Shown here piece by piece: positions 1 through 64,000 of a DNA stretch of 64,000 bases. Positions within the stretch are counted from its first letter, which is position 1. Each line of letters opens with the position of its first letter. The translations under genes were made by a program, and so were the position numbers. Origin of the DNA: Ralstonia pickettii (GTDB lineage Bacteria > Pseudomonadota > Gammaproteobacteria > Burkholderiales > Burkholderiaceae); the NCBI RefSeq assembly GCF_000607165.1, contig NZ_JFZG01000024.1, positions 558,001 through 622,000 on the forward strand, in the 5' to 3' direction. The notes beneath the pieces were generated by a model that was not told the DNA's origin, did not search any database, and was given only the letters and a program-made list of their open reading frames with translations.

Positions 1-298
1 CCAGCTTATGGTGCATGCGGTGCAGCCAGTAGAAGCCCAGATCCCATGCGACAAAGGCGAAGGCCCAGCCCGCAATCGGATGCCAGCCATCCACCCAATG
101 CAGGCTGGCATGGGCATACAGCCACGTGAAGCCGGCCACCTCCACGCCGCGGCACAGCCACATCAGCACGTGCCCAGAGTTCAGGTTGAGGATGACGTCG
201 CGCCACGGCAGGGGCTGGCCGCGCCACCATTTGAGCGCAGCCAGTTCCAAGAGCACGCAGCCGAGCATCAATGCAAGCGGCAGAGCAAAGGCATTCAT
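1..298 (-). CDS. Fatty acid hydroxylase / sterol desaturase family protein (partial)
   Basis: The gene starts at 298 and runs off the left edge, so only about 99 N-terminal residues are visible. Hydrophobic stretches lie at residues 1-22 and 44-90, followed by HRMHH at about residues 93-97. This is the first histidine box of the membrane di-iron fatty acid hydroxylase/sterol desaturase superfamily, whose members oxidise lipid chains. The start overlaps the stop of the PAP2 gene by 4 bp (ATGA), so it is probably translationally coupled and the last visible gene of the lipid-type operon reading leftwards from 5015. The substrate is unknown, and the later histidine boxes lie outside the window. 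Confidence 0.7.
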   Translation of the reverse strand, partial: MNAFALPLALMLGCVLLELAALKWWRGQPLPWRDVILNLNSGHVLMWLCRGVEVAGFTWLYAHASLHWVDGWHPIAGWAFAFVAWDLGFYWLHRMHHKL

Positions 299-918
299 GT
301 CGACACCGGTTCGATTGAAAGCGTTGACGTGCGCCGCGCCAACCATAGACGGACAGCCGCGCCGCACAGCACGCCTACGGCCACGCCCGCCGATAGATCC
401 AGTGCGACGTGCCGGCGCGTCTGGATCGTGGCGTACAGGATGCCCAGCCCCCAGGCCGCTGCAAGCACCGTGCGAATCGGCTTGCGCGCGTCCGCCAGCG
501 CCCACACTGAGAGCAGCGTGAGCGCCCCGTGCAGCGAGGGAAGGCAGTTCTGGCTCGAATCCACGGCGATCAGCATGCGTTGCACGCTGGCCGGCAGCGA
601 TGCATCCGCCAGCGGCGGGTAGTGCAGCGTGGTCGGCCACAGCAGAAACACCGCCCCGCTCATCAGCGCGCTCATCTGCATGGCGCGTTCCAGCCAGGGC
701 AGGCGAGGCATGTCGGCCAGCAGATACGCCAACGGAATCAGCGCGAAGAACGACACGTACAGCCAGATGCCTGACGTGCTGAACGGAATCGCGCGGTCCA
801 ACGCGGTTTCCGGCACAACCGTGCCCACGCCTTGCAGCACACCGCACAGACCATAGACGAGGCCCACCGAACACCAGCCCAGGGCCATATGACGCAGGCG
901 TGCGATAAACGGGCTCAT
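295..918 (-). CDS. PAP2-superfamily membrane protein
   Basis: A 207-residue protein with about five hydrophobic segments. It has the PAP2 active-site signature: CLPSLHGA (His130) and, about 40 residues later, TRRHVALDLSAG (His170, Asp174). This spacing is typical of the PAP2-like/inositol phosphorylceramide synthase-type family, which hydrolyses or transfers lipid phosphates at the membrane. The ATG at 918 is preferred over an upstream start at 1065 because it overlaps the ligase stop as ATGA and the extension is basic and low-complexity. It belongs to the six-gene overlapping operon, where it could dephosphorylate a lipid intermediate; that role is an inference. Confidence 0.8.
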   Translation of the reverse strand: MSPFIARLRHMALGWCSVGLVYGLCGVLQGVGTVVPETALDRAIPFSTSGIWLYVSFFALIPLAYLLADMPRLPWLERAMQMSALMSGAVFLLWPTTLHYPPLADASLPASVQRMLIAVDSSQNCLPSLHGALTLLSVWALADARKPIRTVLAAAWGLGILYATIQTRRHVALDLSAGVAVGVLCGAAVRLWLARRTSTLSIEPVST

Positions 919-2225
919 CGCGCCGCCCCCGACGCCGCGAGCCGAACGATGCGGCGGCGCTTGGTGGTGAAGTCGGTGGCGATGCGCTCGGGCCTTGCGT
1001 GCCATGTCACGCGCGATGTGTCGACGCCCTGGCAGGCGAAGAGATCCGCCAGATGCGCCTGGCACGCGCGGGCAATGTCGGCGTCAGCAGGGTGGATGGA
1101 CAACGCCAGCGTGCACGCATCGGTTTGCACCAGGCGGTAGTCGGCATGCAGCGGCAGCGCCTGGGCCAGCGCCCGCGAACACACGTCCGCAAACAGCGTG
1201 ACGGCTCCGCCGCCAAGGGCGGGCAGGACAAGCGTATCGTCGCAGCGGCCTTCGATGCGCTCGATGGCCATGGCCGGATTGCCGCAGAGGCAGGCCCCAA
1301 GCGCGGGGTCGCGGCGGATGAGGATGTCATCCAGCCGGTAGCGCACGACGGGTTGCGTGCTGCGTGTGAAATCCGTGATGACGGGAACGAAGCGGCGCGC
1401 GTCCAGCCATTGCGGCTCGATGTGCACGTGCGCTTCGTTCAGATGCAGCGTGCCGTGCGGGCAGGTCGCACCCAGGAAACCTTCGGTGGCCTGATAGACC
1501 TCGCCGACGTTGCCGAAGGCCTGCGCAAGCAGCGCGCGGTCCATCGGCTCCAGCACTTCGGCGCCGGACAGCACCTGCACCGGTGCAATGTCGAGCCGGC
1601 CGGCCAGTTTCTCCATGGCAAGCGCACGCAGCACCTGCGCCGGCCCCACGATGATGGTCGGCTGCAATGCCTCCAGCGGCGCGCGGTGCGAGTCGAACGG
1701 TGCAAACAGATCGAAGAACGAGAACGTCAGCCACGGATTGCGCACGGCCGTGTACAGATTGCTGTTGGAGCGCAGGAACAGCGCGACGCGTTCGCCATGC
1801 AACAGGCCGCGCGGCAACAGCTTGGCGAGCAGGATGCCGGCCCACTGCGCGCGCTCGATCGGGCTGACGACGAAGACGCCGCGTCCTCCGGACGTGCCGG
1901 ACGACAAGCCCACCGAATAGACCCCGACCGTCGGCCGGAAATCGCGCGACTGCTCGGCCTGTTGCGCGCAGGCGAGCACGTCGGCCAGACGCAGGCCGGC
2001 CGTGTTCATGGCGTCGAAATTGGCCATCATCGTGGCCTTGTCCATCAATGGCCATTCGTGCATAGGCTTCGATGCAAACGGGCGGAAGTACGGGCTGCGA
2101 ACCAGCACCCGTTGCGTGAAGTGTGCGATCTGACGCTGCTGATGCGCTTGCAGGGCTGCGCGATCAGGCAACCGCAACCGGCGCGTTTGCCAGTAAGACC
2201 ACAGCAGGCGATGCAACGCCGTCAC
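915..2225 (-). CDS. Adenylate-forming acyl-CoA ligase-like protein (F390 synthetase/PaaK-related)
   Basis: A 436-residue member of the ANL adenylate-forming superfamily, closest in look to the phenylacetate-CoA ligase/coenzyme F390 synthetase-related group. The A3 phosphate-binding loop LSSGTSGGRG is at about residues 107-116. YQATEGFLG in the middle resembles the A5 motif, and YRLDDI the A7 motif. Such enzymes activate a carboxylate as acyl-AMP. The GTG start at 2225 overlaps the upstream stop (GTGA); the in-frame extension to 2408 lies inside the neighbour and is rejected. It lacks the length of OleC-type beta-lactone synthetases (about 550 residues), so an OleC assignment is not claimed. 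Confidence 0.75.
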   Translation of the reverse strand: MTALHRLLWSYWQTRRLRLPDRAALQAHQQRQIAHFTQRVLVRSPYFRPFASKPMHEWPLMDKATMMANFDAMNTAGLRLADVLACAQQAEQSRDFRPTVGVYSVGLSSGTSGGRGVFVVSPIERAQWAGILLAKLLPRGLLHGERVALFLRSNSNLYTAVRNPWLTFSFFDLFAPFDSHRAPLEALQPTIIVGPAQVLRALAMEKLAGRLDIAPVQVLSGAEVLEPMDRALLAQAFGNVGEVYQATEGFLGATCPHGTLHLNEAHVHIEPQWLDARRFVPVITDFTRSTQPVVRYRLDDILIRRDPALGACLCGNPAMAIERIEGRCDDTLVLPALGGGAVTLFADVCSRALAQALPLHADYRLVQTDACTLALSIHPADADIARACQAHLADLFACQGVDTSRVTWHARPERIATDFTTKRRRIVRLAASGAAR

Positions 2226-3028
2226 AATGCACCCTCGTGTGTGAGGAGAATGCGCACGTGGCCGCCGGCATCGAGCGCGTGCAGCTTGCGCAGCGTATCG
2301 AAGTAGGCGTGGCGGTCTTCCATGATGGAATACGCCAGCACCGATGGCCCGCGCAGCTCGCGATAGCTCAACGGTGACCAGGCCGCGTCGGCGGCAAGCA
2401 ACGCCCAACCTTCATCCGTGCGCACGAACGCGCCGAGGTGCCCGGCAGCGTGGCCGGGTAGCGGCACAAGGAGTACGTCGCCGTTGCTCCCGGGCAGGGC
2501 CCAGGCGGATGTGAATGGCGCCAGCTCCGGGGGCAGCGCAACGTGCTCGAACTGTTCGACAAAGCGCGTGCGCGTTTCAAAATCTTCGGGGATCAGCCCG
2601 GGCACGAAAGCGCGCCGTAACGCGGAAACACCTCGCAGCGCACGCAAGTGCGTCCATCCCTCGCCGGAGCAGATGACCGGCACGCCCGGAAAGTCCCGCA
2701 GGCCGGCAACGTGGTCGCCGTGGAAGTGCGAGACGATCAATCCATCCAGGTCAGCGGCGCGCATGCCCTGTTGTGCGAGCTGTGCTGCCATGGATTCCGA
2801 TGTATCGAAATACACCGGTGTGACCTTGCGATAGATGGCAAACAGGCCGCTGCGCGTGTGGTCATGAAAATGCGAGGCATAGCCCGTGTCCCACAGCCAG
2901 CGTCGCCCGGCGGTTTCGATCAGCCATGCGCGTGCGGGGAAGGCGCAGGTACGCAAGCCCGCGCCGCGCAGTGCCACACACGCGGTGTGCGTGCAGTACC
3001 CGGCTTCAAAGACCGTTAACGTTGCCAT
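2222..3028 (-). CDS. Metallo-beta-lactamase-fold hydrolase
   Basis: A 268-residue protein with the zinc-binding motif HFHGDH at residues 101-106 and a later PGHAAGH that supplies another metal ligand. WLWDTGY near residue 45 is the usual strand preceding the metal site. The family cleaves esters, thioesters or lactones. In this operon a lipid thioester or lactone substrate is plausible but unproven. The ATG at 3028 lies just inside the end of the SDR gene (13-bp overlap). The longer in-frame ORF to 3382 would overlap the SDR and is not believed. Confidence 0.8.
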   Translation of the reverse strand: MATLTVFEAGYCTHTACVALRGAGLRTCAFPARAWLIETAGRRWLWDTGYASHFHDHTRSGLFAIYRKVTPVYFDTSESMAAQLAQQGMRAADLDGLIVSHFHGDHVAGLRDFPGVPVICSGEGWTHLRALRGVSALRRAFVPGLIPEDFETRTRFVEQFEHVALPPELAPFTSAWALPGSNGDVLLVPLPGHAAGHLGAFVRTDEGWALLAADAAWSPLSYRELRGPSVLAYSIMEDRHAYFDTLRKLHALDAGGHVRILLTHEGAL

Positions 3029-4032
3029 GACCGGTTGCCCTGTTCGCGTAACCAGTGGGCCGTGCGGCGGATGCCTTCGGCCATGTCGATGGGCGGCACG
3101 TAGCCGAGTTCGATGCGCGCGAGGTCGTTGGCGAGCGTCATGTCGTAGTGCAGGGCAGCGGCGCTGTAGCGTGTGAGCAGCGGCTCGCGGCGCGTGATGG
3201 CACCGGCCGATTCCATGGCGCGTGCGGCCAATGCCATGGCCGGATAAGGCACGGCGCGGATGCGGTAGCGCAGGCCGAGCTGTTGCCCCAGCAGTTGATC
3301 GAGCAGATCGCGCAGCGTGGCCGGTGCGTGGTTGGTGATGTTGTAGGCGGCGCCGGAAGGCACCTCCGCTGTCGTGGCGCACCGCATGGCGTGCACCACG
3401 TTTTCCAGATACGTCAGGTCCATGCGCGCGGCACCGCCACGGGGCAGCGGTAGCACGCCTCCGCGCAGTTTCAGCAGATGCAGGATGCGCGGCAGCACCA
3501 CGCGATCATGCGGACCGAACAACCCGCGCGGCCGCAGGATGACGAAGTGCGTGCGGTTCTGCGTGGACACCTGCTGTTGGATGGCTGCTTCTGCCAGCAT
3601 CTTGGTGGCCGCGTAATGATTGGCGAAGCGGGCAGGGCGATAGCTCTCGGGCAGATCGGCGTGATGCTGGTAGTCGAAGTAGATCGACGGCGTGGAGATA
3701 TGCACGAAGCGGCGGACACCACGCTTGACGGCGCCTTCGGCCAGAGCGGCCGTTGCGCGCACATTGGCCGCGTAGAAGTCGTCGTAAGCGCCCCAAGGGG
3801 ATGACAGCGCCGCGCAATGCCAAACCGTGTCGACACCATTGAGCAGCGCATCGAGCGTGGTCGGCGTCAGGCGTGCAAGGTCGGCCGGTACATAGTCCGC
3901 ACCGCGTGCGATAAAGGCCTCGCGCTGTGCGGCATCGCGCCCCGTCGCGCGTACGCCTGCGCCTTGTGCCAGCAGTGCATCGACCGCGTTGCGGCCGAGC
4001 CCGCCCGTGGCACCCGTTACAAGCGTGGTCAT
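3016..4032 (-). CDS. NAD(P)-dependent extended SDR (3-beta-HSD/epimerase type)
   Basis: A 338-residue protein. The N-terminal Rossmann motif TGATGGLG is at residues 6-13, and the catalytic YAATK pair (Tyr140, Lys144) follows HISTPSIYF. Length and motifs fit the NAD-dependent epimerase/3-beta-hydroxysteroid dehydrogenase branch, which includes OleD (reduction of a 2-alkyl-3-ketoacid). It follows the ketosynthase gene with a 4-bp ATGA overlap, so it is a natural candidate to reduce the beta-keto product of that enzyme. The reaction is inferred from context; the fold is clear. Confidence 0.8.
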   Translation of the reverse strand: MTTLVTGATGGLGRNAVDALLAQGAGVRATGRDAAQREAFIARGADYVPADLARLTPTTLDALLNGVDTVWHCAALSSPWGAYDDFYAANVRATAALAEGAVKRGVRRFVHISTPSIYFDYQHHADLPESYRPARFANHYAATKMLAEAAIQQQVSTQNRTHFVILRPRGLFGPHDRVVLPRILHLLKLRGGVLPLPRGGAARMDLTYLENVVHAMRCATTAEVPSGAAYNITNHAPATLRDLLDQLLGQQLGLRYRIRAVPYPAMALAARAMESAGAITRREPLLTRYSAAALHYDMTLANDLARIELGYVPPIDMAEGIRRTAHWLREQGNRSWQR

Positions 4033-5015
4033 AGCGTCAGCACCATGCCGCCCAGCGTCAGGCCGGCGGCCGTGCCAACCAGCAGAACCGGCTTGCCAGG
4101 CTCAATGCGCCGGTTCGTCACCGCCTCATGCAGCGCGGTGGGAATCGACGCGGCCACTTGGTTGCCGTGCTGCGCGTAGATGTCGATCACGCTGGTTTCC
4201 GGCACGCCCAGCCGCTTGCGCAAATGCTGCATGCCAAGGTGGCTCGCCTGGTGCGGCACGACGACGTGCATGTCGCGCAGCGTGTAATTGCTGCCCGCAA
4301 ACAGACGATCGAGGAAGCCGTCCATCAGTTGCGAGGCGAGCTTGAACACGCGCTTGCCGTCCATGTGGAACAGGTAATCGGTGGGTTGCGCGCCGGTGCG
4401 CGGGTTGCGGCGCGTGCCGCCTGCAGGGATTTCGCAATAGGCCTTGCCGGCAGGGTAGGTCTCCATGCGGTAAGCGTGAATGCCTTTGCTGGACTCCGCA
4501 GGTGCCGCTTCAACGATGACCGCCGCTGCCCCATCGCCGAAGATCAACGCGGTCTCGGCATCGTCCCAGTCGATGCCGCGCGAGGCCAGGTCGGACGCCA
4601 CCACGGCAATGCGTTTGTAGGCGCCAGTGGTCAGCAGGCTGCTTGCCACATGCAGCGCGGTCAGGAAGCTCAGGCAACTGGCGTTGACGTCAAACGCGGG
4701 CGTGCCGGCAGGCAGTCCGGCGGGCTCCAGGATGCGCGTGGCCGTGTTGGGCAGCGCCTGTTCCTGCACGCCCGAGGCGGAAATCAACAGGTCGATGGAG
4801 GCGGCAGGAACGTCGGCGCGGCGCAGCGCATCGCGCACGGCAGCGCCGGCAAGCTCCGATTGGTGCTCCGCAAGCGTGGCATGGTGGCGAATGTCGATAC
4901 CGGACTTCTTGCGCACGTACCCCGCCCGATGGCCCAGGCGGGCATCCAGCTCAGCGGACGTGACTTGGTGTTCCGGCAATGCCTTGCCGGTGGAAAGCAG
5001 ATGAATCGGCAGCAT
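4029..5015 (-). CDS. 3-oxoacyl-ACP synthase III-like ketosynthase (FabH/OleA-type)
   Basis: A 328-residue thiolase-fold condensing enzyme. The KASIII triad is visible: Cys114 in NASCLSF, His255 in VPHQASH and Asn285 in HGNQVAAS. FabH normally starts fatty acid synthesis, while OleA relatives do head-to-head acyl condensation. As the first gene of a six-gene operon with no other fab genes, a dedicated secondary lipid role is more likely than housekeeping FabH. The ATG at 5015 is chosen because the product then has the usual N-terminus and length; an in-frame ATG at 5081 adds 22 low-complexity residues. Neither start has a good Shine-Dalgarno sequence. Confidence 0.8.
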   Translation of the reverse strand: MLPIHLLSTGKALPEHQVTSAELDARLGHRAGYVRKKSGIDIRHHATLAEHQSELAGAAVRDALRRADVPAASIDLLISASGVQEQALPNTATRILEPAGLPAGTPAFDVNASCLSFLTALHVASSLLTTGAYKRIAVVASDLASRGIDWDDAETALIFGDGAAAVIVEAAPAESSKGIHAYRMETYPAGKAYCEIPAGGTRRNPRTGAQPTDYLFHMDGKRVFKLASQLMDGFLDRLFAGSNYTLRDMHVVVPHQASHLGMQHLRKRLGVPETSVIDIYAQHGNQVAASIPTALHEAVTNRRIEPGKPVLLVGTAAGLTLGGMVLTL

Positions 5016-5174
5016 AGATGCAGGCACGCACGGTGCGCGTTGCCCTGTTCCCTCTTCCGGCTGCGGCCGCGCGGGGCGCATGCCGCAGCGTAACGATCTT
5101 GTCTTGTTGTGCCGCGATTCTAGCGGGTGCGGCCCGCTGCGCCGGATGAAGATTCGTTAATAAAGACGGCGTCT

Positions 5175-5879
5175 TCAAGTGCCGTAGCCGCGCAGCCGTT
5201 CGAGGTCGACGACCGTCACACCGCCATATTCCAACCGCACCACGCCGTCTTTCTCCAGGGCCTTGAGCGATTGGTTGGCCACCTGCCGTGTCATGCCCGA
5301 GAGCAAGCCAAGTTCTTCCTGCGTGATCTCAAGGTGGTCGCCCGCGCCAGGGTAGAGCACCGGGTTGAACAGCGACGCAATGCAACGCGCCAGGCGCGGC
5401 GTGACATCCAGCAGCCGGTCATATTCGAGCAGCGCCATGAAATGCCCGAGCCGCTCGTTGAGCTGCTTCACCAGGAAGCGGTTGAACGCCACGCTGTTTT
5501 CCACGAGCCACATGAAGGTGGCGCGGTCCATGAAGGCCATGCGCGTGTCGCGCAGCGCAACGATGTCGTAGCGGCGCGGCTCGTTCTTGAGCACCGTGCC
5601 CTCGCCAAACCAGCCGCCGGCAGGCACGCCCGTAAACGTGACGCTGCGCCCCTCGGGCGACACCGTGCCGATCTTGATGAGGCCCGTAACCACGCCTGTC
5701 CAGCTTTCCAGCAATGTGTTTTTCGGGCAGATGCAGGCGCCGCGCGCATAGGTTTTCTCAACGATGCCGGCGCAGGCACGGTCTGCTTCTTCCGGGGGCA
5801 GCTCAATCGACCACGCCGCAATATGGGCCAGCCGTGCGCGGCTGATGCCGGGGCGCGAGTTTGGGTCGTGTTCAGCCAC
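5175..5879 (-). CDS. Crp/Fnr-family transcriptional regulator
   Basis: A 234-residue protein with an N-terminal cyclic-nucleotide-binding-like beta roll and a C-terminal winged helix-turn-helix (TQEELGLLSGMTRQVANQSL). It lacks the FNR pattern of four conserved cysteines, so iron-sulphur oxygen sensing is unlikely. The ligand is unknown. The start is GTG at 5879, overlapping the end of the DsbA-fold isomerase by 8 bp, so it is the last gene of the CoA-transferase operon. It lies 160 bp upstream of the KASIII operon on the same strand and could regulate either unit. Confidence 0.8.
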   Translation of the reverse strand: MAEHDPNSRPGISRARLAHIAAWSIELPPEEADRACAGIVEKTYARGACICPKNTLLESWTGVVTGLIKIGTVSPEGRSVTFTGVPAGGWFGEGTVLKNEPRRYDIVALRDTRMAFMDRATFMWLVENSVAFNRFLVKQLNERLGHFMALLEYDRLLDVTPRLARCIASLFNPVLYPGAGDHLEITQEELGLLSGMTRQVANQSLKALEKDGVVRLEYGGVTVVDLERLRGYGT

Positions 5880-6507
5880 GTTGAATGCCCACCGGCAACG
5901 TACTCACACGCCGCACTTCGGGCGTGGAGAGCCAGTCGGAATGCAAGCTTTGCAGAAACATATCGGTGGCGTCTTCGCCCCAGAACAGCTCGCCGTTGTG
6001 CACGAGCGTCGGCACCCCAAACACGCCGAGCGCGATGGCCGCATCGGTGTGGATGCGCAGCGCGTCTTTCACGGCGGATTGTTCGACAGCGGTTGCGCCT
6101 TGCGCAAAGCCCACCGCTTCGCACAGCGCGGCAAAACCTTCCGGCGAGGCCACATCGTTGCCGTCGCGCCAGATATGCCGGAACACCGCACGCACGGCAT
6201 CGAGCGAGCCGCCCATCGCGATCGTCAGCCGCAGCGCCTTGATCGGGTTGAACGGGTGGGCGGGCGGCATGCGAAACGGAATGCCGAGCTGCTGCGCACG
6301 AAACAGCGCATGCCGGTACGTGAACACGCGCTTGGTGCTGATCTCGGCCGGGCCCTTCTGCCCCCAGTGGTGCAGGATCGCGCCCAGCACGAGCGGACGG
6401 GGGCGGATGACGATGTCGTTGGCTTCCTGCAGCGCATCGAACTGCTCAAGCTGCAGGTAGGCAAACGGCGAGATGACATCGAAGAACCAATCGACAGCGG
6501 TGGGCAT
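5872..6507 (-). CDS. 2-hydroxychromene-2-carboxylate isomerase / DsbA-fold (GST kappa-like) protein
   Basis: A 211-residue thioredoxin-fold protein. The N-terminus VDWFFDVISPFAYL matches the HCCA isomerase/GST kappa group, where the active Ser or Cys lies in this SPFAYL region; here it is Ser. GVPTLVHNGELFWGED near residue 180 is the conserved cis-proline segment. Such enzymes act with glutathione in aromatic ring catabolism. The ATG at 6507 has AAGGAA about 7 bases upstream, which settles it over the longer start at 6534. It lies between the CoA-transferase genes and the Crp/Fnr gene, suggesting an aromatic or organic-acid pathway. Confidence 0.75.
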   Translation of the reverse strand: MPTAVDWFFDVISPFAYLQLEQFDALQEANDIVIRPRPLVLGAILHHWGQKGPAEISTKRVFTYRHALFRAQQLGIPFRMPPAHPFNPIKALRLTIAMGGSLDAVRAVFRHIWRDGNDVASPEGFAALCEAVGFAQGATAVEQSAVKDALRIHTDAAIALGVFGVPTLVHNGELFWGEDATDMFLQSLHSDWLSTPEVRRVSTLPVGIQRG

Positions 6508-6523
6508 GAGCGTTCCTTGGTGT

Positions 6524-7198
6524 TCAAGCGGCACGCATCTGCAGCAGCGGGGCCAGCGTAAAGGGCGCTGCCGTCATGGCGCGAATGTCGTCGAGTGTCG
6601 CATGCGAGAGGATTTCACGCAGCACAAGCCCCGCATCGGTCACGTCAAACACGGCGTGTTCGGTGACGATGACCTTCACGCAACCTTGGCCCGTGAGCGG
6701 CAGCGTGCAGCGCGGCAGGATCTTGGAGTTGCCGTGCTTGTCGGTGTGCGCCAGCGCGGCAATCACCTTGCGTGTGCCATAGCAGAGGTCCATTGCCCCG
6801 CCAATGCCAGGCCACCATTTGCCGTTGCGATCGCACGCCCAGTTGGCGAGGTTGCCCTGCGCGTCCACCTGCAACGCGCCGAGGATGGTCACGTCGATGT
6901 AGCCGTTGCGCATTGCGCCCAGCGACGTGGCGAGGTCCATGAGCGCCGCGCCGGGCAGCAGGGTGATGGGCTCGCACCCGGCGTTGGTGAAGTCGCTGTC
7001 GATGGCGTCCAGCGCGGGGCGTCCGCCAAAGCCGAAGGCCCCGTTTTCGGTATGGAAGATGACGCCCGCATCGGCCTCCAGGTAGTTGGCCGTGAGCGTG
7101 GGGATACCCAGGCCAAGGTTGACGACTTCGCCCGCGCGTAGTTCTTGCGCGCAGCGGGCGGCGATGCGTTGCTTGGGCGTTTCGGGCAGAGATTGCAT
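6524..7198 (-). CDS. 3-oxoacid CoA-transferase family, subunit B
   Basis: A 224-residue beta subunit of a type I CoA-transferase. It carries VNLGLGIPTL and HTENGAFGFGG, whose Glu51 is the residue that forms the enzyme-CoA thioester in SCOT/PcaJ/AtoA relatives. It pairs with the alpha subunit immediately upstream (29 bp apart). The family moves CoA from succinyl-CoA or acetyl-CoA to a 3-oxo or dicarboxylic acid. The neighbouring isomerase suggests use in degradation of an aromatic or oxo acid; the substrate cannot be read from sequence. Confidence 0.85.
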   Translation of the reverse strand: MQSLPETPKQRIAARCAQELRAGEVVNLGLGIPTLTANYLEADAGVIFHTENGAFGFGGRPALDAIDSDFTNAGCEPITLLPGAALMDLATSLGAMRNGYIDVTILGALQVDAQGNLANWACDRNGKWWPGIGGAMDLCYGTRKVIAALAHTDKHGNSKILPRCTLPLTGQGCVKVIVTEHAVFDVTDAGLVLREILSHATLDDIRAMTAAPFTLAPLLQMRAA

Positions 7199-7227
7199 GG
7201 CGGTCTCCTGGTTGTGTCGATCGACGA

Positions 7228-7992
7228 TCAGGCTTCGGCGGCAGCGGGCAGGCGGCCGAGCTTGGTCCAGTGGTGTTTGTAGAGCGCGTGCTGCTCGTCC
7301 AATGACAGCCCTTGCACCACCGCGTTGATGAACACGCCCGGGCAGCCGACGCGCTCGGGCGGGATCGTGCCCACCTCCACGATTTCATTCACCTCGACGA
7401 TGGTGTAGTCGCCCGCCATGGCGATATCGCGCTGGTTCTGCAGCGCCGTGCCGCGAAACTCCACGTTGCCGAACGTATCGGCGCGCCAGCCTTTGATGAT
7501 CGACACGTCGGCGCGCAGGGGCGGCTCGACGAAGCAGGTCATGCCGTCGACGGTGAGCGTCGGCTTGGGCGCACCGCGCTTGGGAAACATCCCGGGCTGG
7601 TCGAGGATGCCCACGCCCACCGGCACGAGTGCGCCGCCCAGGCCCAGCGCACCCGCGCGCACTTTCTCGGCCCAGGTGCCCATCGGAAAGAACTCGGCTA
7701 CGCGCACAGAGTCGGTCAGGTAAGCCTGCGTCGATTCATCCGTCGTGCCCACGTGCGTGCCGATGAACTCGGCCAGTTGGCCAGAGGTGAACAGCCTCGC
7801 TTTAAGAAAACCACCGCGCAGCCCCGGCGTGTTGGTGATGAGCGTGAGTTGCCCGATGCCGCTGGCGAGCAGCGCCTCGATGCAGCAGGCCGGCTCACCG
7901 GCGCCCACGAATTCGCCCAGCATCAGGCGGCAGCCGCTGCGGACGTGGGCGATGGCTTCGTCCACGGAAAGGACTTTGTTGGCGTAGCGCAT
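7228..7992 (-). CDS. 3-oxoacid CoA-transferase family, subunit A
   Basis: A 254-residue alpha subunit. GEFVGAGEP near residue 26 replaces the usual GGFGLCGxP nucleotide-binding turn, and the rest is collinear with CoA-transferase alpha chains. The start is ATG 7992 with AAGGAGA about 8 bases upstream; the longer ORF to 8223 is not supported. It is the first gene of a four-gene operon (alpha, beta, isomerase, regulator). A lone TGTAGGA half-site like those upstream of flhD lies at 8039-8045 in its promoter region. Confidence 0.85.
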   Translation of the reverse strand: MRYANKVLSVDEAIAHVRSGCRLMLGEFVGAGEPACCIEALLASGIGQLTLITNTPGLRGGFLKARLFTSGQLAEFIGTHVGTTDESTQAYLTDSVRVAEFFPMGTWAEKVRAGALGLGGALVPVGVGILDQPGMFPKRGAPKPTLTVDGMTCFVEPPLRADVSIIKGWRADTFGNVEFRGTALQNQRDIAMAGDYTIVEVNEIVEVGTIPPERVGCPGVFINAVVQGLSLDEQHALYKHHWTKLGRLPAAAEA

Positions 7993-8234
7993 GTGTCGTC
8001 TCCTTGGGGCCGCCCTGAGCGAGCGGTCTGCGGCGCAGTGTAGGAGCGGTGTTTTCGGCACGATGTCTTCTGCATGACATTTGCTTCGTAAGGTTTCGCA
8101 AAGGGCAATCCTTATAGTTGTGACGCAGGCTGAACAAATCCGCGCCGTGGTTGTCGCACAAGGGCCGGCCGGCCCTTTCCCGGCGTTTCCGCCCCTCTCG
8201 TCTTTGAACCCGCCCCATTCCAATCCAGGACCGC

Positions 8235-9452
8235 ATGCACGTAGACACCCCGCTCATCTCCACCATCATCGGCGGCATTGTGCTGGCCTTCATCTTCGGC
8301 ACCATTGCGCAGCGCCTGCGGCTGCCGCCGCTGGTCGGCTATCTGGTGGCGGGCGTGGTGGCCGGGCCGTTCACGCCCGGTTTCGTGGCTGATCAAAGCC
8401 TCGCACCGCAACTGGCCGAGCTGGGCGTGATCCTCCTGATGTTTGGCGTGGGGCTGCACTTCTCGATGAAGGAGTTGCTGGCGGTCAAGGCCATCGCCAT
8501 TCCGGGTGCCATCGGGCAGATTGCGCTGGCCACGCTCATGGGCATGGGCCTGGCCCGGCTGCTCGGGTGGGATTGGGGCCCGGGGCTGGTGTTCGGACTG
8601 GCGCTGTCGGTGGCGAGCACGGTGGTGCTGCTCAAGGCGCTCGAAGATCGCGGCATCGACAACTCGCACGAAGGCCATATCGCCGTCGGCTGGCTGATCG
8701 TGGAAGACCTCGTGATGGTGGTAACGCTCGTGCTGCTGCCAGCCTTGGCCGGAGCGCTGGGCGGCGCGGGCAGCACGGCGGTCAGTACGTGGGACATCGT
8801 CAAGGTGCTGGCCGTCACGCTCTCGAAGGTGGTGGCGTTTGCCGCGCTGATGCTGGTGGTGGGCCGCCGCGTGATCCCGTGGATGCTGGAACGCATTGTC
8901 ATGACGGGCAGCCGCGAGCTGTTCCGCCTGGGCGTACTGGCGACGGCGCTGGGCGTTGCTTATGGCGCGACGGTGCTGTTTGGCGTGTCGTTCGCGCTCG
9001 GCGCGTTCTTTGCGGGCATGGTGCTGGCCGAGTCCGAATTCAGCCAACGCGCGGCGGAAGAATCGCTGCCCTTGCGCGACGCATTTGCGGTGCTGTTCTT
9101 TGTGTCGGTGGGCATGTTGTTCGACCCAAGCGTGCTGATTGAAGACCCCTGGGCGGTGCTCGGCACGGTGCTGATCGTGGTGGTAGGCAAGTCATTGGCA
9201 GCGTTTGCGGTGGTGCGCGCGTTTGGTCACGGCAACCGCACGGCGCTCACGATTTCTGCCAGCCTCGCACAGATCGGCGAGTTTTCGTTCATCCTGATCG
9301 GGCTGGGGATCAGCCTGGAAATCCTGCCCGACCGCGCGCGTGGGCTGCTGTTGTCGGCAGCAATCCTGTCGATTCTGCTGAACCCGCTGATGTTTGCCCT
9401 CATCAACCGCCTCAAGCGCGAGGTGGCCCCAGAGCCGGCAACGGCCGATTAA
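8235..9452 (+). CDS. CPA2-family cation:proton antiporter (KefB/YbaL-like, no TrkA-N domain)
   Basis: A 405-residue integral membrane protein with about 12 hydrophobic segments, in the monovalent cation:proton antiporter-2 family (Kef/YbaL). Recognisable stretches are RLRLPPLVGYLVAGVVAGP near the N-terminus and LIVEDLVMVV mid-protein. Kef and YbaL carry a C-terminal nucleotide-binding TrkA-N domain; this protein ends straight after the membrane domain (LINRLKREVAPEP), so it is a transport-only form. It probably exchanges K+ or Na+ for H+ in the inner membrane. CCAGGA precedes the ATG. It is divergent from the CoA-transferase operon. Confidence 0.85.
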   Translation: MHVDTPLISTIIGGIVLAFIFGTIAQRLRLPPLVGYLVAGVVAGPFTPGFVADQSLAPQLAELGVILLMFGVGLHFSMKELLAVKAIAIPGAIGQIALATLMGMGLARLLGWDWGPGLVFGLALSVASTVVLLKALEDRGIDNSHEGHIAVGWLIVEDLVMVVTLVLLPALAGALGGAGSTAVSTWDIVKVLAVTLSKVVAFAALMLVVGRRVIPWMLERIVMTGSRELFRLGVLATALGVAYGATVLFGVSFALGAFFAGMVLAESEFSQRAAEESLPLRDAFAVLFFVSVGMLFDPSVLIEDPWAVLGTVLIVVVGKSLAAFAVVRAFGHGNRTALTISASLAQIGEFSFILIGLGISLEILPDRARGLLLSAAILSILLNPLMFALINRLKREVAPEPATAD

Positions 9453-9495
9453 GTATCAAGGCCGTTTTGAACTGTTTTGCACGCAAGGAGCGTTC

Positions 9496-10050
9496 ATGAG
9501 CAATCTGACTATCGGAGTGATCGTCGGCAGCCTGCGCAAGGCGTCGTTCAACCGCCAGTTGGCGCAGGCGCTGGTGGGCTTACTGCCGTCTGGCGCGACG
9601 GCGCAGTTCATTGAGATTGGCGAGCTTCCGCTCTACAACCAGGATCTGGATGCCGATTTGCCCGAGCCAGTGCAGCGCTTCAAGGCAGCAGTGGCGGGCG
9701 TTGATGCCATTCTGTTCGTCACACCGGAATACAACCGCGGCATACCGGGCGTGCTGAAGAATGCGATCGACTGGGGTTCGCGGCCATACGGCCAGAGCGT
9801 GTGGGGCAGCAAACCGGCAGGCATTGCGGGCGCTTCGCCGGGCGCCGTCGGGACGGCGCTGTCGCAGGCGCAATTGCGCAACGTGCTCGCGGCGGTCGGG
9901 GTGAAGGTCTTACCCTTGCCGGAGGTGTTCTTCCACTTTGCGGGGGAGCCCTTTGATGCCCAGGGCGGGGTGACAGATGCGCGTACGCGCCAGTTCTTGC
10001 AGGGGTTTGTCGACCGATTCGTTCAGTGGGCAGGCCAAAAGCCAGCCTGA
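9496..10050 (+). CDS. NAD(P)H-dependent FMN reductase (ChrR/AzoR-like)
   Basis: A 184-residue flavodoxin-fold oxidoreductase. GSLRKASFN near residue 11 is the FMN phosphate-binding motif (GSxRxxSxN), and PEYNRGIPGVLKNAIDW at about residues 76-92 is the family signature. It transfers electrons from NAD(P)H to quinones, chromate or azo compounds via FMN. AAGGAG at 9485-9490 fixes the ATG at 9496; the earlier in-frame start at 9394 lies inside the antiporter gene. The antiporter is 43 bp upstream, so co-transcription is possible. Confidence 0.9.
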   Translation: MSNLTIGVIVGSLRKASFNRQLAQALVGLLPSGATAQFIEIGELPLYNQDLDADLPEPVQRFKAAVAGVDAILFVTPEYNRGIPGVLKNAIDWGSRPYGQSVWGSKPAGIAGASPGAVGTALSQAQLRNVLAAVGVKVLPLPEVFFHFAGEPFDAQGGVTDARTRQFLQGFVDRFVQWAGQKPA

Positions 10051-10134
10051 CGAATCGATCAACGGGGGTGTTCAGGGCCGGGCGGGGAAGGGGTTCCCGC
10101 TCGGCCGTTTTGCCTTTTAGGGCATTTGAGGGCG

Positions 10135-10233
10135 TTAAGCCAGGAAGGCGGCGGCGCTGATGAGCCAGCCTGCTGCAACGCAGCTCGCAATCCAGGCGGC
10201 CATGACGGCGCCAATATCCAACCATTTCATCAT
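10135..10233 (-). CDS. Small membrane peptide (32 residues)
   Basis: A 33-codon ORF preceded by AAGGAGA about 4-5 bases before two consecutive ATGs (10233 and 10230). The peptide begins MMKWLDIG and is then almost entirely hydrophobic (Ala, Trp, Ile, Val, Leu), enough for one membrane helix; it ends AAAFLA. A sigma-70-like promoter and an 8-bp inverted repeat lie just upstream on the same strand. No family is recognised. Strong ribosome binding site, promoter spacing and composition together argue for a real gene. Confidence 0.6.
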   Translation of the reverse strand: MMKWLDIGAVMAAWIASCVAAGWLISAAAFLA

Positions 10234-10259
10234 TGTTCTCCTTACAACACTTGCATTGC

Positions 10260-10286
10260 TTGTTCAGGCAATCGATGTCTGAACAA
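10260..10286 (-). repeat. Inverted repeat TTGTTCAG-N11-CTGAACAA upstream of the small membrane peptide
   Basis: Perfect 8-bp arms (10260-10267 and 10279-10286) with an 11-base spacer. It lies between the predicted -10 (10296-10301) and the ATG (10233), so it sits near the transcript 5' end. It may be a dimeric operator or an RNA stem-loop; sequence alone cannot choose. Confidence 0.5.
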
Positions 10287-10295
10287 CTGTCACGA

Positions 10296-10324
10296 AGTGT
10301 AGGTGTTGCGATGCGGAAGAACAA
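10296..10324 (-). promoter_or_regulatory. Sigma-70-like promoter for the small membrane peptide
   Basis: On the minus strand, TTGTTC (10324-10319), 17 bases, then TACACT (10301-10296). Four of six bases match the -35 consensus and four of six the -10 (T, A, C and T at the conserved ends), with optimal spacing. Confidence 0.45.
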
Positions 10325-10462
10325 TACAGCGGCGGGTGAACAGACTGTTCCAAGAGTAACAACAGATTTCAGCGCTTGCGTGGCCCGGCCAGCGCTTGAG
10401 GGGCGGGGCCACCGCGCGGGCTACGCTTGTTGTTGCGCCGCAACAAAGCGGCAGTCGGACGG

Positions 10463-11146
10463 CTACTTCGTGCGGAAGGTCGCGGCCACCAAATCGGCAA
10501 AACGTGCCTCTTCGGCAAACTCGGCGGGGTTGCCGTGCCCGGCGGTGCCGAATACGCGGAGCAAGTAGACCGCGCCGTTGCCGAAGAACGCATACCCGCG
10601 CACCACGACCGTCCGTGCCGTGGAGGTGCTCCATTCGCCCTCCCAGTAGATCAACCGGTGCCCCGCAAGCACCTGCTGCGTCGGGGCCTTGCCACGGACG
10701 AGGCGGGCAGCCCAGGCCGGGCGATCGCCATGCACGCGCGATTCCATGTGGCTGAGCAGAATCGCCAGATCGCGCGAGCGCAGGGTTTCCAGGTAATCGG
10801 GTGTGCCTTTGTCGAAATCGGATTTACGCACCGTTACCAGCGCGAAGCTCTCCGGCGCTACGGTCTGCTGCGCAAACACCAGCCGCGATGGGCCAAAGGG
10901 CGAGTTGATGGTCGCCGCAACGGAAGGAATGGGCGTTTCTGTGTTCAGCCGCAATGGACCCCACGTGCGCGGAAGGGCAAGGCTCGCGCCGGCGTCAATG
11001 CGCTGCGTGATGGGGTAGGCGAACCTCGGCGCCGCCCGGGCCGGGCTCCAGGGCGCCATGCCGACAAAGGCGATCCATGCGGCCGCGCATGCGTATTGGA
11101 CGCAGCGGCCCCAGCGGCAATACCACTCTGTAATGAACGGCGCCAC
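10463..11146 (-). CDS. Predicted secreted protein of unknown function
   Basis: A 227-residue protein not assigned to a family. The N-terminus has basic residues, a hydrophobic core (ACAAAWIAFVGMA) and a likely signal peptidase site after SPARA, so it is probably exported. The mature part is soluble-looking, with a C-terminal AEEARFADLVAATF. The GTG at 11146 is chosen because AGGAG (complement of 11154-11158) lies 7 bases upstream; an ATG at 11197 and a TTG at 11212 in frame have poorer sites. It is divergent from the GNAT gene. Confidence 0.6.
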   Translation of the reverse strand: MAPFITEWYCRWGRCVQYACAAAWIAFVGMAPWSPARAAPRFAYPITQRIDAGASLALPRTWGPLRLNTETPIPSVAATINSPFGPSRLVFAQQTVAPESFALVTVRKSDFDKGTPDYLETLRSRDLAILLSHMESRVHGDRPAWAARLVRGKAPTQQVLAGHRLIYWEGEWSTSTARTVVVRGYAFFGNGAVYLLRVFGTAGHGNPAEFAEEARFADLVAATFRTK

Positions 11147-11434
11147 TCGCGGGCTCCTGGCAGAAAAGATGGCGGACGATTCCGAGGGCGCGTGCATACC
11201 CCTGCACAGCAATGCCTATGCCCGCGCCTATTCGTGGCGCCGTCTCCCCCCGCTGCCAACATATCGATTTGCACGCACCTGCGCTATCGGCGTGTGGCGG
11301 GGCATCGAACGGTTTAATCCGGGCGTAGGGTGTTGATGTGGCTCTATCCACGTGTGCTTCCATGGCTCTTTTCATGGAGCCAGGACGTTCGGTAGGGTGA
11401 AGGCTCCTTGTTGTTCTCGATCCAGGTTTCCCGC

Positions 11435-12142
11435 ATGCCCACGCTCAACGCTTATCAGCAACCCATTGGTGCGCCGCTGTCCGGCTGGACGGCCCGGCCG
11501 CTGCCGCCGCACGCGCCGCTCGCCGGGCGCTACTGCCGGCTGGAGCCGCTGGACGCTGCCCGCCACGCCGACGCGCTGTTCGATGCGTTCAGCCAGGCGC
11601 AGGACGACCGCGTCTGGACGTACATGGTGGAAGGCCCGTTCGCCGATATGGCGGCACACCGCGCCTATATCGAGCGCATTGCGGCGAAGCGCGATCCGCT
11701 GCAATACGCGGTGATCGACGCGCGCACCGATCGCCCGGTCGGCACGTTGGCGCTGATGCGCATCACGCCTGATCACGGCGTGGTGGAAGTGGGGGCGGTG
11801 ACGTTCTCGCCGTTGCTGCAACGCACGCCGGCATCGACCGAAGCGCAGTTCCTGCTGATGAAGCACGTCTTTGAAGATCTCGGCTATCGGCGCTACGAAT
11901 GGAAGTGCGACAGCCTGAACGCACCATCGCGGCAGACTGCGCAACGGCTGGGCTTCCAGTTCGAAGGCATCTTCCGCCAGGCGGTGGTCTACAAGGGCCG
12001 CAGCCGTGATACCGCGTGGTTCTCCATCATCGATGCGGACTGGCCGCAGGTGCGAGCCGCATTCGAGCAATGGCTGTCACCGGACAACTTTGACGAAGAG
12101 GGGCGCCAGCGGGCGTCGCTGGCCGCGTTGCGTTCGGCCTGA
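11435..12142 (+). CDS. GNAT-family N-acetyltransferase (RimJ/RimL-like)
   Basis: A 235-residue protein of the RimJ/RimL/YdaF type. GRYCRLEPLDAARHADAL opens the fold, and the C-terminal core KCDSLNAPSRQTAQRLGF (about residues 160-180) is the acetyl-CoA-binding region, followed by FEGIFRQAVVYKGRSRDT. Enzymes of this family acetylate N-terminal or side-chain amines of proteins or small molecules from acetyl-CoA. An in-frame TTG at 11408 is possible; ATG 11435 gives the usual N-terminus. Confidence 0.85.
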   Translation: MPTLNAYQQPIGAPLSGWTARPLPPHAPLAGRYCRLEPLDAARHADALFDAFSQAQDDRVWTYMVEGPFADMAAHRAYIERIAAKRDPLQYAVIDARTDRPVGTLALMRITPDHGVVEVGAVTFSPLLQRTPASTEAQFLLMKHVFEDLGYRRYEWKCDSLNAPSRQTAQRLGFQFEGIFRQAVVYKGRSRDTAWFSIIDADWPQVRAAFEQWLSPDNFDEEGRQRASLAALRSA

Positions 12143-12151
12143 AGGGTCTTG

Positions 12152-13765
12152 CTACGAATCGGGCGCTGACGTATCGGCAAACATGCCGCGCAGCGCCAGC
12201 GCACGTTCGGTTTCCGGCAGGGCCAGGATGGAGCGCGAAAAACCGATCAGCGCCTCGCAGCGTTCGGCCGGTGGTGCGGAGTGGCGCAGCGCGGGCACGG
12301 TCAGCACGCGTTGTTCATTGAGGGGAAGCGCGGCCACGGCCAGTTGCAGCACCGGCAGGGTTTGTGCGCGCGTGACAACCGGCGCGTGGTCGGGGTCGGC
12401 GGCCTGCATCAGGTCGGAGAACAAGGCCTGCTCGCGGGTGACCAGCGCGCGCGGCAATCGTGCAGCAGCGGCGCTTGCCCCGGACGTGCCGTCCAGATAA
12501 GCCACGCAGGCTTCCGGGCTCACGCGCTGCAGGGCCTGGGCCTGTTCAAGTGTGAGTTGCGCGTTGGCAAAGAGCAGCGCGTTGGGTGCAGTCGGGATCA
12601 GCGCGCGGTACAGCTTGCCCGTCTGCTCGCGCAGCAGTGTTACCGCCCGCGCATCGGTAACGTTGCGCTGCAGTTCTGGCCACAGCTTGTCGATCAAGCG
12701 GCTGAAGTGCGCGGGGTACTTGCGCTCCAGGGTTGCATACAGCGGGGCGCTGCGCAGTTCTGCCGCCAGGGCTTCGCGGGTATTCAGCTGCGTGGCCATG
12801 GTTGCATATTCGCCACCGGGCGATGCGCGCGTGACGACGTGGTCGGCCAGCAGCTCCTGCGCGGTGGGAAACCACATCTGGTCGAACGGTGTGTCCTGCA
12901 CGCGGCGCACGAAAGCATCGGGCAGGCCCGCGTCTGCATATGCACGCCAGAGTTCGCTGTCGGTGGCGCCTGGGGTCTGGTCGTGATCGGCGCCAACCGC
13001 ACGCGGGCGGTGGAAGCCGATGCGTGCGCCCGGTGCGGCGGCGCGGTCAACGCCTGCCAGGAAGGCGATCGTGCACGCCGAGGCGCAGGTGCGTTCAACA
13101 TACGTGCGCAGATGGTGGCGGCGGATGACGTCTGCCACCAACGTCCCTTCGCGCAGCCAGCCGCCTTCGGAGCGCAGCACGACGGCCACGGCGTTTGGCG
13201 CCTTGCGCAGCGCGGCCTCCAGTGCATCGGCGGCGCCATCGTTGATGCCGCCATTGAAGAGGATGGCGCGCCCATCGCGTTGCGGCATCACCGTAAACGG
13301 TGACGCCGCTTGCTCACCCAGCGCGGTGCGCAGATGCGCGCCCAGACGCGGCCCATCGTTGATGAGGCGCGAGCTGGTGCCCACAGCGCCCAGCACGATC
13401 ATCACCTTGGCGATCAGCGGCCACAGGTTTGACATGCCGGCAAGCCGGTTGCGCGCTTGCTCGCGATCGGCGGAGCGCCAGGTGCCCACCACCGCCCAGA
13501 TCCACAGGGCCAAACCCATCACGTAAATCACGAGCAGCGCCGACGAGGCTGCGCGCGCCGGTGCGTTATGCGCCAGCGCATGCGTAACACCCGCGCTGAG
13601 CGCCACCACGCCAAATTGCATCAGCGCGGTATGCAACCAATACGAGCGGGCGAGGCTGTAATCACCGCGCCAGTGGCGTGCAAAGAAATTGCGCGAGGGC
13701 GTGCGTTCCGGATGCGGATCGGCGGGGGCGGTCGGGGGCAGGGCGTCGCTGGCGGCGGAGGTCAT
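12152..13765 (-). CDS. Membrane protein with ClpP/SppA-like periplasmic domain
   Basis: A 537-residue protein. It has a proline-rich N-terminus, two to three membrane helices at about residues 45-125, and then a soluble domain. That domain holds GGINDGAADALEAAL, VVLRSEGGWLREG and TCASACTIAFLAG, which resemble the beta strands and nucleophile serine of ClpP/SppA/crotonase-fold proteases (COG3904-like predicted periplasmic proteins). The C-terminal half is helical and unassigned. A protease or chaperone-like envelope role is possible, but catalysis is not established. No operon partner. Confidence 0.6.
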   Translation of the reverse strand: MTSAASDALPPTAPADPHPERTPSRNFFARHWRGDYSLARSYWLHTALMQFGVVALSAGVTHALAHNAPARAASSALLVIYVMGLALWIWAVVGTWRSADREQARNRLAGMSNLWPLIAKVMIVLGAVGTSSRLINDGPRLGAHLRTALGEQAASPFTVMPQRDGRAILFNGGINDGAADALEAALRKAPNAVAVVLRSEGGWLREGTLVADVIRRHHLRTYVERTCASACTIAFLAGVDRAAAPGARIGFHRPRAVGADHDQTPGATDSELWRAYADAGLPDAFVRRVQDTPFDQMWFPTAQELLADHVVTRASPGGEYATMATQLNTREALAAELRSAPLYATLERKYPAHFSRLIDKLWPELQRNVTDARAVTLLREQTGKLYRALIPTAPNALLFANAQLTLEQAQALQRVSPEACVAYLDGTSGASAAAARLPRALVTREQALFSDLMQAADPDHAPVVTRAQTLPVLQLAVAALPLNEQRVLTVPALRHSAPPAERCEALIGFSRSILALPETERALALRGMFADTSAPDS

Positions 13766-13918
13766 GCGTGTTCTCGATGCCGCACACAGGATGGCGGCGC
13801 GGCGATTGTCGCTGTCGGCACCGCGGGCTGGCGTCCCCCCGATGGGAGGGGGTAGGAAAGGAGGTGGTCAGGCATCGGCAACGGGCGCCATCAAGGACAG
13901 GCCGCCGCGTTGCCGCCG

Positions 13919-14407
13919 TCAGGCCCTGACGGAAACCAGCGGCGGCTTGGCCGGCGTGATGGCCTCTGCGCTGGCGGGGTGGGCTGACTGCGCGGACTGT
14001 GCCTGTGTTGCTTCGCGGGTGTGCAGGCGGGTATCGCTCGCCGTGGACGAGCCGGTCACCTTGTCCGTCGTGCGGGCCTTGGCCGCTGCGTCGGTATTGC
14101 CTGTGCCGGAAGCGCTTTTAGATGCGTTGTGTCGGTTTTCCAACCGGGTTTGCGCTTGCTCCAGACCGTTCTGCGCCTGAAGGCGGGCGATCTGCGCTTG
14201 CACGATCTGAATCTGCTGACTGAGCAACTGTGCCTGCTCGCGGGCCTGATCCGGCGGCAGATTCTGCGCGGGCAGATCCTGCATCGACTTCTGCAGGTTC
14301 TTGAGCTGGCGCTGCAGGCGCTCAATGTCGCCGGCCGAACTGCTCCCGCTGCCCGATGCGCCGGCGGTCGCAGTAGATACGGAAGGGGAAGAAAGTTGCA
14401 TGGCCAT
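13919..14407 (-). CDS. FlxA-like protein
   Basis: A 162-residue, Gln/Ala/Ser-rich protein with a predicted coiled coil at about residues 28-90 (repeated LQRQLKNLQKSM, LLSQQIQIVQAQIARLQ) and a disordered C-terminus, like the FlxA family. E. coli flxA is a FliA-dependent gene of unknown role. The longest ORF begins at 14431, but that ATG lies inside the -10 of a sigma-28 promoter (14428-14454). The ATG at 14407, about 20 bases downstream of the -10, is therefore the more likely start. The link to the flagellar regulon is inferred from the promoter and family. Confidence 0.65.
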   Translation of the reverse strand: MAMQLSSPSVSTATAGASGSGSSSAGDIERLQRQLKNLQKSMQDLPAQNLPPDQAREQAQLLSQQIQIVQAQIARLQAQNGLEQAQTRLENRHNASKSASGTGNTDAAAKARTTDKVTGSSTASDTRLHTREATQAQSAQSAHPASAEAITPAKPPLVSVRA

Positions 14408-14427
14408 CTCGCTGATCAGTACGCCCT

Positions 14428-14454
14428 TCATCGGAAGGTGGGCGGAAAACTTTA
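14428..14454 (-). promoter_or_regulatory. Sigma-28 (FliA) promoter of the FlxA-like gene
   Basis: Minus strand TAAA (14454-14451), 15 bases, TCCGATGA (14435-14428). The consensus is TAAA-N15-GCCGATAA; 4/4 and 6/8 bases match with exact spacing. Confidence 0.65.
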
Positions 14455-14690
14455 GCGTTCACGCGAACAATTCTCGCAAATTTACAGCACGCGGTGTTCT
14501 GTCTGTAAGAATTAAGTTTCTTCAGAAAGAACAAACTATGGTGTTGCCCTAGGAAGGAGTTGCGAAAACCGCTGATGCCTGTGCTGTTTTCGGGTTTACG
14601 CGCGTTAACCTCGCTAGATATGACATATAAAATAGAACTATATTCCATCAAACAGAACGCATCGAATCAGGCGCGTTCACGGAGACGCCC

Positions 14691-15512
14691 ATGCTTTCTT
14701 CCCCCCAGGCCGCCAGCGGCCGACTCCGCGCCGGGTTGCCGGCGGTTCAGCTCAATCAGGTTTCGGTGCGGTTCGGCAGCTTCACGGCGGTGCAGGGCGT
14801 TGACCTGTCGATTGGTGAAGGCGAATTCGTGGCGGTGGTGGGGCCGACTGGCTGCGGCAAGAGCACGTTGCTCAATGCCGTGACCGGGCTGCTCAAGCCG
14901 GCCGGCGGCAGCGTCACTGTGTTTGGTGAGCCGCTGACCGGGCTCAATGGCAATGCCGGTTTCATGATGCAGCAGGACTCGCTGCTGCCCTGGAAGACGG
15001 CGCTGGACAACGTCGCGCTGGGCCTTGTGTTCCAGGGCATGCCGGTGGATGAGGCCCGCGAGCGCGCCCGTCCGTGGATGAAGAAGGTCGGGCTGGCCGG
15101 CTTCGAGGCGCGCTATCCGCATCAGCTCTCGGGCGGGCAGAAGAAGCGCATCAGCATGGCGCAGACGCTGATCCTCTCGCCCAGGATCGTGCTGATGGAC
15201 GAGCCGTTCTCGGCGCTGGACGTGCACACGCGCCACCTCATGCAGAGCGAGTTGCTGCGCCTCTGGCAGGAAGACCGCAAATCGCTGCTGTTCATCACGC
15301 ACGACCTGGAAGAAGCCATTGCTCTGGCCGACCGCGTGGTCGTCATGTCCGCCGGGCCGGCCAGCCGCCCGGTTGGGGATGTGGAAATCACGCTGCCGCG
15401 CCCGCGCAACGTGTCTGAAATCAACATGTCCGACGCGTTCATCCGCCTGTATCGCGAGATCTGGTCGATCCTCGGCACCGAAGTGGAGAAGAGCCATGCC
15501 GTCCAGCACTAA
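14691..15512 (+). CDS. ABC transporter ATP-binding protein (nitrate/sulfonate/taurine type)
   Basis: A 273-residue ATPase. Walker A GPTGCGKST is near residue 51, the signature LSGGQKKR near residue 146, Walker B ILMDEP-like VLMDEP follows, and the switch His is in FITHD. It is closest in style to SsuB/TauB-type importers of small organic anions. The ATG follows GGAGA by 5 bases. It overlaps the permease gene by 17 bp and begins a seven-gene run to 21199. The upstream 150 bp is unusually AT-rich (14610-14660) and probably contains the promoter. Confidence 0.9.
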   Translation: MLSSPQAASGRLRAGLPAVQLNQVSVRFGSFTAVQGVDLSIGEGEFVAVVGPTGCGKSTLLNAVTGLLKPAGGSVTVFGEPLTGLNGNAGFMMQQDSLLPWKTALDNVALGLVFQGMPVDEARERARPWMKKVGLAGFEARYPHQLSGGQKKRISMAQTLILSPRIVLMDEPFSALDVHTRHLMQSELLRLWQEDRKSLLFITHDLEEAIALADRVVVMSAGPASRPVGDVEITLPRPRNVSEINMSDAFIRLYREIWSILGTEVEKSHAVQH

Positions 15513-16326
15513 TACGATGCCTGCCGTGGGTACGCAGCGCGCCGGTCTCGCGCACAAGACCAAGATCCGCCTGTTTCAGTTGGCCGTGGTGGTGTTGATG
15601 TTCGGCGCGTGGGAGGGCCTTGGCCGCGCGGGCGTGGTGGACCCGTTCTATTTCTCGATGCCGTCGTCCATCGTCGCGCGCATCTGGGAGTGGTTCACGG
15701 GTGGCGATATCTACACGCACCTGGCCATTACTCTGGCCGAGACGATCCTCTCGTTCGGCATCGGCACGCTGCTTGGCATCAGCCTGGGGTTGTGGCTCGG
15801 CTTGTCCAGGCTCGCGGCCGAGGTGCTCGACCCGTTCATCAAGGTCTTCAACGCGATTCCACGCATCCTGCTCGCGCCCATCTTCGTGATGTGGTTCGGG
15901 CTGGGGCTGACCTCCAAGGTGGCGCTGGGTGCAACGATGGTGCTGTTCATCACCTTCTTCAATACGTACCAGGGCGTGCGCGAGGTCAACCCCGTCATCC
16001 TGGCCAACGCGCGCCTGCTCAAGGCCAGCCGCATCAGCCTGCTGCGCCACGTGTATGTGCCGTCCGCCACGAGTTGGATTCTCTCCAGCCTGCGCGCCTC
16101 CGTCGGCATGGCGGTCATGGGCGCGATCGTGGCCGAGTACCTCGGTTCGTCCGCTGGCCTGGGCCACCTGATTGCACAGGCCGAGGGCGTGTTCGATGCC
16201 ACCGGTGTGTTTTCGGGGATCGTCGTGCTGTCGGCGTTTGTGATTGCGCTGGACCGCAGCGTCGATGCGCTCGAAGGCAAGTTGCTGGTGTGGCGTCCGA
16301 AGGCCGATCCGGAAACGGGCGCCTGA
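15496..16326 (+). CDS. ABC transporter permease (SsuC/TauC-like)
   Basis: A 276-residue membrane protein with about six hydrophobic segments. The binding-protein-dependent permease EAA loop appears as NARLLKASRISLLRHVYVP at about residues 175-193, which contacts the ATPase. The start at 15496 has GGAGAAG just upstream; in-frame starts further left are inside the ATPase gene. It forms the channel of the importer with the flanking genes. Confidence 0.9.
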   Translation: MPSSTNTMPAVGTQRAGLAHKTKIRLFQLAVVVLMFGAWEGLGRAGVVDPFYFSMPSSIVARIWEWFTGGDIYTHLAITLAETILSFGIGTLLGISLGLWLGLSRLAAEVLDPFIKVFNAIPRILLAPIFVMWFGLGLTSKVALGATMVLFITFFNTYQGVREVNPVILANARLLKASRISLLRHVYVPSATSWILSSLRASVGMAVMGAIVAEYLGSSAGLGHLIAQAEGVFDATGVFSGIVVLSAFVIALDRSVDALEGKLLVWRPKADPETGA

Positions 16327-16361
16327 TCCGCATTTCCGCAAAGAACATCACGGAGACAACC

Positions 16362-17366
16362 ATGAAACGATGGATTTCGGCCCTGTTGTGTGCGGCCGTC
16401 TGTACGGTAGCCAATGCCGCCGAGCCGGAAAAGAAGGACGTGAGCCTGTCGGTCGGCTCGATGATCCTGAACTACATGCCGGTGCCGCTCACGCAGTCGC
16501 TGGGCAACTTCCAGAAGGAAGGGCTCAACGTCAAGGTAGAGAACTTCCAGGCCGGCGGCAGCAAGGCGCTGCAGGCCCTGATTGCCGGTTCGACCGATGC
16601 GGTGGTGGGCTTCTATGACCACACCATCCACATCCAGGCGCAGGGCAAGGACATCGTGTCGGTGGCGCTGCTCAACACCACGCCCGGCATTGTGCTGGCG
16701 GTGCGGCCCGACCTCGATATCAAGAGCGGCAAGGATCTGAAGGGCAAGAAGATCGGCATTACCGCACCCGGTTCGTCCACTGACCTGTTTGCGCGTTACT
16801 ACGCCATCAAGAACGGTCTGCAGGTCAACGACGTGTCGTACATCGCCGTGGGGTCGGGCGCGCCGGGCATGGTGGCGCTCGATCGTAAGGAGATCGACGC
16901 GCTCGTCAATTTCGACCCCGTGGCGAGCCTGCTGGAGAAGCGCCGCGCCGCCAAGTTCCTGGTGGATACGCGCACCGATGCCGGCTCAAACGCCGTGTTC
17001 GGCGGCCGCTACCCGACGGCCACGCTGTACGTCACGCGCGACTTCATGACGAAGAACCCGGAGACGGTGCAGCGCCTGGTGAACGCCTTCATCCGCACGC
17101 TCAAGTGGATCGACGCCAGCACGCCCGAGGCCATTGCCGACAAGATGCCCAAGGAGCAGCAGGTGGGCGGGCGCGACGTGTTTGTCGATGCGCTGCGTCA
17201 CTCCAAGCCGATCTTCTCGAAGGACGGCCTGATGACCGATGCCGATGCCAAGGTGGCCCTGACGGTGCTCTCCAGCTACGACGAAAAGATCCGCAACGCC
17301 AAGATCGACGTGAGTAAAACGTACACTAACCGCTTCGTCGACCAAGCCTTGAAGATGGTCAAGTGA
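16362..17366 (+). CDS. ABC transporter substrate-binding protein (SsuA/NMT1-like)
   Basis: A 334-residue periplasmic binding protein. The signal peptide MKRWISALLCAAVCTVANA is cleaved before AEPEKK. YMPVPLTQSLGNFQKEGLNV and AGGSKALQALIAGSTDAVVG are typical of the NMT1/SsuA family that captures sulfonates, taurine, pyrimidines or aromatic acids. CGGAGA lies 6 bases before the ATG at 16362; the long ORF opening at 15609 runs across the permease gene in another frame and is rejected. The ligand is not predictable; the downstream genes suggest an organic acid. Confidence 0.9.
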   Translation: MKRWISALLCAAVCTVANAAEPEKKDVSLSVGSMILNYMPVPLTQSLGNFQKEGLNVKVENFQAGGSKALQALIAGSTDAVVGFYDHTIHIQAQGKDIVSVALLNTTPGIVLAVRPDLDIKSGKDLKGKKIGITAPGSSTDLFARYYAIKNGLQVNDVSYIAVGSGAPGMVALDRKEIDALVNFDPVASLLEKRRAAKFLVDTRTDAGSNAVFGGRYPTATLYVTRDFMTKNPETVQRLVNAFIRTLKWIDASTPEAIADKMPKEQQVGGRDVFVDALRHSKPIFSKDGLMTDADAKVALTVLSSYDEKIRNAKIDVSKTYTNRFVDQALKMVK

Positions 17367-18178
17367 ACCGTCTCGCCCAACCCGCCATGACCGCAGAGCG
17401 CCAAACCACCCAGAACGAGACCACCGCCGCCAATGAGGGCGATGCCGCCACGCCGGGGCAGTCGGGGGTGGCCGCGCTGGACCGCGCGTTCTCGATCCTG
17501 TTTGCGTTCCGCCCCGGCGACTACGCGCTGACGCTGGCCGAGCTGGCCGCCCGCACCGGGCTCTACAAGAGCACGATCCTGCGGCTGGCAGGCTCGCTCA
17601 TCCAGCATCGCATGCTGTTTCGCCTGGAAGATGGCCGCTACCAGATCGGTGCCGCGCCGTTGATGCTCGGCGCGCTCTACCAGCGCAGCATGCGTCTGGG
17701 CGACGTGGTGCTGCCGCACATGCGCGCGCTGGCTGAGGCGACGGGCGAAGCGGTGTCGCTCTACATCCGGGAGCGCGATGTGCGTGTGTGCCTGCACCGC
17801 GTGGATTCGAACCATTCGATCCGCGATCACGTGCGCGAGGGCGATGTGCTGCCGCTGGAGCGCGGTTCGGGCGGGCGCGTGCTGTGTGCGTTCTCGGGCA
17901 TGCAAGGCGCCACGTACGACGCGATCCGGCGCGATCACTATTACGTGTCGATTGGCGAACGCGATCGGGAAACGGTGGGCCTCTCGGTGCCGGTGTTTGG
18001 TGCGCAGCAGGCGCTGCGGGGTGCGCTGTGCCTTGCCGGCCCAGCTTCGCGGATCGATGGCGCGCTGCTGCAATCGTGGCGCGTGCCGGTGCTGGAGCAC
18101 GCCGCGCAAATCACTTCCACGCTGGGTGGCGACCCCGCGCCGCTGCGTCTCGCCGCTCAGCTAATCCAGAAAACCTAG
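17363..18178 (+). CDS. IclR-family transcriptional regulator
   Basis: A 271-residue regulator. An N-terminal winged helix (LTLAELAARTGLYKSTILRL, about residues 55-75) is followed by an IclR effector domain with RGSGGRVLCAFSG. The GTG start at 17363 overlaps the stop of the binding-protein gene (GTGA), so it is made with the transporter; ATG 17387 is an alternative. It probably controls this operon in response to the imported compound or a CoA derivative. Confidence 0.85.
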   Translation: MNRLAQPAMTAERQTTQNETTAANEGDAATPGQSGVAALDRAFSILFAFRPGDYALTLAELAARTGLYKSTILRLAGSLIQHRMLFRLEDGRYQIGAAPLMLGALYQRSMRLGDVVLPHMRALAEATGEAVSLYIRERDVRVCLHRVDSNHSIRDHVREGDVLPLERGSGGRVLCAFSGMQGATYDAIRRDHYYVSIGERDRETVGLSVPVFGAQQALRGALCLAGPASRIDGALLQSWRVPVLEHAAQITSTLGGDPAPLRLAAQLIQKT

Positions 18179-18249
18179 GCTCCGCCAAGACGCCCAACTT
18201 CCTGAACGGGGCGAGGGGCGGAGCCGATTGTGTAGCAGGAGTTGTTTTC

Positions 18250-19437
18250 ATGGCTTTGCCTCTCGCGGGTTTGCGCGTGCTCGACTTGTCGAACGTGCTG
18301 GCCGGGCCGTTCTGCGGCTATCAGCTGGGTTTGCTCGGCGCTGAAGTCATCAAGGTGGAGGTGCCCGGCAATGGCGATCTCGCGCGCCGTCTAGGCGCTG
18401 ATCCGGAGCAGGCGCGCCGCAAGATGGGCGCCTCGTTTGTCGCCGTCAATGCGGGCAAGCAGTCCGTCACCGTCAACCTGAAGCACCCGGAAGGGCGGGC
18501 GATCCTGCTCAAGCTGGCAGCGCAGGCCGATGCCCTGATCGAAAACTACCGCCCTGGCGTGATGGATCGCCTGGAGCTCGGCTACGACGTGCTGCGCGAG
18601 GTCAACCCGCGCTTGGTCTACTGCGCCATCTCCGGCTTCGGCAAGGATGGCCCGCTTAGCGGCCGACCCGCGTACGACCAGATCATCCAGGGGATTTCCG
18701 GGGTGATGAGCGTCACGGGCGATGACGAATCCGCGCCGCTGCGCGTGGGGTACCCGATCAGCGATACGGTGGGCGGCATCACGGCGGCGCTGGCCGTGAC
18801 CGCCTGTCTGCTCGGCGCGCAACGCACGGGGCAGGGCTGCATGGTGGATGTGTCGATGCTGGAATCGACGCTCGCCACCATGGGTTGGGTCGTCTCCAAT
18901 TACCTGAATGCCGGTGTGACGCCGCACCCGATGGGCAACCAGAACTTCACGGCGGCGCCGTCGGGCACGTTCCGCACGGGCGATGGGCTGATCAATATCG
19001 CGGCCAACGAAGACAAGCAGTTTGCCGCGCTGTGTCGCGTGGTTGGTCATCCGGATCTTGCAACCGATGCGCGCTTTGCCGAGCGTCATGCACGCAAGGA
19101 ACACCGCCAGCAACTCAACGATGCACTGGAAGCTGCGCTGGCCGCGCGCTCGGCTGCCGAATGGGAGCCGCTGCTGATCGAAGCCGGCGTGCCGGCCGGG
19201 CTGGTGCTCGACGTGCCTGGCGTGCTCGCGCATGAACAGGTGACGGGCCGCAGCTTCGTCACCTCCTTCCCGGAGGCGGGGCAGCACGTGACGCGCGCGG
19301 GTTTTCGCCTGTCTGGTGAAGACCCTTGCCCGAAGACTCCCGCACCGTCGCTCTCCGCCCATACCGACGACTGGCTTGCCAAGCTGGGCTACCGCCACGA
19401 CCAAATCGAAGCCTTGCGCGCTGAAGGCGCCATCTGA
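18250..19437 (+). CDS. CaiB/BaiF family CoA-transferase (type III)
   Basis: A 395-residue type III CoA-transferase. It has the hallmark opening LAGLRVLDLSNVLAGPFCGYQ-like pattern, GAEVIKVE, and IENYRPGVMDRLELGYD. The Asp that forms the acyl-anhydride intermediate is expected near residues 160-180 (YDQIIQGISG region). CAGGAG at about 18236 supports ATG 18250; the 549-residue ORF opening at 17788 is a different-frame read-through of the iclR gene. It is followed after 2 bp by the lyase gene, suggesting it makes the CoA ester that the lyase cleaves. Confidence 0.85.
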   Translation: MALPLAGLRVLDLSNVLAGPFCGYQLGLLGAEVIKVEVPGNGDLARRLGADPEQARRKMGASFVAVNAGKQSVTVNLKHPEGRAILLKLAAQADALIENYRPGVMDRLELGYDVLREVNPRLVYCAISGFGKDGPLSGRPAYDQIIQGISGVMSVTGDDESAPLRVGYPISDTVGGITAALAVTACLLGAQRTGQGCMVDVSMLESTLATMGWVVSNYLNAGVTPHPMGNQNFTAAPSGTFRTGDGLINIAANEDKQFAALCRVVGHPDLATDARFAERHARKEHRQQLNDALEAALAARSAAEWEPLLIEAGVPAGLVLDVPGVLAHEQVTGRSFVTSFPEAGQHVTRAGFRLSGEDPCPKTPAPSLSAHTDDWLAKLGYRHDQIEALRAEGAI

Positions 19438-19439
19438 TC

Positions 19440-20306
19440 ATGACGACCGCATCTGTCCCCAACGCAATCGATTCTGCCGCCGGCCTCGCTGCCGATTACT
19501 GGCGCACCGACATCATCGATATCGAACCGGGCCGCATCCATGTGCGCGGCTACCCGATCCAGGAGCTGATCGGCCAGATTGGTTTTGCCGAAATGATCTG
19601 GCTGATGCTGCGCGGTGAGCTGCCAGCCAAGCGTCAGGCTGCTCTGCTGGAAGCGGCGCTGGTGGCGTCCGTCGATCATGGCCCGCATGCGCCATCCATT
19701 GCGATTGCCAAGATGGCGACGAGCTGTGGCCTGCCGCTCAACGGTGCGATGGCGTCTGCGTTGAACGCGCTGGACGACGTACACGGCGGGGCGGGGCAGC
19801 AGGCGGTCGAGCTGTTTCACGATATCGAGGCGCGCATGTGTGACGGCGCCTCGCTGGAGGCTGCTACGGCGGCGGGTGTGGATGCGTTCATCGCCGCACA
19901 TGGCAAATACCTGCCGGGCTTCGGGCATCGCTTCCACCCGGTCGACCCCCGCGCGGGGCGCCTGCTCGCGCTGGTGGACGAGGCTGCGCGGAGCGACGTG
20001 GTCGGCGGGCGCTATGCCGCCATCGGCCGCGCCATCGAAGCGTTGCTTTCCGGCCGCAAGGGCAAGCCCATCCCGATGAACATCGACGGCGCCACGGCTG
20101 TTATCTATGCGGAACTGGGTTTTGCGGCGCCGCTGGCGCGCGGCGTGTTCTGTCTCTCGCGGGCCGTCGGCATCTTGGCGCACGCCTGGGAGCAAAGCGG
20201 TCGCGGCGAGCGCAACAAAGGCCCGATGCCGCGCCAACTGCCGTATCGCTATACCGGCAACGTCACGCGGCATCTGGCGCAAGCCGAACCGGGCACCGCG
20301 CCATGA
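19440..20306 (+). CDS. Citrate synthase-fold lyase (citryl-CoA lyase-like)
   Basis: A 288-residue protein, shorter than citrate synthase (about 430) and similar in size to citryl-CoA lyase. Catalytic elements of the fold are visible: His115 in DVHGGAGQ, His163 in GFGHRFHPVDPRA, and an Asp in MNIDGATAVI near residue 216. Such proteins make or break citrate-like CoA thioesters (retro-Claisen). Sitting between a CoA-transferase and a lactonase, it likely cleaves an activated citrate-like acid into an acyl-CoA and an oxo acid; the exact substrate is unknown. Confidence 0.75.
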   Translation: MTTASVPNAIDSAAGLAADYWRTDIIDIEPGRIHVRGYPIQELIGQIGFAEMIWLMLRGELPAKRQAALLEAALVASVDHGPHAPSIAIAKMATSCGLPLNGAMASALNALDDVHGGAGQQAVELFHDIEARMCDGASLEAATAAGVDAFIAAHGKYLPGFGHRFHPVDPRAGRLLALVDEAARSDVVGGRYAAIGRAIEALLSGRKGKPIPMNIDGATAVIYAELGFAAPLARGVFCLSRAVGILAHAWEQSGRGERNKGPMPRQLPYRYTGNVTRHLAQAEPGTAP

Positions 20307-21199
20307 CGTATTTCAACTGGCCCATCATCGAAACCACCATCTTTGCGGAGATGCCGGCCAGGCTGCGTCGCCCGGTGCCGACCGAATGGTCCCGCGCCAA
20401 CAAAGGCGGGGCGCCGGTCGACTGCTTTCTGGAAGGGCCGTGCTGGGATGCGCACGGCAATCTGTGGCTGGTGGATATTCCGCATGGCCGCATCCTGCGT
20501 GTTTCTGCGCAGGGCGACTGGGATGTGGTGGCGGAATACGACGGCGAACCGAACGGCCTGGCGCTGCGCCACGACGGCACGCTGCTGATTGCGGACTACA
20601 AGAACGGGTTGCTGTCGCTGGACTCTGCGACGGGCGCAGTCACGCCGTTCCTGACTCGCCGCAACAGCGAGCGCTTCAAAGGCCCCAATGATCTGATCGT
20701 CGCCCGCAACGGCGATGTGTATTTCACCGACCAAGGCCAGACGGGCCTGCATGACCCGACCGGCCGTGTGTATCGGCTGCGCGCGGATGGCCGGCTCGAT
20801 TGCCTGCTGGCGAATGGCCCGAGCCCGAACGGTTTGGTGCTGACGCCAGACGAATCCGCGCTCTTCGTTGCCATGACGCGCGACAACGCCGTTTGGCGCT
20901 TGCCGCTGCTTGCTGACGGCAGCACGAGCAAGGTGGGCCGCTTCGCGCAGTTCTACGGCACCAGCGGGCCCGACGGCATGGCGATGGACGCGGCCGGCCA
21001 CCTGTTCGTCGCGCATGCCTCGCTGGGCGCGGTGTTTGTCGTTTCGCCGCATGGTGAACCGCTGGCGCGCATCACGTCGTGCAAGGGGCGCACCACCACC
21101 AACGTTGCACTCACGCCAGACGGGCGCTCGCTCGTCATCACCGAATCCGCCACTGGCACTGTATTGCGTGCCCCCTGGTCCGCGCCGCACCACGACTGA
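20303..21199 (+). CDS. SMP-30/gluconolactonase family protein
   Basis: A 298-residue six-bladed beta-propeller. FLEGPCWDAHGNLWLVDI near residue 37 contains the metal-binding Glu, GPNDLIVARNGDVYFTDQ at about residues 130-148 supplies the Asn/Asp ligands, and SGPDGMAMDAAGHLFVA the third. The family hydrolyses sugar or other lactones with Ca2+ or Zn2+. The start overlaps the lyase stop (ATGA), making it the last gene of the operon, so the imported compound or an intermediate may be a lactone. Confidence 0.85.
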   Translation: MTYFNWPIIETTIFAEMPARLRRPVPTEWSRANKGGAPVDCFLEGPCWDAHGNLWLVDIPHGRILRVSAQGDWDVVAEYDGEPNGLALRHDGTLLIADYKNGLLSLDSATGAVTPFLTRRNSERFKGPNDLIVARNGDVYFTDQGQTGLHDPTGRVYRLRADGRLDCLLANGPSPNGLVLTPDESALFVAMTRDNAVWRLPLLADGSTSKVGRFAQFYGTSGPDGMAMDAAGHLFVAHASLGAVFVVSPHGEPLARITSCKGRTTTNVALTPDGRSLVITESATGTVLRAPWSAPHHD

Positions 21200-21233
21200 C
21201 GACGCACGTGGGCTGTTGGCGCAGCTCACGTTG

Positions 21234-21251
21234 TCCTACAGCTGTCCTACA
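21234..21251 (+). repeat. Two direct TCCTACA half-sites, 11 bp apart
   Basis: TCCTACA at 21234-21240 and 21245-21251, both preceded by TG. The 11-bp period is one helical turn, so a protein could bind the same face twice. Same box as the main array about 200 bp downstream. Confidence 0.6.
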
Positions 21252-21436
21252 CGAGGGGCGGCTGGCAGACCTTCAAAATTCCCGCGTTTTTTCCTTCCGC
21301 AGACGACCATGCGCCACTTCCTGCCGCGCTGCAAAAAAGGAAGTGCGTGGTCCGTCCTTTCCCACCCAGGCAAGTATGTTTCCTGGCCGAATTTTGTATC
21401 GATTAGAGATACGTGTCTGTTTTAGATAAACAAACA

Positions 21437-21554
21437 AGTAGGAGCTGTCCTACAAAATCGCCTTTCGACTGTAGGAGCGATCCTACAAAGTCGGCCGAAA
21501 GTCGGTCGGAACTGTCCTACACGGCGTGTAGGAGCGGGTCAGAAGTGTCCTACA
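21437..21554 (+). repeat. Phased array of TGTAGGA-N4-TCCTACA palindromes
   Basis: Right halves TCCTACA lie at 21448, 21481, 21515 and 21548, spaced 33, 34 and 33 bp. Left halves sit 11 bp before each: AGTAGGA (21437), TGTAGGA (21470, perfect), GGTCGGA (21504), GGTCAGA (21537). An extra TGTAGGA is at 21527. Each unit is an 18-bp palindrome with a 4-base spacer; the second has the spacer GCGA. As DNA it looks like a multi-site operator; as RNA each unit could form a 7-bp hairpin. Confidence 0.75.
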
Positions 21555-21755
21555 AGCGGTTAACCCGGCATCCGATGCTCACAGTCGCAGAAGTGCGACG
21601 CCTTCTTTGTCGATTTCTGACAACTTTAGGCAATTTAATTGCTATCTTTCGCCGTTAATTGGGGTAAATACGTGTCAAACACCCGCTTTAGCGCATCGTC
21701 CACCCAGGGCCGTTGCGTCGGCAAAGGCTTCATTTGCAACGTTTATTAACAGATT

Positions 21756-21774
21756 TGTAGGAAATTCGCCTACA
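21756..21774 (+). repeat. Isolated TGTAGGA-N5-GCCTACA palindrome
   Basis: TGTAGGA (21756-21762), AATTC, GCCTACA (21768-21774). One base off the array consensus and with a 5-base rather than 4-base spacer, about 200 bp nearer flhD. Confidence 0.55.
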
Positions 21775-22059
21775 AGAAAACGGACTACCTCACCCCTCCG
21801 ACGTAGGGGTCCCCCCTTCTTTACTTACCCCGGACGTAAACCCACAATGTGTTCAACAGAAAACAACTTCGCCATGTCTTTAGCGACGTGAGTAAGAAGG
21901 AGCAGGAGGTGCCGGCAACGGCGCCGACTGCAGGAACATCCGATCCGTGGGGATTGGTGAACAGCCCGGCGAGGGTAGGCGCAAGAAAATAGCGCCACCG
22001 GACATCACCATGCGAGATCGGATGCAAGTTGTACTTTTACTGCACACGACGGGACATAC

Positions 22060-22377
22060 ATGGACACGCAAGACATTGTTTCCGAGATCAGCGAACTGAA
22101 TCTCACCTACTTGATGCTTGCCCAGCAGATGCTGGCCAAGGATCGGGATGCCGCACTGTTTCGCCTCGGCATCTCTGAAGAACTGGCTGACATCCTGCTG
22201 ACGATGTCGCCCGCGCAGATCGTCAAGCTGGCCAGCACGAACATGATGCTGTGCCGCTTCCGCTTCGACGATCACGCCATCCTGGGTCTGGTGACCCAGC
22301 CGCACCGTGACAAGGGTCTGCAGCAATCGCAAATGTCGATCCTGCTGGCACGTCAGGCGGTTGAGCAGATCAGCTGA
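22060..22377 (+). CDS. flhD: Flagellar master regulator FlhD
   Basis: A 105-residue protein matching FlhD throughout (EISELNLTYLMLAQQML at the N-terminus, RLGISEELADILLTMSPAQI mid-protein). With FlhC it forms the FlhD4C2 activator of class II flagellar promoters, including fliA. The length is normal. flhC follows after 76 bp. The Shine-Dalgarno sequence before the ATG is weak (CGGGAC), which may leave room for post-transcriptional control. Confidence 0.95.
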   Translation: MDTQDIVSEISELNLTYLMLAQQMLAKDRDAALFRLGISEELADILLTMSPAQIVKLASTNMMLCRFRFDDHAILGLVTQPHRDKGLQQSQMSILLARQAVEQIS

Positions 22378-22453
22378 GCCATTTGCGGCGGCCTTTTCGC
22401 CGGGTTCAGAGATTGCACTTTGGATGAGTAGCAAGCGTAGCGGGAGCAGTGCC

Positions 22454-23014
22454 ATGCGTCACACCAGCGTCATGAACGAAGTTCAGCAGATCCACCTCGC
22501 AGCGGAATTGATTTCGCTCGGTGCGCGCCTGCAACTGCTGGAACAGGAAACCACGCTCAGCCGTGAGCGTCTGGTCAAGCTGTACAAGGAAATCCGTGGG
22601 GAATCGCCGCCCAAGGGCATGCTGCCCTTCTCGGCAGACTGGTTCCTGACGTGGTCGCCGAACATCCATTCGTCGATCTTCCTGAACATCTACCGTTTTC
22701 TGGGTGAGAACAGCCGCAGCACTGGTGTGCGCCGCCTGATCTCGGCCTACAAGCTGTACCAGGAACATATTCACGTTCACGAACAGGAAGAGGTGCTCTC
22801 AATCACCCGTGCGTGGATGATGCTGAAGTTCTTCGAGGGGAAAATGCTGCACACCGTGAAGTGCAAGCGCTGCACCGGCCATTTCGTGGCCCACGCAGAC
22901 GACCTGCACCATGATTTCGTGTGCGGTGTATGCCAGCCGCCGTCACGCGCAGGAAAGAAAAAGCGCGTCGCTGCTCCGGTTGATGCGATCGCAGAAAAGG
23001 CGGTCGACGCCTGA
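22454..23014 (+). CDS. flhC: Flagellar master regulator FlhC
   Basis: A 186-residue protein. The zinc site of FlhC is visible as CKRC and, 17 residues later, CGVC (about residues 137-160). SADWFLTWSPNIHSSIFLNIY is the conserved core. The start at 22454 has CGGGAG 8 bases upstream. It binds FlhD to activate flagellar class II genes. Two strong terminator hairpins follow (23233 and 23301), separating flhDC transcription from motA. Confidence 0.95.
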   Translation: MRHTSVMNEVQQIHLAAELISLGARLQLLEQETTLSRERLVKLYKEIRGESPPKGMLPFSADWFLTWSPNIHSSIFLNIYRFLGENSRSTGVRRLISAYKLYQEHIHVHEQEEVLSITRAWMMLKFFEGKMLHTVKCKRCTGHFVAHADDLHHDFVCGVCQPPSRAGKKKRVAAPVDAIAEKAVDA

Positions 23015-23032
23015 TAACGGCATTGCAGGAAA

Positions 23033-23126
23033 ACGGGAATACGGGAACACGGGACTTGCAGAACCGCCGGGGGATGGGCAAAAAAGGGCGGACGGGAAAT
23101 ACGGGTAGCAGTACGGGAAATACGGG
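23033..23126 (+). repeat. Clustered ACGGG repeats downstream of flhC
   Basis: ACGGG begins at 23033, 23041, 23049, 23092, 23101, 23113 and 23122, usually followed by AAT or AA. Two subclusters with 8-9 and 9-12 bp steps lie in the flhC 3' region before the first terminator. Purine-rich and degenerate; it may be slipped-strand expansion or an RNA/protein binding tract. Confidence 0.5.
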
Positions 23127-23232
23127 AATAGCCGGCCAGATCGGCAAATAACAATACAAAGAACAAAAGAGCAAGGAACACAGAGCAGGAAAAGCACAGG
23201 GGCTCAGGCAGGACAAAAGGGGAAGGGGGTAG

Positions 23233-23268
23233 GCCGGTCGCAGGCAACTGCGGACCGGCATTTTTTTT
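23233..23268 (+). terminator. Intrinsic terminator after flhC
   Basis: GCCGGTC-GCAG pairs with CTGC-G-GACCGGC around a GCAA-type loop, followed by eight T (23261-23268). Confidence 0.85.
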
Positions 23269-23300
23269 GCCGCCGCGCTCAGAAAGACAGGCGAAAAGTG

Positions 23301-23329
23301 GGGACGGAAAGCGATTTCCGTCCCTTTTT
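23301..23329 (+). terminator. Second intrinsic terminator after flhC
   Basis: Perfect 10-bp stem GGGACGGAAA / TTTCCGTCCC with a GCGA tetraloop, then five T. It makes a tandem terminator with 23233-23268. Confidence 0.85.
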
Positions 23330-23469
23330 CTTTGGATCGGCCTAGGGGGAAGCCCACTTTGGGCCGGGTGGTGCTCAAGCCGCCCGTTTTGTTGCCGTTC
23401 TTTGTGAAGAAGGGCGCGGCGGCAGGGTTTTCCAAGCACCGCGCAGCAGCAAAACTCGGCGCTCAAGCC

Positions 23470-23496
23470 TTCAGTTAACCGGGGGGATGCCGATAT
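23470..23496 (+). promoter_or_regulatory. Sigma-28-like promoter of motA
   Basis: TTCAGTTA (23470-23477), 11 bases, GCCGATAT (23489-23496). The -10 matches 7/8 of GCCGATAA and spacing is exact; the -35 is 5/8. It lies 47 bp before the motA start. Confidence 0.6.
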
Positions 23497-23542
23497 TCCC
23501 CCTTGTATTGATCGAAGGATCGCCCATTCAGGAGTTCGCCCC

Positions 23543-24403
23543 GTGTTAGTTGCCATCGGTTACATCGTGATTCTCGCCTCGGTGTTCGGCGGCTACATGC
23601 TGGCCGGAGGACACCTTGGGCCCTTGTTCCAGCCGACCGAACTGCTGATCATCTTCGGCGCCGGCATTGGCGCCTTCGTGGTCGGCAACGACAAAAAGGC
23701 CATCAACGCCACCGTCAAGGCCCTGCCCGGCCTGTTCAAGGGCTCGAAGTACACCAAGGCCCTCTATATGGAAGTGATGGCGCTGCTGTATGTGGTGCTG
23801 TCCAAGATCCGCCGCGAAGGGATGATGTCGATCGAAGCCGACATCGAGAACCCGCACGAAAGCACGCTGTTCGCCAATTACCCCGCTATCCAGGCAGATC
23901 ACCACGCGCTGGATTTCATCTGCGATTACCTGCGCCTGATGGTGGGCGGCAACCTGAATCCGTTCCAGATCGAAGCGCTGATGGATCAGGAAATCGACAC
24001 CCACCACCACGAAGCCGAACAACCGGCCCGCATCATCACCAAAGTGGGCGACGCCATGCCGGCCTTCGGCATCGTGGCCGCCGTGATGGGCGTGGTGCAC
24101 ACCATGGGCTCGGTCGGCCTGCCGCCGGCAGAGCTGGGCAAGCTGATCGCCTCGGCGCTGGTCGGTACGTTCCTCGGCATCTTGCTGGCGTACGGTTTCA
24201 TCGGGCCGCTGGGGTCGCTGCTGGAGCAGCGCGCCGAAGAATCGACCAAGTTGTTCCAGTGCATCAAGGTGACGCTGCTGGCCAGCATGAACGGCTACGC
24301 CCCGGCCATTGCCGTGGAATTCGGCCGCAAGGTGCTGTTCTCAACCGAGCGCCCGTCTTTTGCCGAGCTGGAAGACCACGTCCGTGGCGCCAAGACAGCG
24401 TAG
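23543..24403 (+). CDS. motA: Flagellar stator protein MotA
   Basis: A 286-residue inner-membrane protein with four hydrophobic segments (about residues 2-22, 34-50, 170-190, 200-220). The cytoplasmic loop contains KIRREGMMSIE, with the conserved Arg and Glu that contact FliG. It forms the proton channel with MotB. The start is GTG at 23543, with AGGAG 8 bases upstream. A sigma-28-like promoter precedes it. Confidence 0.95.
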   Translation: MLVAIGYIVILASVFGGYMLAGGHLGPLFQPTELLIIFGAGIGAFVVGNDKKAINATVKALPGLFKGSKYTKALYMEVMALLYVVLSKIRREGMMSIEADIENPHESTLFANYPAIQADHHALDFICDYLRLMVGGNLNPFQIEALMDQEIDTHHHEAEQPARIITKVGDAMPAFGIVAAVMGVVHTMGSVGLPPAELGKLIASALVGTFLGILLAYGFIGPLGSLLEQRAEESTKLFQCIKVTLLASMNGYAPAIAVEFGRKVLFSTERPSFAELEDHVRGAKTA

Positions 24404-24482
24404 CGCTGAAGCCCATATGACACAGAGCGTGGCCAACGAGCCAAGCCACTAACAACGCAGCACAAACCGACGGGAACGGACC

Positions 24483-25430
24483 ATGAGCAAGTCCAGCACG
24501 CCGACCTTCATTGTCATTCGGCGCAACAAGAAAAGCGGACACGGCCACCACGGTGGCGCGTGGAAGATCGCCTACGCCGATTTCGTGACCGCCATGATGG
24601 CGTTCTTCCTGCTGATGTGGCTGCTCAGCTCGGTGACCAAGGCAGAACTGTCGTCGGTCGAAACGTACTTCCGCACGCCGCTGAAGGTGGCGCTGTTCGG
24701 CGGTGCCGGTTCGGGCGACCAGTCGAGCATCCTGCAGGGTAGCCCTTCCCTCAAGCAGAACGTGCCGCAGCCGAATCCGAGCCCGAGCCCGACCGTGCAG
24801 CGCCAGCGCAATATCCGCGATGAGTCGGACGATGCGGCGCTGAACAAGCTCAAGCAGAAGATTGCCGAGATGGTCGAGACGAACCCGGTGATGAGCCAGT
24901 TCAAGCACCAGTTGCTGATCGACATGACCACCGAAGGCCTGCGCATCCAGATCGTCGATCAGCAGAATCGCCCGATGTTCGCCAACGCCAGTGCCGAGGT
25001 GCAGCCGTACATGCGCACCATTCTGCGCGAGCTGGGCTCGGCGCTGAACGACGTGCCCAACCCGATCAGCCTGTCGGGCCACACCGACGCCACGCAGTAC
25101 GCCACACAGCACGGCTACAGCAACTGGGAACTGTCGGCCGACCGCGCAAACGCATCGCGACGCGAGCTGGTGGCGGGCGGCATGAAGCCCGAGAAGGTCA
25201 GCCGCGTGGTGGGCCTGGAGGCATCGGTGCCGCTGGACAAGACGAATATCTACAACCCGATCAACCGCCGCATCAGCATCGTTGTGCTCAACGCACGCGC
25301 CGCTGAAGCCGTGCGCTCGGGTGGGGTCGAGCCGGTGGCCGACCTGCGCAATGACGGCAAAGATACGTTGACCGACGCCGCCGCACGTGCCACGGGTGTG
25401 GCGGATGCGGTGAGCGCGGCCAAGCCATAA
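24483..25430 (+). CDS. motB: Flagellar stator protein MotB
   Basis: A 315-residue protein. The single N-terminal helix AYADFVTAMMAFFLLMWLL carries the proton-accepting Asp33. A plug and linker follow, then a C-terminal OmpA-like peptidoglycan-binding domain (SGHTDATQYA, NWELSADRANASRREL, NRRISIVVL). It anchors the stator to the wall and conducts protons with MotA, 79 bp upstream. Confidence 0.95.
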   Translation: MSKSSTPTFIVIRRNKKSGHGHHGGAWKIAYADFVTAMMAFFLLMWLLSSVTKAELSSVETYFRTPLKVALFGGAGSGDQSSILQGSPSLKQNVPQPNPSPSPTVQRQRNIRDESDDAALNKLKQKIAEMVETNPVMSQFKHQLLIDMTTEGLRIQIVDQQNRPMFANASAEVQPYMRTILRELGSALNDVPNPISLSGHTDATQYATQHGYSNWELSADRANASRRELVAGGMKPEKVSRVVGLEASVPLDKTNIYNPINRRISIVVLNARAAEAVRSGGVEPVADLRNDGKDTLTDAAARATGVADAVSAAKP

Positions 25431-25455
25431 AGAGCGCCGAGGGGAGAAACAGTCG

Positions 25456-25869
25456 ATGAGCGAGAAACACATCCTGGTGGTGGACGATTCCACGTCGATC
25501 CGCCGCATGATTGCCACGTGCCTGCGCGAGTGCGGCTTTGTCGTGACGGAAGCCGGCGACGGCACCGCTGCGCTGGAAGCCGCACGCACGCTCGCCCAGG
25601 GCAGCCACCACCTTGTGATTACCGATCAGGTGATGCCGTCGATGGACGGCCTGACCCTCATTCGCGCGCTGCGCACACTGCCGGCCTACGCCGACACCCC
25701 GATCCTCATGCTGACCACCGAGGCTGACAGCACCATCCGCGACCAGGCACGCGCTGCCGGCGCGACGGGCTTTCTGCCCAAGCCGTTCGACCCGGATGGG
25801 CTGACGGATTCGGTGATGCAGTTGCTCGAATGGCATGCGCAGACCCATGGGTCTGCATCGACGCATTAA
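25456..25869 (+). CDS. CheY-like response regulator between motB and cheA
   Basis: A 137-residue single receiver domain. Acidic pocket Asp10/Asp11, phosphoacceptor Asp57 (LVITDQVMP), Thr87 and Lys109 (LPKPF) are all present. It lacks the exact CheY-type DWNMP surface seen in the second CheY (35843), so it may act as a phosphate sink or a link to another output rather than at the motor. It lies 18 bp before cheA, in the same operon. Confidence 0.85.
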   Translation: MSEKHILVVDDSTSIRRMIATCLRECGFVVTEAGDGTAALEAARTLAQGSHHLVITDQVMPSMDGLTLIRALRTLPAYADTPILMLTTEADSTIRDQARAAGATGFLPKPFDPDGLTDSVMQLLEWHAQTHGSASTH

Positions 25870-25887
25870 ACGACCGAGAAGACAGAT

Positions 25888-28065
25888 ATGAACCTCGACC
25901 TTAGCCAGTTTTTCGGCGCCTTCTTCGAAGAGGCGGAAGAGCTGCTCGTCGACATGGAGCGGCTGCTGCTCAACCTCGATGTCGCCAACCCTTCTTCTGA
26001 TGATCTGAACGCCATCTTCCGCTGCGCGCACTCCATCAAGGGTGGTGCTGCGACCTTCGGTTTCACGCACATGACGGAACTCACGCATGTGGCGGAGTCG
26101 ATTCTGGACCGCGCTCGCACCGGTACCCTGCAGCTGCGCGAAAACATGGTGGATGCCTTCCTGGAAACGAAAGACGTGTTGAAAAGCCAACTTGATGCCT
26201 ACCGGCAAGAGCACCCAATCGATACGGCCACGCTCGAATACATGGTGGCCAAGCTCAACAGCCTGACCGCCGAGGAAGGCGCCCCTGTTGCCGCCGCGCC
26301 GGTGGCTGCGGTGCCCGTGGTGGCGACGCCCGAACCGGTGGTCGCGCCCGAACCCGAGCCGGTGGTGGTCCAAGCGCCTGCGGCCGAAGCGGTGGGCGAC
26401 ATCGACGGCGGCCTGGACATCAAGCTGATCAACGTCTCGAATGAAGACTGCGAGCTGATCGTCACCGAACTCAAGCATCTGGGCACCGTGCTGCGCCACG
26501 CGCGCACCGGCCGCAACAGCGACATCGTGCTGCAGACCACCTGCACCGCCGACGACATCATCGCGGTGAGCTGCTTCATCATCGATGCCGACCAGATCGT
26601 CATCACGCCGCACGTGGGTGGCGCGGCACCGGCCGTGGCCGAAGCCAGCGCGACGGTTGTCGCCGCACCGACGCCCGCTGCCGCACAGACGGAAGTGCAC
26701 GCCCCGGCTGCCAATGAAGCTGCGCCGGCTCAGGCGGCTGCCGCTGCGGCCGCCCCGGCGCCGGCACGCCCGGCCGCTGCCGACCACAAGCCGGTCGTGG
26801 CTGCTGAAACGTCGATCCGCGTTGGCGTGGAAAAGGTCGACCAGCTCATCAATCTGGTGGGCGAACTCGTCATCACGCAGGCCATGCTGGCGCAAACCGC
26901 GCAGGCCTTCGACCCGGTCCTCAACGAGCGCCTGTTTGCGGGCCTGTCGCAGCTCACGCGCAATGCGCGCGACCTGCAAGAGGCCGCCATGTCCATCCGC
27001 ATGATGCCGATGGATTACGTGTTCAACCGCTTCCCGCGCCTGGTGCGCGACCTGGCGCACAAGCTGGGCAAGCAGGTCGAGCTGTCGACGTTCGGCAAGT
27101 CGACCGAACTGGACAAGGGCCTGATCGAGCGCATCATCGATCCGCTCACGCACCTGGTGCGCAACAGCCTGGACCACGGCATCGAACTGCCCGAAGCCCG
27201 CGTGGCCGCCGGCAAGGACGCCACCGGCCAACTGCTGCTTTCCGCTGCCCACCAGGGCGGCAACATCGTTATCGAAGTGAGCGACGACGGCCAGGGCCTG
27301 AACCGCGACAAGATCCTCAAGAAGGCGCGCGAGCGCGGCCTGCCCGTGTCGGACAACATGACCGACGACGAGATCAACCAGCTCATCTTCGCGCCGGGCT
27401 TCTCTACGGCCGACCAGGTGACGGACGTGTCGGGCCGCGGCGTGGGCATGGACGTGGTCAAGCAGAACATCCAGTCGATGGGCGGCTACGTCGAGATCCA
27501 GTCGCAGAAAGGCAGGGGCACGACGATCCGTATCGTGTTGCCGCTCACGCTGGCGATTCTGGACGGCATGTCGGTCAAGACCGGTGAAGAGGTGTTCATT
27601 CTCCCGCTGTCGTGCGTGGCCGAATCGCTGCAACCGCGTCCGGAAGACATCAAGGCCGTGCCGGGCGGCGGTCGCCTGCTCAAGGTGCGCAACGAATACC
27701 TGACGCTGGTGCCGATGTACGAACGCTTCCGCATCACGCCGTCGCTGCCCGATCCGTCGGAAGGCATCGTCGTGATCCTGGATTCGGAAGGCAAGAAGAT
27801 TGCGCTGCAGATCGACGAGCTGGTCGGTCAGCAGCAGGTGGTGGTCAAGAACCTGGAGACCAACTACCGCCGCGTGCCCGGCATTTCGGGCGCGACCATC
27901 CTGGGCGATGGCAGCGTGGCGCTGATCGTCGACGTGTCGGCCCTGATGCGCGAGACGCGCTCGGGCCATTCAGAAAACGCGGCGCGTGCCGTTACTGCCG
28001 AAAAGCACGAGATGGGCGAAGCACAGGGCGGTCGTTTTTCGACCGAGGCGATGGCTGCGGCATAA
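25888..28065 (+). CDS. cheA: Chemotaxis histidine kinase CheA
   Basis: A 725-residue kinase. P1 Hpt domain with phospho-His48 ([15 protein letters not shown]); a long Ala/Pro/Val-rich linker (about residues 130-175 and 245-295) flanking a P2-like region; the P3 dimerisation helix; the P4 ATPase with [15 protein letters not shown] and GRGVGMDVV; and the P5 CheW-like domain. It autophosphorylates under MCP control and passes phosphate to CheY and CheB. It sits between the first receiver and cheW. Confidence 0.95.
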
Positions 28066-28144
28066 GCGTTCACGCCTGACAGGGTGCTATCAACCACCAC
28101 AACGAATTCAATCTAGTGGCCCGACGGGGCCGAGGGGAGCCGCA

Positions 28145-28636
28145 ATGGAAGTCAAGAAACACGCGATCGGCGAAGACACCGGCGGGGAGGAGTACCTGGC
28201 CTTCACGCTGGGTCAAGAAGAGTACGGCATCGACATCCTGAAGGTGCAGGAGATCCGCGGCTACGAGACCGTCACGCGCATTGCCAATGCACCCGATTTC
28301 ATCAAGGGTGTGATCAACCTGCGCGGCATCATCGTGCCGATCGTGGATCTGCGCATCAAGTTCCAGCTCGATCGCGTCGAGTACAACCAGTACACCGTCG
28401 TCATCATCCTGAACCTGATGGACCGCGTGGTCGGCATCGTCGTGGATGGTGTGTCGGACGTGCTGACGCTGCAGAGCCAGCAGATCAAGCCGGCGCCGGA
28501 GTTCTCGGGCGCGCTGGACACGGAATATATCCGTGGCCTGGGCTCGATCGACGAGCGCATGCTGATCCTGGTGGACATCGAGCGCCTGCTGATGTCGGCC
28601 GACATGGCACTGTGCGACGAAGCCGAAGCAGCCTGA
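28145..28636 (+). CDS. cheW: Chemotaxis coupling protein CheW
   Basis: A 163-residue CheW domain. [25 protein letters not shown]-type opening and [15 protein letters not shown] are the standard signature. It links MCP tips to CheA. The start at 28145 follows GGGGAG; the ORF opening at 27986 would overlap cheA and is not used. Confidence 0.95.
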
Positions 28637-28759
28637 TCGCGACATGAATCCGGCTGGGGCGCGGCGTACGTGCCCATAGCGATTGAGGCGGGGCCGAAGG
28701 GGCCTGCCGGGCGACAAGACACCGTAACAACAGGTGCGGCGCCGTTAGGGGAGGGAAGC

Positions 28760-30604
28760 ATGTTCAGCAAAATGACCATCCGGCTCCGTTTGGGGCTGAT
28801 GATGGCGGGCATTGGTGTGCTCGCCGTCATCGTGGGCGTGACGGGCCTGATCGGCATGCGACACGCCAACACCCGCGTGCAGGACGGCTATGCCGTGCAG
28901 CTTGCGGGCACCGTGGCATTGGCTGAATCCGATTCCAACCTGCTGAGCTTCCGCATCGTGCTCGACCGTGCCGCCATGGCGCCCAACGCGCCCGGCACGG
29001 AAAAGACGGTCGCGCGCGCCAAGATGTTCCTCGACAAGTCCGACGCCGCCTGGAAGCGCTACCGCGCGCTGCCCACCACGGCAGACGAACGCAAGCTGGC
29101 CGACGAGGCTCAGGGCCTGCGCGACGTTTTCCTGCGTGACGGCGCACAGGTGCTGATGCAAGCCGTGCAGGCGCACGATGAAGCGCGCATCAACAAGACG
29201 GTCATGGACGTCATGCCCGCGCTGTACCGCCCCCTTGGCGACAAGGTCACTGCGCTCAACCGCCTGCAGATGGACGCGGCCAAAGCCGGCTACGAAGCCA
29301 GCCAGGCCGAACATCGCAATCTGAGCGCCCTCACCACCGGCCTGCTGCTGGGCGGCATTCTGGTGGGCGGGCTGCTGACGTGGGCGCTGCGCCGTTCGAT
29401 CACGCTGCCGCTGATGCGCGCCATTGAACAGGCCGAGCACATCACGCAGGGCGACCTCACGCACACCATTCAGGTGGACCGCGCCGATGAAACCGGCCGC
29501 CTGCTGCACGCACTGCAACGCATGCAGGAAAGCCTGCAGAAGATGGTGGGGCAGGTGCGCTCGGGTTCCGACTCGATTGCCAGTGCCACGCAGCAGATTG
29601 CTGCCGGCAATGCCGATCTGTCGCAGCGCACCGAGCAGCAGGCTTCGGCGCTGGAAGAAACCGCGTCGAGCATGGAAGAGCTGACGAGCATCGTGCGCCA
29701 GAACGCCGACAACGCGCGCCAGGCGAGCACGCTGGCGGGCAACGCCTCGGATATCGCCGTCAAGGGTGGCGAAGTGGTTGGCCGGGTGGTGGACACCATG
29801 GCCGGCATCAACGACAGCAGCAAGAAGATCGCCGACATCATCGGCGTGATCGAAGGCATTGCCTTCCAGACGAACATCCTGGCGCTGAATGCGGCGGTGG
29901 AAGCCGCGCGCGCAGGCGAGCAGGGCCGCGGCTTTGCCGTGGTGGCGGGCGAGGTGCGCAGCCTGGCGCAGCGCTCGGCCTCGGCAGCCAAGGAAATCAA
30001 AGAGCTGATCAGCGATTCGGTTGGCCGCGTTGAAAACGGCACCACGCTGGTGGCCGAAGCGGGCAGCGTTATCGATGAAGTGGTGGTGGCCGTGAAACGC
30101 GTGACCGACATCATGGGCGAGATCAGCTCCGCATCGGACGAACAAAGCGCGGGCATCGAGCAGATCAACCAGGCCGTCACGCAGATGGACGAAGGCACGC
30201 AGCAGAACGCTGCGCTGGTGGAGCAAGCCGCTGCCGCCGCCATGTCCCTGCAGGAACAGGCGAGCGGGCTGCGCCAAGCTGTGGCGGTGTTCCGGACGCT
30301 GGCCGGCACACAGGCAAACGCAATGTCGACGGTGCCGGTGGCCGCGAGCGCGGCTGCCAAGCCGGCGCGCAAAGCCAAGGCCGTGCCGCGCCGTGCAGCC
30401 CAGCCGAAGGCTGCAGCACGAACCACCGCTGAACCCACCGCGAAGACCGCCGCTGCAACTGCAGCCCCGGCCTCCGCCAAAGAACAACAACGCGAGCGCA
30501 CCGCCGCCGCTGCCGTGAGCAAAGCGGCTGCGTCAGCGCCCAAGTTGCCCGTACCCAAGCTCGTTGCCGCAGGCGGCGACGATAGCGACTGGGAGACCTT
30601 TTGA
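28760..30604 (+). CDS. Methyl-accepting chemotaxis protein (first of two)
   Basis: A 614-residue receptor. TM1 is at about residues 8-32, a periplasmic four-helix-bundle ligand domain runs to about 190, then TM2, HAMP and the signalling domain with the hairpin tip [21 protein letters not shown] long Ala/Lys/Pro-rich linker leads to a C-terminal DWETF, the pentapeptide that tethers CheR and CheB in E. coli-type receptors. The ligand is unknown. GGGAGGGAAG precedes the ATG. A terminator follows at 30668. Confidence 0.95.
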
Positions 30605-30667
30605 CCATGTATGCACGGGATCTTCGCTGCTCGCGAAAGCTCTCTCGTGTGTGTTTGTGGTGTGCAG

Positions 30668-30694
30668 CCTGCCCTCCGGGGCAGGTTTTTTTTT
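30668..30694 (+). terminator. Intrinsic terminator after the first MCP
   Basis: CCTGCCC / GGGCAGG stem with a four-base loop and nine T (30686-30694). Confidence 0.85.
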
Positions 30695-30761
30695 GCCTGG
30701 GCTAGTGCCTGCTGAAGCCGGGGTGACCCCCCACTGAAGTGGCATGACCCCACGGCGGTTC

Positions 30762-30789
30762 TAAAGAGCCGTCCCCCATAGGCCGATAG
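30762..30789 (+). promoter_or_regulatory. Sigma-28-like promoter of the second MCP
   Basis: TAAA (30762-30765), 16 bases, GCCGATAG (30782-30789): 4/4 and 7/8 to consensus with a spacer one base longer than usual. It lies 40 bp before the ATG and directly downstream of the previous terminator, so this MCP starts a new transcript. Confidence 0.65.
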
Positions 30790-30828
30790 CGGTTAGGGGG
30801 CATATAAAAACAGGAAGAGGTAGACAAC

Positions 30829-32724
30829 ATGGGTTGGATCAAGCGTTTGCCGGTGTCCACGGTACTCACCGGTGGTTTCCTGATCGTGGCTGCCATGGGC
30901 GCGGCCATCGGCGGGTTGGGCATCTACACGATCACGCAGTTGACCCGCGCCAGCGAAGAGCTGGCGCAAAAGCAGATGCGCGCCATCACGCAGATGGGCG
31001 GTGCGGCCAATAGCCTTGCACACGCCACTCGCGCGCAGATCGGGCTGCTGAGCGCTGTCACGCTCGCCGATCGCAAGGGTCTCAGCAAAGAAATCACGGC
31101 CAACGTGCAACGCCTGAAAGAGAGCGTGGAAAACGTGCGCCCGCTGTTCGCGTCGGACGAGGGCAAAAAGATGATCCGCGAGGTGGATGCCATCTACCCC
31201 GTCTGGAGCAAGCGGATGAGCGACTTCCTGACATTGATGGAAGCGCAGGGCCTGGACCCGACCCAGTTCGACAGCCGCGTAGACGCGGAAAACTTTGGGC
31301 TGCAGGACGATACGGCTGCCTTTGAGAAAACCCTCGACAAGATGGTCAAGCGCGTGGAAGAGGTCGCCGCCGCTTCGACCGTCAAGGCGCGTGAAAACGC
31401 GGAGCGCTCGCGCCTGGTGATGATCGTGATGGCCTGCGCGGGTGCGCTGCTCGGCATCATGCTCGGTCTGGTCATTGCACGCCGGCTGTCGCGCCAGTTG
31501 GGCGGCGAGCCATCGTACGCGGCCGATATTGCCCGCCGCATTGCCGCCGGCGACCTGGCCGTGCACGTGCAGACCCGCCCCGGCGACCGTGACAGCATGC
31601 TCTTCGCCATGGCGCAGATGCAGCAGCAACTGACCGGCACGATCACGAATATCAAGAGTTCGGCTGACTCTATCGCCAGCGCTACCAAGCAGATAGCCGC
31701 CGGCAATGCCGACCTGTCTCAGCGCACGGAAGAGCAGGCTTCGTCGCTGGAGGAAACTGCCTCCAGCATGGAAGAACTCACCAGCATCGTGAAGCAGAAC
31801 GCCGACAACGCGCGCCAGGCCAGCCAACTGGCGGGCAGCGCGTCGGACATCGCCGTCAAGGGCGGTGAAGTGGTGGGCCGCGTGGTCGAAACCATGGCGG
31901 GCATCAACGCCAGCAGCAAGAAGATCGCCGACATCATCGGCGTGATCGAGGGCATTGCCTTCCAGACCAATATCCTCGCCCTGAATGCAGCGGTGGAAGC
32001 CGCGCGCGCGGGCGAGCAGGGCCGCGGCTTTGCCGTGGTGGCGGGCGAGGTGCGCAGCCTTGCGCAACGCTCGGCCACGGCGGCCAAGGAGATCAAGGAG
32101 CTGATCGGCGATTCGGTGGGCCGTGTGCGCAACGGGTCGGCCCTGGTGGCCGAAGCCGGCACGGTGATCGAAGAAGTGGTGGTGGCCGTGCGCCGCGTGA
32201 CCGACATCATGGGCGAGATTTCCGCCGCGTCGGACGAGCAAAGCTCCGGTATCGAACAGGTCAACCAGGCCGTGAACCAGATGGACGAGGTCACGCAGCA
32301 GAACGCCGCGCTGGTGGAGCAAGCCGCCGCTGCCGCTTTGTCGCTGGAAGAACAGGCGCAACTGCTGCGCAATGCCGTGGCGACGTTCCGCACCGATGCC
32401 TCGGCCGAACTGGCCGTAGTGGCGCAGGCTGCCGTTCCGGCGCCGGCCGTCCGCAGCGAGGTCCGCCCGGAAAAGACCGAAGTGGTGCCTTCCGTAGCGC
32501 GCGCCTTGGCTTCGCGCAAGGCGACCAAGCCGGTAGCGATGCCGGAGGCTGCAACGGAACAGGCTCCCGCCGCGCAAGCAGAAAAAGCGCCCCAGGGAGC
32601 ACATGCGCCGGTTGCACCGGTGGCTGCGGCTGCGGTTTCGGCCGCCGTTTCCGAGGCCGTCGTCGCCCCGACCCTCAAGCTGGCCTCGGGTTCTGCCGAT
32701 GAAGATGACTGGAGCACCTTCTGA
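30829..32724 (+). CDS. Methyl-accepting chemotaxis protein (second of two)
   Basis: A 631-residue receptor. TM1 is at about residues 12-34, the periplasmic ligand domain differs from that of the first MCP, TM2 is near 200-222, then HAMP and a signalling domain nearly identical in protein to its neighbour (same [20 protein letters not shown] tip). It ends DDWSTF, again a CheR/CheB tether-like WxxF. The paralogous pair probably arose by duplication, with divergence confined to the sensor half. cheR follows 103 bp downstream. Confidence 0.95.
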
Positions 32725-32827
32725 CGCCAGCCTCGCCAACAGCAAATTTGGCGCGGCCCGCGGTAACGGTGCCCGCCAACGACTGAAAGCGGGCATCAAG
32801 ACTCGCCAAACACGGGGTTAGTTATCC

Positions 32828-33709
32828 ATGGCAGCACAAAATTTGGCGCCCGTTTCGCCGACGCTCGCGTCGCGCGAGTTTTCATTCACCGCCGAAGATT
32901 TCGGCCGCATCCGCGACTTGATCTACCGCCGCGTCGGTATTTCGCTGTCCGATCGCAAGAGTGAAATGGTCTACAGCCGCCTGGCCCGCCGCCTGCGCGT
33001 GGTCAACCTCGGCTCGTTCCGCGATTATCTGGATGCGCTGGAAAAAGGCCACCTGCCTGACGAGTGGGAAGCCTTTACCAACGCACTGACCACCAACCTG
33101 ACCGCGTTCTTCCGCGAGCAGCATCACTTCCCGATCCTGCACGAGCACGCCAAGGCCAAGCGCACGCCGTTCACCGTGTGGTGCTCGGCGTCGTCGACGG
33201 GCGAAGAGCCGTACTCGATCGCCATCACGCTGGCTGAAGCCTTCGGCTCGATGTCGCCCAGCCAGGTGAGCGTAGTTGCCTCGGATGTGGACACCAACGC
33301 GCTGGCGCGTGCCCGTGCCGGCATCTATCCGATGGAGCGTGTCGCGGCCCTGTCGCCCGAGCGCCTGAAGAAGTATTTCCTGCGCGGCACCGGCAAGCAG
33401 GAGGGCTATGCCCGCGTGCGGCCCGAGCTGCAGGCCATGATCGATTTCCGCCAGATCAACCTGCTCGACCGAGATTGGCCGCTGCAGCAGAAGTTCGACG
33501 TGATCTTCTGCCGCAACGTGATGATCTATTTCGACAAGCCCACGCAGGCCAAGATTCTTGAGCATTTCATCGACGTGATGAAACCCGATGGCCTGCTGTT
33601 TGCCGGCCATTCGGAGAGCTTCCTGCAGGTCACCAAGGCGTGGTCGCTGCGCGGCAAGACCGTGTACGAAATCGCGCCCGAACTGCGGGCCAAGATGGGG
33701 GCACGATGA
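32828..33709 (+). CDS. cheR: Chemotaxis protein methyltransferase CheR
   Basis: A 293-residue SAM-dependent glutamate methyltransferase. The N-terminal all-alpha domain reaches about residue 100; the catalytic domain has WCSASSTGEEPYS (SAM motif I), VVASDVDTNAL and IFCRNVMIYFD. It methylates MCPs for adaptation, and the WxxF tails of both upstream MCPs are suitable docking sites. The stop overlaps cheD (ATGA). Confidence 0.95.
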   Translation: MAAQNLAPVSPTLASREFSFTAEDFGRIRDLIYRRVGISLSDRKSEMVYSRLARRLRVVNLGSFRDYLDALEKGHLPDEWEAFTNALTTNLTAFFREQHHFPILHEHAKAKRTPFTVWCSASSTGEEPYSIAITLAEAFGSMSPSQVSVVASDVDTNALARARAGIYPMERVAALSPERLKKYFLRGTGKQEGYARVRPELQAMIDFRQINLLDRDWPLQQKFDVIFCRNVMIYFDKPTQAKILEHFIDVMKPDGLLFAGHSESFLQVTKAWSLRGKTVYEIAPELRAKMGAR

Positions 33710-34416
33710 TCGAATTCGGCAAACGCGCGACGCCGCAGTCGGCCACGGACGCCGTGCGCAGCGATAGCGGCATGAACAGCGGCATGAGCGCTGGCGCCAT
33801 GGCCACGCTCGCGCAATCGGCGGCCAGCACCCACGCTTATTACGACACCACCTTTGGCCGTCGCGCCATGAAAGTGCTGCCCGGCGAGTATTCCGTCACC
33901 ACCGAAGACCTGATGCTGGTCACGGTGCTCGGCTCGTGCGTGTCCGCCTGCGTGCGCGACAAGACCCTCGGCATTGGCGGCATGAACCACTTCATGCTGC
34001 CCTCGCGCAACGAGGGGGAATCGATCCTGTCGCCCTCCATGCGCTATGGCACGCACGCCATGGAAGTCCTGCTCAACCAGCTCTACAAGGCGGGCGCCAA
34101 GCGTGAGCGCCTGGAGATCAAGGTATTTGGCGGCGCCGCCGTGCTGGCTGGCATGAGCACGCTTGATGTGGGTGAGCGCAACGGCAAGTTCGTGCTCGAA
34201 TTCCTGCGCAACGAAGGCCTGACGGTGGCCGCCAAAGATCTCTTTGACGTGCACCCGCGCAAGGTGTATTTCGTACCGTCCACCGGTCAGATCATGGTGC
34301 GCAAGCTGCGCTCGCAAAACTCGGTGGCCGAGCTGGACAGCGAGGCGCAATACGCCAGCAAGCTGTCGAAGTCCATCACGACGAAGCCAGCCTCGCGCCT
34401 GCAACTGTTTACCTAG
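33706..34416 (+). CDS. cheD: Chemoreceptor glutamine deamidase CheD
   Basis: A 236-residue protein. The catalytic Cys78 in LGSCVSACVRD and His95 in GGMNHFMLP match the CheD active site. It deamidates MCP glutamines to methylatable glutamates. An unstructured N-terminal extension of about 45 residues precedes the domain. It is coupled to cheR by a 4-bp overlap; the inverted-repeat element begins at its very last base pair. Confidence 0.95.
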   Translation: MIEFGKRATPQSATDAVRSDSGMNSGMSAGAMATLAQSAASTHAYYDTTFGRRAMKVLPGEYSVTTEDLMLVTVLGSCVSACVRDKTLGIGGMNHFMLPSRNEGESILSPSMRYGTHAMEVLLNQLYKAGAKRERLEIKVFGGAAVLAGMSTLDVGERNGKFVLEFLRNEGLTVAAKDLFDVHPRKVYFVPSTGQIMVRKLRSQNSVAELDSEAQYASKLSKSITTKPASRLQLFT

Positions 34417-34529
34417 GAGACCGCTGAAAAACGATTCTGACGACCCAGCACCGCCTTGCCGTACGACTTGTACTGTCTGCGTCGGCGCTGACCCATCAGA
34501 ACCGCTTCGCTTCGTTTTACAACGGTCTC
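34417..34529 (+). mobile_element. MITE-like 113-bp inverted-repeat element between cheD and cheB
   Basis: Terminal inverted repeats of 18 bp, GAGACCGCTGAAAAACGA at 34417 and its near-complement at 34512-34529, match at 16 of 18 positions. Allowing a 10-base gap, the complementarity continues inward (TTCTGA). GAGACC... ends recall IS-family termini of Burkholderiales. No ORF is inside and no target-site duplication is evident (left flank ACCTAG, right flank AACATT). A regulatory hairpin is the alternative. Confidence 0.45.
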
Positions 34530-34556
34530 AACATTCAGAAGACTTGCTTCCCGAAC

Positions 34557-35693
34557 ATGAACGACAAACGCAAGATTCAGGTGCTGTGCATCGACGATTC
34601 CGCACTGATCCGCAGCATCCTGAAGGAGATCATCAACAGCCAGCCGGACATGGAAGTGGTGGGTGTGGCGCCCGATCCGATCATCGCGCGCGACCTCATC
34701 AAGCAGACCAATCCGGACGTGCTCACGCTGGACGTCGAAATGCCGAAGATGGACGGCCTCGACTTCCTGGAAAAACTCATGCGCCTGCGCCCGACGCCGG
34801 TGGTCATGATCTCTTCGCTGACGGAGCGCGGCTCTGAAGCCACGCTGCGCGCGCTGGAGCTGGGCGCGGTGGATTTTGTCGCCAAGCCCAAGCTGGGCAT
34901 GCGCGACGGCATGAACGAATACGCCGACCAGATTGCCGACAAGATCCGCACGGCGGCCCGGGCAAAGCTGCGTCCGCGCGCTGCTGCACCGGTTGCGGTG
35001 GCCGCGACCCCCGGGTCAGCAACCGCATCGGCGCCCGGCGCACCCGTTCGCGCGGAGCACGCACCGGCAACCTCTGCACCTGCGCGTACCCATTTCTCGT
35101 CGACGGAAAAGCTCATCATCGTGGGCGCTTCCACCGGCGGCACCGAGGCCATCAAGGATTTCCTGCTGGAAATGCCGCCCGATTGCCCCGGCATCCTGAT
35201 CGTGCAGCACATGCCGGCGGGTTTCACCACGTCGTTCGCCAAGCGGCTGGACGGCCTGTGCCGCATCCGCGTGAAAGAAGCCGTGCACGGCGAGCGTGTG
35301 CTGCCCGGCCACGCCTACATTGCCCCGGGCGACATGCACCTGTCGCTCGGCCGCAGCGGCGCCAATTACGTCACCGAGCTGGATCAGGGGCCGCCGGTCA
35401 ACCGCCATCGCCCTGCGGTGGATGTGCTGTTCCGCTCCGCCGCGCGCAACGCAGGGGCCAACGCCCTGGGCGTCATCCTCACCGGCATGGGCAAGGACGG
35501 GGCGGTCGGCATGCTGGAGATGCGCAACGCGGGTGCCTATAACGTTGCCCAGGACGAGGCGTCCTGTGTGGTCTACGGCATGCCCAAAGAGGCCGTGGCC
35601 CATGGCGGTGTTCACGAAGTCCTGCCGCTGTCGCAGATCGGCCCGCATGTGCTGGCCAAGCTGTCGGCCCATGGCCGTGTGACCCGGGTGTAA
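34557..35693 (+). CDS. cheB: Chemotaxis response regulator/methylesterase CheB
   Basis: A 378-residue two-domain protein. The receiver holds Asp13/Asp14 and phospho-Asp59 ([13 protein letters not shown]). A linker at about residues 145-180 leads to the esterase, whose Ser is in [11 protein letters not shown], His in VQHMPAGF and Asp in GMGKDGA. It removes methyl groups from MCPs when phosphorylated by CheA. It is separated from cheD by the 113-bp element. Confidence 0.95.
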
Positions 35694-35759
35694 CGCTGCA
35701 CTTTGCGGGTACATTGGTTGCGGGGCGCAGCAGTCAGGCGCCCCAAACTATTCCAGCGC

Positions 35760-35786
35760 TCAAGAATCGGCCCCAGGCGCCGATAA
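35760..35786 (+). promoter_or_regulatory. Sigma-28-like promoter of cheYZ
   Basis: TCAA (35760-35763), 15 bases, GCCGATAA (35779-35786): 3/4 at -35, a perfect -10 and exact spacing. It lies 57 bp before cheY, so cheYZ can be transcribed separately from cheB. Confidence 0.7.
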
Positions 35787-35842
35787 GATTGCCAAGGAAG
35801 CCCGAAACCCCCCAATTCAGTAAGTTTGCGGAGATTGTGTCC

Positions 35843-36244
35843 ATGGACAAGAGCCAGTACCGATTCCTCGTCGTCGACGATTTCCCGACGATGCGCCGGA
35901 TCGTGCGTAACCTGCTCAAGGAACTCGGTTATGCCAACGTCGACGAGGCCGAAGACGGCGCCGCCGGCCTGGCCAAGGTCAAGGAAGGCCGGTTCGATTT
36001 CGTGATCTCGGACTGGAACATGCCCAACATGGATGGTCTGCAGATGCTGCAGAGCATCCGTGGCGACGCCAACCCTGTCATCAGCAAGATGCCGGTGCTG
36101 ATGGTGACGGCCGAAGCCAAGAAGGAAAACATCATCGCCGCTGCCCAGGCAGGTGCCAACGGCTACGTGGTCAAGCCCTTTACGGCTGCCACGCTGGACG
36201 AAAAGCTGGGCAAGATTTTCGAGAAGCTCGAAAAGGGGGCGTGA
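35843..36244 (+). CDS. cheY: Chemotaxis response regulator CheY
   Basis: A 133-residue receiver closely matching canonical CheY: Asp12/Asp13, phospho-Asp57 in [11 protein letters not shown], Thr89, Tyr108 and Lys111 (GYVVKPF). It binds FliM when phosphorylated. GGAGA lies 8 bases upstream of ATG 35843. cheZ starts at the last base of the stop codon. Confidence 0.95.
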
Positions 36245-36912
36245 TGAGCGAGATGCATGATGGCGCCCAGGCGCCTGCCGTAGAAGGCGTGGACCACGGT
36301 GATATGCCGGAAATGCTCCAACGCATCGGCCACCTCACGCGCATGCTGCGTGAGAGCATGCGTGAGCTGGGTCTGGACAAGGGCGTGGAGAAGGCCGCTT
36401 CGGCTATTCCCGACGCGCGCGACCGCCTGAACTACATCGCCAACATGACCGAGCAGGCGGCCACCCGCGTGCTCAACGCCATTGACGCGGCGCGCCCCGT
36501 GCAAGATGCGCTGGAGTCCGACGCCGAGGCGCTGGTCAACCGCTGGCAGTCGTGGATGGATCGCCAACTGGGCGACGACGAGATCCGCGAGCTGGTCGGG
36601 CAGACCAACGGCTTCCTGCGCAGCGTTCCGGAAAAGACGCGCGACACGAACCAGCAGCTCATGGAGATCCTGATGGCGCAGGACTTCCAGGACTTGACCG
36701 GCCAGGTGATCAAGAAGGTGCTGGACGTCGTTCAGCTCATCGAAAGCCAGCTCGTGGGCATCCTGCTCGACAACGCGCCGGAACACCTGCGCGTGGAAGC
36801 CGCGCAAGTTGCGACGACGCTGCTCAACGGCCCGCAGATCAATCCGGACCATCCGGACGTGGTCGCGAACCAGGAACAGGTCGACGACCTGCTGGAAAGC
36901 CTCGGGTTCTGA
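36244..36912 (+). CDS. cheZ: CheY-phosphate phosphatase CheZ
   Basis: A 222-residue helical protein. The catalytic Gln lies in QDFQDLTGQVIKKV (about residues 141-154), and the C-terminal QEQVDDLLESLGF helix is the CheY-P docking site. It dephosphorylates CheY-P. The start is ATG 36244 (a GTG 3 bases earlier is also in frame), overlapping the cheY stop by one base. Confidence 0.95.
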   Translation: MSEMHDGAQAPAVEGVDHGDMPEMLQRIGHLTRMLRESMRELGLDKGVEKAASAIPDARDRLNYIANMTEQAATRVLNAIDAARPVQDALESDAEALVNRWQSWMDRQLGDDEIRELVGQTNGFLRSVPEKTRDTNQQLMEILMAQDFQDLTGQVIKKVLDVVQLIESQLVGILLDNAPEHLRVEAAQVATTLLNGPQINPDHPDVVANQEQVDDLLESLGF

Positions 36913-37003
36913 CCCTGCATTGCCAGCCCCTCGCAGGATGCGGGGGGCGGCGTCTCTCCGTGCGGTCAGCCACAGGTTGACAACTGCGACGGAGCGAATC
37001 GCC

Positions 37004-37190
37004 TCATTGGTTCTTCAGCGGCGCGCGCGCCAGCATGGCGTCGATCTGCGCGTCCTTCTCTTCCCAAAGCTGTGCAGGCCAGCGATGAAATTCGCTGCGG
37101 AATGCCGCATCGGCGGTGTAGTCGCCCACGCAGAGCCTGCCGGGATCGGCAGTCCCGCACGTGCACCATCACCCGCCCGGCCCGAGCGTG
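37004..37190 (-). pseudogene. Remnant of an LPLAT-family acyltransferase (C-terminus only)
   Basis: Minus-strand frames spell the C-terminal end of lysophospholipid acyltransferase-like proteins in pieces: VHVRD in one frame, LPIPAG in the next, then GDYTADAAFRSEFHRW and LWEEKDAQIDAML to a stop at 37004. At least two frameshifts separate these pieces, and no acyltransferase HX4D motif is found upstream (37190-37552). Family assignment is from memory of the C-terminal pattern. Confidence 0.5.
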
Positions 37191-37552
37191 TCGTGCAGAC
37201 GTAGGAACGAAGCCTTGGCCTGCATCAGAGAACACGATGCATCGAAGCCTCTGCAGCAAACACGCTGTCTTGCCCGACGGCTCGCGATACGCCGATGATG
37301 ACGACGTGCGCGGCGCCGTGACCGTCTGTGGCGATGGCATGCCCAGACCGGATCCCGTGCGCGTCAGGAAGGTGCCAGGTGCAGCAATATCCCGCCTGTA
37401 TTTCCATGACCGCCGTAGGGGAGTTGACACGTTACAACGCCCCACAAAGCCTTGCGCTGATTGGCGTCAAGGCCTGAGTCGGTATTCATTCTTATCATGG
37501 TCATGGCCTATTTGGGCCACTGTTCTCACTCCTTTTGATTCGAGGTATCGAC
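37191..37552. other. Non-coding or decayed region before the cytochrome c gene
   Basis: No gene is recognised. A 60-codon minus ORF (37225-37407) has no family resemblance. A TTGACA-like hexamer lies at about 37424 and GATTGGCGTCAAGG near 37459; neither makes a clear promoter or FNR box. Confidence 0.3.
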
Positions 37553-37972
37553 GTGCTCATTCGACCTATAACCATTGCTGCCCTGGTGGGGTTCACCTTG
37601 CTGACGGCATGCAGCAAGAATGAGGAGGCTGCTTCCGCTGCCTCCGCCACTGCGGCTCCCGCAACTGTGGCTGCAGCGCCCGCTGCGCCGCAGGCAACCC
37701 AGGCCAGCGCCGGCGATGTCGAGAAAGGGGAGAAGGTCTACAAGTCCACTTGCGCCATGTGTCACAGCACCGGTGCCGGTGGCGCGCCGATGTTCAAATC
37801 GAAGGACGATTGGGCCCCTCGCATCGCGCAGGGCAAGGACACCCTCTACGACCATGCGCTGCACGGCTTCTCGGGCAGCAAGGGTACGATGCCCGCAAAA
37901 GGCGGCAACGCATCGCTCGGCGATGAAGACGTGAAGGCTGGGGTGGATTACATGACGTCGAAGGCAACGTAA
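37553..37972 (+). CDS. c-type cytochrome lipoprotein (cytochrome c5-like)
   Basis: A 139-residue protein. The signal peptide ends in the lipobox LLTAC (Cys at about residue 20), followed by a Ser/Ala/Pro linker to about residue 60. One haem site CAMCH (about residues 68-72) and a downstream Met ligand in GTMPAKGG are present. It would be a membrane-anchored periplasmic electron carrier, and its position next to nos genes suggests it could serve respiration. The start is GTG 37553 with GAGG 7 bases upstream. Confidence 0.85.
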   Translation: MLIRPITIAALVGFTLLTACSKNEEAASAASATAAPATVAAAPAAPQATQASAGDVEKGEKVYKSTCAMCHSTGAGGAPMFKSKDDWAPRIAQGKDTLYDHALHGFSGSKGTMPAKGGNASLGDEDVKAGVDYMTSKAT

Positions 37973-38022
37973 GGACTTGCGATCGGGCAGGCATGGCGGC
38001 GCTCCTGGTGAGCGCCGTTTGT

Positions 38023-38373
38023 TTATGCCTGTAACAGCGGGTCGACCAGCACGGCATCAATCACGGCGCGTACGTTGGCCCAGGGTTCCGCGTTCGGGTT
38101 GGTCAAGGGATCTTCGCGCAGCACGTCCGAAGCATCGTGCAGATGGTTAGGGAAGGTGGTGAGCGTGCGATGCAGCGGTGCGGTGTCGATGCGTAATTGC
38201 GCATCGCCCCACCGCCACGCGATCGCATATTCCGACCGAGCGGGGTAACGCAGTTCGAGCAGAACGCCGTTGTCGAGCGAGACCATCAAGGCGTCCTGGC
38301 ACAGCGTAGGAGGTTCCGCCAACACCGCACCGTAGTGCGCCTCCAGTGCCTCTTTGAGATCGAGGTGCTGCAT
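38023..38373 (-). CDS. TumE-like (DUF6516) protein, possible toxin
   Basis: A 116-residue protein. The run LELRYPARSEYAIAWRW, LRIDTAPLH and TFPNHLHDASDV resembles the DUF6516/TumE family, whose members keep a RxDxxPHH...TFPHHxH pattern and are annotated as toxin components. It lies 2 bp after the next gene on the same strand, as in toxin-antitoxin pairs. Toxicity is not shown; the assignment is by motif recall. Confidence 0.5.
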   Translation of the reverse strand: MQHLDLKEALEAHYGAVLAEPPTLCQDALMVSLDNGVLLELRYPARSEYAIAWRWGDAQLRIDTAPLHRTLTTFPNHLHDASDVLREDPLTNPNAEPWANVRAVIDAVLVDPLLQA

Positions 38374-38375
38374 GA

Positions 38376-38645
38376 TCAGCCTCCCATGCGCGCCAGCAGC
38401 GCCTTCAGTTCAGCGGTGACGTCTTGCTTGGCGGTTGCAAGCGCGAGTGAGCCGAGGTAGTGCTCATAGGCCGGATGCTCCGGCAAGTCCGCCGCCGCGA
38501 TGCGCGCCAGCAGATCCCCCTCATCGTTCACCCCATAGGGTTCGAGCAGCTTGCGCCGGCTTTCCCGCAACTCGTAGGACAGGCGACTGAGCTGCTCCAT
38601 CTGAACGGCATCATCGGGCGGTAGATTGGCAAAGTAATCGATCAT
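38376..38645 (-). CDS. Small helical protein, possible partner of the TumE-like protein
   Basis: An 89-residue, Leu/Glu-rich, probably all-helical protein with LSYELRESRRKLLEPYGV and EHPAYEHYLGSL. No helix-turn-helix is apparent. Its stop is 2 bp from the start of the TumE-like gene, so the two are co-translated. It may be the antitoxin, but no family is firmly recognised. It lies 20 bp downstream of nosL and could be read through from the nos operon. Confidence 0.55.
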   Translation of the reverse strand: MIDYFANLPPDDAVQMEQLSRLSYELRESRRKLLEPYGVNDEGDLLARIAAADLPEHPAYEHYLGSLALATAKQDVTAELKALLARMGG

Positions 38646-38664
38646 TTCGTTTTCTCTGGGGCGG

Positions 38665-39204
38665 TTACATCTGGGGATCTTTCAATACGCCACCGTCGAG
38701 CTGTGCCATCTGGGGCGTGATGTCATTGAACTTGTAAACCTTGCCGCCTTGATGTGTGGCGAAGGCGTCGGCATCGGCCTGCGTGGCAAAGGACGCAAAC
38801 GTGGCGCCCATCGATCCGCGCGCCTTCGATCCCACGACGTAGAACGCGGTGCGGGCGTCGATCCAGTGGCCCCGCGGGGTGTTCCAGTCTGTCTTGGCCA
38901 TGTCTTGCACGTACATGGCGAGCATGTGCCGCTGTTGTTCGGGGCGCAGCACGATCGCGAATAGCTCGATGGTGTCGCAGAAGACGTCGGGGGTGCCTTT
39001 GTCATACAGAATCTGCGCTTTCGGGCCGGGGAAGTCGGCTACCGTCATGCCATCGAGGCTGCAAGGCGTATCGCGCGTGAGTTCGATCGGACCGGGCGTA
39101 GAGGCGGCGCCTTGGCAACCGGCCAGGACGATTGCGGTAGCGAACAGGGCCGTGCGCGCGCTGCGGCGCAGGGCGGATAGCGGAGGTTGCAGTGTGCGTT
39201 TCAT
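38665..39204 (-). CDS. nosL: Nitrous oxide reductase copper chaperone NosL
   Basis: A 179-residue lipoprotein. The lipobox is VLAGC (Cys at about residue 30), and the metal-binding CSLDGM is near residue 48, followed by the usual FPGPKAQI. It delivers Cu(I) for the Cu sites of NosZ from the outer face of the membrane. The ATG at 39204 overlaps the nosY stop (ATGA). It is the last clear gene of the nos operon. Confidence 0.9.
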   Translation of the reverse strand: MKRTLQPPLSALRRSARTALFATAIVLAGCQGAASTPGPIELTRDTPCSLDGMTVADFPGPKAQILYDKGTPDVFCDTIELFAIVLRPEQQRHMLAMYVQDMAKTDWNTPRGHWIDARTAFYVVGSKARGSMGATFASFATQADADAFATHQGGKVYKFNDITPQMAQLDGGVLKDPQM

Positions 39205-40028
39205 TTGCGGAATTTCCATGCGGCCACAGCGAGCGGAGCGACGATCCAGGCAGCCATCAGAGCGCCGAGCACGAGCGGGTCGGCCATATGCTCGGGGAAT
39301 ACGGTCGCCAGACCGTAGAGCGTGCGGACTTCGTCAAAGCTGAAGATATTGAGGATGCGGAAGATGTCTGCCGGGTTGAGCAGCATCAGGTAGGGCAGGG
39401 CGTCCGATCCCAGCTTTCCGCCCGTGGCGATCAGTGCCCCGAGAAGCAGCAGATCGAATACCAGCACGAAGAAGAACCACAGCGCGATGGCGACACCGCT
39501 TGCGCGCGTGCGGTCGGCGGCGATGACGGACACCAACAGGGCCAGGCTCAGGAAGGCCATGCCAAGCAGCACCGAACTGAGCATGAAGCCGGCGTAGTGA
39601 TACATGGCCGCGAGCGGCAGCTTGACGGCCAACAGTATCCCGACCACCCCGAAGCCGACGACCGTGGAGCACGCAAGCGCGGCCGCCAAGCCGAGGTATT
39701 TGCCGAGCAGCAGCTCGACTCGGGTGATCGGCATGGAAAGCAGCAGGTCCAGCGAGCCGCGTTCACGCTCGCCCACGATCGCATCAAAGCCGAGAATCAA
39801 CGCAATCAGCGGTACGAGATAGATCACGAGGCTCACCAGGCTGGCAATCGTGACCTCCATGCCGCGCAGCCCGACTTCGCCCTGCTGTGCCGCGCCGAAG
39901 TAGGCGATCACCAGCGCAAACGCTGTCAATACAGTGGTCACCGCCAGCACCCACCGGTTGCGGATGCGGTCGTGGAATTCCTTGGCGATGACGATGCCGA
40001 TCTGCCGGGGTTCGAGTGTCAATTGCAT
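39201..40028 (-). CDS. nosY: Nos ABC transporter permease NosY
   Basis: A 275-residue protein with six hydrophobic segments, of the ABC-2 type. VGERERGSLDLLLSMPITR is the conserved loop contacting NosF. With NosD and NosF it forms the complex needed for CuZ assembly in NosZ. The longer ORF to 40619 overlaps nosF and is not used; ATG 40028 lies 8 bp downstream of the nosF stop. Confidence 0.95.
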   Translation of the reverse strand: MQLTLEPRQIGIVIAKEFHDRIRNRWVLAVTTVLTAFALVIAYFGAAQQGEVGLRGMEVTIASLVSLVIYLVPLIALILGFDAIVGERERGSLDLLLSMPITRVELLLGKYLGLAAALACSTVVGFGVVGILLAVKLPLAAMYHYAGFMLSSVLLGMAFLSLALLVSVIAADRTRASGVAIALWFFFVLVFDLLLLGALIATGGKLGSDALPYLMLLNPADIFRILNIFSFDEVRTLYGLATVFPEHMADPLVLGALMAAWIVAPLAVAAWKFRK

Positions 40029-40036
40029 GTCTGGCC

Positions 40037-40945
40037 TCAAGCAGGTTGGCCAAGGAGCACGTCTTCGAGCGAAGGTTCGCGCAGTTGCAGGTCGGCAAGT
40101 GTTGCACCGAGCGTGGATAGCGATTGCAGCAATGGCATCTTCGCCGGCCGCGGGCACAGCACCGTGGCGCGCGATCCATCCATGTGCAGTTCGCATCCTG
40201 GCGCGGCCGCGAGCGCGCGCCGCAGTGCGGGCTCGGCATGCTCTGGGCCGCCCGTCAGCCGTAGGTCGAACCAAAGCGGCAAGGCCATCGATTCGCGTAA
40301 CGATTGCACCGTCCCCTGTGCATGCACGCGTCCGTTCTTCATGATCGCTAGGCGACCCACGCGCTCCTGGATTTCCGAGAGGATGTGCGAGGTCAGCACA
40401 ATGGTCACGCCCTGCGCCTGCAGTTCGCCCAGGGTGCGATAGAAGTCGCGAATCCCCTGCGGGTCCAGGCCGTTTGTGGGCTCGTCGAGAAACAGGAGTG
40501 TGGGCTGGCCGAGCAGGGCCTGGGCAAAACCGAGGCGCTGGCGCATGCCCTTGGAGTATCCGCGCACGCGGCGGTTTGAGGCATGGGACAACCCCACGCG
40601 TTCCAGCACGCGCGCGCAATCCGTTCGCGGCGCGCGCTTGAGCGCAGCGAAGAATTCCAGTGTTTCCTGGCCAGTCAGGTTGTCATAGAACACCACGTTT
40701 TCCGGCAGATAGCCAAGGTTGCGCCGCACCGACCGGAAGGCCGCGCTGCTCATGGGCTGGCCTCCAATGCGCACTTCACCTGCGGTGGGCGCCTCCAGGC
40801 CAAGGAGCATCTTGAACAGCGTGCTCTTGCCCGCGCCGTTGTGGCCGATCAGGCCGAATAGCTCGCCGGGATGCACCGTCAGGCTCACGTCCGCCACGGC
40901 TTCGATCTCGCCGTAGCGCTTCACCAGTTGCCGCGCTTCAATCAT
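40037..40945 (-). CDS. nosF: Nos ABC transporter ATPase NosF
   Basis: A 302-residue ABC ATPase. Walker A GHNGAGKST, signature YSKGMRQRLG, Walker B LLFLDEP and switch His (LTSH) are all present. It powers the NosDFY complex. The start overlaps the nosD stop by 8 bp. Confidence 0.95.
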   Translation of the reverse strand: MIEARQLVKRYGEIEAVADVSLTVHPGELFGLIGHNGAGKSTLFKMLLGLEAPTAGEVRIGGQPMSSAAFRSVRRNLGYLPENVVFYDNLTGQETLEFFAALKRAPRTDCARVLERVGLSHASNRRVRGYSKGMRQRLGFAQALLGQPTLLFLDEPTNGLDPQGIRDFYRTLGELQAQGVTIVLTSHILSEIQERVGRLAIMKNGRVHAQGTVQSLRESMALPLWFDLRLTGGPEHAEPALRRALAAAPGCELHMDGSRATVLCPRPAKMPLLQSLSTLGATLADLQLREPSLEDVLLGQPA

Positions 40946-42200
40946 GCTTGTTCACCCACGCGCGCCAATCATTGCCCCGTGGACGCATGCGGGGGCTGGC
41001 ATCGACCACACTGGGTGAGCGCAGCAGCGGGAATTGCTCCGAGATCAGCCTCAACGTCTGTACCGCGGGGCTATTGAGCAGCAGCTTGGCGCTCGGAAAG
41101 CGCCACAACAGCCGGTCCATCAGATCGCTCGCGCGATAGGGCACGTCGCCACGGCCGTCGCCGTTTCGGTCCCACCCGGCATAGTTGCTCCAATAGTTGC
41201 CGCTACGCCCGCCCCAGGGCTCGTCGTGTGCGGCAACGTAGCGCACCTGTTCCTGGTTATCGATGAAATCGTTACCGTCCACCTTGTTGTGAATGGACCC
41301 GGCCCATACGTGCATGCCGACCGTGTTGCCGATGACGAGGTTGTTGCTCAGCACGTTGTATTCGGCGTCGTAGACGAAGAAACCGCGCAGGTTTCCGGAC
41401 ACGACGTTGTCTTCAATGACCGAATCCTGGATGGTGCGCAGCATGATGCCGTGGTCCGAGTTGCCCCAGGCGCGGTTGCCACGCACGATCTGGCGGCGCG
41501 TCATCATGAGTGCCAGTCCGCCGCGGTTGTGGTAGGACTCGTTGCCCTCCCACACGTTGTCGTTGGAGTTCATGTAGTGCGTGCCATAGCGCACGTTGTG
41601 GATGCGATTGGCACGAAACAGCGCGTGGTGCGACACATCGACATAGATGCCGTCACGCGAAAAGCTGATCTCATTGCCTTCGAGCTGCGCACCCGTCGTG
41701 TTGTAGAGCTGGATGCCGTTGCCGCGCTGGGCGGAAGGGTAATCGCGCTTGCCGGCAATCACGTTGCCCACGATGCGTACATCCTTCACGCCTTCAATCC
41801 ACAGGCCGAACAGGTTGTAAGTGAGCTCGCAGTGTCTGACCGTGACGCGATCCGCGCCGGGCTGGATGTAGATGCCGGCGTTCTGCGCACCGAGGTCGTC
41901 GCCGCTGTCGCTGACAATCAGGCCATCGATCGTGACGTCCGGCGACGTGACGCGGATCACATCTCCGACAAGGCCGCCGCTGATGGTGGGGCGGTCGATG
42001 CCCACAAGGGTCAGGGGTTTGTCGATCCGGACCGGGCCTTGATACCGACCGCGCTCGATGATGAGGGTGTCCCCTGCATGCGCGAGCGTGACCGCCTGCG
42101 AAATCGAACTGCCGGCATGCACGCGAATCTCTGCACCGCAGGCCGCAGTGCAGACCAGCAGTGCCGAGATCGCGCAGAGGAGCCGGTTCAGTACAGCCAT
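40938..42200 (-). CDS. nosD: Periplasmic copper-site assembly protein NosD
   Basis: A 420-residue protein. The signal peptide is cut after ALLVCTAACGA. It folds as a right-handed beta helix (CASH repeats) such as NGIQLYNTTGAQLEGNEISF and NRAWGNSDHGIMLRT, ending with a NYWSNYAGWDRNGDGRGDVPY domain. It docks on NosFY and passes copper or sulphur for CuZ. ATG 42200 lies inside the nosR end (13-bp overlap); the upstream extension to 42467 is rejected. Confidence 0.9.
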   Translation of the reverse strand: MAVLNRLLCAISALLVCTAACGAEIRVHAGSSISQAVTLAHAGDTLIIERGRYQGPVRIDKPLTLVGIDRPTISGGLVGDVIRVTSPDVTIDGLIVSDSGDDLGAQNAGIYIQPGADRVTVRHCELTYNLFGLWIEGVKDVRIVGNVIAGKRDYPSAQRGNGIQLYNTTGAQLEGNEISFSRDGIYVDVSHHALFRANRIHNVRYGTHYMNSNDNVWEGNESYHNRGGLALMMTRRQIVRGNRAWGNSDHGIMLRTIQDSVIEDNVVSGNLRGFFVYDAEYNVLSNNLVIGNTVGMHVWAGSIHNKVDGNDFIDNQEQVRYVAAHDEPWGGRSGNYWSNYAGWDRNGDGRGDVPYRASDLMDRLLWRFPSAKLLLNSPAVQTLRLISEQFPLLRSPSVVDASPRMRPRGNDWRAWVNKHD

Positions 42201-44806
42201 TTCAGTTGGGGCAAGGATTGCAGCGCCGGAAGCACGCCCACGCCCTTCATGGCAAGGAAGAGTCCTGCGCCAATCAGCAGGTTCTTCATGCCGACATAGG
42301 CAGCCATGTCGGCCCAGGAGGCTGTACGCAGCTTGTAACCCCACCAGGCGCCTTCCTTCACATAGGGCTTGCACGCCATGCGCATGACCCATTCGTAGGC
42401 GGACCACGCCAACCACCAGCCGAGCACGATGCCGGCGCCAAGCCTGCCGCCCGCACCGAGCAGCCACGCCCAGGTGACCAGCACGGCCAGGCCAATGCCG
42501 GCGGCACGGAAGAACAACGGGTGGTGAAGGAACTGCTGGTTCCAGGGGAAGAGGTGGTCAGTCAGCTCGCGACGCAACCGGGCGACGATGCCCACCGGCG
42601 GCAGCGGCAGCGAAGCGGGCGCCGGTGCAGCGGGTTTGTGCGGCGCGCTTGGCACGGGCTGGATCGGGATGTAGTAGCCGTCGGCGCCGATCGGTGTCAG
42701 TTTCAAGCCGGCGCTCGTGCGGTGCTTGCGCTCCTTGACCAGCGGAGGGCACGCATGATCGTCGTAATACATGACCATGCAATCCAGGCACAACAGGCAT
42801 TCGCGCTGATCGATCTTGCCATCGCGTCCGATCGCCTGCGATCCGCAGCCCGCCTCGCAGGCGCGGCATGGGCCGCATTCCTGCTTGCGTTTCAGACCCC
42901 ACCACCGGAACGTGGACGGGATTGCGAGCGAGGCACCCAGCGGGCACAGGTATTTGCAGAATGGCCGCTCGATGAACAGGGCGGCGACAGCCAGCACGCT
43001 CCAGAACGTGACGAAGGGCCACGTCCGGTTCCAGACGCCGACCAGGAACGTGGTCTTGAAAGGCTCGATCTCCGCCAGCTTCTCGGCGGTGCCCATCGAG
43101 TAGAACGACATCCCGAGCAGACCGGCAAACACACCGTACTTGATCCACTTGAGCTTGTCGTGCAGCGCCTTGGGCAACTGGAACTGGAAGCGCGCAAGGC
43201 CAAGTTTGCCCCCCACCTTGTAGAGGATCTCACTCATCGAGCCGTAGGGACACAGCCAACCGCAGAACATGCCGCGGCCCCAGAAGAACACGCTGATGAT
43301 GATGAACCACCAGAACAGGAAGATGAAGGGATCGGACAGGAACAGATCCCACCGCCACTTGAAGAGAATGGCGTGGAACCATGTCAGCACCTGCGTGATG
43401 GACGGCTGCGCCATGAGATGGAATCCAGCGAAGCCGATGCTCGTGGTCCACAGTGCGTACTTGGGCCAGGAGACCCAGCGTTTGTCCTTGCGCCTGGAGC
43501 GGCGCACCAGCGTGTCTCGCGACGCATACACCACGCCTGCGCTGATCAACAGGAGGACGAACAGACCGATCTCGACGGCACGCGCCTTCCAGATCTGCAG
43601 CCAGGGCGGTGCGGGGCGGTCGTACTGCGGCCACCCGCCCACAAGCTCATCCGCCGGAAGCCAGTATTCCTGTTCGAAGCTCGTGAACGTCTTTGCGCCG
43701 GTTTCTGCATCCAACTTGTTGGCCAGGAACACCAGCTTCCACGGATACGCCGACGAAAATCCCGGGCTGCGGATGATGAAGATGCCGGATTCGCGATAAT
43801 CCGGCGCACCGGTTGCGCGGATGCCGTAGAGGTTCTGGTAATCGAGGTCCCGGAAGGTGAAGGTGTCGGTATCCTGGGCGACCTGGATGCGGTCGAAGAT
43901 GCCCCCGCGCACGAAGCCCGAGCCTTTGAAACTCTCGGTGCCGTTCGACGCGATGAAGATCGCGTGTTCGCCGGGTTTCAGGCTCGACATGAGCGATGCG
44001 TAATTCGCATCGCCCAGAATGCTGCGTCCTACGGCCGGCGCACTGACGTCACCGAACACCATATCCACGTAAGGCTGGCCGCTGGCTTGGAGTCCAACGA
44101 CTTCAGGGTGCACGGTCAGCCGCTGCACGGCGCCTTGGTCGAGCAGTGCCTTCCAGCTCAGCGGCTGATTGACCGGCGTGAATTTCGCCTGGGCGCGGCG
44201 CTTGGGCGTGATGATTCCGGCCTGCTCGGCCACGGCCTTGCCACTGCGCAGGATGACCTGATTCTCGGACATCACCGTCACGGTCGCACCGCTGATCGCG
44301 TCGAGTTCGACGGCGCCCTCGCTCACCGCGTGGGATTTGCCGATCTCGATGCTCCCGCCGACGAACTTGCCGACGTATTGCGAGGTGAAGTGCGTCAGTT
44401 GGGTTTCTGGAATGCCCAGCAGAAGGATCGGCTCGGAATGTCGCAGGACCTTGACGCCCGTGATCACGCCGTGCGCATCCATGCCCATCAGGGTAATGAT
44501 GGGTTTGCCTGAATAGCCGGGCATGTCCACGATGTCGGTAGACAGGAACGCGTAGCCGACCAGCTGGCGCTTGCCGGCAACGTCGCGATAGCCCTCCACG
44601 TAAGGAGGGTGCCCCTTGCGCGGGGAGAAGCTGCTGGCGCCAGGCAGCACGTCCGTGCAGGGCACCATTGCGCAGAGGTTCGGGTCGGTCGATAAACCGG
44701 CGGGCAGCGGCGCCTCATAAGCCATGCCGCTGATGCCCGCCAGTGCGGACGTGTCCATCGCACAAGTGGCGGCAATCACCGCCAATCGTGAGAACAGTTG
44801 TTTCAT
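42188..44806 (-). CDS. nosR: Membrane flavoprotein/ferredoxin NosR
   Basis: An 872-residue protein. A periplasmic FMN-binding domain carries DAISGATVTV (Thr near residue 178 for covalent FMN). Five to six membrane helices follow, with CGWLCPYGS and CKYLCPLGA (CX3CP motifs). Two [4Fe-4S] ferredoxin motifs come next (CGPCRACEAGC, CLLCLDC) and a C-terminal membrane part. It supplies electrons and supports nosZ expression and activity. GGGAGAAGG precedes ATG 44806. Confidence 0.95.
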   Translation of the reverse strand: MKQLFSRLAVIAATCAMDTSALAGISGMAYEAPLPAGLSTDPNLCAMVPCTDVLPGASSFSPRKGHPPYVEGYRDVAGKRQLVGYAFLSTDIVDMPGYSGKPIITLMGMDAHGVITGVKVLRHSEPILLLGIPETQLTHFTSQYVGKFVGGSIEIGKSHAVSEGAVELDAISGATVTVMSENQVILRSGKAVAEQAGIITPKRRAQAKFTPVNQPLSWKALLDQGAVQRLTVHPEVVGLQASGQPYVDMVFGDVSAPAVGRSILGDANYASLMSSLKPGEHAIFIASNGTESFKGSGFVRGGIFDRIQVAQDTDTFTFRDLDYQNLYGIRATGAPDYRESGIFIIRSPGFSSAYPWKLVFLANKLDAETGAKTFTSFEQEYWLPADELVGGWPQYDRPAPPWLQIWKARAVEIGLFVLLLISAGVVYASRDTLVRRSRRKDKRWVSWPKYALWTTSIGFAGFHLMAQPSITQVLTWFHAILFKWRWDLFLSDPFIFLFWWFIIISVFFWGRGMFCGWLCPYGSMSEILYKVGGKLGLARFQFQLPKALHDKLKWIKYGVFAGLLGMSFYSMGTAEKLAEIEPFKTTFLVGVWNRTWPFVTFWSVLAVAALFIERPFCKYLCPLGASLAIPSTFRWWGLKRKQECGPCRACEAGCGSQAIGRDGKIDQRECLLCLDCMVMYYDDHACPPLVKERKHRTSAGLKLTPIGADGYYIPIQPVPSAPHKPAAPAPASLPLPPVGIVARLRRELTDHLFPWNQQFLHHPLFFRAAGIGLAVLVTWAWLLGAGGRLGAGIVLGWWLAWSAYEWVMRMACKPYVKEGAWWGYKLRTASWADMAAYVGMKNLLIGAGLFLAMKGVGVLPALQSLPQLKWLY

Positions 44807-44822
44807 ACGTCCGCCTTCTCCC

Positions 44823-46778
44823 TTATGCCTCAACAAGCATGCGCGAGCGCATTTCCAGGTGCAGCGCGTGGCAGAAGTTTGTGCAGTAGCACCAGTAGAC
44901 ACCGGGCTTGTCGGCCTTGAAGGTGACCGACTTGGTTTCCTGCGGGTTCACGATGAAGTTGATGTTGTACTTCGGGATGGCAAAGCCGTGGGTCAAATCC
45001 TCCACCTTGTCCAGGTTGGTGAGGATGATCGTCACTTCGTCGCCCTTCTTCACGGTGAACTCGCGCAAGCCAAAGGCAGGTGCCTGCGAGGTCAGGTAGA
45101 CCGTCACCTGCTTGCCCTTGCGCTCGACGCGGCACTCCTTCGGGTCTTTCACCGCGTTCGGGAACTCATCGATGTTGTAGACCTGACGCGTCTTGATGAT
45201 GTCGCGGCGGATGACGATCGAGTCGTGCGGCTCGGAATAGACCGCATGGTCTGCCACGAGCTTCATCTTGTCGCCCGAGATGTCGATGAGCTGAGCCGTT
45301 TCCGGGTGGAGCGGGCCCACCGGCAGGAACCGGTCTTTCGAGAACTTGTTGTCCGAGATGAAGAACTTGCCATCCGGCTCCTTGGTTTCGCCCATCGAGG
45401 TGAAACCGTGGCCCGGCTGGTAATTGACGTCGATGCGGTCGACCACCGGCACGGCGGTCTTGTCGCCCTTGAACGCCTTGATCGCTGCTTCGAGGTTCCA
45501 TTTGACGATCTGGCTGTCGAGGAACAGCGTGGTATAGGCATTGCCGCGGTTGTCAAAACCGGTGTGCAGCGGGCCGAGCCCGATCTCGGGTTCGGCGACG
45601 ACGCAGTCGCGCGGTTCCTTGACCTCGCCGTTGAACCACTTCAAGACCAGGTCGTGCTCGATCAGCGTCGCCGTCGGTGACAGCTTGCCGGAACAGGCGT
45701 AGTACTTGCCGTCCGGGCTGGCATTCACGCCGTGCGGGTTCTTGGGCACGGGCACATAGCATGTGAGCGCGGTCTTCGGGTCGGTGTTGGCGGCTTTGGT
45801 GCCGTCGACGACCGGGACTTTCGAGGTGCCGATGGTGAAGGACTTGCCGGCTTTGACGGCGGCTTCGATCCGGGCAATGTTGAAGAAGACGCACGCGTCG
45901 CGCTCGGCGGACATCATCTCTTCGTAATGCACGCCGCCTTCGGTGTTGTACTGGTTGGAAGCGGCGAGCTTGCCGTCATACGACGTTGCCACCAAGTCCA
46001 TGTTGCCGTCGACCTTGACCTGCCAGCGGGGCTCGAGCGTTTCCGCGTCCACGCAGGTGAACAGGCAGAAATACTTCTTCGGGTCGTTCAGGTCGCGGCC
46101 GTCATTGGGCTGCGGAATATGGAACTCGTTGCCGCAGAACACGCGGGTGGTGTGGTTGATCTTGTCATCCACCGGGTCCCGCTTGTCCGGGAAGACGCCG
46201 TGGAAGCCCTGCACGTTCGGCAATTCGACGATCTTGTCGCATTCCATCGTGTCCATGCGCACACGGGCGAGCCGGCTGTGGATCTTGTCGTTGACGAAGA
46301 TGTACTTCCCATCGTAGGTGCCGTCGGTATAGGACGGATGCACGTGGTGGGTATCGCCGGTCCAGTACTTGAGCGTGCCGTCCGGATTGGTGCCCATGAT
46401 CTTCTTCGATTCGTTGGTGATGCCCCAGCCCACCAGACAATCGATGTTGAAGACGGGGATGCGCTTGAAGCAGCGTCCCGAAGGCAGACCGTAGATGCGA
46501 ACTTCACCCGAGTGGCCGCCGCTGGAGAACGCGTAGTAGGTATCCAGCTGGCCGGGCGGAACTTCGTACTTGCTGTAGTCGACGCCGCCGGCTGCGCCCG
46601 CTTTGCCATCGGCCGGAGCCGCCGCCGCGGGTGCATCCTTGTCTGTGCCTTTGTTGCAGGCTGCCAGGCCGGCGGACAGGCCCACGCCGACCAGCCCCGC
46701 TGCCGTCCGGTTCAGAAAGCTGCGTCGTGTCGGGCTCACAGGAATCGGATTCTCAAAATCATTGTTGGATTGGCTCAT
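44823..46778 (-). CDS. nosZ: Nitrous oxide reductase NosZ (TAT-exported, clade I type)
   Basis: A 651-residue enzyme reducing N2O to N2 in the periplasm. The twin-arginine signal is RRSFLNR at residues 18-24, the seven-bladed propeller with the CuZ His ligands begins at DTHHVHPSYTDG, and the C-terminal cupredoxin domain holds the CuA ligands CTNFCHALHLEM. The TAT signal and composition fit clade I. GAGGGAG precedes the ATG, and an FNR/NNR-type box lies 56-69 bp upstream. It precedes nosR, unlike the common nosRZ order. Confidence 0.95.
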   Translation of the reverse strand: MSQSNNDFENPIPVSPTRRSFLNRTAAGLVGVGLSAGLAACNKGTDKDAPAAAAPADGKAGAAGGVDYSKYEVPPGQLDTYYAFSSGGHSGEVRIYGLPSGRCFKRIPVFNIDCLVGWGITNESKKIMGTNPDGTLKYWTGDTHHVHPSYTDGTYDGKYIFVNDKIHSRLARVRMDTMECDKIVELPNVQGFHGVFPDKRDPVDDKINHTTRVFCGNEFHIPQPNDGRDLNDPKKYFCLFTCVDAETLEPRWQVKVDGNMDLVATSYDGKLAASNQYNTEGGVHYEEMMSAERDACVFFNIARIEAAVKAGKSFTIGTSKVPVVDGTKAANTDPKTALTCYVPVPKNPHGVNASPDGKYYACSGKLSPTATLIEHDLVLKWFNGEVKEPRDCVVAEPEIGLGPLHTGFDNRGNAYTTLFLDSQIVKWNLEAAIKAFKGDKTAVPVVDRIDVNYQPGHGFTSMGETKEPDGKFFISDNKFSKDRFLPVGPLHPETAQLIDISGDKMKLVADHAVYSEPHDSIVIRRDIIKTRQVYNIDEFPNAVKDPKECRVERKGKQVTVYLTSQAPAFGLREFTVKKGDEVTIILTNLDKVEDLTHGFAIPKYNINFIVNPQETKSVTFKADKPGVYWCYCTNFCHALHLEMRSRMLVEA

Positions 46779-46833
46779 CTCTTACGCTCCCTCAGAATTG
46801 GAAACCACATTAACAAACCGCAAGAATTTGCTA

Positions 46834-46847
46834 TTGACAGCCATCAA
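46834..46847 (-). promoter_or_regulatory. FNR/NNR-type box of nosZ
   Basis: TTGACAGCCATCAA against consensus TTGAT-N4-ATCAA (9/10 conserved bases). Centred 62 bp from the ATG; a -41.5 position puts the transcript start about 20 bp before nosZ. Confidence 0.65.
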
Positions 46848-46864
46848 AGGTCAGAGAAAACCCA

Positions 46865-46878
46865 TCAATTCGAATTGA
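46865..46878. repeat. 14-bp palindrome upstream of the nosZ box
   Basis: TCAATTCGAATTGA, a perfect 14-bp palindrome about 18 bp upstream of the FNR-type box in an AT-rich region. It may be a second operator; no known regulator is matched. Confidence 0.4.
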
Positions 46879-46998
46879 ATTGCAATGAGCCTTATTTGAT
46901 TGACCATTGGAAATTTGAATAACCTATTCTTTATAAGGCTATTCGGAATTGAATGAATGTGACGATGCCGTTGCGCTTTGTGCGGGTTGCGGTGCGGA

Positions 46999-48084
46999 TC
47001 AGGTGGATGTGGCAGGGCGACCGCCCAGCGCAGCAAACGCGGTTGTCATCCGGTCTTGATGGCGGCCTTCGGCATCGCGCAGGACGAAATAGGCGGCCAG
47101 CCCGAGTTGCTCGGCAACCTCGACGCCGCGCTCGGGGCCCAACACAATCAGCGCCGTAGCGTATGCGTCGGCAATCGCACACTGCGACGCGGCCACGGTG
47201 ACGGAGGTCAGGCCATTGGCGATTGGGCGGCCTGTACGTGGATCGATCTCGTGTGAGTAATGCTGCCCGTCATGCTCAAAGCAGATGCGGTAATCGCCTG
47301 ACGTTGCCATTGCCATATCGCGCAATGCCACGACGAATCGGGCACGGCGCGGTAGCTTCCGCTGAGGCTCTTCAATACCGATTTGCCACGCACGCCCGTC
47401 ATGGCGCCGGCCCTTGGCGCGCACCTCTCCACCCACTTCCACCATGTAATCGGCGATGCCCAGCGCGTCGAGCGCGATGGCCGCCTGGTCGACACCAAAA
47501 CCCTTTGCGATGGCCGATAGATCGGTATACACGCGAGGGTCGGCCTTCGTGGCGGTACGCGTGCGCGGATCGATTTCCAGTGCGCCGGTGCCGACTGCGC
47601 TCTTGAGCATCGCCAGCTCGCGCGGCGTTACCACCCGCTGCGCCTTTTCCGGCCCGAAGCCCCACAGGTTGACGAAGCTCCCGGCTGTGACATCGAACGC
47701 GCCATCCGTTGCGAGGCTCACAGATCGCGCGATCTGCAATACGCTGATCGTGTCTGCGGACAACGTGAAGGGGTGCCCGCCCGCATGCCGGTTCAGTTGC
47801 GACAGTTCGGAGTCCGCCCGATACGTCGACATGCGTTGATCGACTGCCTGCACAGCCGCATCCACGGCTGCGCGTGCCGCATCGAGCAACGCCGTGTCAT
47901 CAAGCGATGGAAGCGCGAGCCGGACGTGATAGGTCGTGCCCATCGTGTCGCCCTCGAAGGCATATCGGTACCGGGCCGGCGGCGTGCTCGCGGCCGGACT
48001 GGCCGTCCAGCGCAGCGTGTGCGCCAGTCCGGCGAGCCCGATACTCGGCAGGATTCCACGGTTGGGCAGAGTGCAACGGTTCAA
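46999..48084 (-). CDS. nosX: FAD:protein FMN transferase (ApbE/NosX)
   Basis: A 361-residue ApbE-family protein. GDTMGTTYHVR, VDQRMSTYRADSELSQLN, TDGAFDVTAGSFVNLWGFGP and YMVEVGGEVRAKG are the family blocks. It transfers FMN onto a Thr of NosR in the periplasm. The N-terminus is hydrophobic but lacks a clear TAT motif. No ATG fits, so the TTG at 48084 is used; the start is the least certain part. It has its own FNR box (48141) and lies 220 bp upstream of nosZ. Confidence 0.85.
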   Translation of the reverse strand: MNRCTLPNRGILPSIGLAGLAHTLRWTASPAASTPPARYRYAFEGDTMGTTYHVRLALPSLDDTALLDAARAAVDAAVQAVDQRMSTYRADSELSQLNRHAGGHPFTLSADTISVLQIARSVSLATDGAFDVTAGSFVNLWGFGPEKAQRVVTPRELAMLKSAVGTGALEIDPRTRTATKADPRVYTDLSAIAKGFGVDQAAIALDALGIADYMVEVGGEVRAKGRRHDGRAWQIGIEEPQRKLPRRARFVVALRDMAMATSGDYRICFEHDGQHYSHEIDPRTGRPIANGLTSVTVAASQCAIADAYATALIVLGPERGVEVAEQLGLAAYFVLRDAEGRHQDRMTTAFAALGGRPATST

Positions 48085-48140
48085 GATTTCACCGCATGTG
48101 TCAGAAGCGGCCGATGGTAGCGGTACGCCTGCGGCACAGA

Positions 48141-48154
48141 TTGATGCGTATCAA
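48141..48154 (-). promoter_or_regulatory. Perfect FNR/NNR box upstream of apbE/nosX
   Basis: TTGATGCGTATCAA, 10/10 conserved bases. A -41.5 placement predicts a start near 48106, 22 bp before the TTG at 48084. Confidence 0.75.
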
Positions 48155-48178
48155 TTGACAGAAATGCCGTGGCTAGAA

Positions 48179-48192
48179 TTGATGCAAATCAA
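48179..48192 (+). promoter_or_regulatory. Perfect FNR/NNR box for the divergent nosL-like gene
   Basis: TTGATGCAAATCAA, 10/10 conserved bases, 38 bp from the first box. A -41.5 placement on the plus strand predicts a start near 48227, leaving a leader of about 335 bases before 48563. Confidence 0.65.
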
Positions 48193-48562
48193 GCATTTCA
48201 GATGCTTTTTTTATCCACAACGCAATGTCGGGTATTTTTTTCGAATGTTTTTGCTAAGCAGGAATAGGCAATGCAATTGCCAGCAGAAAGGTCTAATTAA
48301 AATATCCAGCATCAATTCCTGCCATTGATCAATTCAGAGGATGAGCCGCGCCGATATGCTCGCCATGTTGGTCTTGGTTGGCGATGCGATTGCCGATGGA
48401 TTCGTTCATGTCACGCCCGTGGTGTCGTCGTTCCATTTCTTGTGGCCGGGGAAGCAACGCCTGCTTGTCTCCCGTGGAGCTTTCACTTGTGATTTGCCAC
48501 TGTCATCTTCTGCCCAGAACTGTCTTTATCTGTGGCATCAGCGCCGGTGGATGGAGCGGGTC
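48193..48562 (+). other. Long leader of the nosL-like gene
   Basis: It contains a short AGCAT/ATGCT stem followed by T-rich sequence at 48192-48212. An in-frame extension of the nosL-like ORF (from ATG 48341) has no signal peptide and no family resemblance. No separate gene is convincing. Confidence 0.35.
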
Positions 48563-49171
48563 ATGACGACACGCCGTCGGCTGTCCGCATTGGCAGCATT
48601 GCTTGCGACACTCTGGTCTCTTTGGTGGTTTGTGGGACGTGCAGACCTTCGGGCCGAGCCGAAGTTGCCCGACGAGATCTGCTTTGTCGCGCCGGCCGTG
48701 CCGTACGATCCGCGATCCGGATTGCAGCCACATGCCCCTCGTCCGGTTCCGGCCAATGCGCGTTGCCCCGTCTGCGGGGCGTTTCCATCTCGCGTTCCCG
48801 AGTGGGCGGCGCAGCTCATTTTTGCCAACGGCGATGCGTACTTCTTTGATTCACCGCTGACCCTGTTCATCTACCTGCGAAACCTGCAGCGCTACGCACC
48901 TGGGCGACAGGCCGCGGAAGTTGCCGCCAGCTACGTGCATGCCACGGGAGACGGTGGATGGCTTCCGGCATTGCAGGCCGTTTATGTGTCGGGGTCGACC
49001 GCTCTGGGACCGATGCGGCGCGGCAACCTTCCCGCATTCCGGAATCTGGCGGATGCGCAACGGTTCATCGCGCGAAATGGTGGCGTGGTGGTGCATCCGG
49101 CGGATATCACGGCGGACCGGTTGCAGGATGTCGAGCCGCACCGCATGCCTCGCGCGGCAGACCCCATATAA
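48563..49171 (+). CDS. NosL-like protein with altered metal motif
   Basis: A 202-residue protein. One N-terminal helix (ALAALLATLWSLWWFVG) is followed by a periplasmic domain that matches NosL: CPVCGAFPSRVPEWAAQLIF, then FFDSPLTLFIYLRN. The usual CxxCGM metal site has lost its Met (CPVCGA), and the anchor is a signal helix rather than a lipobox. GGAG 6 bases upstream fixes ATG 48563. It probably aids copper supply to NosZ, but the changed motif makes this uncertain. Confidence 0.75.
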   Translation: MTTRRRLSALAALLATLWSLWWFVGRADLRAEPKLPDEICFVAPAVPYDPRSGLQPHAPRPVPANARCPVCGAFPSRVPEWAAQLIFANGDAYFFDSPLTLFIYLRNLQRYAPGRQAAEVAASYVHATGDGGWLPALQAVYVSGSTALGPMRRGNLPAFRNLADAQRFIARNGGVVVHPADITADRLQDVEPHRMPRAADPI

Positions 49172-49427
49172 GGGGGCGGTGTATTTGCGCAGCCAGGGGG
49201 CACGACCGCAAACCGGGCGGCTCGCTCATGCGAGCGGATCGGGTTCGGGAGGGGTCATCGCCACCGCGCGGCTCGCAGGCAATGTCGGACGACGTGCACA
49301 TGCGTCAGGGGGCATTGCGGGACGGCTTTTTGCCGATAAGCGTGCTTTCAAGGCGTCTTCTTTGCGCTTCGATGGCCAGACCGGGGCGGGATAATGCGAG
49401 CGTCCATTCACCCCTCGCACGCCCGGC

Positions 49428-50591
49428 ATGTCCGAAGAAAGCGATCTTGAGAAAACTGAAGCCGCCTCTCCGAGGCGCCTCGAGCAGGCGCGCGAGGAAG
49501 GCGACGTTCCCAGATCACGGGAACTGGCTTCGTTCGCCCTCACGGCGGTGTCCGCGGGCGGTTTGTGGGTGATGGGCGACTCGATTGTGCGGGCTGCGTC
49601 GTCTTTCCTGGCGCGCTGCCTGGAGTTCCACCGCTACAACTACACCAGCGGGCAGGACCAGTGGAACTACGTGACGGGCCAGTTCATGCCGCTGGCCATG
49701 GCGCTGGGCGGGCTGATGCTGATGCTGGTGATTGCCGCGCTGTCGCCGCTGGCGCTCACGCGTGGGGCCATCTCGTTCAAGCCGCTGGCACCTGATATCT
49801 CGCGCCTGTTCAAGCTGCAGGGGCTGACGCGCATGTTCTCGCTGGAGGGGCTGATCGAGCTGCCACGCTTGTTGATCAAGCTGTTTCTGATTGCCGGTGT
49901 GGGCTGGTTGCTGGTCCGGTACTACCGGGGTGACCTGATCGAACTCCCGCAGCAGGACCTGGGCGTGGCCATGCGCGACACCCTGCACGTGGCTGGCGTG
50001 GCCTTCCTCTGCATGGCGGCGGTGATGATGCTGGTGGCGGCCGTGGATGTGCCGCTGTCGTTGTGGCAATACGCGCGCAAACACCGCATGACCAAGGAAG
50101 AAGTGCGCAAGGAGCACCGCGAGTCCGAAGGCGATCCGCACGTCAAGGGCCGCATCCGCAACTTGCAGCGCCAGGCGGCCCAGCGCCGCATGATGGCCGA
50201 TGTGCCCAAGGCCGACGTGATCGTCACTAACCCGACGCACTATGCCGTGGCGCTGCGCTATTCCGAAAAGGAAGGCGGCGCGCCGCGTGTGCTGGCCAAG
50301 GGCGCCGACATGGTGGCCGCCAAGATCCGCGAGCTGGGGACGGAGCACAAGATCCCGATCCTGGAAGCGCCCCCGCTGGCCCGTGCGCTGTACCGCCATA
50401 CCGAGATCGGCCACCAGATTCCGGAGGCGCTCTACGCCGCCGTGGCCGAAGTGCTTGCCTATGTCTACCAGCTACGCCGCCTGCATCAGGTGGGCGGCCG
50501 TGTGCCGGTGCGCCCGACCGACCTGCCGGTGCCTGCCGATATGGACCCGGGGCCGCAACCCGGCCCGGACGACGAGCCCGAAGACGCCTAA
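49428..50591 (+). CDS. flhB: Flagellar export protein FlhB
   Basis: A 387-residue inner-membrane protein. Four helices lie between about residues 30 and 220, then a cytoplasmic domain with the self-cleavage motif NPTH (IVTNPTHYAVALRY, about residues 266-279), which switches the export apparatus from hook to filament substrates. The C-terminus is acidic and proline-rich. It is followed by hairpins at 50650 and 50788 before flhA. Confidence 0.95.
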   Translation: MSEESDLEKTEAASPRRLEQAREEGDVPRSRELASFALTAVSAGGLWVMGDSIVRAASSFLARCLEFHRYNYTSGQDQWNYVTGQFMPLAMALGGLMLMLVIAALSPLALTRGAISFKPLAPDISRLFKLQGLTRMFSLEGLIELPRLLIKLFLIAGVGWLLVRYYRGDLIELPQQDLGVAMRDTLHVAGVAFLCMAAVMMLVAAVDVPLSLWQYARKHRMTKEEVRKEHRESEGDPHVKGRIRNLQRQAAQRRMMADVPKADVIVTNPTHYAVALRYSEKEGGAPRVLAKGADMVAAKIRELGTEHKIPILEAPPLARALYRHTEIGHQIPEALYAAVAEVLAYVYQLRRLHQVGGRVPVRPTDLPVPADMDPGPQPGPDDEPEDA

Positions 50592-50649
50592 AACGTCGCC
50601 CATCGAGCAAACACCCCACGCGCCGAGTTCCGAACTCGAATCGCCAGAC

Positions 50650-50675
50650 AAAAAGCGCCGAGCACGACGCTTTTT
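50650..50675. terminator. Possible bidirectional terminator after flhB
   Basis: AAAAAGCG / CGCTTTTT with a 10-base loop; A-tract on one side and T-tract on the other. Only three GC pairs, so it is weak. Confidence 0.4.
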
Positions 50676-50787
50676 GCCCGGCGAGTAGCAGTTTGATGCC
50701 GACGCATGGGCCGTCCGGCGACGTAATTCCGGCCAGACGGCGCCACCGCCCGCTTCCGTACCCCCCGGTGGGAGGGTATTTCGAAGA

Positions 50788-50810
50788 AAAGCCGCCTTTT
50801 GGGCGGCTTT
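50788..50810 (+). terminator. Hairpin 35 bp upstream of flhA
   Basis: AAAGCCGCC / GGCGGCTTT stem around TTTTG, then CTC rather than a T-run. It may be a terminator for flhB or an attenuator in the flhA leader. Confidence 0.55.
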
Positions 50811-50844
50811 CTCACGTCTTCGATTTGGCGGTTCCCCCGGCAAG

Positions 50845-53001
50845 ATGGCATCCATCGAAAAGCCCCCCGCTGCACGCCCGCCAATGAACGCCGCACTGCT
50901 CCGAGTCACCGACATCCTGCGCAAGGGCGACTACCGCTCCGCCGCGGGCCCGGTGCTCATCATCCTGATCCTGGCGATGATGGTGCTGCCATTGCCGCCG
51001 TTCATCCTCGATCTACTGTTCACGTTCAACATCGCGCTGTCGATCATCGTGCTGCTGATCAGCATGCACACGCTCAAGCCGCTGGATTTCTCGTCGTTCC
51101 CGAGCATCCTGCTGATTACCACGCTGATGCGGCTGTCGTTGAACGTGGCCTCCACGCGCGTGGTGCTGATGGAAGGCCACACCGGCCCGGACGCCGCCGG
51201 CAAGGTGATCGAAGCTTTCGGCCACTTCCTGGTGGGCGGCAACTACACCGTCGGCATCGTGCTGTTCGTCATCCTGGTGATCATCAACTTCATGGTGATC
51301 AGCAAGGGCGCGGGCCGCATTGCCGAGGTCAGCGCGCGCTTCACCCTGGATGCGATGCCCGGCAAGCAGATGGCGATCGACGCCGACCTGAACGCCGGCC
51401 TCATCCGTGAAGACGAAGCCCGCAGGCGCCGCACGGAGATCGCCCAGGAAGCTGAATTCTTCGGCTCCATGGACGGTGCCAGCAAGTTCGTGCGCGGGGA
51501 TTCGGTGGCGGGTATCGCCATTCTGCTGATCAACATCATCGGCGGCCTGGCCGTGGGCGTGCTCCAGCACGGCATGGACGTCGGCCACGCAGCCACCAAC
51601 TACACGCTGCTGACCATCGGCGACGGCCTGGTCGCGCAGATTCCCGCGCTGGTGATCTCCACCGCGGCGGGCATCATGGTCAGCCGCGTCTCCACCGACA
51701 AGGACGTCGGCCAGCAACTGTCGAGCGAGCTGTTTGCCATGCCGACGGTGCTGATGACCACCGCCGGCGTACTGGGCCTGCTGGGCCTGGTGCCGGGCAT
51801 GCCGCACTTCCCGTTCATCCTGTTTGGCGGCGGTCTGGGCTATCTGGGCTGGTATCTCAAGAAGAAACGCGAAGTGCCGGAGGTCGAGCCCGTGTTGCAG
51901 GCAATTGCCCCGGTGGATACGCCCGAGGCGAGTTGGGACGACGTGTCGTGGGTTGACGTGCTGGGCCTGGAAATCGGCTATCGCCTGATTCCGCTGGTCG
52001 ACAAGAGCCAGGACGGCGAGCTGCTGCGCCGGATCAAGGGCATCCGCAAGAAGTTCACGCAGGACATGGGTTTCCTGGCGCCGGTTGTGCATATCCGCGA
52101 CAACCTGGAGCTGGGCCCGTCGTCGTACCGCATCACGCTCAAGGGCGTGGAAATCGGCCAGGGCGAAGTGCAGCAGGGCAAGTTCCTCGCCATCAATCCG
52201 GGTGGCCAGGATGGCCTGGGCGGTCATGGAGGCCTGGGTGGTCGCCTGGGCACGCAACTGCCCGGCACGCCCACCGTAGACCCGACCTTTGGCCTGCCGG
52301 CCATGTGGATCAACGCTGATGTGCGCGATCGCGCGCAGGCCGAGGGCTACACCGTGGTCGATTGCAGCACGGTCATCGCCACCCACGTCAATCAGTTGAT
52401 TTACACCCATAGCACCGAGCTTCTCGGCCGTTTGGAAGTCCAGCAATTGCTCGATCATTTGGGCAAGGAAGCACCGAAGCTGGTCGAAGACGTTGTACCG
52501 AAGCTGTTGCCCGTCGCGACCGTGCAGAAGGTGCTGCAGAACCTGCTGGACGAAGGCCTGCATATCCGCGACATCCGCACCATCGTCGAGACGCTGGCGG
52601 AACACGGAGGCAGGACGCAAGACCCCGCCGAACTCACCGCTGCCGTGCGTGTGGCGCTGGGCCGGGCGATTGCCCAGCAGCTCTTCCCGAACAAGACCGA
52701 AATGCAGGTCGTCACGCTTGACCCGAATCTGGAGAACATCTTGCTGCAAAGCGTCGTTGGCTCTAACGCCGGCCCGATCGAACCGCAACTGGCCGACTCG
52801 CTCATGCAAGCGGCTGCGGACTCGTCGCGGCAGCACGAACAGATGGGTCAGACGGGCGTCCTGCTCGTACCGCCCGTACTGCGCCCGATGCTTGCCCGCC
52901 TGTTCAAGCGTGCCGCACCGAGCCTGCGCGTGCTGTCGCACGCAGAAATTCCAGATCACCGAACGATTAAGGTTGTCGCCATGCTTGGAGGCCGCGCATG
53001 A
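50845..53001 (+). CDS. flhA: Flagellar export gate FlhA
   Basis: A 718-residue protein. Eight hydrophobic segments lie within about residues 30-340, with the FHIPEP-family stretch SSFPSILLITTLMRLSLNVA and the conserved cytoplasmic loop EAEFFGSMDGASKFVRGD. The C-terminal four-subdomain cytoplasmic part binds export chaperones. flhF overlaps its stop by 4 bp (ATGA). ATG 50884 is an alternative start. Confidence 0.95.
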   Translation: MASIEKPPAARPPMNAALLRVTDILRKGDYRSAAGPVLIILILAMMVLPLPPFILDLLFTFNIALSIIVLLISMHTLKPLDFSSFPSILLITTLMRLSLNVASTRVVLMEGHTGPDAAGKVIEAFGHFLVGGNYTVGIVLFVILVIINFMVISKGAGRIAEVSARFTLDAMPGKQMAIDADLNAGLIREDEARRRRTEIAQEAEFFGSMDGASKFVRGDSVAGIAILLINIIGGLAVGVLQHGMDVGHAATNYTLLTIGDGLVAQIPALVISTAAGIMVSRVSTDKDVGQQLSSELFAMPTVLMTTAGVLGLLGLVPGMPHFPFILFGGGLGYLGWYLKKKREVPEVEPVLQAIAPVDTPEASWDDVSWVDVLGLEIGYRLIPLVDKSQDGELLRRIKGIRKKFTQDMGFLAPVVHIRDNLELGPSSYRITLKGVEIGQGEVQQGKFLAINPGGQDGLGGHGGLGGRLGTQLPGTPTVDPTFGLPAMWINADVRDRAQAEGYTVVDCSTVIATHVNQLIYTHSTELLGRLEVQQLLDHLGKEAPKLVEDVVPKLLPVATVQKVLQNLLDEGLHIRDIRTIVETLAEHGGRTQDPAELTAAVRVALGRAIAQQLFPNKTEMQVVTLDPNLENILLQSVVGSNAGPIEPQLADSLMQAAADSSRQHEQMGQTGVLLVPPVLRPMLARLFKRAAPSLRVLSHAEIPDHRTIKVVAMLGGRA

Positions 53002-54896
53002 AAATGCATCGATTCACCGGACTGACGTCGCGTGACGTCTTGCGCAAGGTCCGCGACCAACTGGGCGATGGCGCTCTGATCCTGTCGAACCGCGCCATTC
53101 CTGGCGGCATCGAGATCATCGCGGCATCCGACTCGCACGTGGATGCGCTGGTCGACACGCAGTCGTCGGCGCCCAAGACGGCACAGCGCCGTCCGATGGC
53201 ACCGGCGCCGATCCCCGAGCCCGCCCCGATTGCCGCTGCAACCGCAGCCGTGGTTGCCGCCCAGGCACCTGCTGAAGAAGCCCCGCAGGCCGAGGCCCCG
53301 GCGCCCAACGCGCTGGCCCGTCTGCGTAACCGCTTCATTGCCTCGCGCCGCGCCCCGGCACAGGAAGAGGCACCGGCAGCCCCGGTTGCTCCGGTGGCCA
53401 AGCCGGCCGGCCGCACGCTGCAAACGCGCGTGGATGACGACGTGGCCTTCGGCGAAGAAGATGCGCTGGCAGCGTCCACCCGCATGCTGGCTGGCCTGTC
53501 GCTGGACCGTGCCAATGCAGAGGTTGCCCAGTCTGCGGCGCAGGCCCTGGCCAGCACCGCACAGTTCATCGCCCGCCGCACCACGGTGGAAGACGACGAG
53601 CCGGAGATGGAATCGACTGCCCGCTTTGCCGCACGTCGCGAACAAGCGCGTGAACAGGCACGCGAGCAGGATGACCGCCCGGTTTCGCTGCGCAGCTTTG
53701 CCGAGCGCGTGGAAGCCCAGGCCCGTACCCTTCGCGCCGAACAACAGAAGGCCGACGCGCCTGTGAAGCCGCGCGGCGACGCGCAAGCCGACGCAGGCAA
53801 GGCGTCCGACATTTTCGTCCGCGTGGAGGACACGATGGCCAAGCCCGAAGCCCCGCGTGACGACGTGAGCCTGCAGCGTTCGGCCATCCAGGCCGACGTG
53901 AAAGAAAGCATCCGCGCCGAGACCGACGTGATGACCCGCCGCATGGTCGGCGAGATCGAAACTCTCAAGAGCACGCTGACCGACGCCATGTCGAGCCTGG
54001 CCTCGCTGGGTGTGAAGCTGGGCGACCCGGTGCGTACGCGCCTGTTCCAGACCATGCTCAACGCGGGGTTCTCGGCACAGCTCACGCGCTACGTGCTGGA
54101 GAACATGCCGCAGCACGACTCGTATGAAGGCGCGCTGGATTTCGTGCAGCGCGCGATTGAAAAGAACCTGACCACCGTGTCGGATGAAAACAGCCTGCTC
54201 GACCAGGGCGGCGTGTTTGCCCTGATGGGCCCGACCGGCGTGGGCAAGACCACCACGACCGCCAAGCTGGCCGCGCGCTTCGTGCTGCGCCATGGCGCAT
54301 CGCGCGTGGCACTGCTCTCGACCGACAGCTACCGGATCGGCGGCCATGAACAACTGCGCATCTACGGCAAGATCCTGGGCGTTTCGGTGCATGCCGTGAA
54401 AGACGCGCAAGACCTGAGCCTCGCCCTGAACGATCTGCGCGAGAAGCACGTGGTGCTGATCGACACCATCGGCATGAGCCAGCGCGACCGCGCCGTGTCC
54501 GAACAGATGGCGATGCTGCATGCCGTGGGCCCGTCGATCAAGCGCCTGCTGCTGCTGAACGCCGCAAGCAACGGCAAGACGCTCGATGAAGTGGTGGGTG
54601 CCTACCGCGACGCCAACCTGGCCGGCTGCATCCTGACCAAGATCGACGAGGCTGCGTCTGTTGGCCACGCGATGGACGTGATGATCCGCCGCCGCCTGCC
54701 GCTGCACTACGTGTCGTACGGCCAGCGTGTGCCGGAAGACATTGCGGTGCCGAACAAGAAGCTGCTGATCCACCGCTCGTTCCGGGCCGGTGCGGAGCAG
54801 TCGTCGTTCACGCTGGATTCGGACGAATCGTTGCTCGTGGCGCAAGGCGCTGCGCGCAACCGCGAACCTGGCCTGGCCGCTTTCGATTTCGCCTGA
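52998..54896 (+). CDS. flhF: Flagellar SRP-like GTPase FlhF
   Basis: A 632-residue protein. A short N-terminal B domain, a very long Ala/Pro-rich, partly charged linker (about residues 45-300), and an SRP-type NG domain with G1 GPTGVGKTTTTAKL (about residues 411-424), STDSYRIGGHEQLRI, DTIGMSQRD and LTKIDEAASVGHA. The linker makes it longer than most FlhF (about 400-480). It helps set flagellar position or number. Confidence 0.9.
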   Translation: MKMHRFTGLTSRDVLRKVRDQLGDGALILSNRAIPGGIEIIAASDSHVDALVDTQSSAPKTAQRRPMAPAPIPEPAPIAAATAAVVAAQAPAEEAPQAEAPAPNALARLRNRFIASRRAPAQEEAPAAPVAPVAKPAGRTLQTRVDDDVAFGEEDALAASTRMLAGLSLDRANAEVAQSAAQALASTAQFIARRTTVEDDEPEMESTARFAARREQAREQAREQDDRPVSLRSFAERVEAQARTLRAEQQKADAPVKPRGDAQADAGKASDIFVRVEDTMAKPEAPRDDVSLQRSAIQADVKESIRAETDVMTRRMVGEIETLKSTLTDAMSSLASLGVKLGDPVRTRLFQTMLNAGFSAQLTRYVLENMPQHDSYEGALDFVQRAIEKNLTTVSDENSLLDQGGVFALMGPTGVGKTTTTAKLAARFVLRHGASRVALLSTDSYRIGGHEQLRIYGKILGVSVHAVKDAQDLSLALNDLREKHVVLIDTIGMSQRDRAVSEQMAMLHAVGPSIKRLLLLNAASNGKTLDEVVGAYRDANLAGCILTKIDEAASVGHAMDVMIRRRLPLHYVSYGQRVPEDIAVPNKKLLIHRSFRAGAEQSSFTLDSDESLLVAQGAARNREPGLAAFDFA

Positions 54897-54909
54897 CAAG
54901 GGGGCGACC

Positions 54910-55689
54910 ATGACGACGCCATTCGCCAAGGATCAAGCCGCAGGGCTGCGGCGCATGCTCGGTCATGCCGCTGCCCGCCGTGTGCTGGTGATCGGTGCGG
55001 AAGAGCAGGTCGATGACTTTGTCGACAACCTGCGCATCGCGCTGTCCGCCATGGGCCGCGACACGGCCGTGGTGAACGCCCAGACCATGCTGGCCATGGC
55101 CGGCGTGCTCGAGCAGCACGACGAGACAGCGGATGTGACGCTGGTGGCCGCGCATTTCGGCACCCGGGCGCTGTGCACCGTTGCTGAAGCCTGCGACGAC
55201 GTGCTGCTGACCTTCTCCGATGGTCCGGAAGGCATCAAGAGCGCGTACACGCTGCTCAAGAAAACCGCCGTGCTGCAAGGCAGCGCTGGCATCCGCACCG
55301 TGGTGTGCGGCGCGCATTCGGTGGATTCCGCCGTGCGCGTGTTCGGCAACCTGGCCAACACCGTGGGCCAGTACCTGAACACCCGTATCGATTTCGCTGG
55401 CTACCTCCCTGAGGACCGGCACGTAGAACTTGCGCTCTCGCTCGGCAAGCCCGTGGCGAGCGCGTTTCCCGCATCGCCTTCGGCCATGGCCTTCCGCCAG
55501 CTTGCCGAAGAAATGTTGAGCTGGGCCAGCGCCGAGGCCCAAGCCGGTGATGGCAGTGCGCCGTCGCGGGTGGTCATGTCGGCGCGGGCTCCGGCACAGC
55601 CGGCAGATGAATCGGCGCAAGCAACGTCAATGTCCACATCGACTGCGACGATCCGCGCCACCGCACGCGCGGCCGAATTGGTTTATTGA
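54910..55689 (+). CDS. flhG: FlhG/FleN-like protein lacking a P-loop
   Basis: A 259-residue protein in the flhG position between flhF and fliA. The MinD-like fold is suggested by RRVLVIGAEEQVDD, TVVCGAHSVDSAVRVFGN and FAGYLPEDRHVELALSLGKPV. The deviant Walker A KGGVGKT of FlhG is missing: the first strand leads into GAEEQV instead. An ATPase-dead regulator is the simplest reading. ATG 54910 is used; the ORF to 54790 overlaps flhF. Confidence 0.75.
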   Translation: MTTPFAKDQAAGLRRMLGHAAARRVLVIGAEEQVDDFVDNLRIALSAMGRDTAVVNAQTMLAMAGVLEQHDETADVTLVAAHFGTRALCTVAEACDDVLLTFSDGPEGIKSAYTLLKKTAVLQGSAGIRTVVCGAHSVDSAVRVFGNLANTVGQYLNTRIDFAGYLPEDRHVELALSLGKPVASAFPASPSAMAFRQLAEEMLSWASAEAQAGDGSAPSRVVMSARAPAQPADESAQATSMSTSTATIRATARAAELVY

Positions 55690-55697
55690 GGCGCAGC

Positions 55698-56459
55698 ATG
55701 AACGAAGCGTCAAAGGCAGGCATGGATATGTACACCGCAACCGGTCGCAAGACCAAGTCCGACGAGATGGCCACGTATGCTCCACTGGTACGTCGCATTG
55801 CCAACCAGATGATGGTCAAGCTGCCGGCCAGCGTTGAGCTGGATGACCTGATCCAGGCCGGCATGATGGGCTTGCTCGATGCGCTGTCGCGCTATGAGGA
55901 AACGCAGGGCGTGCAGTTCGAGTTCTACGCGGCCCAGCGTATTCGCGGCGCGATCCTGGACGAACTGCGCGGCTCGGACTGGCTGCCGCGCGGGCTGCGC
56001 CGCAACGCGCGCACGATCGAGCAGGCGATCCAGAAGCTGCAGCAGCAGAAGGGCCGCGCGCCCACCGAAACCGAGATTGCCGTAGCGCTGGGCATGTCGC
56101 TGGCCGAATACCAGAAGCAACTGGTCGACCTGCAGGGCAGCCAGCTGCTGTATTACGAAGATTTCGACCGCGAAGACGCCGACGCCTTCATCGAGAACCG
56201 CGCGCCCGAGAACGACGCCACGCCGCTGGACCAACTGCTGGACCACGACCTGCGCGAATCGGTTGTCGCTGCCATCGAGGCTCTGCCCGAGCGCGAAAAG
56301 CTCATGATGAGCCTCTACTACGAGCAGGATCTGAACCTGCGCGAAATCGGCGCCGTGATGGGCGTGTCGGAATCGCGCGTGTGCCAGATCCACAGCCAGG
56401 CCATCGCCCGCATCCGCTCGCGCCTGCGCGATCGCGCATGGCTGCCGACGCCGACCTGA
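55698..56459 (+). CDS. fliA: Flagellar sigma factor FliA (sigma-28)
   Basis: A 253-residue sigma factor with regions 2 (LDDLIQAGMMGLLDALSRY, FEFYAAQRIRGAILDELR), 3 (RAPTETEIAVALGMS) and 4 (LREIGAVMGVSESRVCQIHSQAI). It directs class III transcription, matching the sigma-28 promoters at 14428, 23470, 30762 and 35760. ATG 55698 has GAGG 6 bases upstream; a TTG at 55686 is also in frame. Confidence 0.95.
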   Translation: MNEASKAGMDMYTATGRKTKSDEMATYAPLVRRIANQMMVKLPASVELDDLIQAGMMGLLDALSRYEETQGVQFEFYAAQRIRGAILDELRGSDWLPRGLRRNARTIEQAIQKLQQQKGRAPTETEIAVALGMSLAEYQKQLVDLQGSQLLYYEDFDREDADAFIENRAPENDATPLDQLLDHDLRESVVAAIEALPEREKLMMSLYYEQDLNLREIGAVMGVSESRVCQIHSQAIARIRSRLRDRAWLPTPT

Positions 56460-56554
56460 TCTGAGGTCGGCTGAGAGCCACTGATACAACCCTGTGCTTC
56501 ACGGGGTTTGATGGCGGCTCTTGGTTCCAGCTTTACCTGCCAGGTATTTCTACT

Positions 56555-56590
56555 GCGCGGCCAGCGACTCATGTCGCGGCCGCGCTTTTT
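56555..56590 (+). terminator. Intrinsic terminator after fliA
   Basis: GCGCGGCC and GCGAC pair with GTCGC and GGCCGCGC around a TCAT loop, then five T. A weaker AACCC/GGGTT hairpin lies at 56488-56508. Confidence 0.85.
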
Positions 56591-56836
56591 CTTTGGGCCC
56601 CGGTCACGAGGCGCGCTTGGAGGCTTGAGGCAGGTTGATCACGGCGCACACGCGTTTCAGAACGCAAAATATGTACACAAAAAACGGTTGTAATTGTTGA
56701 CAGAAAAATGGCGCCCCTCCAAGATGCCGGCAAATACGCGGCATCACGCCGCATGAATGCAGGCGGATGGAATCCGCCGCACCCGCCTAAAGCACGCTCC
56801 CGGCATTGACACGGGGGCGGCCCCAGGAGACAGACA
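56591..56836 (+). promoter_or_regulatory. Upstream region of the purine permease gene
   Basis: No gene. TTGACA (about 56698-56703) is followed 18 bases later by AAGATG, a poor -10; the stretch before it (56668-56700) is AT-rich. No recognisable riboswitch core was seen. Confidence 0.3.
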
Positions 56837-58264
56837 ATGCGCCAATCCCCCGGCCAACCCTCGCCTTCTTCGTCGACAATCGCTCACGCCGTTGCCGATC
56901 CCGTCAACGAGCGTCTGCCGCTGCCCCGCCTGTTCGCACTGGGCTTGCAACACCTGTTGGTGATGTACGCCGGTGCGATTGCCGTGCCGCTGATTGTCGG
57001 CAATGCGCTCGGCCTGTCGAAGAGCGATCTGTCGTATCTAGTCAACTGCGATCTGTTTGCGGCTGGGATCGGCACGCTCATCCAATCGCTCGGTTTCCTG
57101 ATCTTCGGGATCCGCCTGCCGGTGATGATGGGCGTCACGTTTGCCGCGGTTGCACCCATGATTGCCATTGGCGTGGAGCCCGGCATGGGGCTGCCCGGCA
57201 TTTTCGGGGCGTCCATCGTTTCTGGTGTGTTCGGCATTGCCATTGCGCCGCTCATGGGCCGGCTGCTGGGCCTGTTCCCGCGCGTGGTAACGGGCACGGT
57301 CATCATGCTGATCGGTTTTTCGCTGTTGAGCGTGGGGATCAACTGGGCCGCGGGCGGTCAGCAGATGATTCCGCAGGTGGTCGACGGCGCGCGCCACATG
57401 GTGCCGAACCCGGCGTTCGGCGATCCGTTCGGCCTGGCCATTGCAGCGCTGGTGCTGGTGACGATTCTGCTGCTGACCAAGTTCGGTAACGCACTGCTGT
57501 GCAATATCGCGGTCCTGCTTGGCATCGTGACGGGCACGCTGGTGGCGGCGGCGTTCGGCAAGGTGTCGCTGGCTGATGCGAGCGCCGCGCCGCTGATGAC
57601 GCTGGTGACGCCGTTCCACTTCGGTATGCCGAAGTTCGAGCTGTCGGCCATCATCTCGATGTGCATCGTGATCGTGATCACGCTGGTGGAATCGACCGGC
57701 ATGTTCCTCGCGCTGTCGCACGTGGTGGGCAAGCCGATCTCGCGCAACGAACTCACCAACGGCCTGCGTGCCGATGGCCTGGCGACGGTCGTGGCGGGTG
57801 TGTTCAACACGTTCCCGCATACGTCGTTCTCACAGAACATCGGGCTGGTGTCGATCACGGGCGTGCGTTCGCGCTATGTGGCGGCCGCCGGCGGGGTGCT
57901 GCTGATCGTGCTGGGTCTGTTTCCGAAGCTGTCTTACGTGGTGGCGTCTGTGCCGCAATACGTGCTGGGCGGTGCGGGCATCGTGATGTTCGGCATGGTG
58001 GCCGCTGCCGGCATCCGCATGCTGGGCATGGTCGATTTCCAGCAGCAGCGCCACAACCTGCTGATCATCGCGGTGTCGGTCGGCTTTGGCATGATGCCGA
58101 CGCTGGCGCCGGCGTTCTTCCACCACTTTCCGGACTGGACGCACCCCATCACCCACAGCGGCATCGTGATGGGCACGCTGGTGGCCGTGGTGCTCAACGC
58201 ATGGTTCAACGGCATCCGCGGCGCGCACGAAGTCATGCACGGCGCGGCCGCAGCGGCGCATTGA
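56837..58264 (+). CDS. NCS2-family purine (xanthine/uric acid) permease
   Basis: A 475-residue membrane protein with about 12-14 helices. The NCS2 signature QNIGLVSITGVRSR (about residues 335-348) and LVESTGMFLALS, containing the substrate-binding Glu, are clear. It probably imports xanthine, urate or a related purine with protons. There are no purine-catabolism genes beside it; fliA ends 377 bp upstream. Confidence 0.85.
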   Translation: MRQSPGQPSPSSSTIAHAVADPVNERLPLPRLFALGLQHLLVMYAGAIAVPLIVGNALGLSKSDLSYLVNCDLFAAGIGTLIQSLGFLIFGIRLPVMMGVTFAAVAPMIAIGVEPGMGLPGIFGASIVSGVFGIAIAPLMGRLLGLFPRVVTGTVIMLIGFSLLSVGINWAAGGQQMIPQVVDGARHMVPNPAFGDPFGLAIAALVLVTILLLTKFGNALLCNIAVLLGIVTGTLVAAAFGKVSLADASAAPLMTLVTPFHFGMPKFELSAIISMCIVIVITLVESTGMFLALSHVVGKPISRNELTNGLRADGLATVVAGVFNTFPHTSFSQNIGLVSITGVRSRYVAAAGGVLLIVLGLFPKLSYVVASVPQYVLGGAGIVMFGMVAAAGIRMLGMVDFQQQRHNLLIIAVSVGFGMMPTLAPAFFHHFPDWTHPITHSGIVMGTLVAVVLNAWFNGIRGAHEVMHGAAAAAH

Positions 58265-58306
58265 ACATCCAAGCCGCGTGCCTGAATGCAGATCAGGTCT
58301 CGCGGC

Positions 58307-59389
58307 TCAGGTCTCTTCAGCAAGCGACACGCGGTATGCGGTGCGCTGCCGGTAGACCTGGCCCGGGCGGAACGTGACCGCTTCCGCATCGGGCATGTTG
58401 ACCTGGTTCGGGAACGCGCTCGCTTCCAGGCATAAGCCGCTGCGTAGCGCGTGCGTGCCCCCCAGCTTGTGCCCCGAGTAGAACTGAAGCCCGCGCTGAT
58501 CGGTGAGTACTGTCAATTCGCGCCCGCTGCCCGGGTCATACAGCCGGGCGACTGGGCGCACATGCGGGCGACCCTCCGGCGCCGTATTGCGCAGCACGAA
58601 GCAGTGGTCGAACCCGCCGGCCTGCGCGAGTTGCGCGTTAGGCCAGTCCAACCGTACCCCGATGGGCGCCCCCTGACGAAAATCGAATGCCGTGCCAGCG
58701 ACACTGGCTGTCCGCGTCGGAATCAGCTTTGCATCGACTTCCAGAAAGGCGTCGGCATCGATCGACAGGATGTGGCCTTTGATGTCGGTGCCGGGCTTGC
58801 CGCTCAGGTTGAAATACCCGTGGCTTGTCAGGTTGATCGGCGTGGGCGCATCGGTCCGGGCTTCATAGTCGATCGACAGCGTGCCGTCGTCGTCAAGCAC
58901 GTAGCGAACCTGGACGGCGACATTGCCCGGGAATCCCGCATCGCCTTCCGGGGAGGTGAGCCGCAGGACCAATGCGCCGTCCTGATCCTCGGCCTTCCAT
59001 AGCGCCCGATGAAACCCGCTCGCCCCGCCATGGAGCAGGTTGCCCCCCTCATTGCGGTCGAGCGCGTAGTCGATGCCGTCGAGCGTGAAGCGCGCGCCCG
59101 CAATCCGGTTAGCCCAGCGCCCGATCAAGCCCCCCAGATAGCCCGGCGATTCAAGGTAGGCGGCAGGCGTCCCGTGGTTCAGAAGAATCTCCCCCAGGCG
59201 CCCGCTGCGGTCCGGTGCTTGCCAGGAGACGAGCGTCGCCCCCAGATCGCTGATCGAAACGCGCATGCCCGAGGCATTGCGCAGCGTGAACAGCCGAACG
59301 GGTTCACCGTCCGGCAATTGCCCCCATGTTGCTGACGAGAGGGCGCCGTCGAGCGGCGCGTGTGCGGACAGCGCTGGCGCGATGCTCAT
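58307..59389 (-). CDS. galM: Galactose mutarotase (aldose 1-epimerase)
   Basis: A 360-residue beta-sandwich enzyme. GYLGGLIGRWANRIAGARF and NEGGNLLHGGASGFHRALW hold the substrate His, TSHGYFNLSG the second His, and LCLEASAFPNQVN the catalytic Glu. It interconverts alpha and beta anomers, here probably of xylose or another aldose. The start at 59389 overlaps the xylR stop (ATGA); the extension to 59437 is not used. Confidence 0.9.
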   Translation of the reverse strand: MSIAPALSAHAPLDGALSSATWGQLPDGEPVRLFTLRNASGMRVSISDLGATLVSWQAPDRSGRLGEILLNHGTPAAYLESPGYLGGLIGRWANRIAGARFTLDGIDYALDRNEGGNLLHGGASGFHRALWKAEDQDGALVLRLTSPEGDAGFPGNVAVQVRYVLDDDGTLSIDYEARTDAPTPINLTSHGYFNLSGKPGTDIKGHILSIDADAFLEVDAKLIPTRTASVAGTAFDFRQGAPIGVRLDWPNAQLAQAGGFDHCFVLRNTAPEGRPHVRPVARLYDPGSGRELTVLTDQRGLQFYSGHKLGGTHALRSGLCLEASAFPNQVNMPDAEAVTFRPGQVYRQRTAYRVSLAEET

Positions 59390-60609
59390 GATTGGCCCTC
59401 CGTGATGGCGCGTTCCTGGTATTCGCGTGGCGTGCAATCCAGCTCACGGCGGAATACGGCGTGCATGTATTGGGGTGAGGTAAAGCCGCAGCGCACCGCC
59501 ACCTCGGCGGTTGCGACATCACGGCTGGCCAGCATGTGCTTGGCGGCGTCGAGCTTATGGCGAAGGATTTCCTGGTGCACGGTGCAATTCAATTCACGAC
59601 GAAAGTGTTCTTCGAGCGATGACCGCGAGATACCGACGTAGTCCGCGACCTGCTCGGTCTTGATTCCCTGGCAGGCGTACTGCCGGATGAAGTGGCGCGC
59701 GCGCATGACATATGGGCTGGAAAGCGGCTGGTGCCTGGACGACGCCAGCACATTGATGCCAACCGGCGGCACGAGAATCTGCCGGCCTGCCAGGCGGGCA
59801 CCGCCCAGCATCTGATGCAGCAGATGCGCAGCGGTGCGCCCCATCTCCACCGTGCCCTGAATGACCGATGACAACGGGATGCGGCTCAAGGTGCGTGTGA
59901 GCGGATCGTTGTCGATGCCGATGATGGCGACTTCCTCTGGCACAGCCAACCCTGCCGTCATGCAAGCCTGCAGCAGGTGCCGGGCCCGCGCGTCGGTGAC
60001 GGCAATGATGCCGATGGGCTTGGGCAAGCCCCGCAGCCATTCAATCAACTGACCGATCGCCTGATGCCAGGTCGGCGCGCTGGTCGAGAGGCCCCGGTAA
60101 ATCTCCTGGTCAATCGGGGCGGCGGGATTGTCCTGCCGGCGCAAGCGGGTAAAGGCCAGTTCGCGTTGCTGTGCCCAGCGGTTCTCCGGTGCCTGGGGCA
60201 GGCTGTACAACGCAAAGTGCTGCAGGCCGGCTTCGATCAGGTGCCGGTATGCCAGCGAGACCAGCTTGCCGTTGTCCGTTGCGACATAGGGCTCCTTGGA
60301 CGGGTATTGCGCTGCATTTTCATATGACGAGCCGACGGCCACCACCGGCAGCGGGCAACCGCGCAGCGCCTCAGCGACTGCCGGGTCGTCGAAATCCGCA
60401 ATGATGCCGTCGCCATCAAAGCGCTCGATGCCAGGCAGCCGGCAGCGGAAATCCTCTTCGAGAAACAGGTCCCACGTCACGCGCGTGGAGCGCATGTAGT
60501 CGCCAATGCCCGCAATGATCTCGCGGTCGTACACCTTGTTGGCATTGAACAGCAGCGCAATGCGATGAATGCGCGCGTGCTGCGATGGATCGGACGGTTG
60601 ACGGTGCAT
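59386..60609 (-). CDS. xylR: Xylose operon regulator XylR-like
   Basis: A 407-residue activator. The N-terminal periplasmic-binding-protein-like sugar domain (NANKVYDREIIAGIGDY, IIGIDNDPLTRTLSRIPLSSV) is joined to a C-terminal AraC-type DNA-binding domain (AVRCGFTSPQYMHAVFRRELDCTPREY). This combination and length are those of E. coli XylR (392). It is divergent from xylFGH and shares an operon with galM. The start is taken at ATG 60609. Confidence 0.9.
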   Translation of the reverse strand: MHRQPSDPSQHARIHRIALLFNANKVYDREIIAGIGDYMRSTRVTWDLFLEEDFRCRLPGIERFDGDGIIADFDDPAVAEALRGCPLPVVAVGSSYENAAQYPSKEPYVATDNGKLVSLAYRHLIEAGLQHFALYSLPQAPENRWAQQRELAFTRLRRQDNPAAPIDQEIYRGLSTSAPTWHQAIGQLIEWLRGLPKPIGIIAVTDARARHLLQACMTAGLAVPEEVAIIGIDNDPLTRTLSRIPLSSVIQGTVEMGRTAAHLLHQMLGGARLAGRQILVPPVGINVLASSRHQPLSSPYVMRARHFIRQYACQGIKTEQVADYVGISRSSLEEHFRRELNCTVHQEILRHKLDAAKHMLASRDVATAEVAVRCGFTSPQYMHAVFRRELDCTPREYQERAITEGQS

Positions 60610-60749
60610 GGTGGCTCGGGCCGCTCGCGGTGGCTGGGGTTGCCAAACGGCTGCAGCGCTGGGGCGTGCTGCGCGCTTGCACATTCTATTGGCTACGTGG
60701 GGCGCTGTCAGACGATCGCAGCGGGGTGGCAAGAAATGTTAGGGCGGTT

Positions 60750-60769
60750 GGGCAATTTCGTAATTGCCC
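60750..60769. promoter_or_regulatory. Candidate XylR operator
   Basis: GGGCAATT-TCGT-AATTGCCC, a perfect 8-bp inverted repeat with a 4-base spacer, roughly midway in the 279-bp xylR-xylF intergenic region. No clear match to the E. coli XylR half-sites is claimed. Confidence 0.5.
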
Positions 60770-60888
60770 GTGCCGAGCGGTCGCATCACCATGCGATGGC
60801 CGTCGAGCCGGGCGAGATCACTATTGCGGCGCACCACGCGCACCGTCGGCCTAGGGGTATCCACCAACAATAGAAGATGGAGTGAGAC

Positions 60889-61917
60889 ATGAAATCGAAC
60901 CAACGCCGTAGTGTTCTGAGGGCCGCCTTTTGCGGTGCAATGCTCGCCAGCCTGTCGATTGCAGCGCCCCTGGCGCATGCCAGCAAGGCGCATCCGGAAA
61001 TCGGCTTCTGTATTGATGACCTGCGCGTGGAGCGCTGGTCGCGCGACCGCGATTACTTTGTCGCTGCCGCAGAAAAGCTGGGCGCGAAAGTGTCGGTGCA
61101 ATCGGCGGATGCCAGCGAGCAACGTCAGATCTCCCAGATCGAGAACCTGATCTCGCGCGGTGTCGACGTGATCGTCATCGTGCCGTTCAACTCCAAGGCG
61201 CTGACCAATGTGGTGGCGGAAGCCAAGAAGGCAGGCATCAAGGTGGTGTCGTATGACCGCCTGATTCTCGATGCCGACGTCGATGCCTATATCTCCTTCG
61301 ACAACGAGAAGGTGGGCGAGCTGCAAGCGCAGGGCGTCTACAACGTCCGGCCCAAGGGTAACTACTTCCTGCTGGGTGGCGCCCCCACCGACAACAACGC
61401 GAAGATGCTGCGGCAGGGCCAGTTGAAGGTGCTGCAGCCGGCCATCGACCGCGGTGACATCAAGGTCGTCGGCTCGCAATGGGTGCCCGAGTGGAGCGCG
61501 TCTGCGGCGCTGGGTATTGTCGAAAACGCGCTGACGGCGAACAACAACAAGATCGATGCCGTGGTTGCATCCAACGACGGCACGGCCGGTGGCGCGATCC
61601 AGGCACTGGCTGCGCAGAAGCTCGCCGGGAAAGTGCCGGTGTCGGGGCAGGATGCGGACCTTGCTGCCGTCAAGCGCGTGATTGCCGGCACGCAGACGAT
61701 GACGGTTTACAAGCCGCTCAAGCTGATTGCGACGGAAGCCGCGCAGCTTTCGGTGGCACTCGCCAAGGGTGACAAGCCCAAATACAACGCGCAGTACGAC
61801 AACGGCAAGAAGAAGGTCGACACGGTGTTGCTGCAGCCCACCCAACTCACGAAGGACAACGTCAACCTGGTGGTGAAAGACGGCTTCTACACGCAGGCTC
61901 AGATCGGCGGCCAGTAA
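60889..61917 (+). CDS. xylF: D-xylose ABC transporter substrate-binding protein
   Basis: A 342-residue periplasmic binding protein. The signal peptide ends near AAPLAHA; IGFCIDDLRVERWSRDRDYF, containing the xylose-contacting Arg and Asp residues of XylF, and FNSKALTNVVAEAKKAGIKVVSYDRLI follow. GGAGTGAG precedes the ATG. It is the first gene of xylFGH and divergent from xylR. Confidence 0.9.
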   Translation: MKSNQRRSVLRAAFCGAMLASLSIAAPLAHASKAHPEIGFCIDDLRVERWSRDRDYFVAAAEKLGAKVSVQSADASEQRQISQIENLISRGVDVIVIVPFNSKALTNVVAEAKKAGIKVVSYDRLILDADVDAYISFDNEKVGELQAQGVYNVRPKGNYFLLGGAPTDNNAKMLRQGQLKVLQPAIDRGDIKVVGSQWVPEWSASAALGIVENALTANNNKIDAVVASNDGTAGGAIQALAAQKLAGKVPVSGQDADLAAVKRVIAGTQTMTVYKPLKLIATEAAQLSVALAKGDKPKYNAQYDNGKKKVDTVLLQPTQLTKDNVNLVVKDGFYTQAQIGGQ

Positions 61918-61998
61918 GGTCGCGCAGTCAGGGCCACTTTGTGCCGGCGACGAGCCAACGCTTTGTCGCCGGCCGCGTTCGTACCTCAAGGACGAGGC

Positions 61999-63558
61999 AT
62001 GTCTGAACCTCTGTTGCAGATGCACGGCATCGTCAAGACGTTTGACGGTGTGAAGGCGCTCGACGGTATCAACCTGGCCGTGAGGCCGGGCGAGTGTGTT
62101 GGCCTGTGCGGCGAGAACGGCGCCGGAAAATCAACGCTCATGAAGGTGCTTTCCGGTGTGTACCCGAGCGGCACCTGGGATGGCGAAATTCTCTGGGAAG
62201 GCCGACCGCTCCAAGCCGGCGGCATTCGAGACACGGAGCGTGCGGGCATCGTCATCATCCATCAGGAACTGATGCTGGTGCCGGAATTGTCGGTGGCGGA
62301 GAACATCTATCTCGGCAACGAGATTACGCTGCCCGGCGGCCGGATGAACTACTCGGCCATGTACCAGGGCGCGGACAAGTTGCTGCGCGACCTGAACATT
62401 CAGGGCATCAACGTCGCGTTGCCTGTGATGCACTACGGTGGCGGCCATCAGCAACTGATTGAAATCGCCAAGGCGCTCAACAAGCGCGCCAGGCTGCTGA
62501 TTCTGGACGAGCCATCGTCGTCGCTTACGGCGGCTGAAACGCGCATCCTGCTCGATATCGTCCGCGACCTGAAGGCGCGCGGCATCGCGTGTGTCTACAT
62601 CTCGCACAAGCTCGACGAGGTGGAAGCGGTGTGCGACACGGTCACCGTCATCCGCGACGGCCGCCATGTGTCCACCGCGCCGATGCTGGACCTGACCACC
62701 GACCGCATCATCGCGCAGATGGTCGGGCGGGAGATTACGCAACTGTTCCCGCGCGAACCCCATCCCATCGGGGAGGTTGTTTTCGAGGCGCGCAATGTGA
62801 CGTGCTACGACGCGAACAACCCGGCTCGCAAGCGGGTCAACGATGTGTCTTTCTCGGTGCGGCGGGGTGAAATTCTTGGCGTGGCGGGGCTGGTCGGCGC
62901 AGGGCGCACCGAGCTGATGCAGGCGGTTTTTGGCGCGTATGAAGGCGCCAGTGAGGTGGAGCTCGAACTGGACGGAAAACCGTTGAAAGTCCGGGCGCCG
63001 CTTGACGCCATTCGTGCGGGCATTGCGATGGTGCCGGAAGACCGCAAACGTCACGGCATCGTCTCGCTGATGAGTGTCGGCCACAACATCACGCTCGCCG
63101 TACTCCAGCGTTTTTCGCGTCTCGGGCGCATTGACGGCGCGGCCGAACTCGACACGATCCGCAAGGAGATGCGGCGGCTTGCCGTACGTGCCGCGCATCC
63201 GATGCTGCCGATTGCCAGCCTGTCGGGCGGCAATCAGCAAAAGGCCGTCCTCACTCGCATGCTGCTTACCGAGCCGCGCGTCCTGATTCTGGATGAGCCG
63301 ACCCGCGGCGTGGATGTCGGCGCCAAGTACGAGATCTACAAGCTGATCGGCGACTTGGCCAAACGCGGCATGGCCATCATCGTCATTTCATCGGAGCTGC
63401 CGGAAGTGCTCGGCATTTCGGATCGCGTGCTGGTGATCGGCGAGGGTGAGCTGCGTGGCGACTTCGTGAACGACGGGCTGACGCAGGAACACATTCTGAC
63501 CGCAGCCATTCAACCGGTGCGGCACGCATCCACTTTTCATCAGGTAGGCCACGCATGA
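61999..63558 (+). CDS. xylG: D-xylose ABC transporter ATP-binding protein
   Basis: A 519-residue double ATPase. The first half has Walker [23 protein letters not shown] and the switch YISHK; the second has the altered Walker [12 protein letters not shown], signature [11 protein letters not shown] and [16 protein letters not shown]. This is the usual architecture of sugar importer ATPases (XylG/RbsA). ATG 61999 has GACGAGG upstream; the extension to 61939 is not used. It overlaps xylH (ATGA). Confidence 0.95.
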
Positions 63559-64000
63559 CTTCTCAGACGAGCCCACAAGCCGCCGGCGGGGTGGACCCTT
63601 CGCGTAGCACGCTCAAGGCAACCCAGCGCCTGAGGCAACTCTTCGCACGCTACAAGATCCTGGCGTTGCTGATCGCCGTGGCCGCGATCTGGCTGTTCTT
63701 TTCGATGCTGACCGACGGTGCGTTTACCTCGCCTCGCAATCTCTCCAATCTGCTGCGGCAGATGTCCATTACGGGGATGCTGGCCTGCGGGATGGTGTTC
63801 GTCATCATCGCGGGCGAGATCGATCTCTCCGTCGGTTCGCTGTTGGGCTTGCTTGGCGGCGTGGCTGCCATCCTCGATCAAGGACTGGGTTGGCCAATTG
63901 TCGCGACGGTGCCTGTGGTGCTTCTGCTTGGGGTGGCCATGGGTCTGTTCAACGGATGGTGGTCAACCTACCGGGGCGTTCCGTCCTTCATCGTTGGCCT
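63555..64000 (+). CDS. xylH: D-xylose ABC transporter permease (partial)
   Basis: Runs off the right edge; about 148 residues are visible. A hydrophilic N-terminus of about 35 residues is followed by membrane helices and [20 protein letters not shown], the conserved IDLSVGS motif of the XylH/RbsC permease family. The 4-bp overlap with xylG indicates coupled translation. Confidence 0.9.

Follow-up and report, generated by a model that had tools for sequence, protein, structure and literature searches.

The cluster of short inverted repeats upstream of flhDC in Ralstonia pickettii is probably a DNA operator for one dedicated flhDC regulator, with L115, a NarL/FixJ-type response regulator encoded in the flagellar cluster, as the candidate binder. 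This reading is built on sequence comparisons. The flagellar hierarchy is switched on by flhDC, an operon whose regulation is best understood in enterobacteria. Two kinds of sites are distinguished in the window, i.e. the whole stretch of 64,000 nt analysed here. A 19-bp palindrome, TGTAGGA-N5-TCCTACA, precedes flhDC in many Betaproteobacteria, and its Ralstonia copy is box P. In Ralstonia, palindromes with an N4 spacer (S1–S4) and outlying half-sites lie ~200–530 bp upstream of P. Comparisons across genomes mark P as the ancestral, promoter-linked site and the N4 array S1–S4 as Ralstonia-only. If the reading is correct, an operator, a promoter geometry and a candidate regulator of flhDC can be named for many Betaproteobacteria. 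It would also provide a case of a response regulator losing phosphorylation where its operator multiplied, of interest for the evolution of orphan regulators. Nothing relevant on the TGTAGGA/TCCTACA motif in connection with flhDC was found in a literature search from which subscription papers were mostly excluded.

The initial annotation had described six exact TCCTACA and three exact TGTAGGA boxes ahead of the flagellar master operon. All are found where reported (TCCTACA at 21234, 21245, 21448, 21481, 21515 and 21548; TGTAGGA at 21470, 21527 and 21756), and the reading frame starting at 22060 indeed matches Pfam FlhD. A further TGTAGGA in the 64-kb window, at 8039, lies away from the flhDC cluster. 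Right halves follow each other at start-to-start distances of 11, 203, 33, 34 and 33 bp, as expected from the 33/34/33 periodicity and the 11-bp tandem pair that had been claimed. The four 18-bp palindromes start at 21437, 21470, 21504 and 21537 and differ from TGTAGGA-N4-TCCTACA by 1, 0, 2 and 3 mismatches, with perfect right halves and left halves that are increasingly degenerate downstream. That the feature is not due to chance is borne out by nine exact half-sites in 600 bp (21200–21799), where 2000 dinucleotide-preserving shuffles average 0.049 and never exceed 2; none of the other 600-bp stretches tested in the window contains more than one. The equation of the spacing with three helical turns does not hold. 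At 10.5 bp per turn, 33–34 bp correspond to 3.14–3.24 turns of B-DNA, each of the S1–S4 sites is rotated by ~50–90 degrees relative to the one before, and a distance of 100 bp, or 9.5 turns, leaves S4 roughly on the face opposite to S1. Spacing of S1–S4 is conserved, but a shared helical face does not follow from it. The box at 21756 had been counted, but its N5 spacing and its ancestral, promoter-linked status had been missed.

Table 1. Coordinates of the flhDC upstream region in the window
Feature	Position	Strand	Evidence
Tandem half-sites TCCTACA-N4-TCCTACA, 11 bp apart	21234..21251	+	Sequence, 15 Ralstonia sequences
Box S1 AGTAGGAGCTGTCCTACA, N4 palindrome, 1 mismatch	21437..21454	+	Right half invariant 15/15
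Box S2 TGTAGGAGCGATCCTACA, perfect N4 palindrome	21470..21487	+	Left half invariant; TCCTACA in 15/15
Box S3 GGTCGGAACTGTCCTACA, degenerate left half	21504..21521	+	Right half invariant 15/15
Extra TGTAGGA left half-site, preceding the weak left half of S4 by 10 bp	21527..21533	+	Invariant 15/15
Box S4 GGTCAGAAGTGTCCTACA, degenerate left half	21537..21554	+	Right half invariant 15/15
Proximal box P TGTAGGAAATTCGCCTACA, N5 palindrome, 1 mismatch; ancestral betaproteobacterial flhDC box	21756..21774	+	
Possible weak second box, 30–31 bp after P	21806..21816	+	Position only
Inferred flhDC core promoter TTTACT-N17-CACAAT (-35/-10), start near 21855	21820..21848	+	
flhDC leader, predicted strongly folded RNA	21855..22059	+	
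flhD	22060..22377	+	Pfam FlhD, E 1.4e-42
flhC	22472..23014	+	Translation; relatives annotated flhC in plasmid collection

Upstream regions of flhD were aligned for 16 distinct Ralstonia sequences, 15 of which reach the array (L018 is excluded from the counts). In this alignment, a check that the initial annotation had proposed, the S1–S4 array is kept in 15/15 sequences, each with TCCTACA at all four positions. The intervals are 33/34/33 bp in 14 sequences and 34/33/33 bp in L019, where the right half of S2 is shifted by 1 bp (N5 spacer) and the shift is compensated before S3, and their sum is 100 bp in all 15. Invariant columns account for 7/7 positions in each of the right halves of S1, S3 and S4 (1/7 in S2, owing to the shift in L019), for 7/7 in the left half of S2 and in the extra half-site, and for 5, 3 and 5 of the 7 positions in the left halves of S1, S3 and S4. 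Linkers have 2/15 and 4/16 invariant columns, and the N4 spacers 0/4 in S1 and in S2, 3/4 in S3 and 2/4 in S4. Values for the flanks are 27/176 upstream (21255–21430) and 102/201 between S4 and P. Boxes that are kept while linkers drift are a signature of protein-binding DNA. The tandem pair is the least conserved part of the feature, with both copies at 11 bp in 9/15 sequences, a single copy in 4/15 and none in 2/15. Two other elements occur in the region. A conserved palindrome, GCAAT-TTA-ATTGC, is located between the array and box P (21630–21642); it reads GCAAT-AAT-ATTGC in three relatives, so that the palindrome is kept, and is perhaps the site of another regulator. A terminator-like inverted repeat, GTCGCAGAAGTGCGAC, with a T-rich stretch occurs downstream of S4 (21584–21599).

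In the 5.75-Mb genome, TGTAGGA-N4-TCCTACA is matched with ≤2 mismatches at 10 places and with 0–1 mismatch only at S2 and S1. Within the genus, a match at ≤1 mismatch is present in 15/16 genomes. Thirteen of them have two such places 33 bp apart, G012 has one (S1 there having two mismatches) and G013 has two that are 100 bp apart and correspond to S1 and S4, its S2 having an N5 spacer; flhD is downstream in all 14 loci taken from relatives. The sole exception, G002, is a fragmented genome in which the flhC contig (L018) ends 917 nt upstream, short of the array. Because counts are no higher than with a reversed-pattern control (10 versus 10 at ≤2 mismatches; 1–2 versus 1–2 per genome), the evidence is the location at flhDC and not the number of matches. 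These genome and genus scans, likewise proposed beforehand, confine the ≤1-mismatch palindrome to flhDC. Taken with an array kept in 15/15 sequences and linkers that drift, this argues for a multi-dimer operator, one of the readings offered by the initial annotation; of its other two, RNA hairpins appear unlikely and a REP origin is rejected.

Membership of the boxes in a REP-type repeat family was suggested by the resemblance of TGTAGGAGC to the edge of Pseudomonas REPs, but its probability is practically nil, since the palindrome at ≤1 mismatch is found at flhDC only and many dispersed intergenic copies do not appear in the genome and genus scans. Even the shorter pattern TAGGA-N4-TCCTA has just three sites in 5.75 Mb, two of them in the array; the third, upstream of an apparent fusA (by eye), overlaps a TATAAT and is taken as chance. 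Palindromes resembling TGTAGGR-N4-YCCTACA occur in g12 genomes (L139:1501-1518, L138, L140–L147), with an FNR-like cysteine motif, detected by pattern rather than by Pfam, nearby in 7/9 of the loci examined. Next to the palindrome in L139 are a histidine kinase and a response regulator with 60% identity to both L120 and L121. This N4 site of Burkholderia type, with its FNR-like neighbour, probably belongs to a different regulator.

The N5 box was found by scanning 80 flhC loci, among them 69 outside Ralstonia (L022–L090), namely 25 of Halomonas type (Halomonas, Vreelandella, Salinicola, Larsenimonas and Onishia) and 44 others, nearly all betaproteobacterial by title. With ≤2 mismatches, it is present in 31 of these 44 loci and in 0/25 loci of Halomonas type; the 13 without such a box are L040, L042, L043, L044, L047, L054, L070, L076, L077, L079, L085, L086 and L088. 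It usually lies ~480–540 nt upstream of flhC, and 570–730 nt in some groups. In 17 hand-chosen genomes, exactly one N5 box at ≤1 mismatch is found in 14, each coinciding with the flhC coordinates, and none in three, all of Cupriavidus type (g3). As the reversed pattern gives 0–3 matches per genome, here again the place of the match and not the count is the evidence. At ≤1 mismatch, the present genome has no N5 match other than P.

The distance from the box to a -10-like hexamer is nearly fixed. Of the 43 boxed loci (≤2 mismatches; the window, 11 other Ralstonia and the 31 others), 41 have a hexamer xAxAAT that starts 66 bp (8 loci), 67 bp (14 loci) or 68 bp (19 loci) downstream of the box, the misses being L029 and L039. 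A GGA-N5-TCC follows the box by 30–31 bp in 14/31 boxed loci outside Ralstonia and in 0/12 Ralstonia sequences. By these distances, the box would be centred near -90, and a second, weaker one would lie near -45. In Ralstonia, TTTACT-N17-CACAAT is kept in 16/16 aligned rows, and we infer that it is the flhDC promoter (21820–21848), with a start near 21855; a consensus promoter scan did not pick it up. A conserved reading frame ahead of flhD, beginning at 21848, was considered and discarded, as it overlaps the putative -10 hexamer and its frame shifts in some relatives.

The initial annotation had also envisaged a long flhDC leader RNA in which the palindromes form hairpins. S1 and S2 could fold, a terminator scan places a single terminator-like stem, on the minus strand, at S1, and the leader further downstream (21855–22059) is predicted to be strongly folded (z -4.70; none of 200 shuffles did as well) and to have an outer stem CATCCGATC/GATCGGATG. 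However, the putative start (~21855) is 300–420 bp and the putative promoter ~270–410 bp downstream of S1–S4, S3 and S4 have imperfect, poorly pairing left arms in the aligned species, and the fixed 33/34/33 spacing and the 11-bp half-site steps fit DNA, making this alternative very improbable. No Rfam match was obtained for 20800–22400 even at E≤5. Covariation in the leader was uninformative, the Ralstonia sequences being too conserved (1/53 pairs changed on both sides in any sequence).

For a DNA operator, the candidate binder L115 (G000:C10:45331-45963) is one of 29 GerE matches in the genome, the helix–turn–helix (HTH) regions of which were all read. It combines a Response_reg domain (E 3.9e-10) with a C-terminal GerE HTH (E 1.5e-16) and is encoded beside flagellin: fliC and then fliD are found on one side, and a PAS-GGDEF-EAL gene with fliM beyond on the other. 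Orthologs with 93–100% identity are present in all 14 Ralstonia of a 150-genome family sample, and flagellin is adjacent to the regulator gene in 14/14 Ralstonia and in G019. Read by eye, g11, g7, g16 and Nitrosovibrio also have flagellin next to the regulator gene, and in g18 the two are one gene apart; no flagellin was seen nearby in six stretches from g25, g21, g10 (two), g12 and g14. A narrow flagellin motif test gave 0/15 beside the regulator in loci of other genera (L170–L184), a test that was too narrow, as judged by a longer stretch from g11 with a flagellin-like gene ~0.5 kb away. In a hand-tabulated subset of genomes, the regulator lies within 100 kb of flhC in 26/37 same-contig pairs. 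In a tree of 26 rows, L115, G019, L170, L171, L183 and three proteins from Nitrosovibrio form one clade (98/97), and the recognition helix is of the KTVSVYR type (KTVSAYR in G019 and KTISVYR in G032). The plasmid collection contains no match to the regulator at E 1e-40. No half-site array occurs close to the gene for L115 itself in Ralstonia, nor in the stretches surrounding eight of this genome's regulator genes.

In the receiver of L115, EP replaces the acidic pair DD, S the phosphorylated Asp, G the switch Ser/Thr and M the Lys. These residues are lost in 14/14 Ralstonia and likewise, with other letters, in G019, whereas the receiver is intact in 9/9 other aligned relatives (L249, L252–L255, L258–L260 and L263). 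Compared with these nine relatives, Ralstonia L115 is 59–68% identical in the HTH and 27–38% in the receiver, which suggests that DNA binding was kept and phosphorylation lost. An adjacent HisKA_3 kinase is found in 8/8 neighbours scanned in relatives; in Ralstonia and G019, none was detected among six neighbours scanned and none by eye in the rest. G019 has a degenerate receiver but a single box with two mismatches, so the array would have arisen later or for another reason, and the coupling between receiver loss and array growth, as read from these sequences, is not strict.

Co-occurrence of box and regulator was examined in 47 non-Ralstonia family genomes with flhC (30 + 17, of 92 such genomes), with a box defined by ≤2 mismatches and absence of the regulator by no match at E≤1e-30 among 20 scored candidates. 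Both are present in 25 genomes and neither in 16 (13 g3 genomes, G024, G060 and G027); the regulator occurs alone in five, the box alone in none, and one genome is unassigned (G145, with a weak regulator match and a 4-mismatch site). These counts are phylogenetically non-independent, and the 13 Cupriavidus-type genomes may represent one loss. The recognition helix was read in 25/25 genomes with both. The regulator without a box, at the flhC copies examined, concerns G050 (3-mismatch site), G091, G136, G122 and G115; in the last four, which belong to genus g10, the box-less flhC copies are only 51–54% identical to the query. Assignment of g3 to Cupriavidus relies on 94% DNA identity between L287 and Cupriavidus sp. 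EM10, and the box is absent too from the flhC regions of EM10 and C. metallidurans CH34. The regulator was read in 6/6 Nitrosospira/Nitrosovibrio genomes. In Nitrosovibrio G156 the box is perfect, and among its seven GerE matches, all read, L212 is the sole KTVS-type protein.

These distributions bear on whether another NarL/FixJ-type regulator is the binder, chiefly the metH-linked L112, or L120/L121. L112 is the most UvrY-like of the regulators compared in this genome (41% identical to E. coli UvrY), and the N4 box has the same 18-bp geometry as the UvrY/GacA/SirA box TGTAAG-N6-CTTACA, which is reported to act from far upstream and at csrB is accompanied by an extra half-site TGTAGGAGA (PMC4682653, PMC8523701). 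A relative of L120/L121 adjoins the perfect TGTAGGA-N4-TCCTACA in L139, and the VsrAD and VsrBC systems are reported to act on FlhDC (PMC10653808). Yet Cupriavidus-type genomes keep L112 at 86–90% identity (read in 11/13; in G017 and G106 the ortholog was taken from the family-sample search) while a box at ≤2 mismatches is absent in 13/13, which argues against L112, and neither L112 nor L120 is represented among the seven GerE matches of the perfectly boxed G156. L112, once the second candidate, was demoted on the Cupriavidus evidence, and binding by a member of this group is rather unlikely. Compared with the UvrY/GacA system, in which an 18-bp palindrome likewise lies far upstream of the promoter, S2 reads TGTAGG-N6-CCTACA, with AGG for AAG, i.e. 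one position per half in an equal geometry; moreover, the target here is flhDC and, in the 26-row tree, the clade of the candidate binder is a separate one.

The RcsAB box, with its core TA-GGA/TCC-TA and a geometry matched by TAGGA-N4-TCCTA, is not known to include an outer TGT/ACA. Control of flhDC by an RcsB-like protein (L126, L127, L128 or L132), as in the enterobacterial Rcs system, was the first candidate, on account of this geometry and of the four RcsB-like regulators, which group with RcsB (99/98); RcsB is also the best PDB match of L126. Enterobacterial RcsB, itself of the NarL/FixJ type, is reported to control flhDC through a short palindromic site and, in E. coli, to bind a box in the flhDC promoter (PMC5829831). 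However, there is no RcsB-like protein among the seven GerE matches of boxed G156 (the reason for its demotion), the ancestral box is N5 and not N4, and the strongly conserved outer TGT/ACA is not a known part of the RcsB box, so an RcsB-like binder is highly unlikely. The present system differs further in that L115, if it is the binder, groups outside the RcsB clade, and in that an ancestral N5 box is combined with a Ralstonia-only N4 array, ~90 bp and more upstream of the putative start. BvgA of Bordetella recognizes heptads TTTCCTA and serves many promoters. The TCCTA core is shared, and N5 boxes such as TGTAGGAAATTTTCCTACA contain an inverted TTTCCTA; in contrast to the many BvgA promoters, flhDC is the target here, and the likeness is one of DNA sites.

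With L115 as the preferred binder, flhDC transcription would be set by dimers of this regulator that bind P and, in Ralstonia, fill the array cooperatively. In the relatives examined, with an intact receiver and an adjacent HisKA_3 kinase, the regulator would contact RNA polymerase directly, as the fixed box-to-promoter distance suggests, i.e. by activation. In Ralstonia, where the receiver is degenerate and no kinase is seen alongside, activity should follow the amount of protein instead of its phosphorylation, and the array would confer cooperativity and a threshold. From its flagellar-cluster position, L115 may be MotN, a known motility repressor. In R. solanacearum, MotN is named as a transcriptional regulator and a motN mutant is reported to be hypermotile (PMC7056806); negative regulation of FlhDC by MotN is reported as well (PMC10653808). 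If L115 is MotN, the system would constitute a negative feedback on flagellar synthesis. Fixed spacing suggests activation, the reported role of MotN repression. It is tempting to propose, as a tentative scenario that has less than an even chance of being right, that in Betaproteobacteria a two-component regulator of the flagellar cluster has the flhDC promoter as its sole strong genomic site, and that in Ralstonia this one-target regulator lost its phosphorylation and its kinase while its operator expanded from one box to some seven sites. Flagellar feedback through dose sensing would thereby have replaced a signal-driven switch.

Some neighbouring genes of these regulators deserve mention. 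The PAS-GGDEF-EAL protein that adjoins L115 and flagellin (L154:4843-7194, contig C10 of G000) makes a c-di-GMP link to flagellar control possible. Among the RcsB-like regulators, L128 (L151:2169-6503) is encoded beside a hybrid kinase of 1444 aa with SBP_bac_3 domains and L127 (L150) near pilus usher- and chaperone-like genes (by eye), surroundings that suggest several Rcs/Bvg-like systems.
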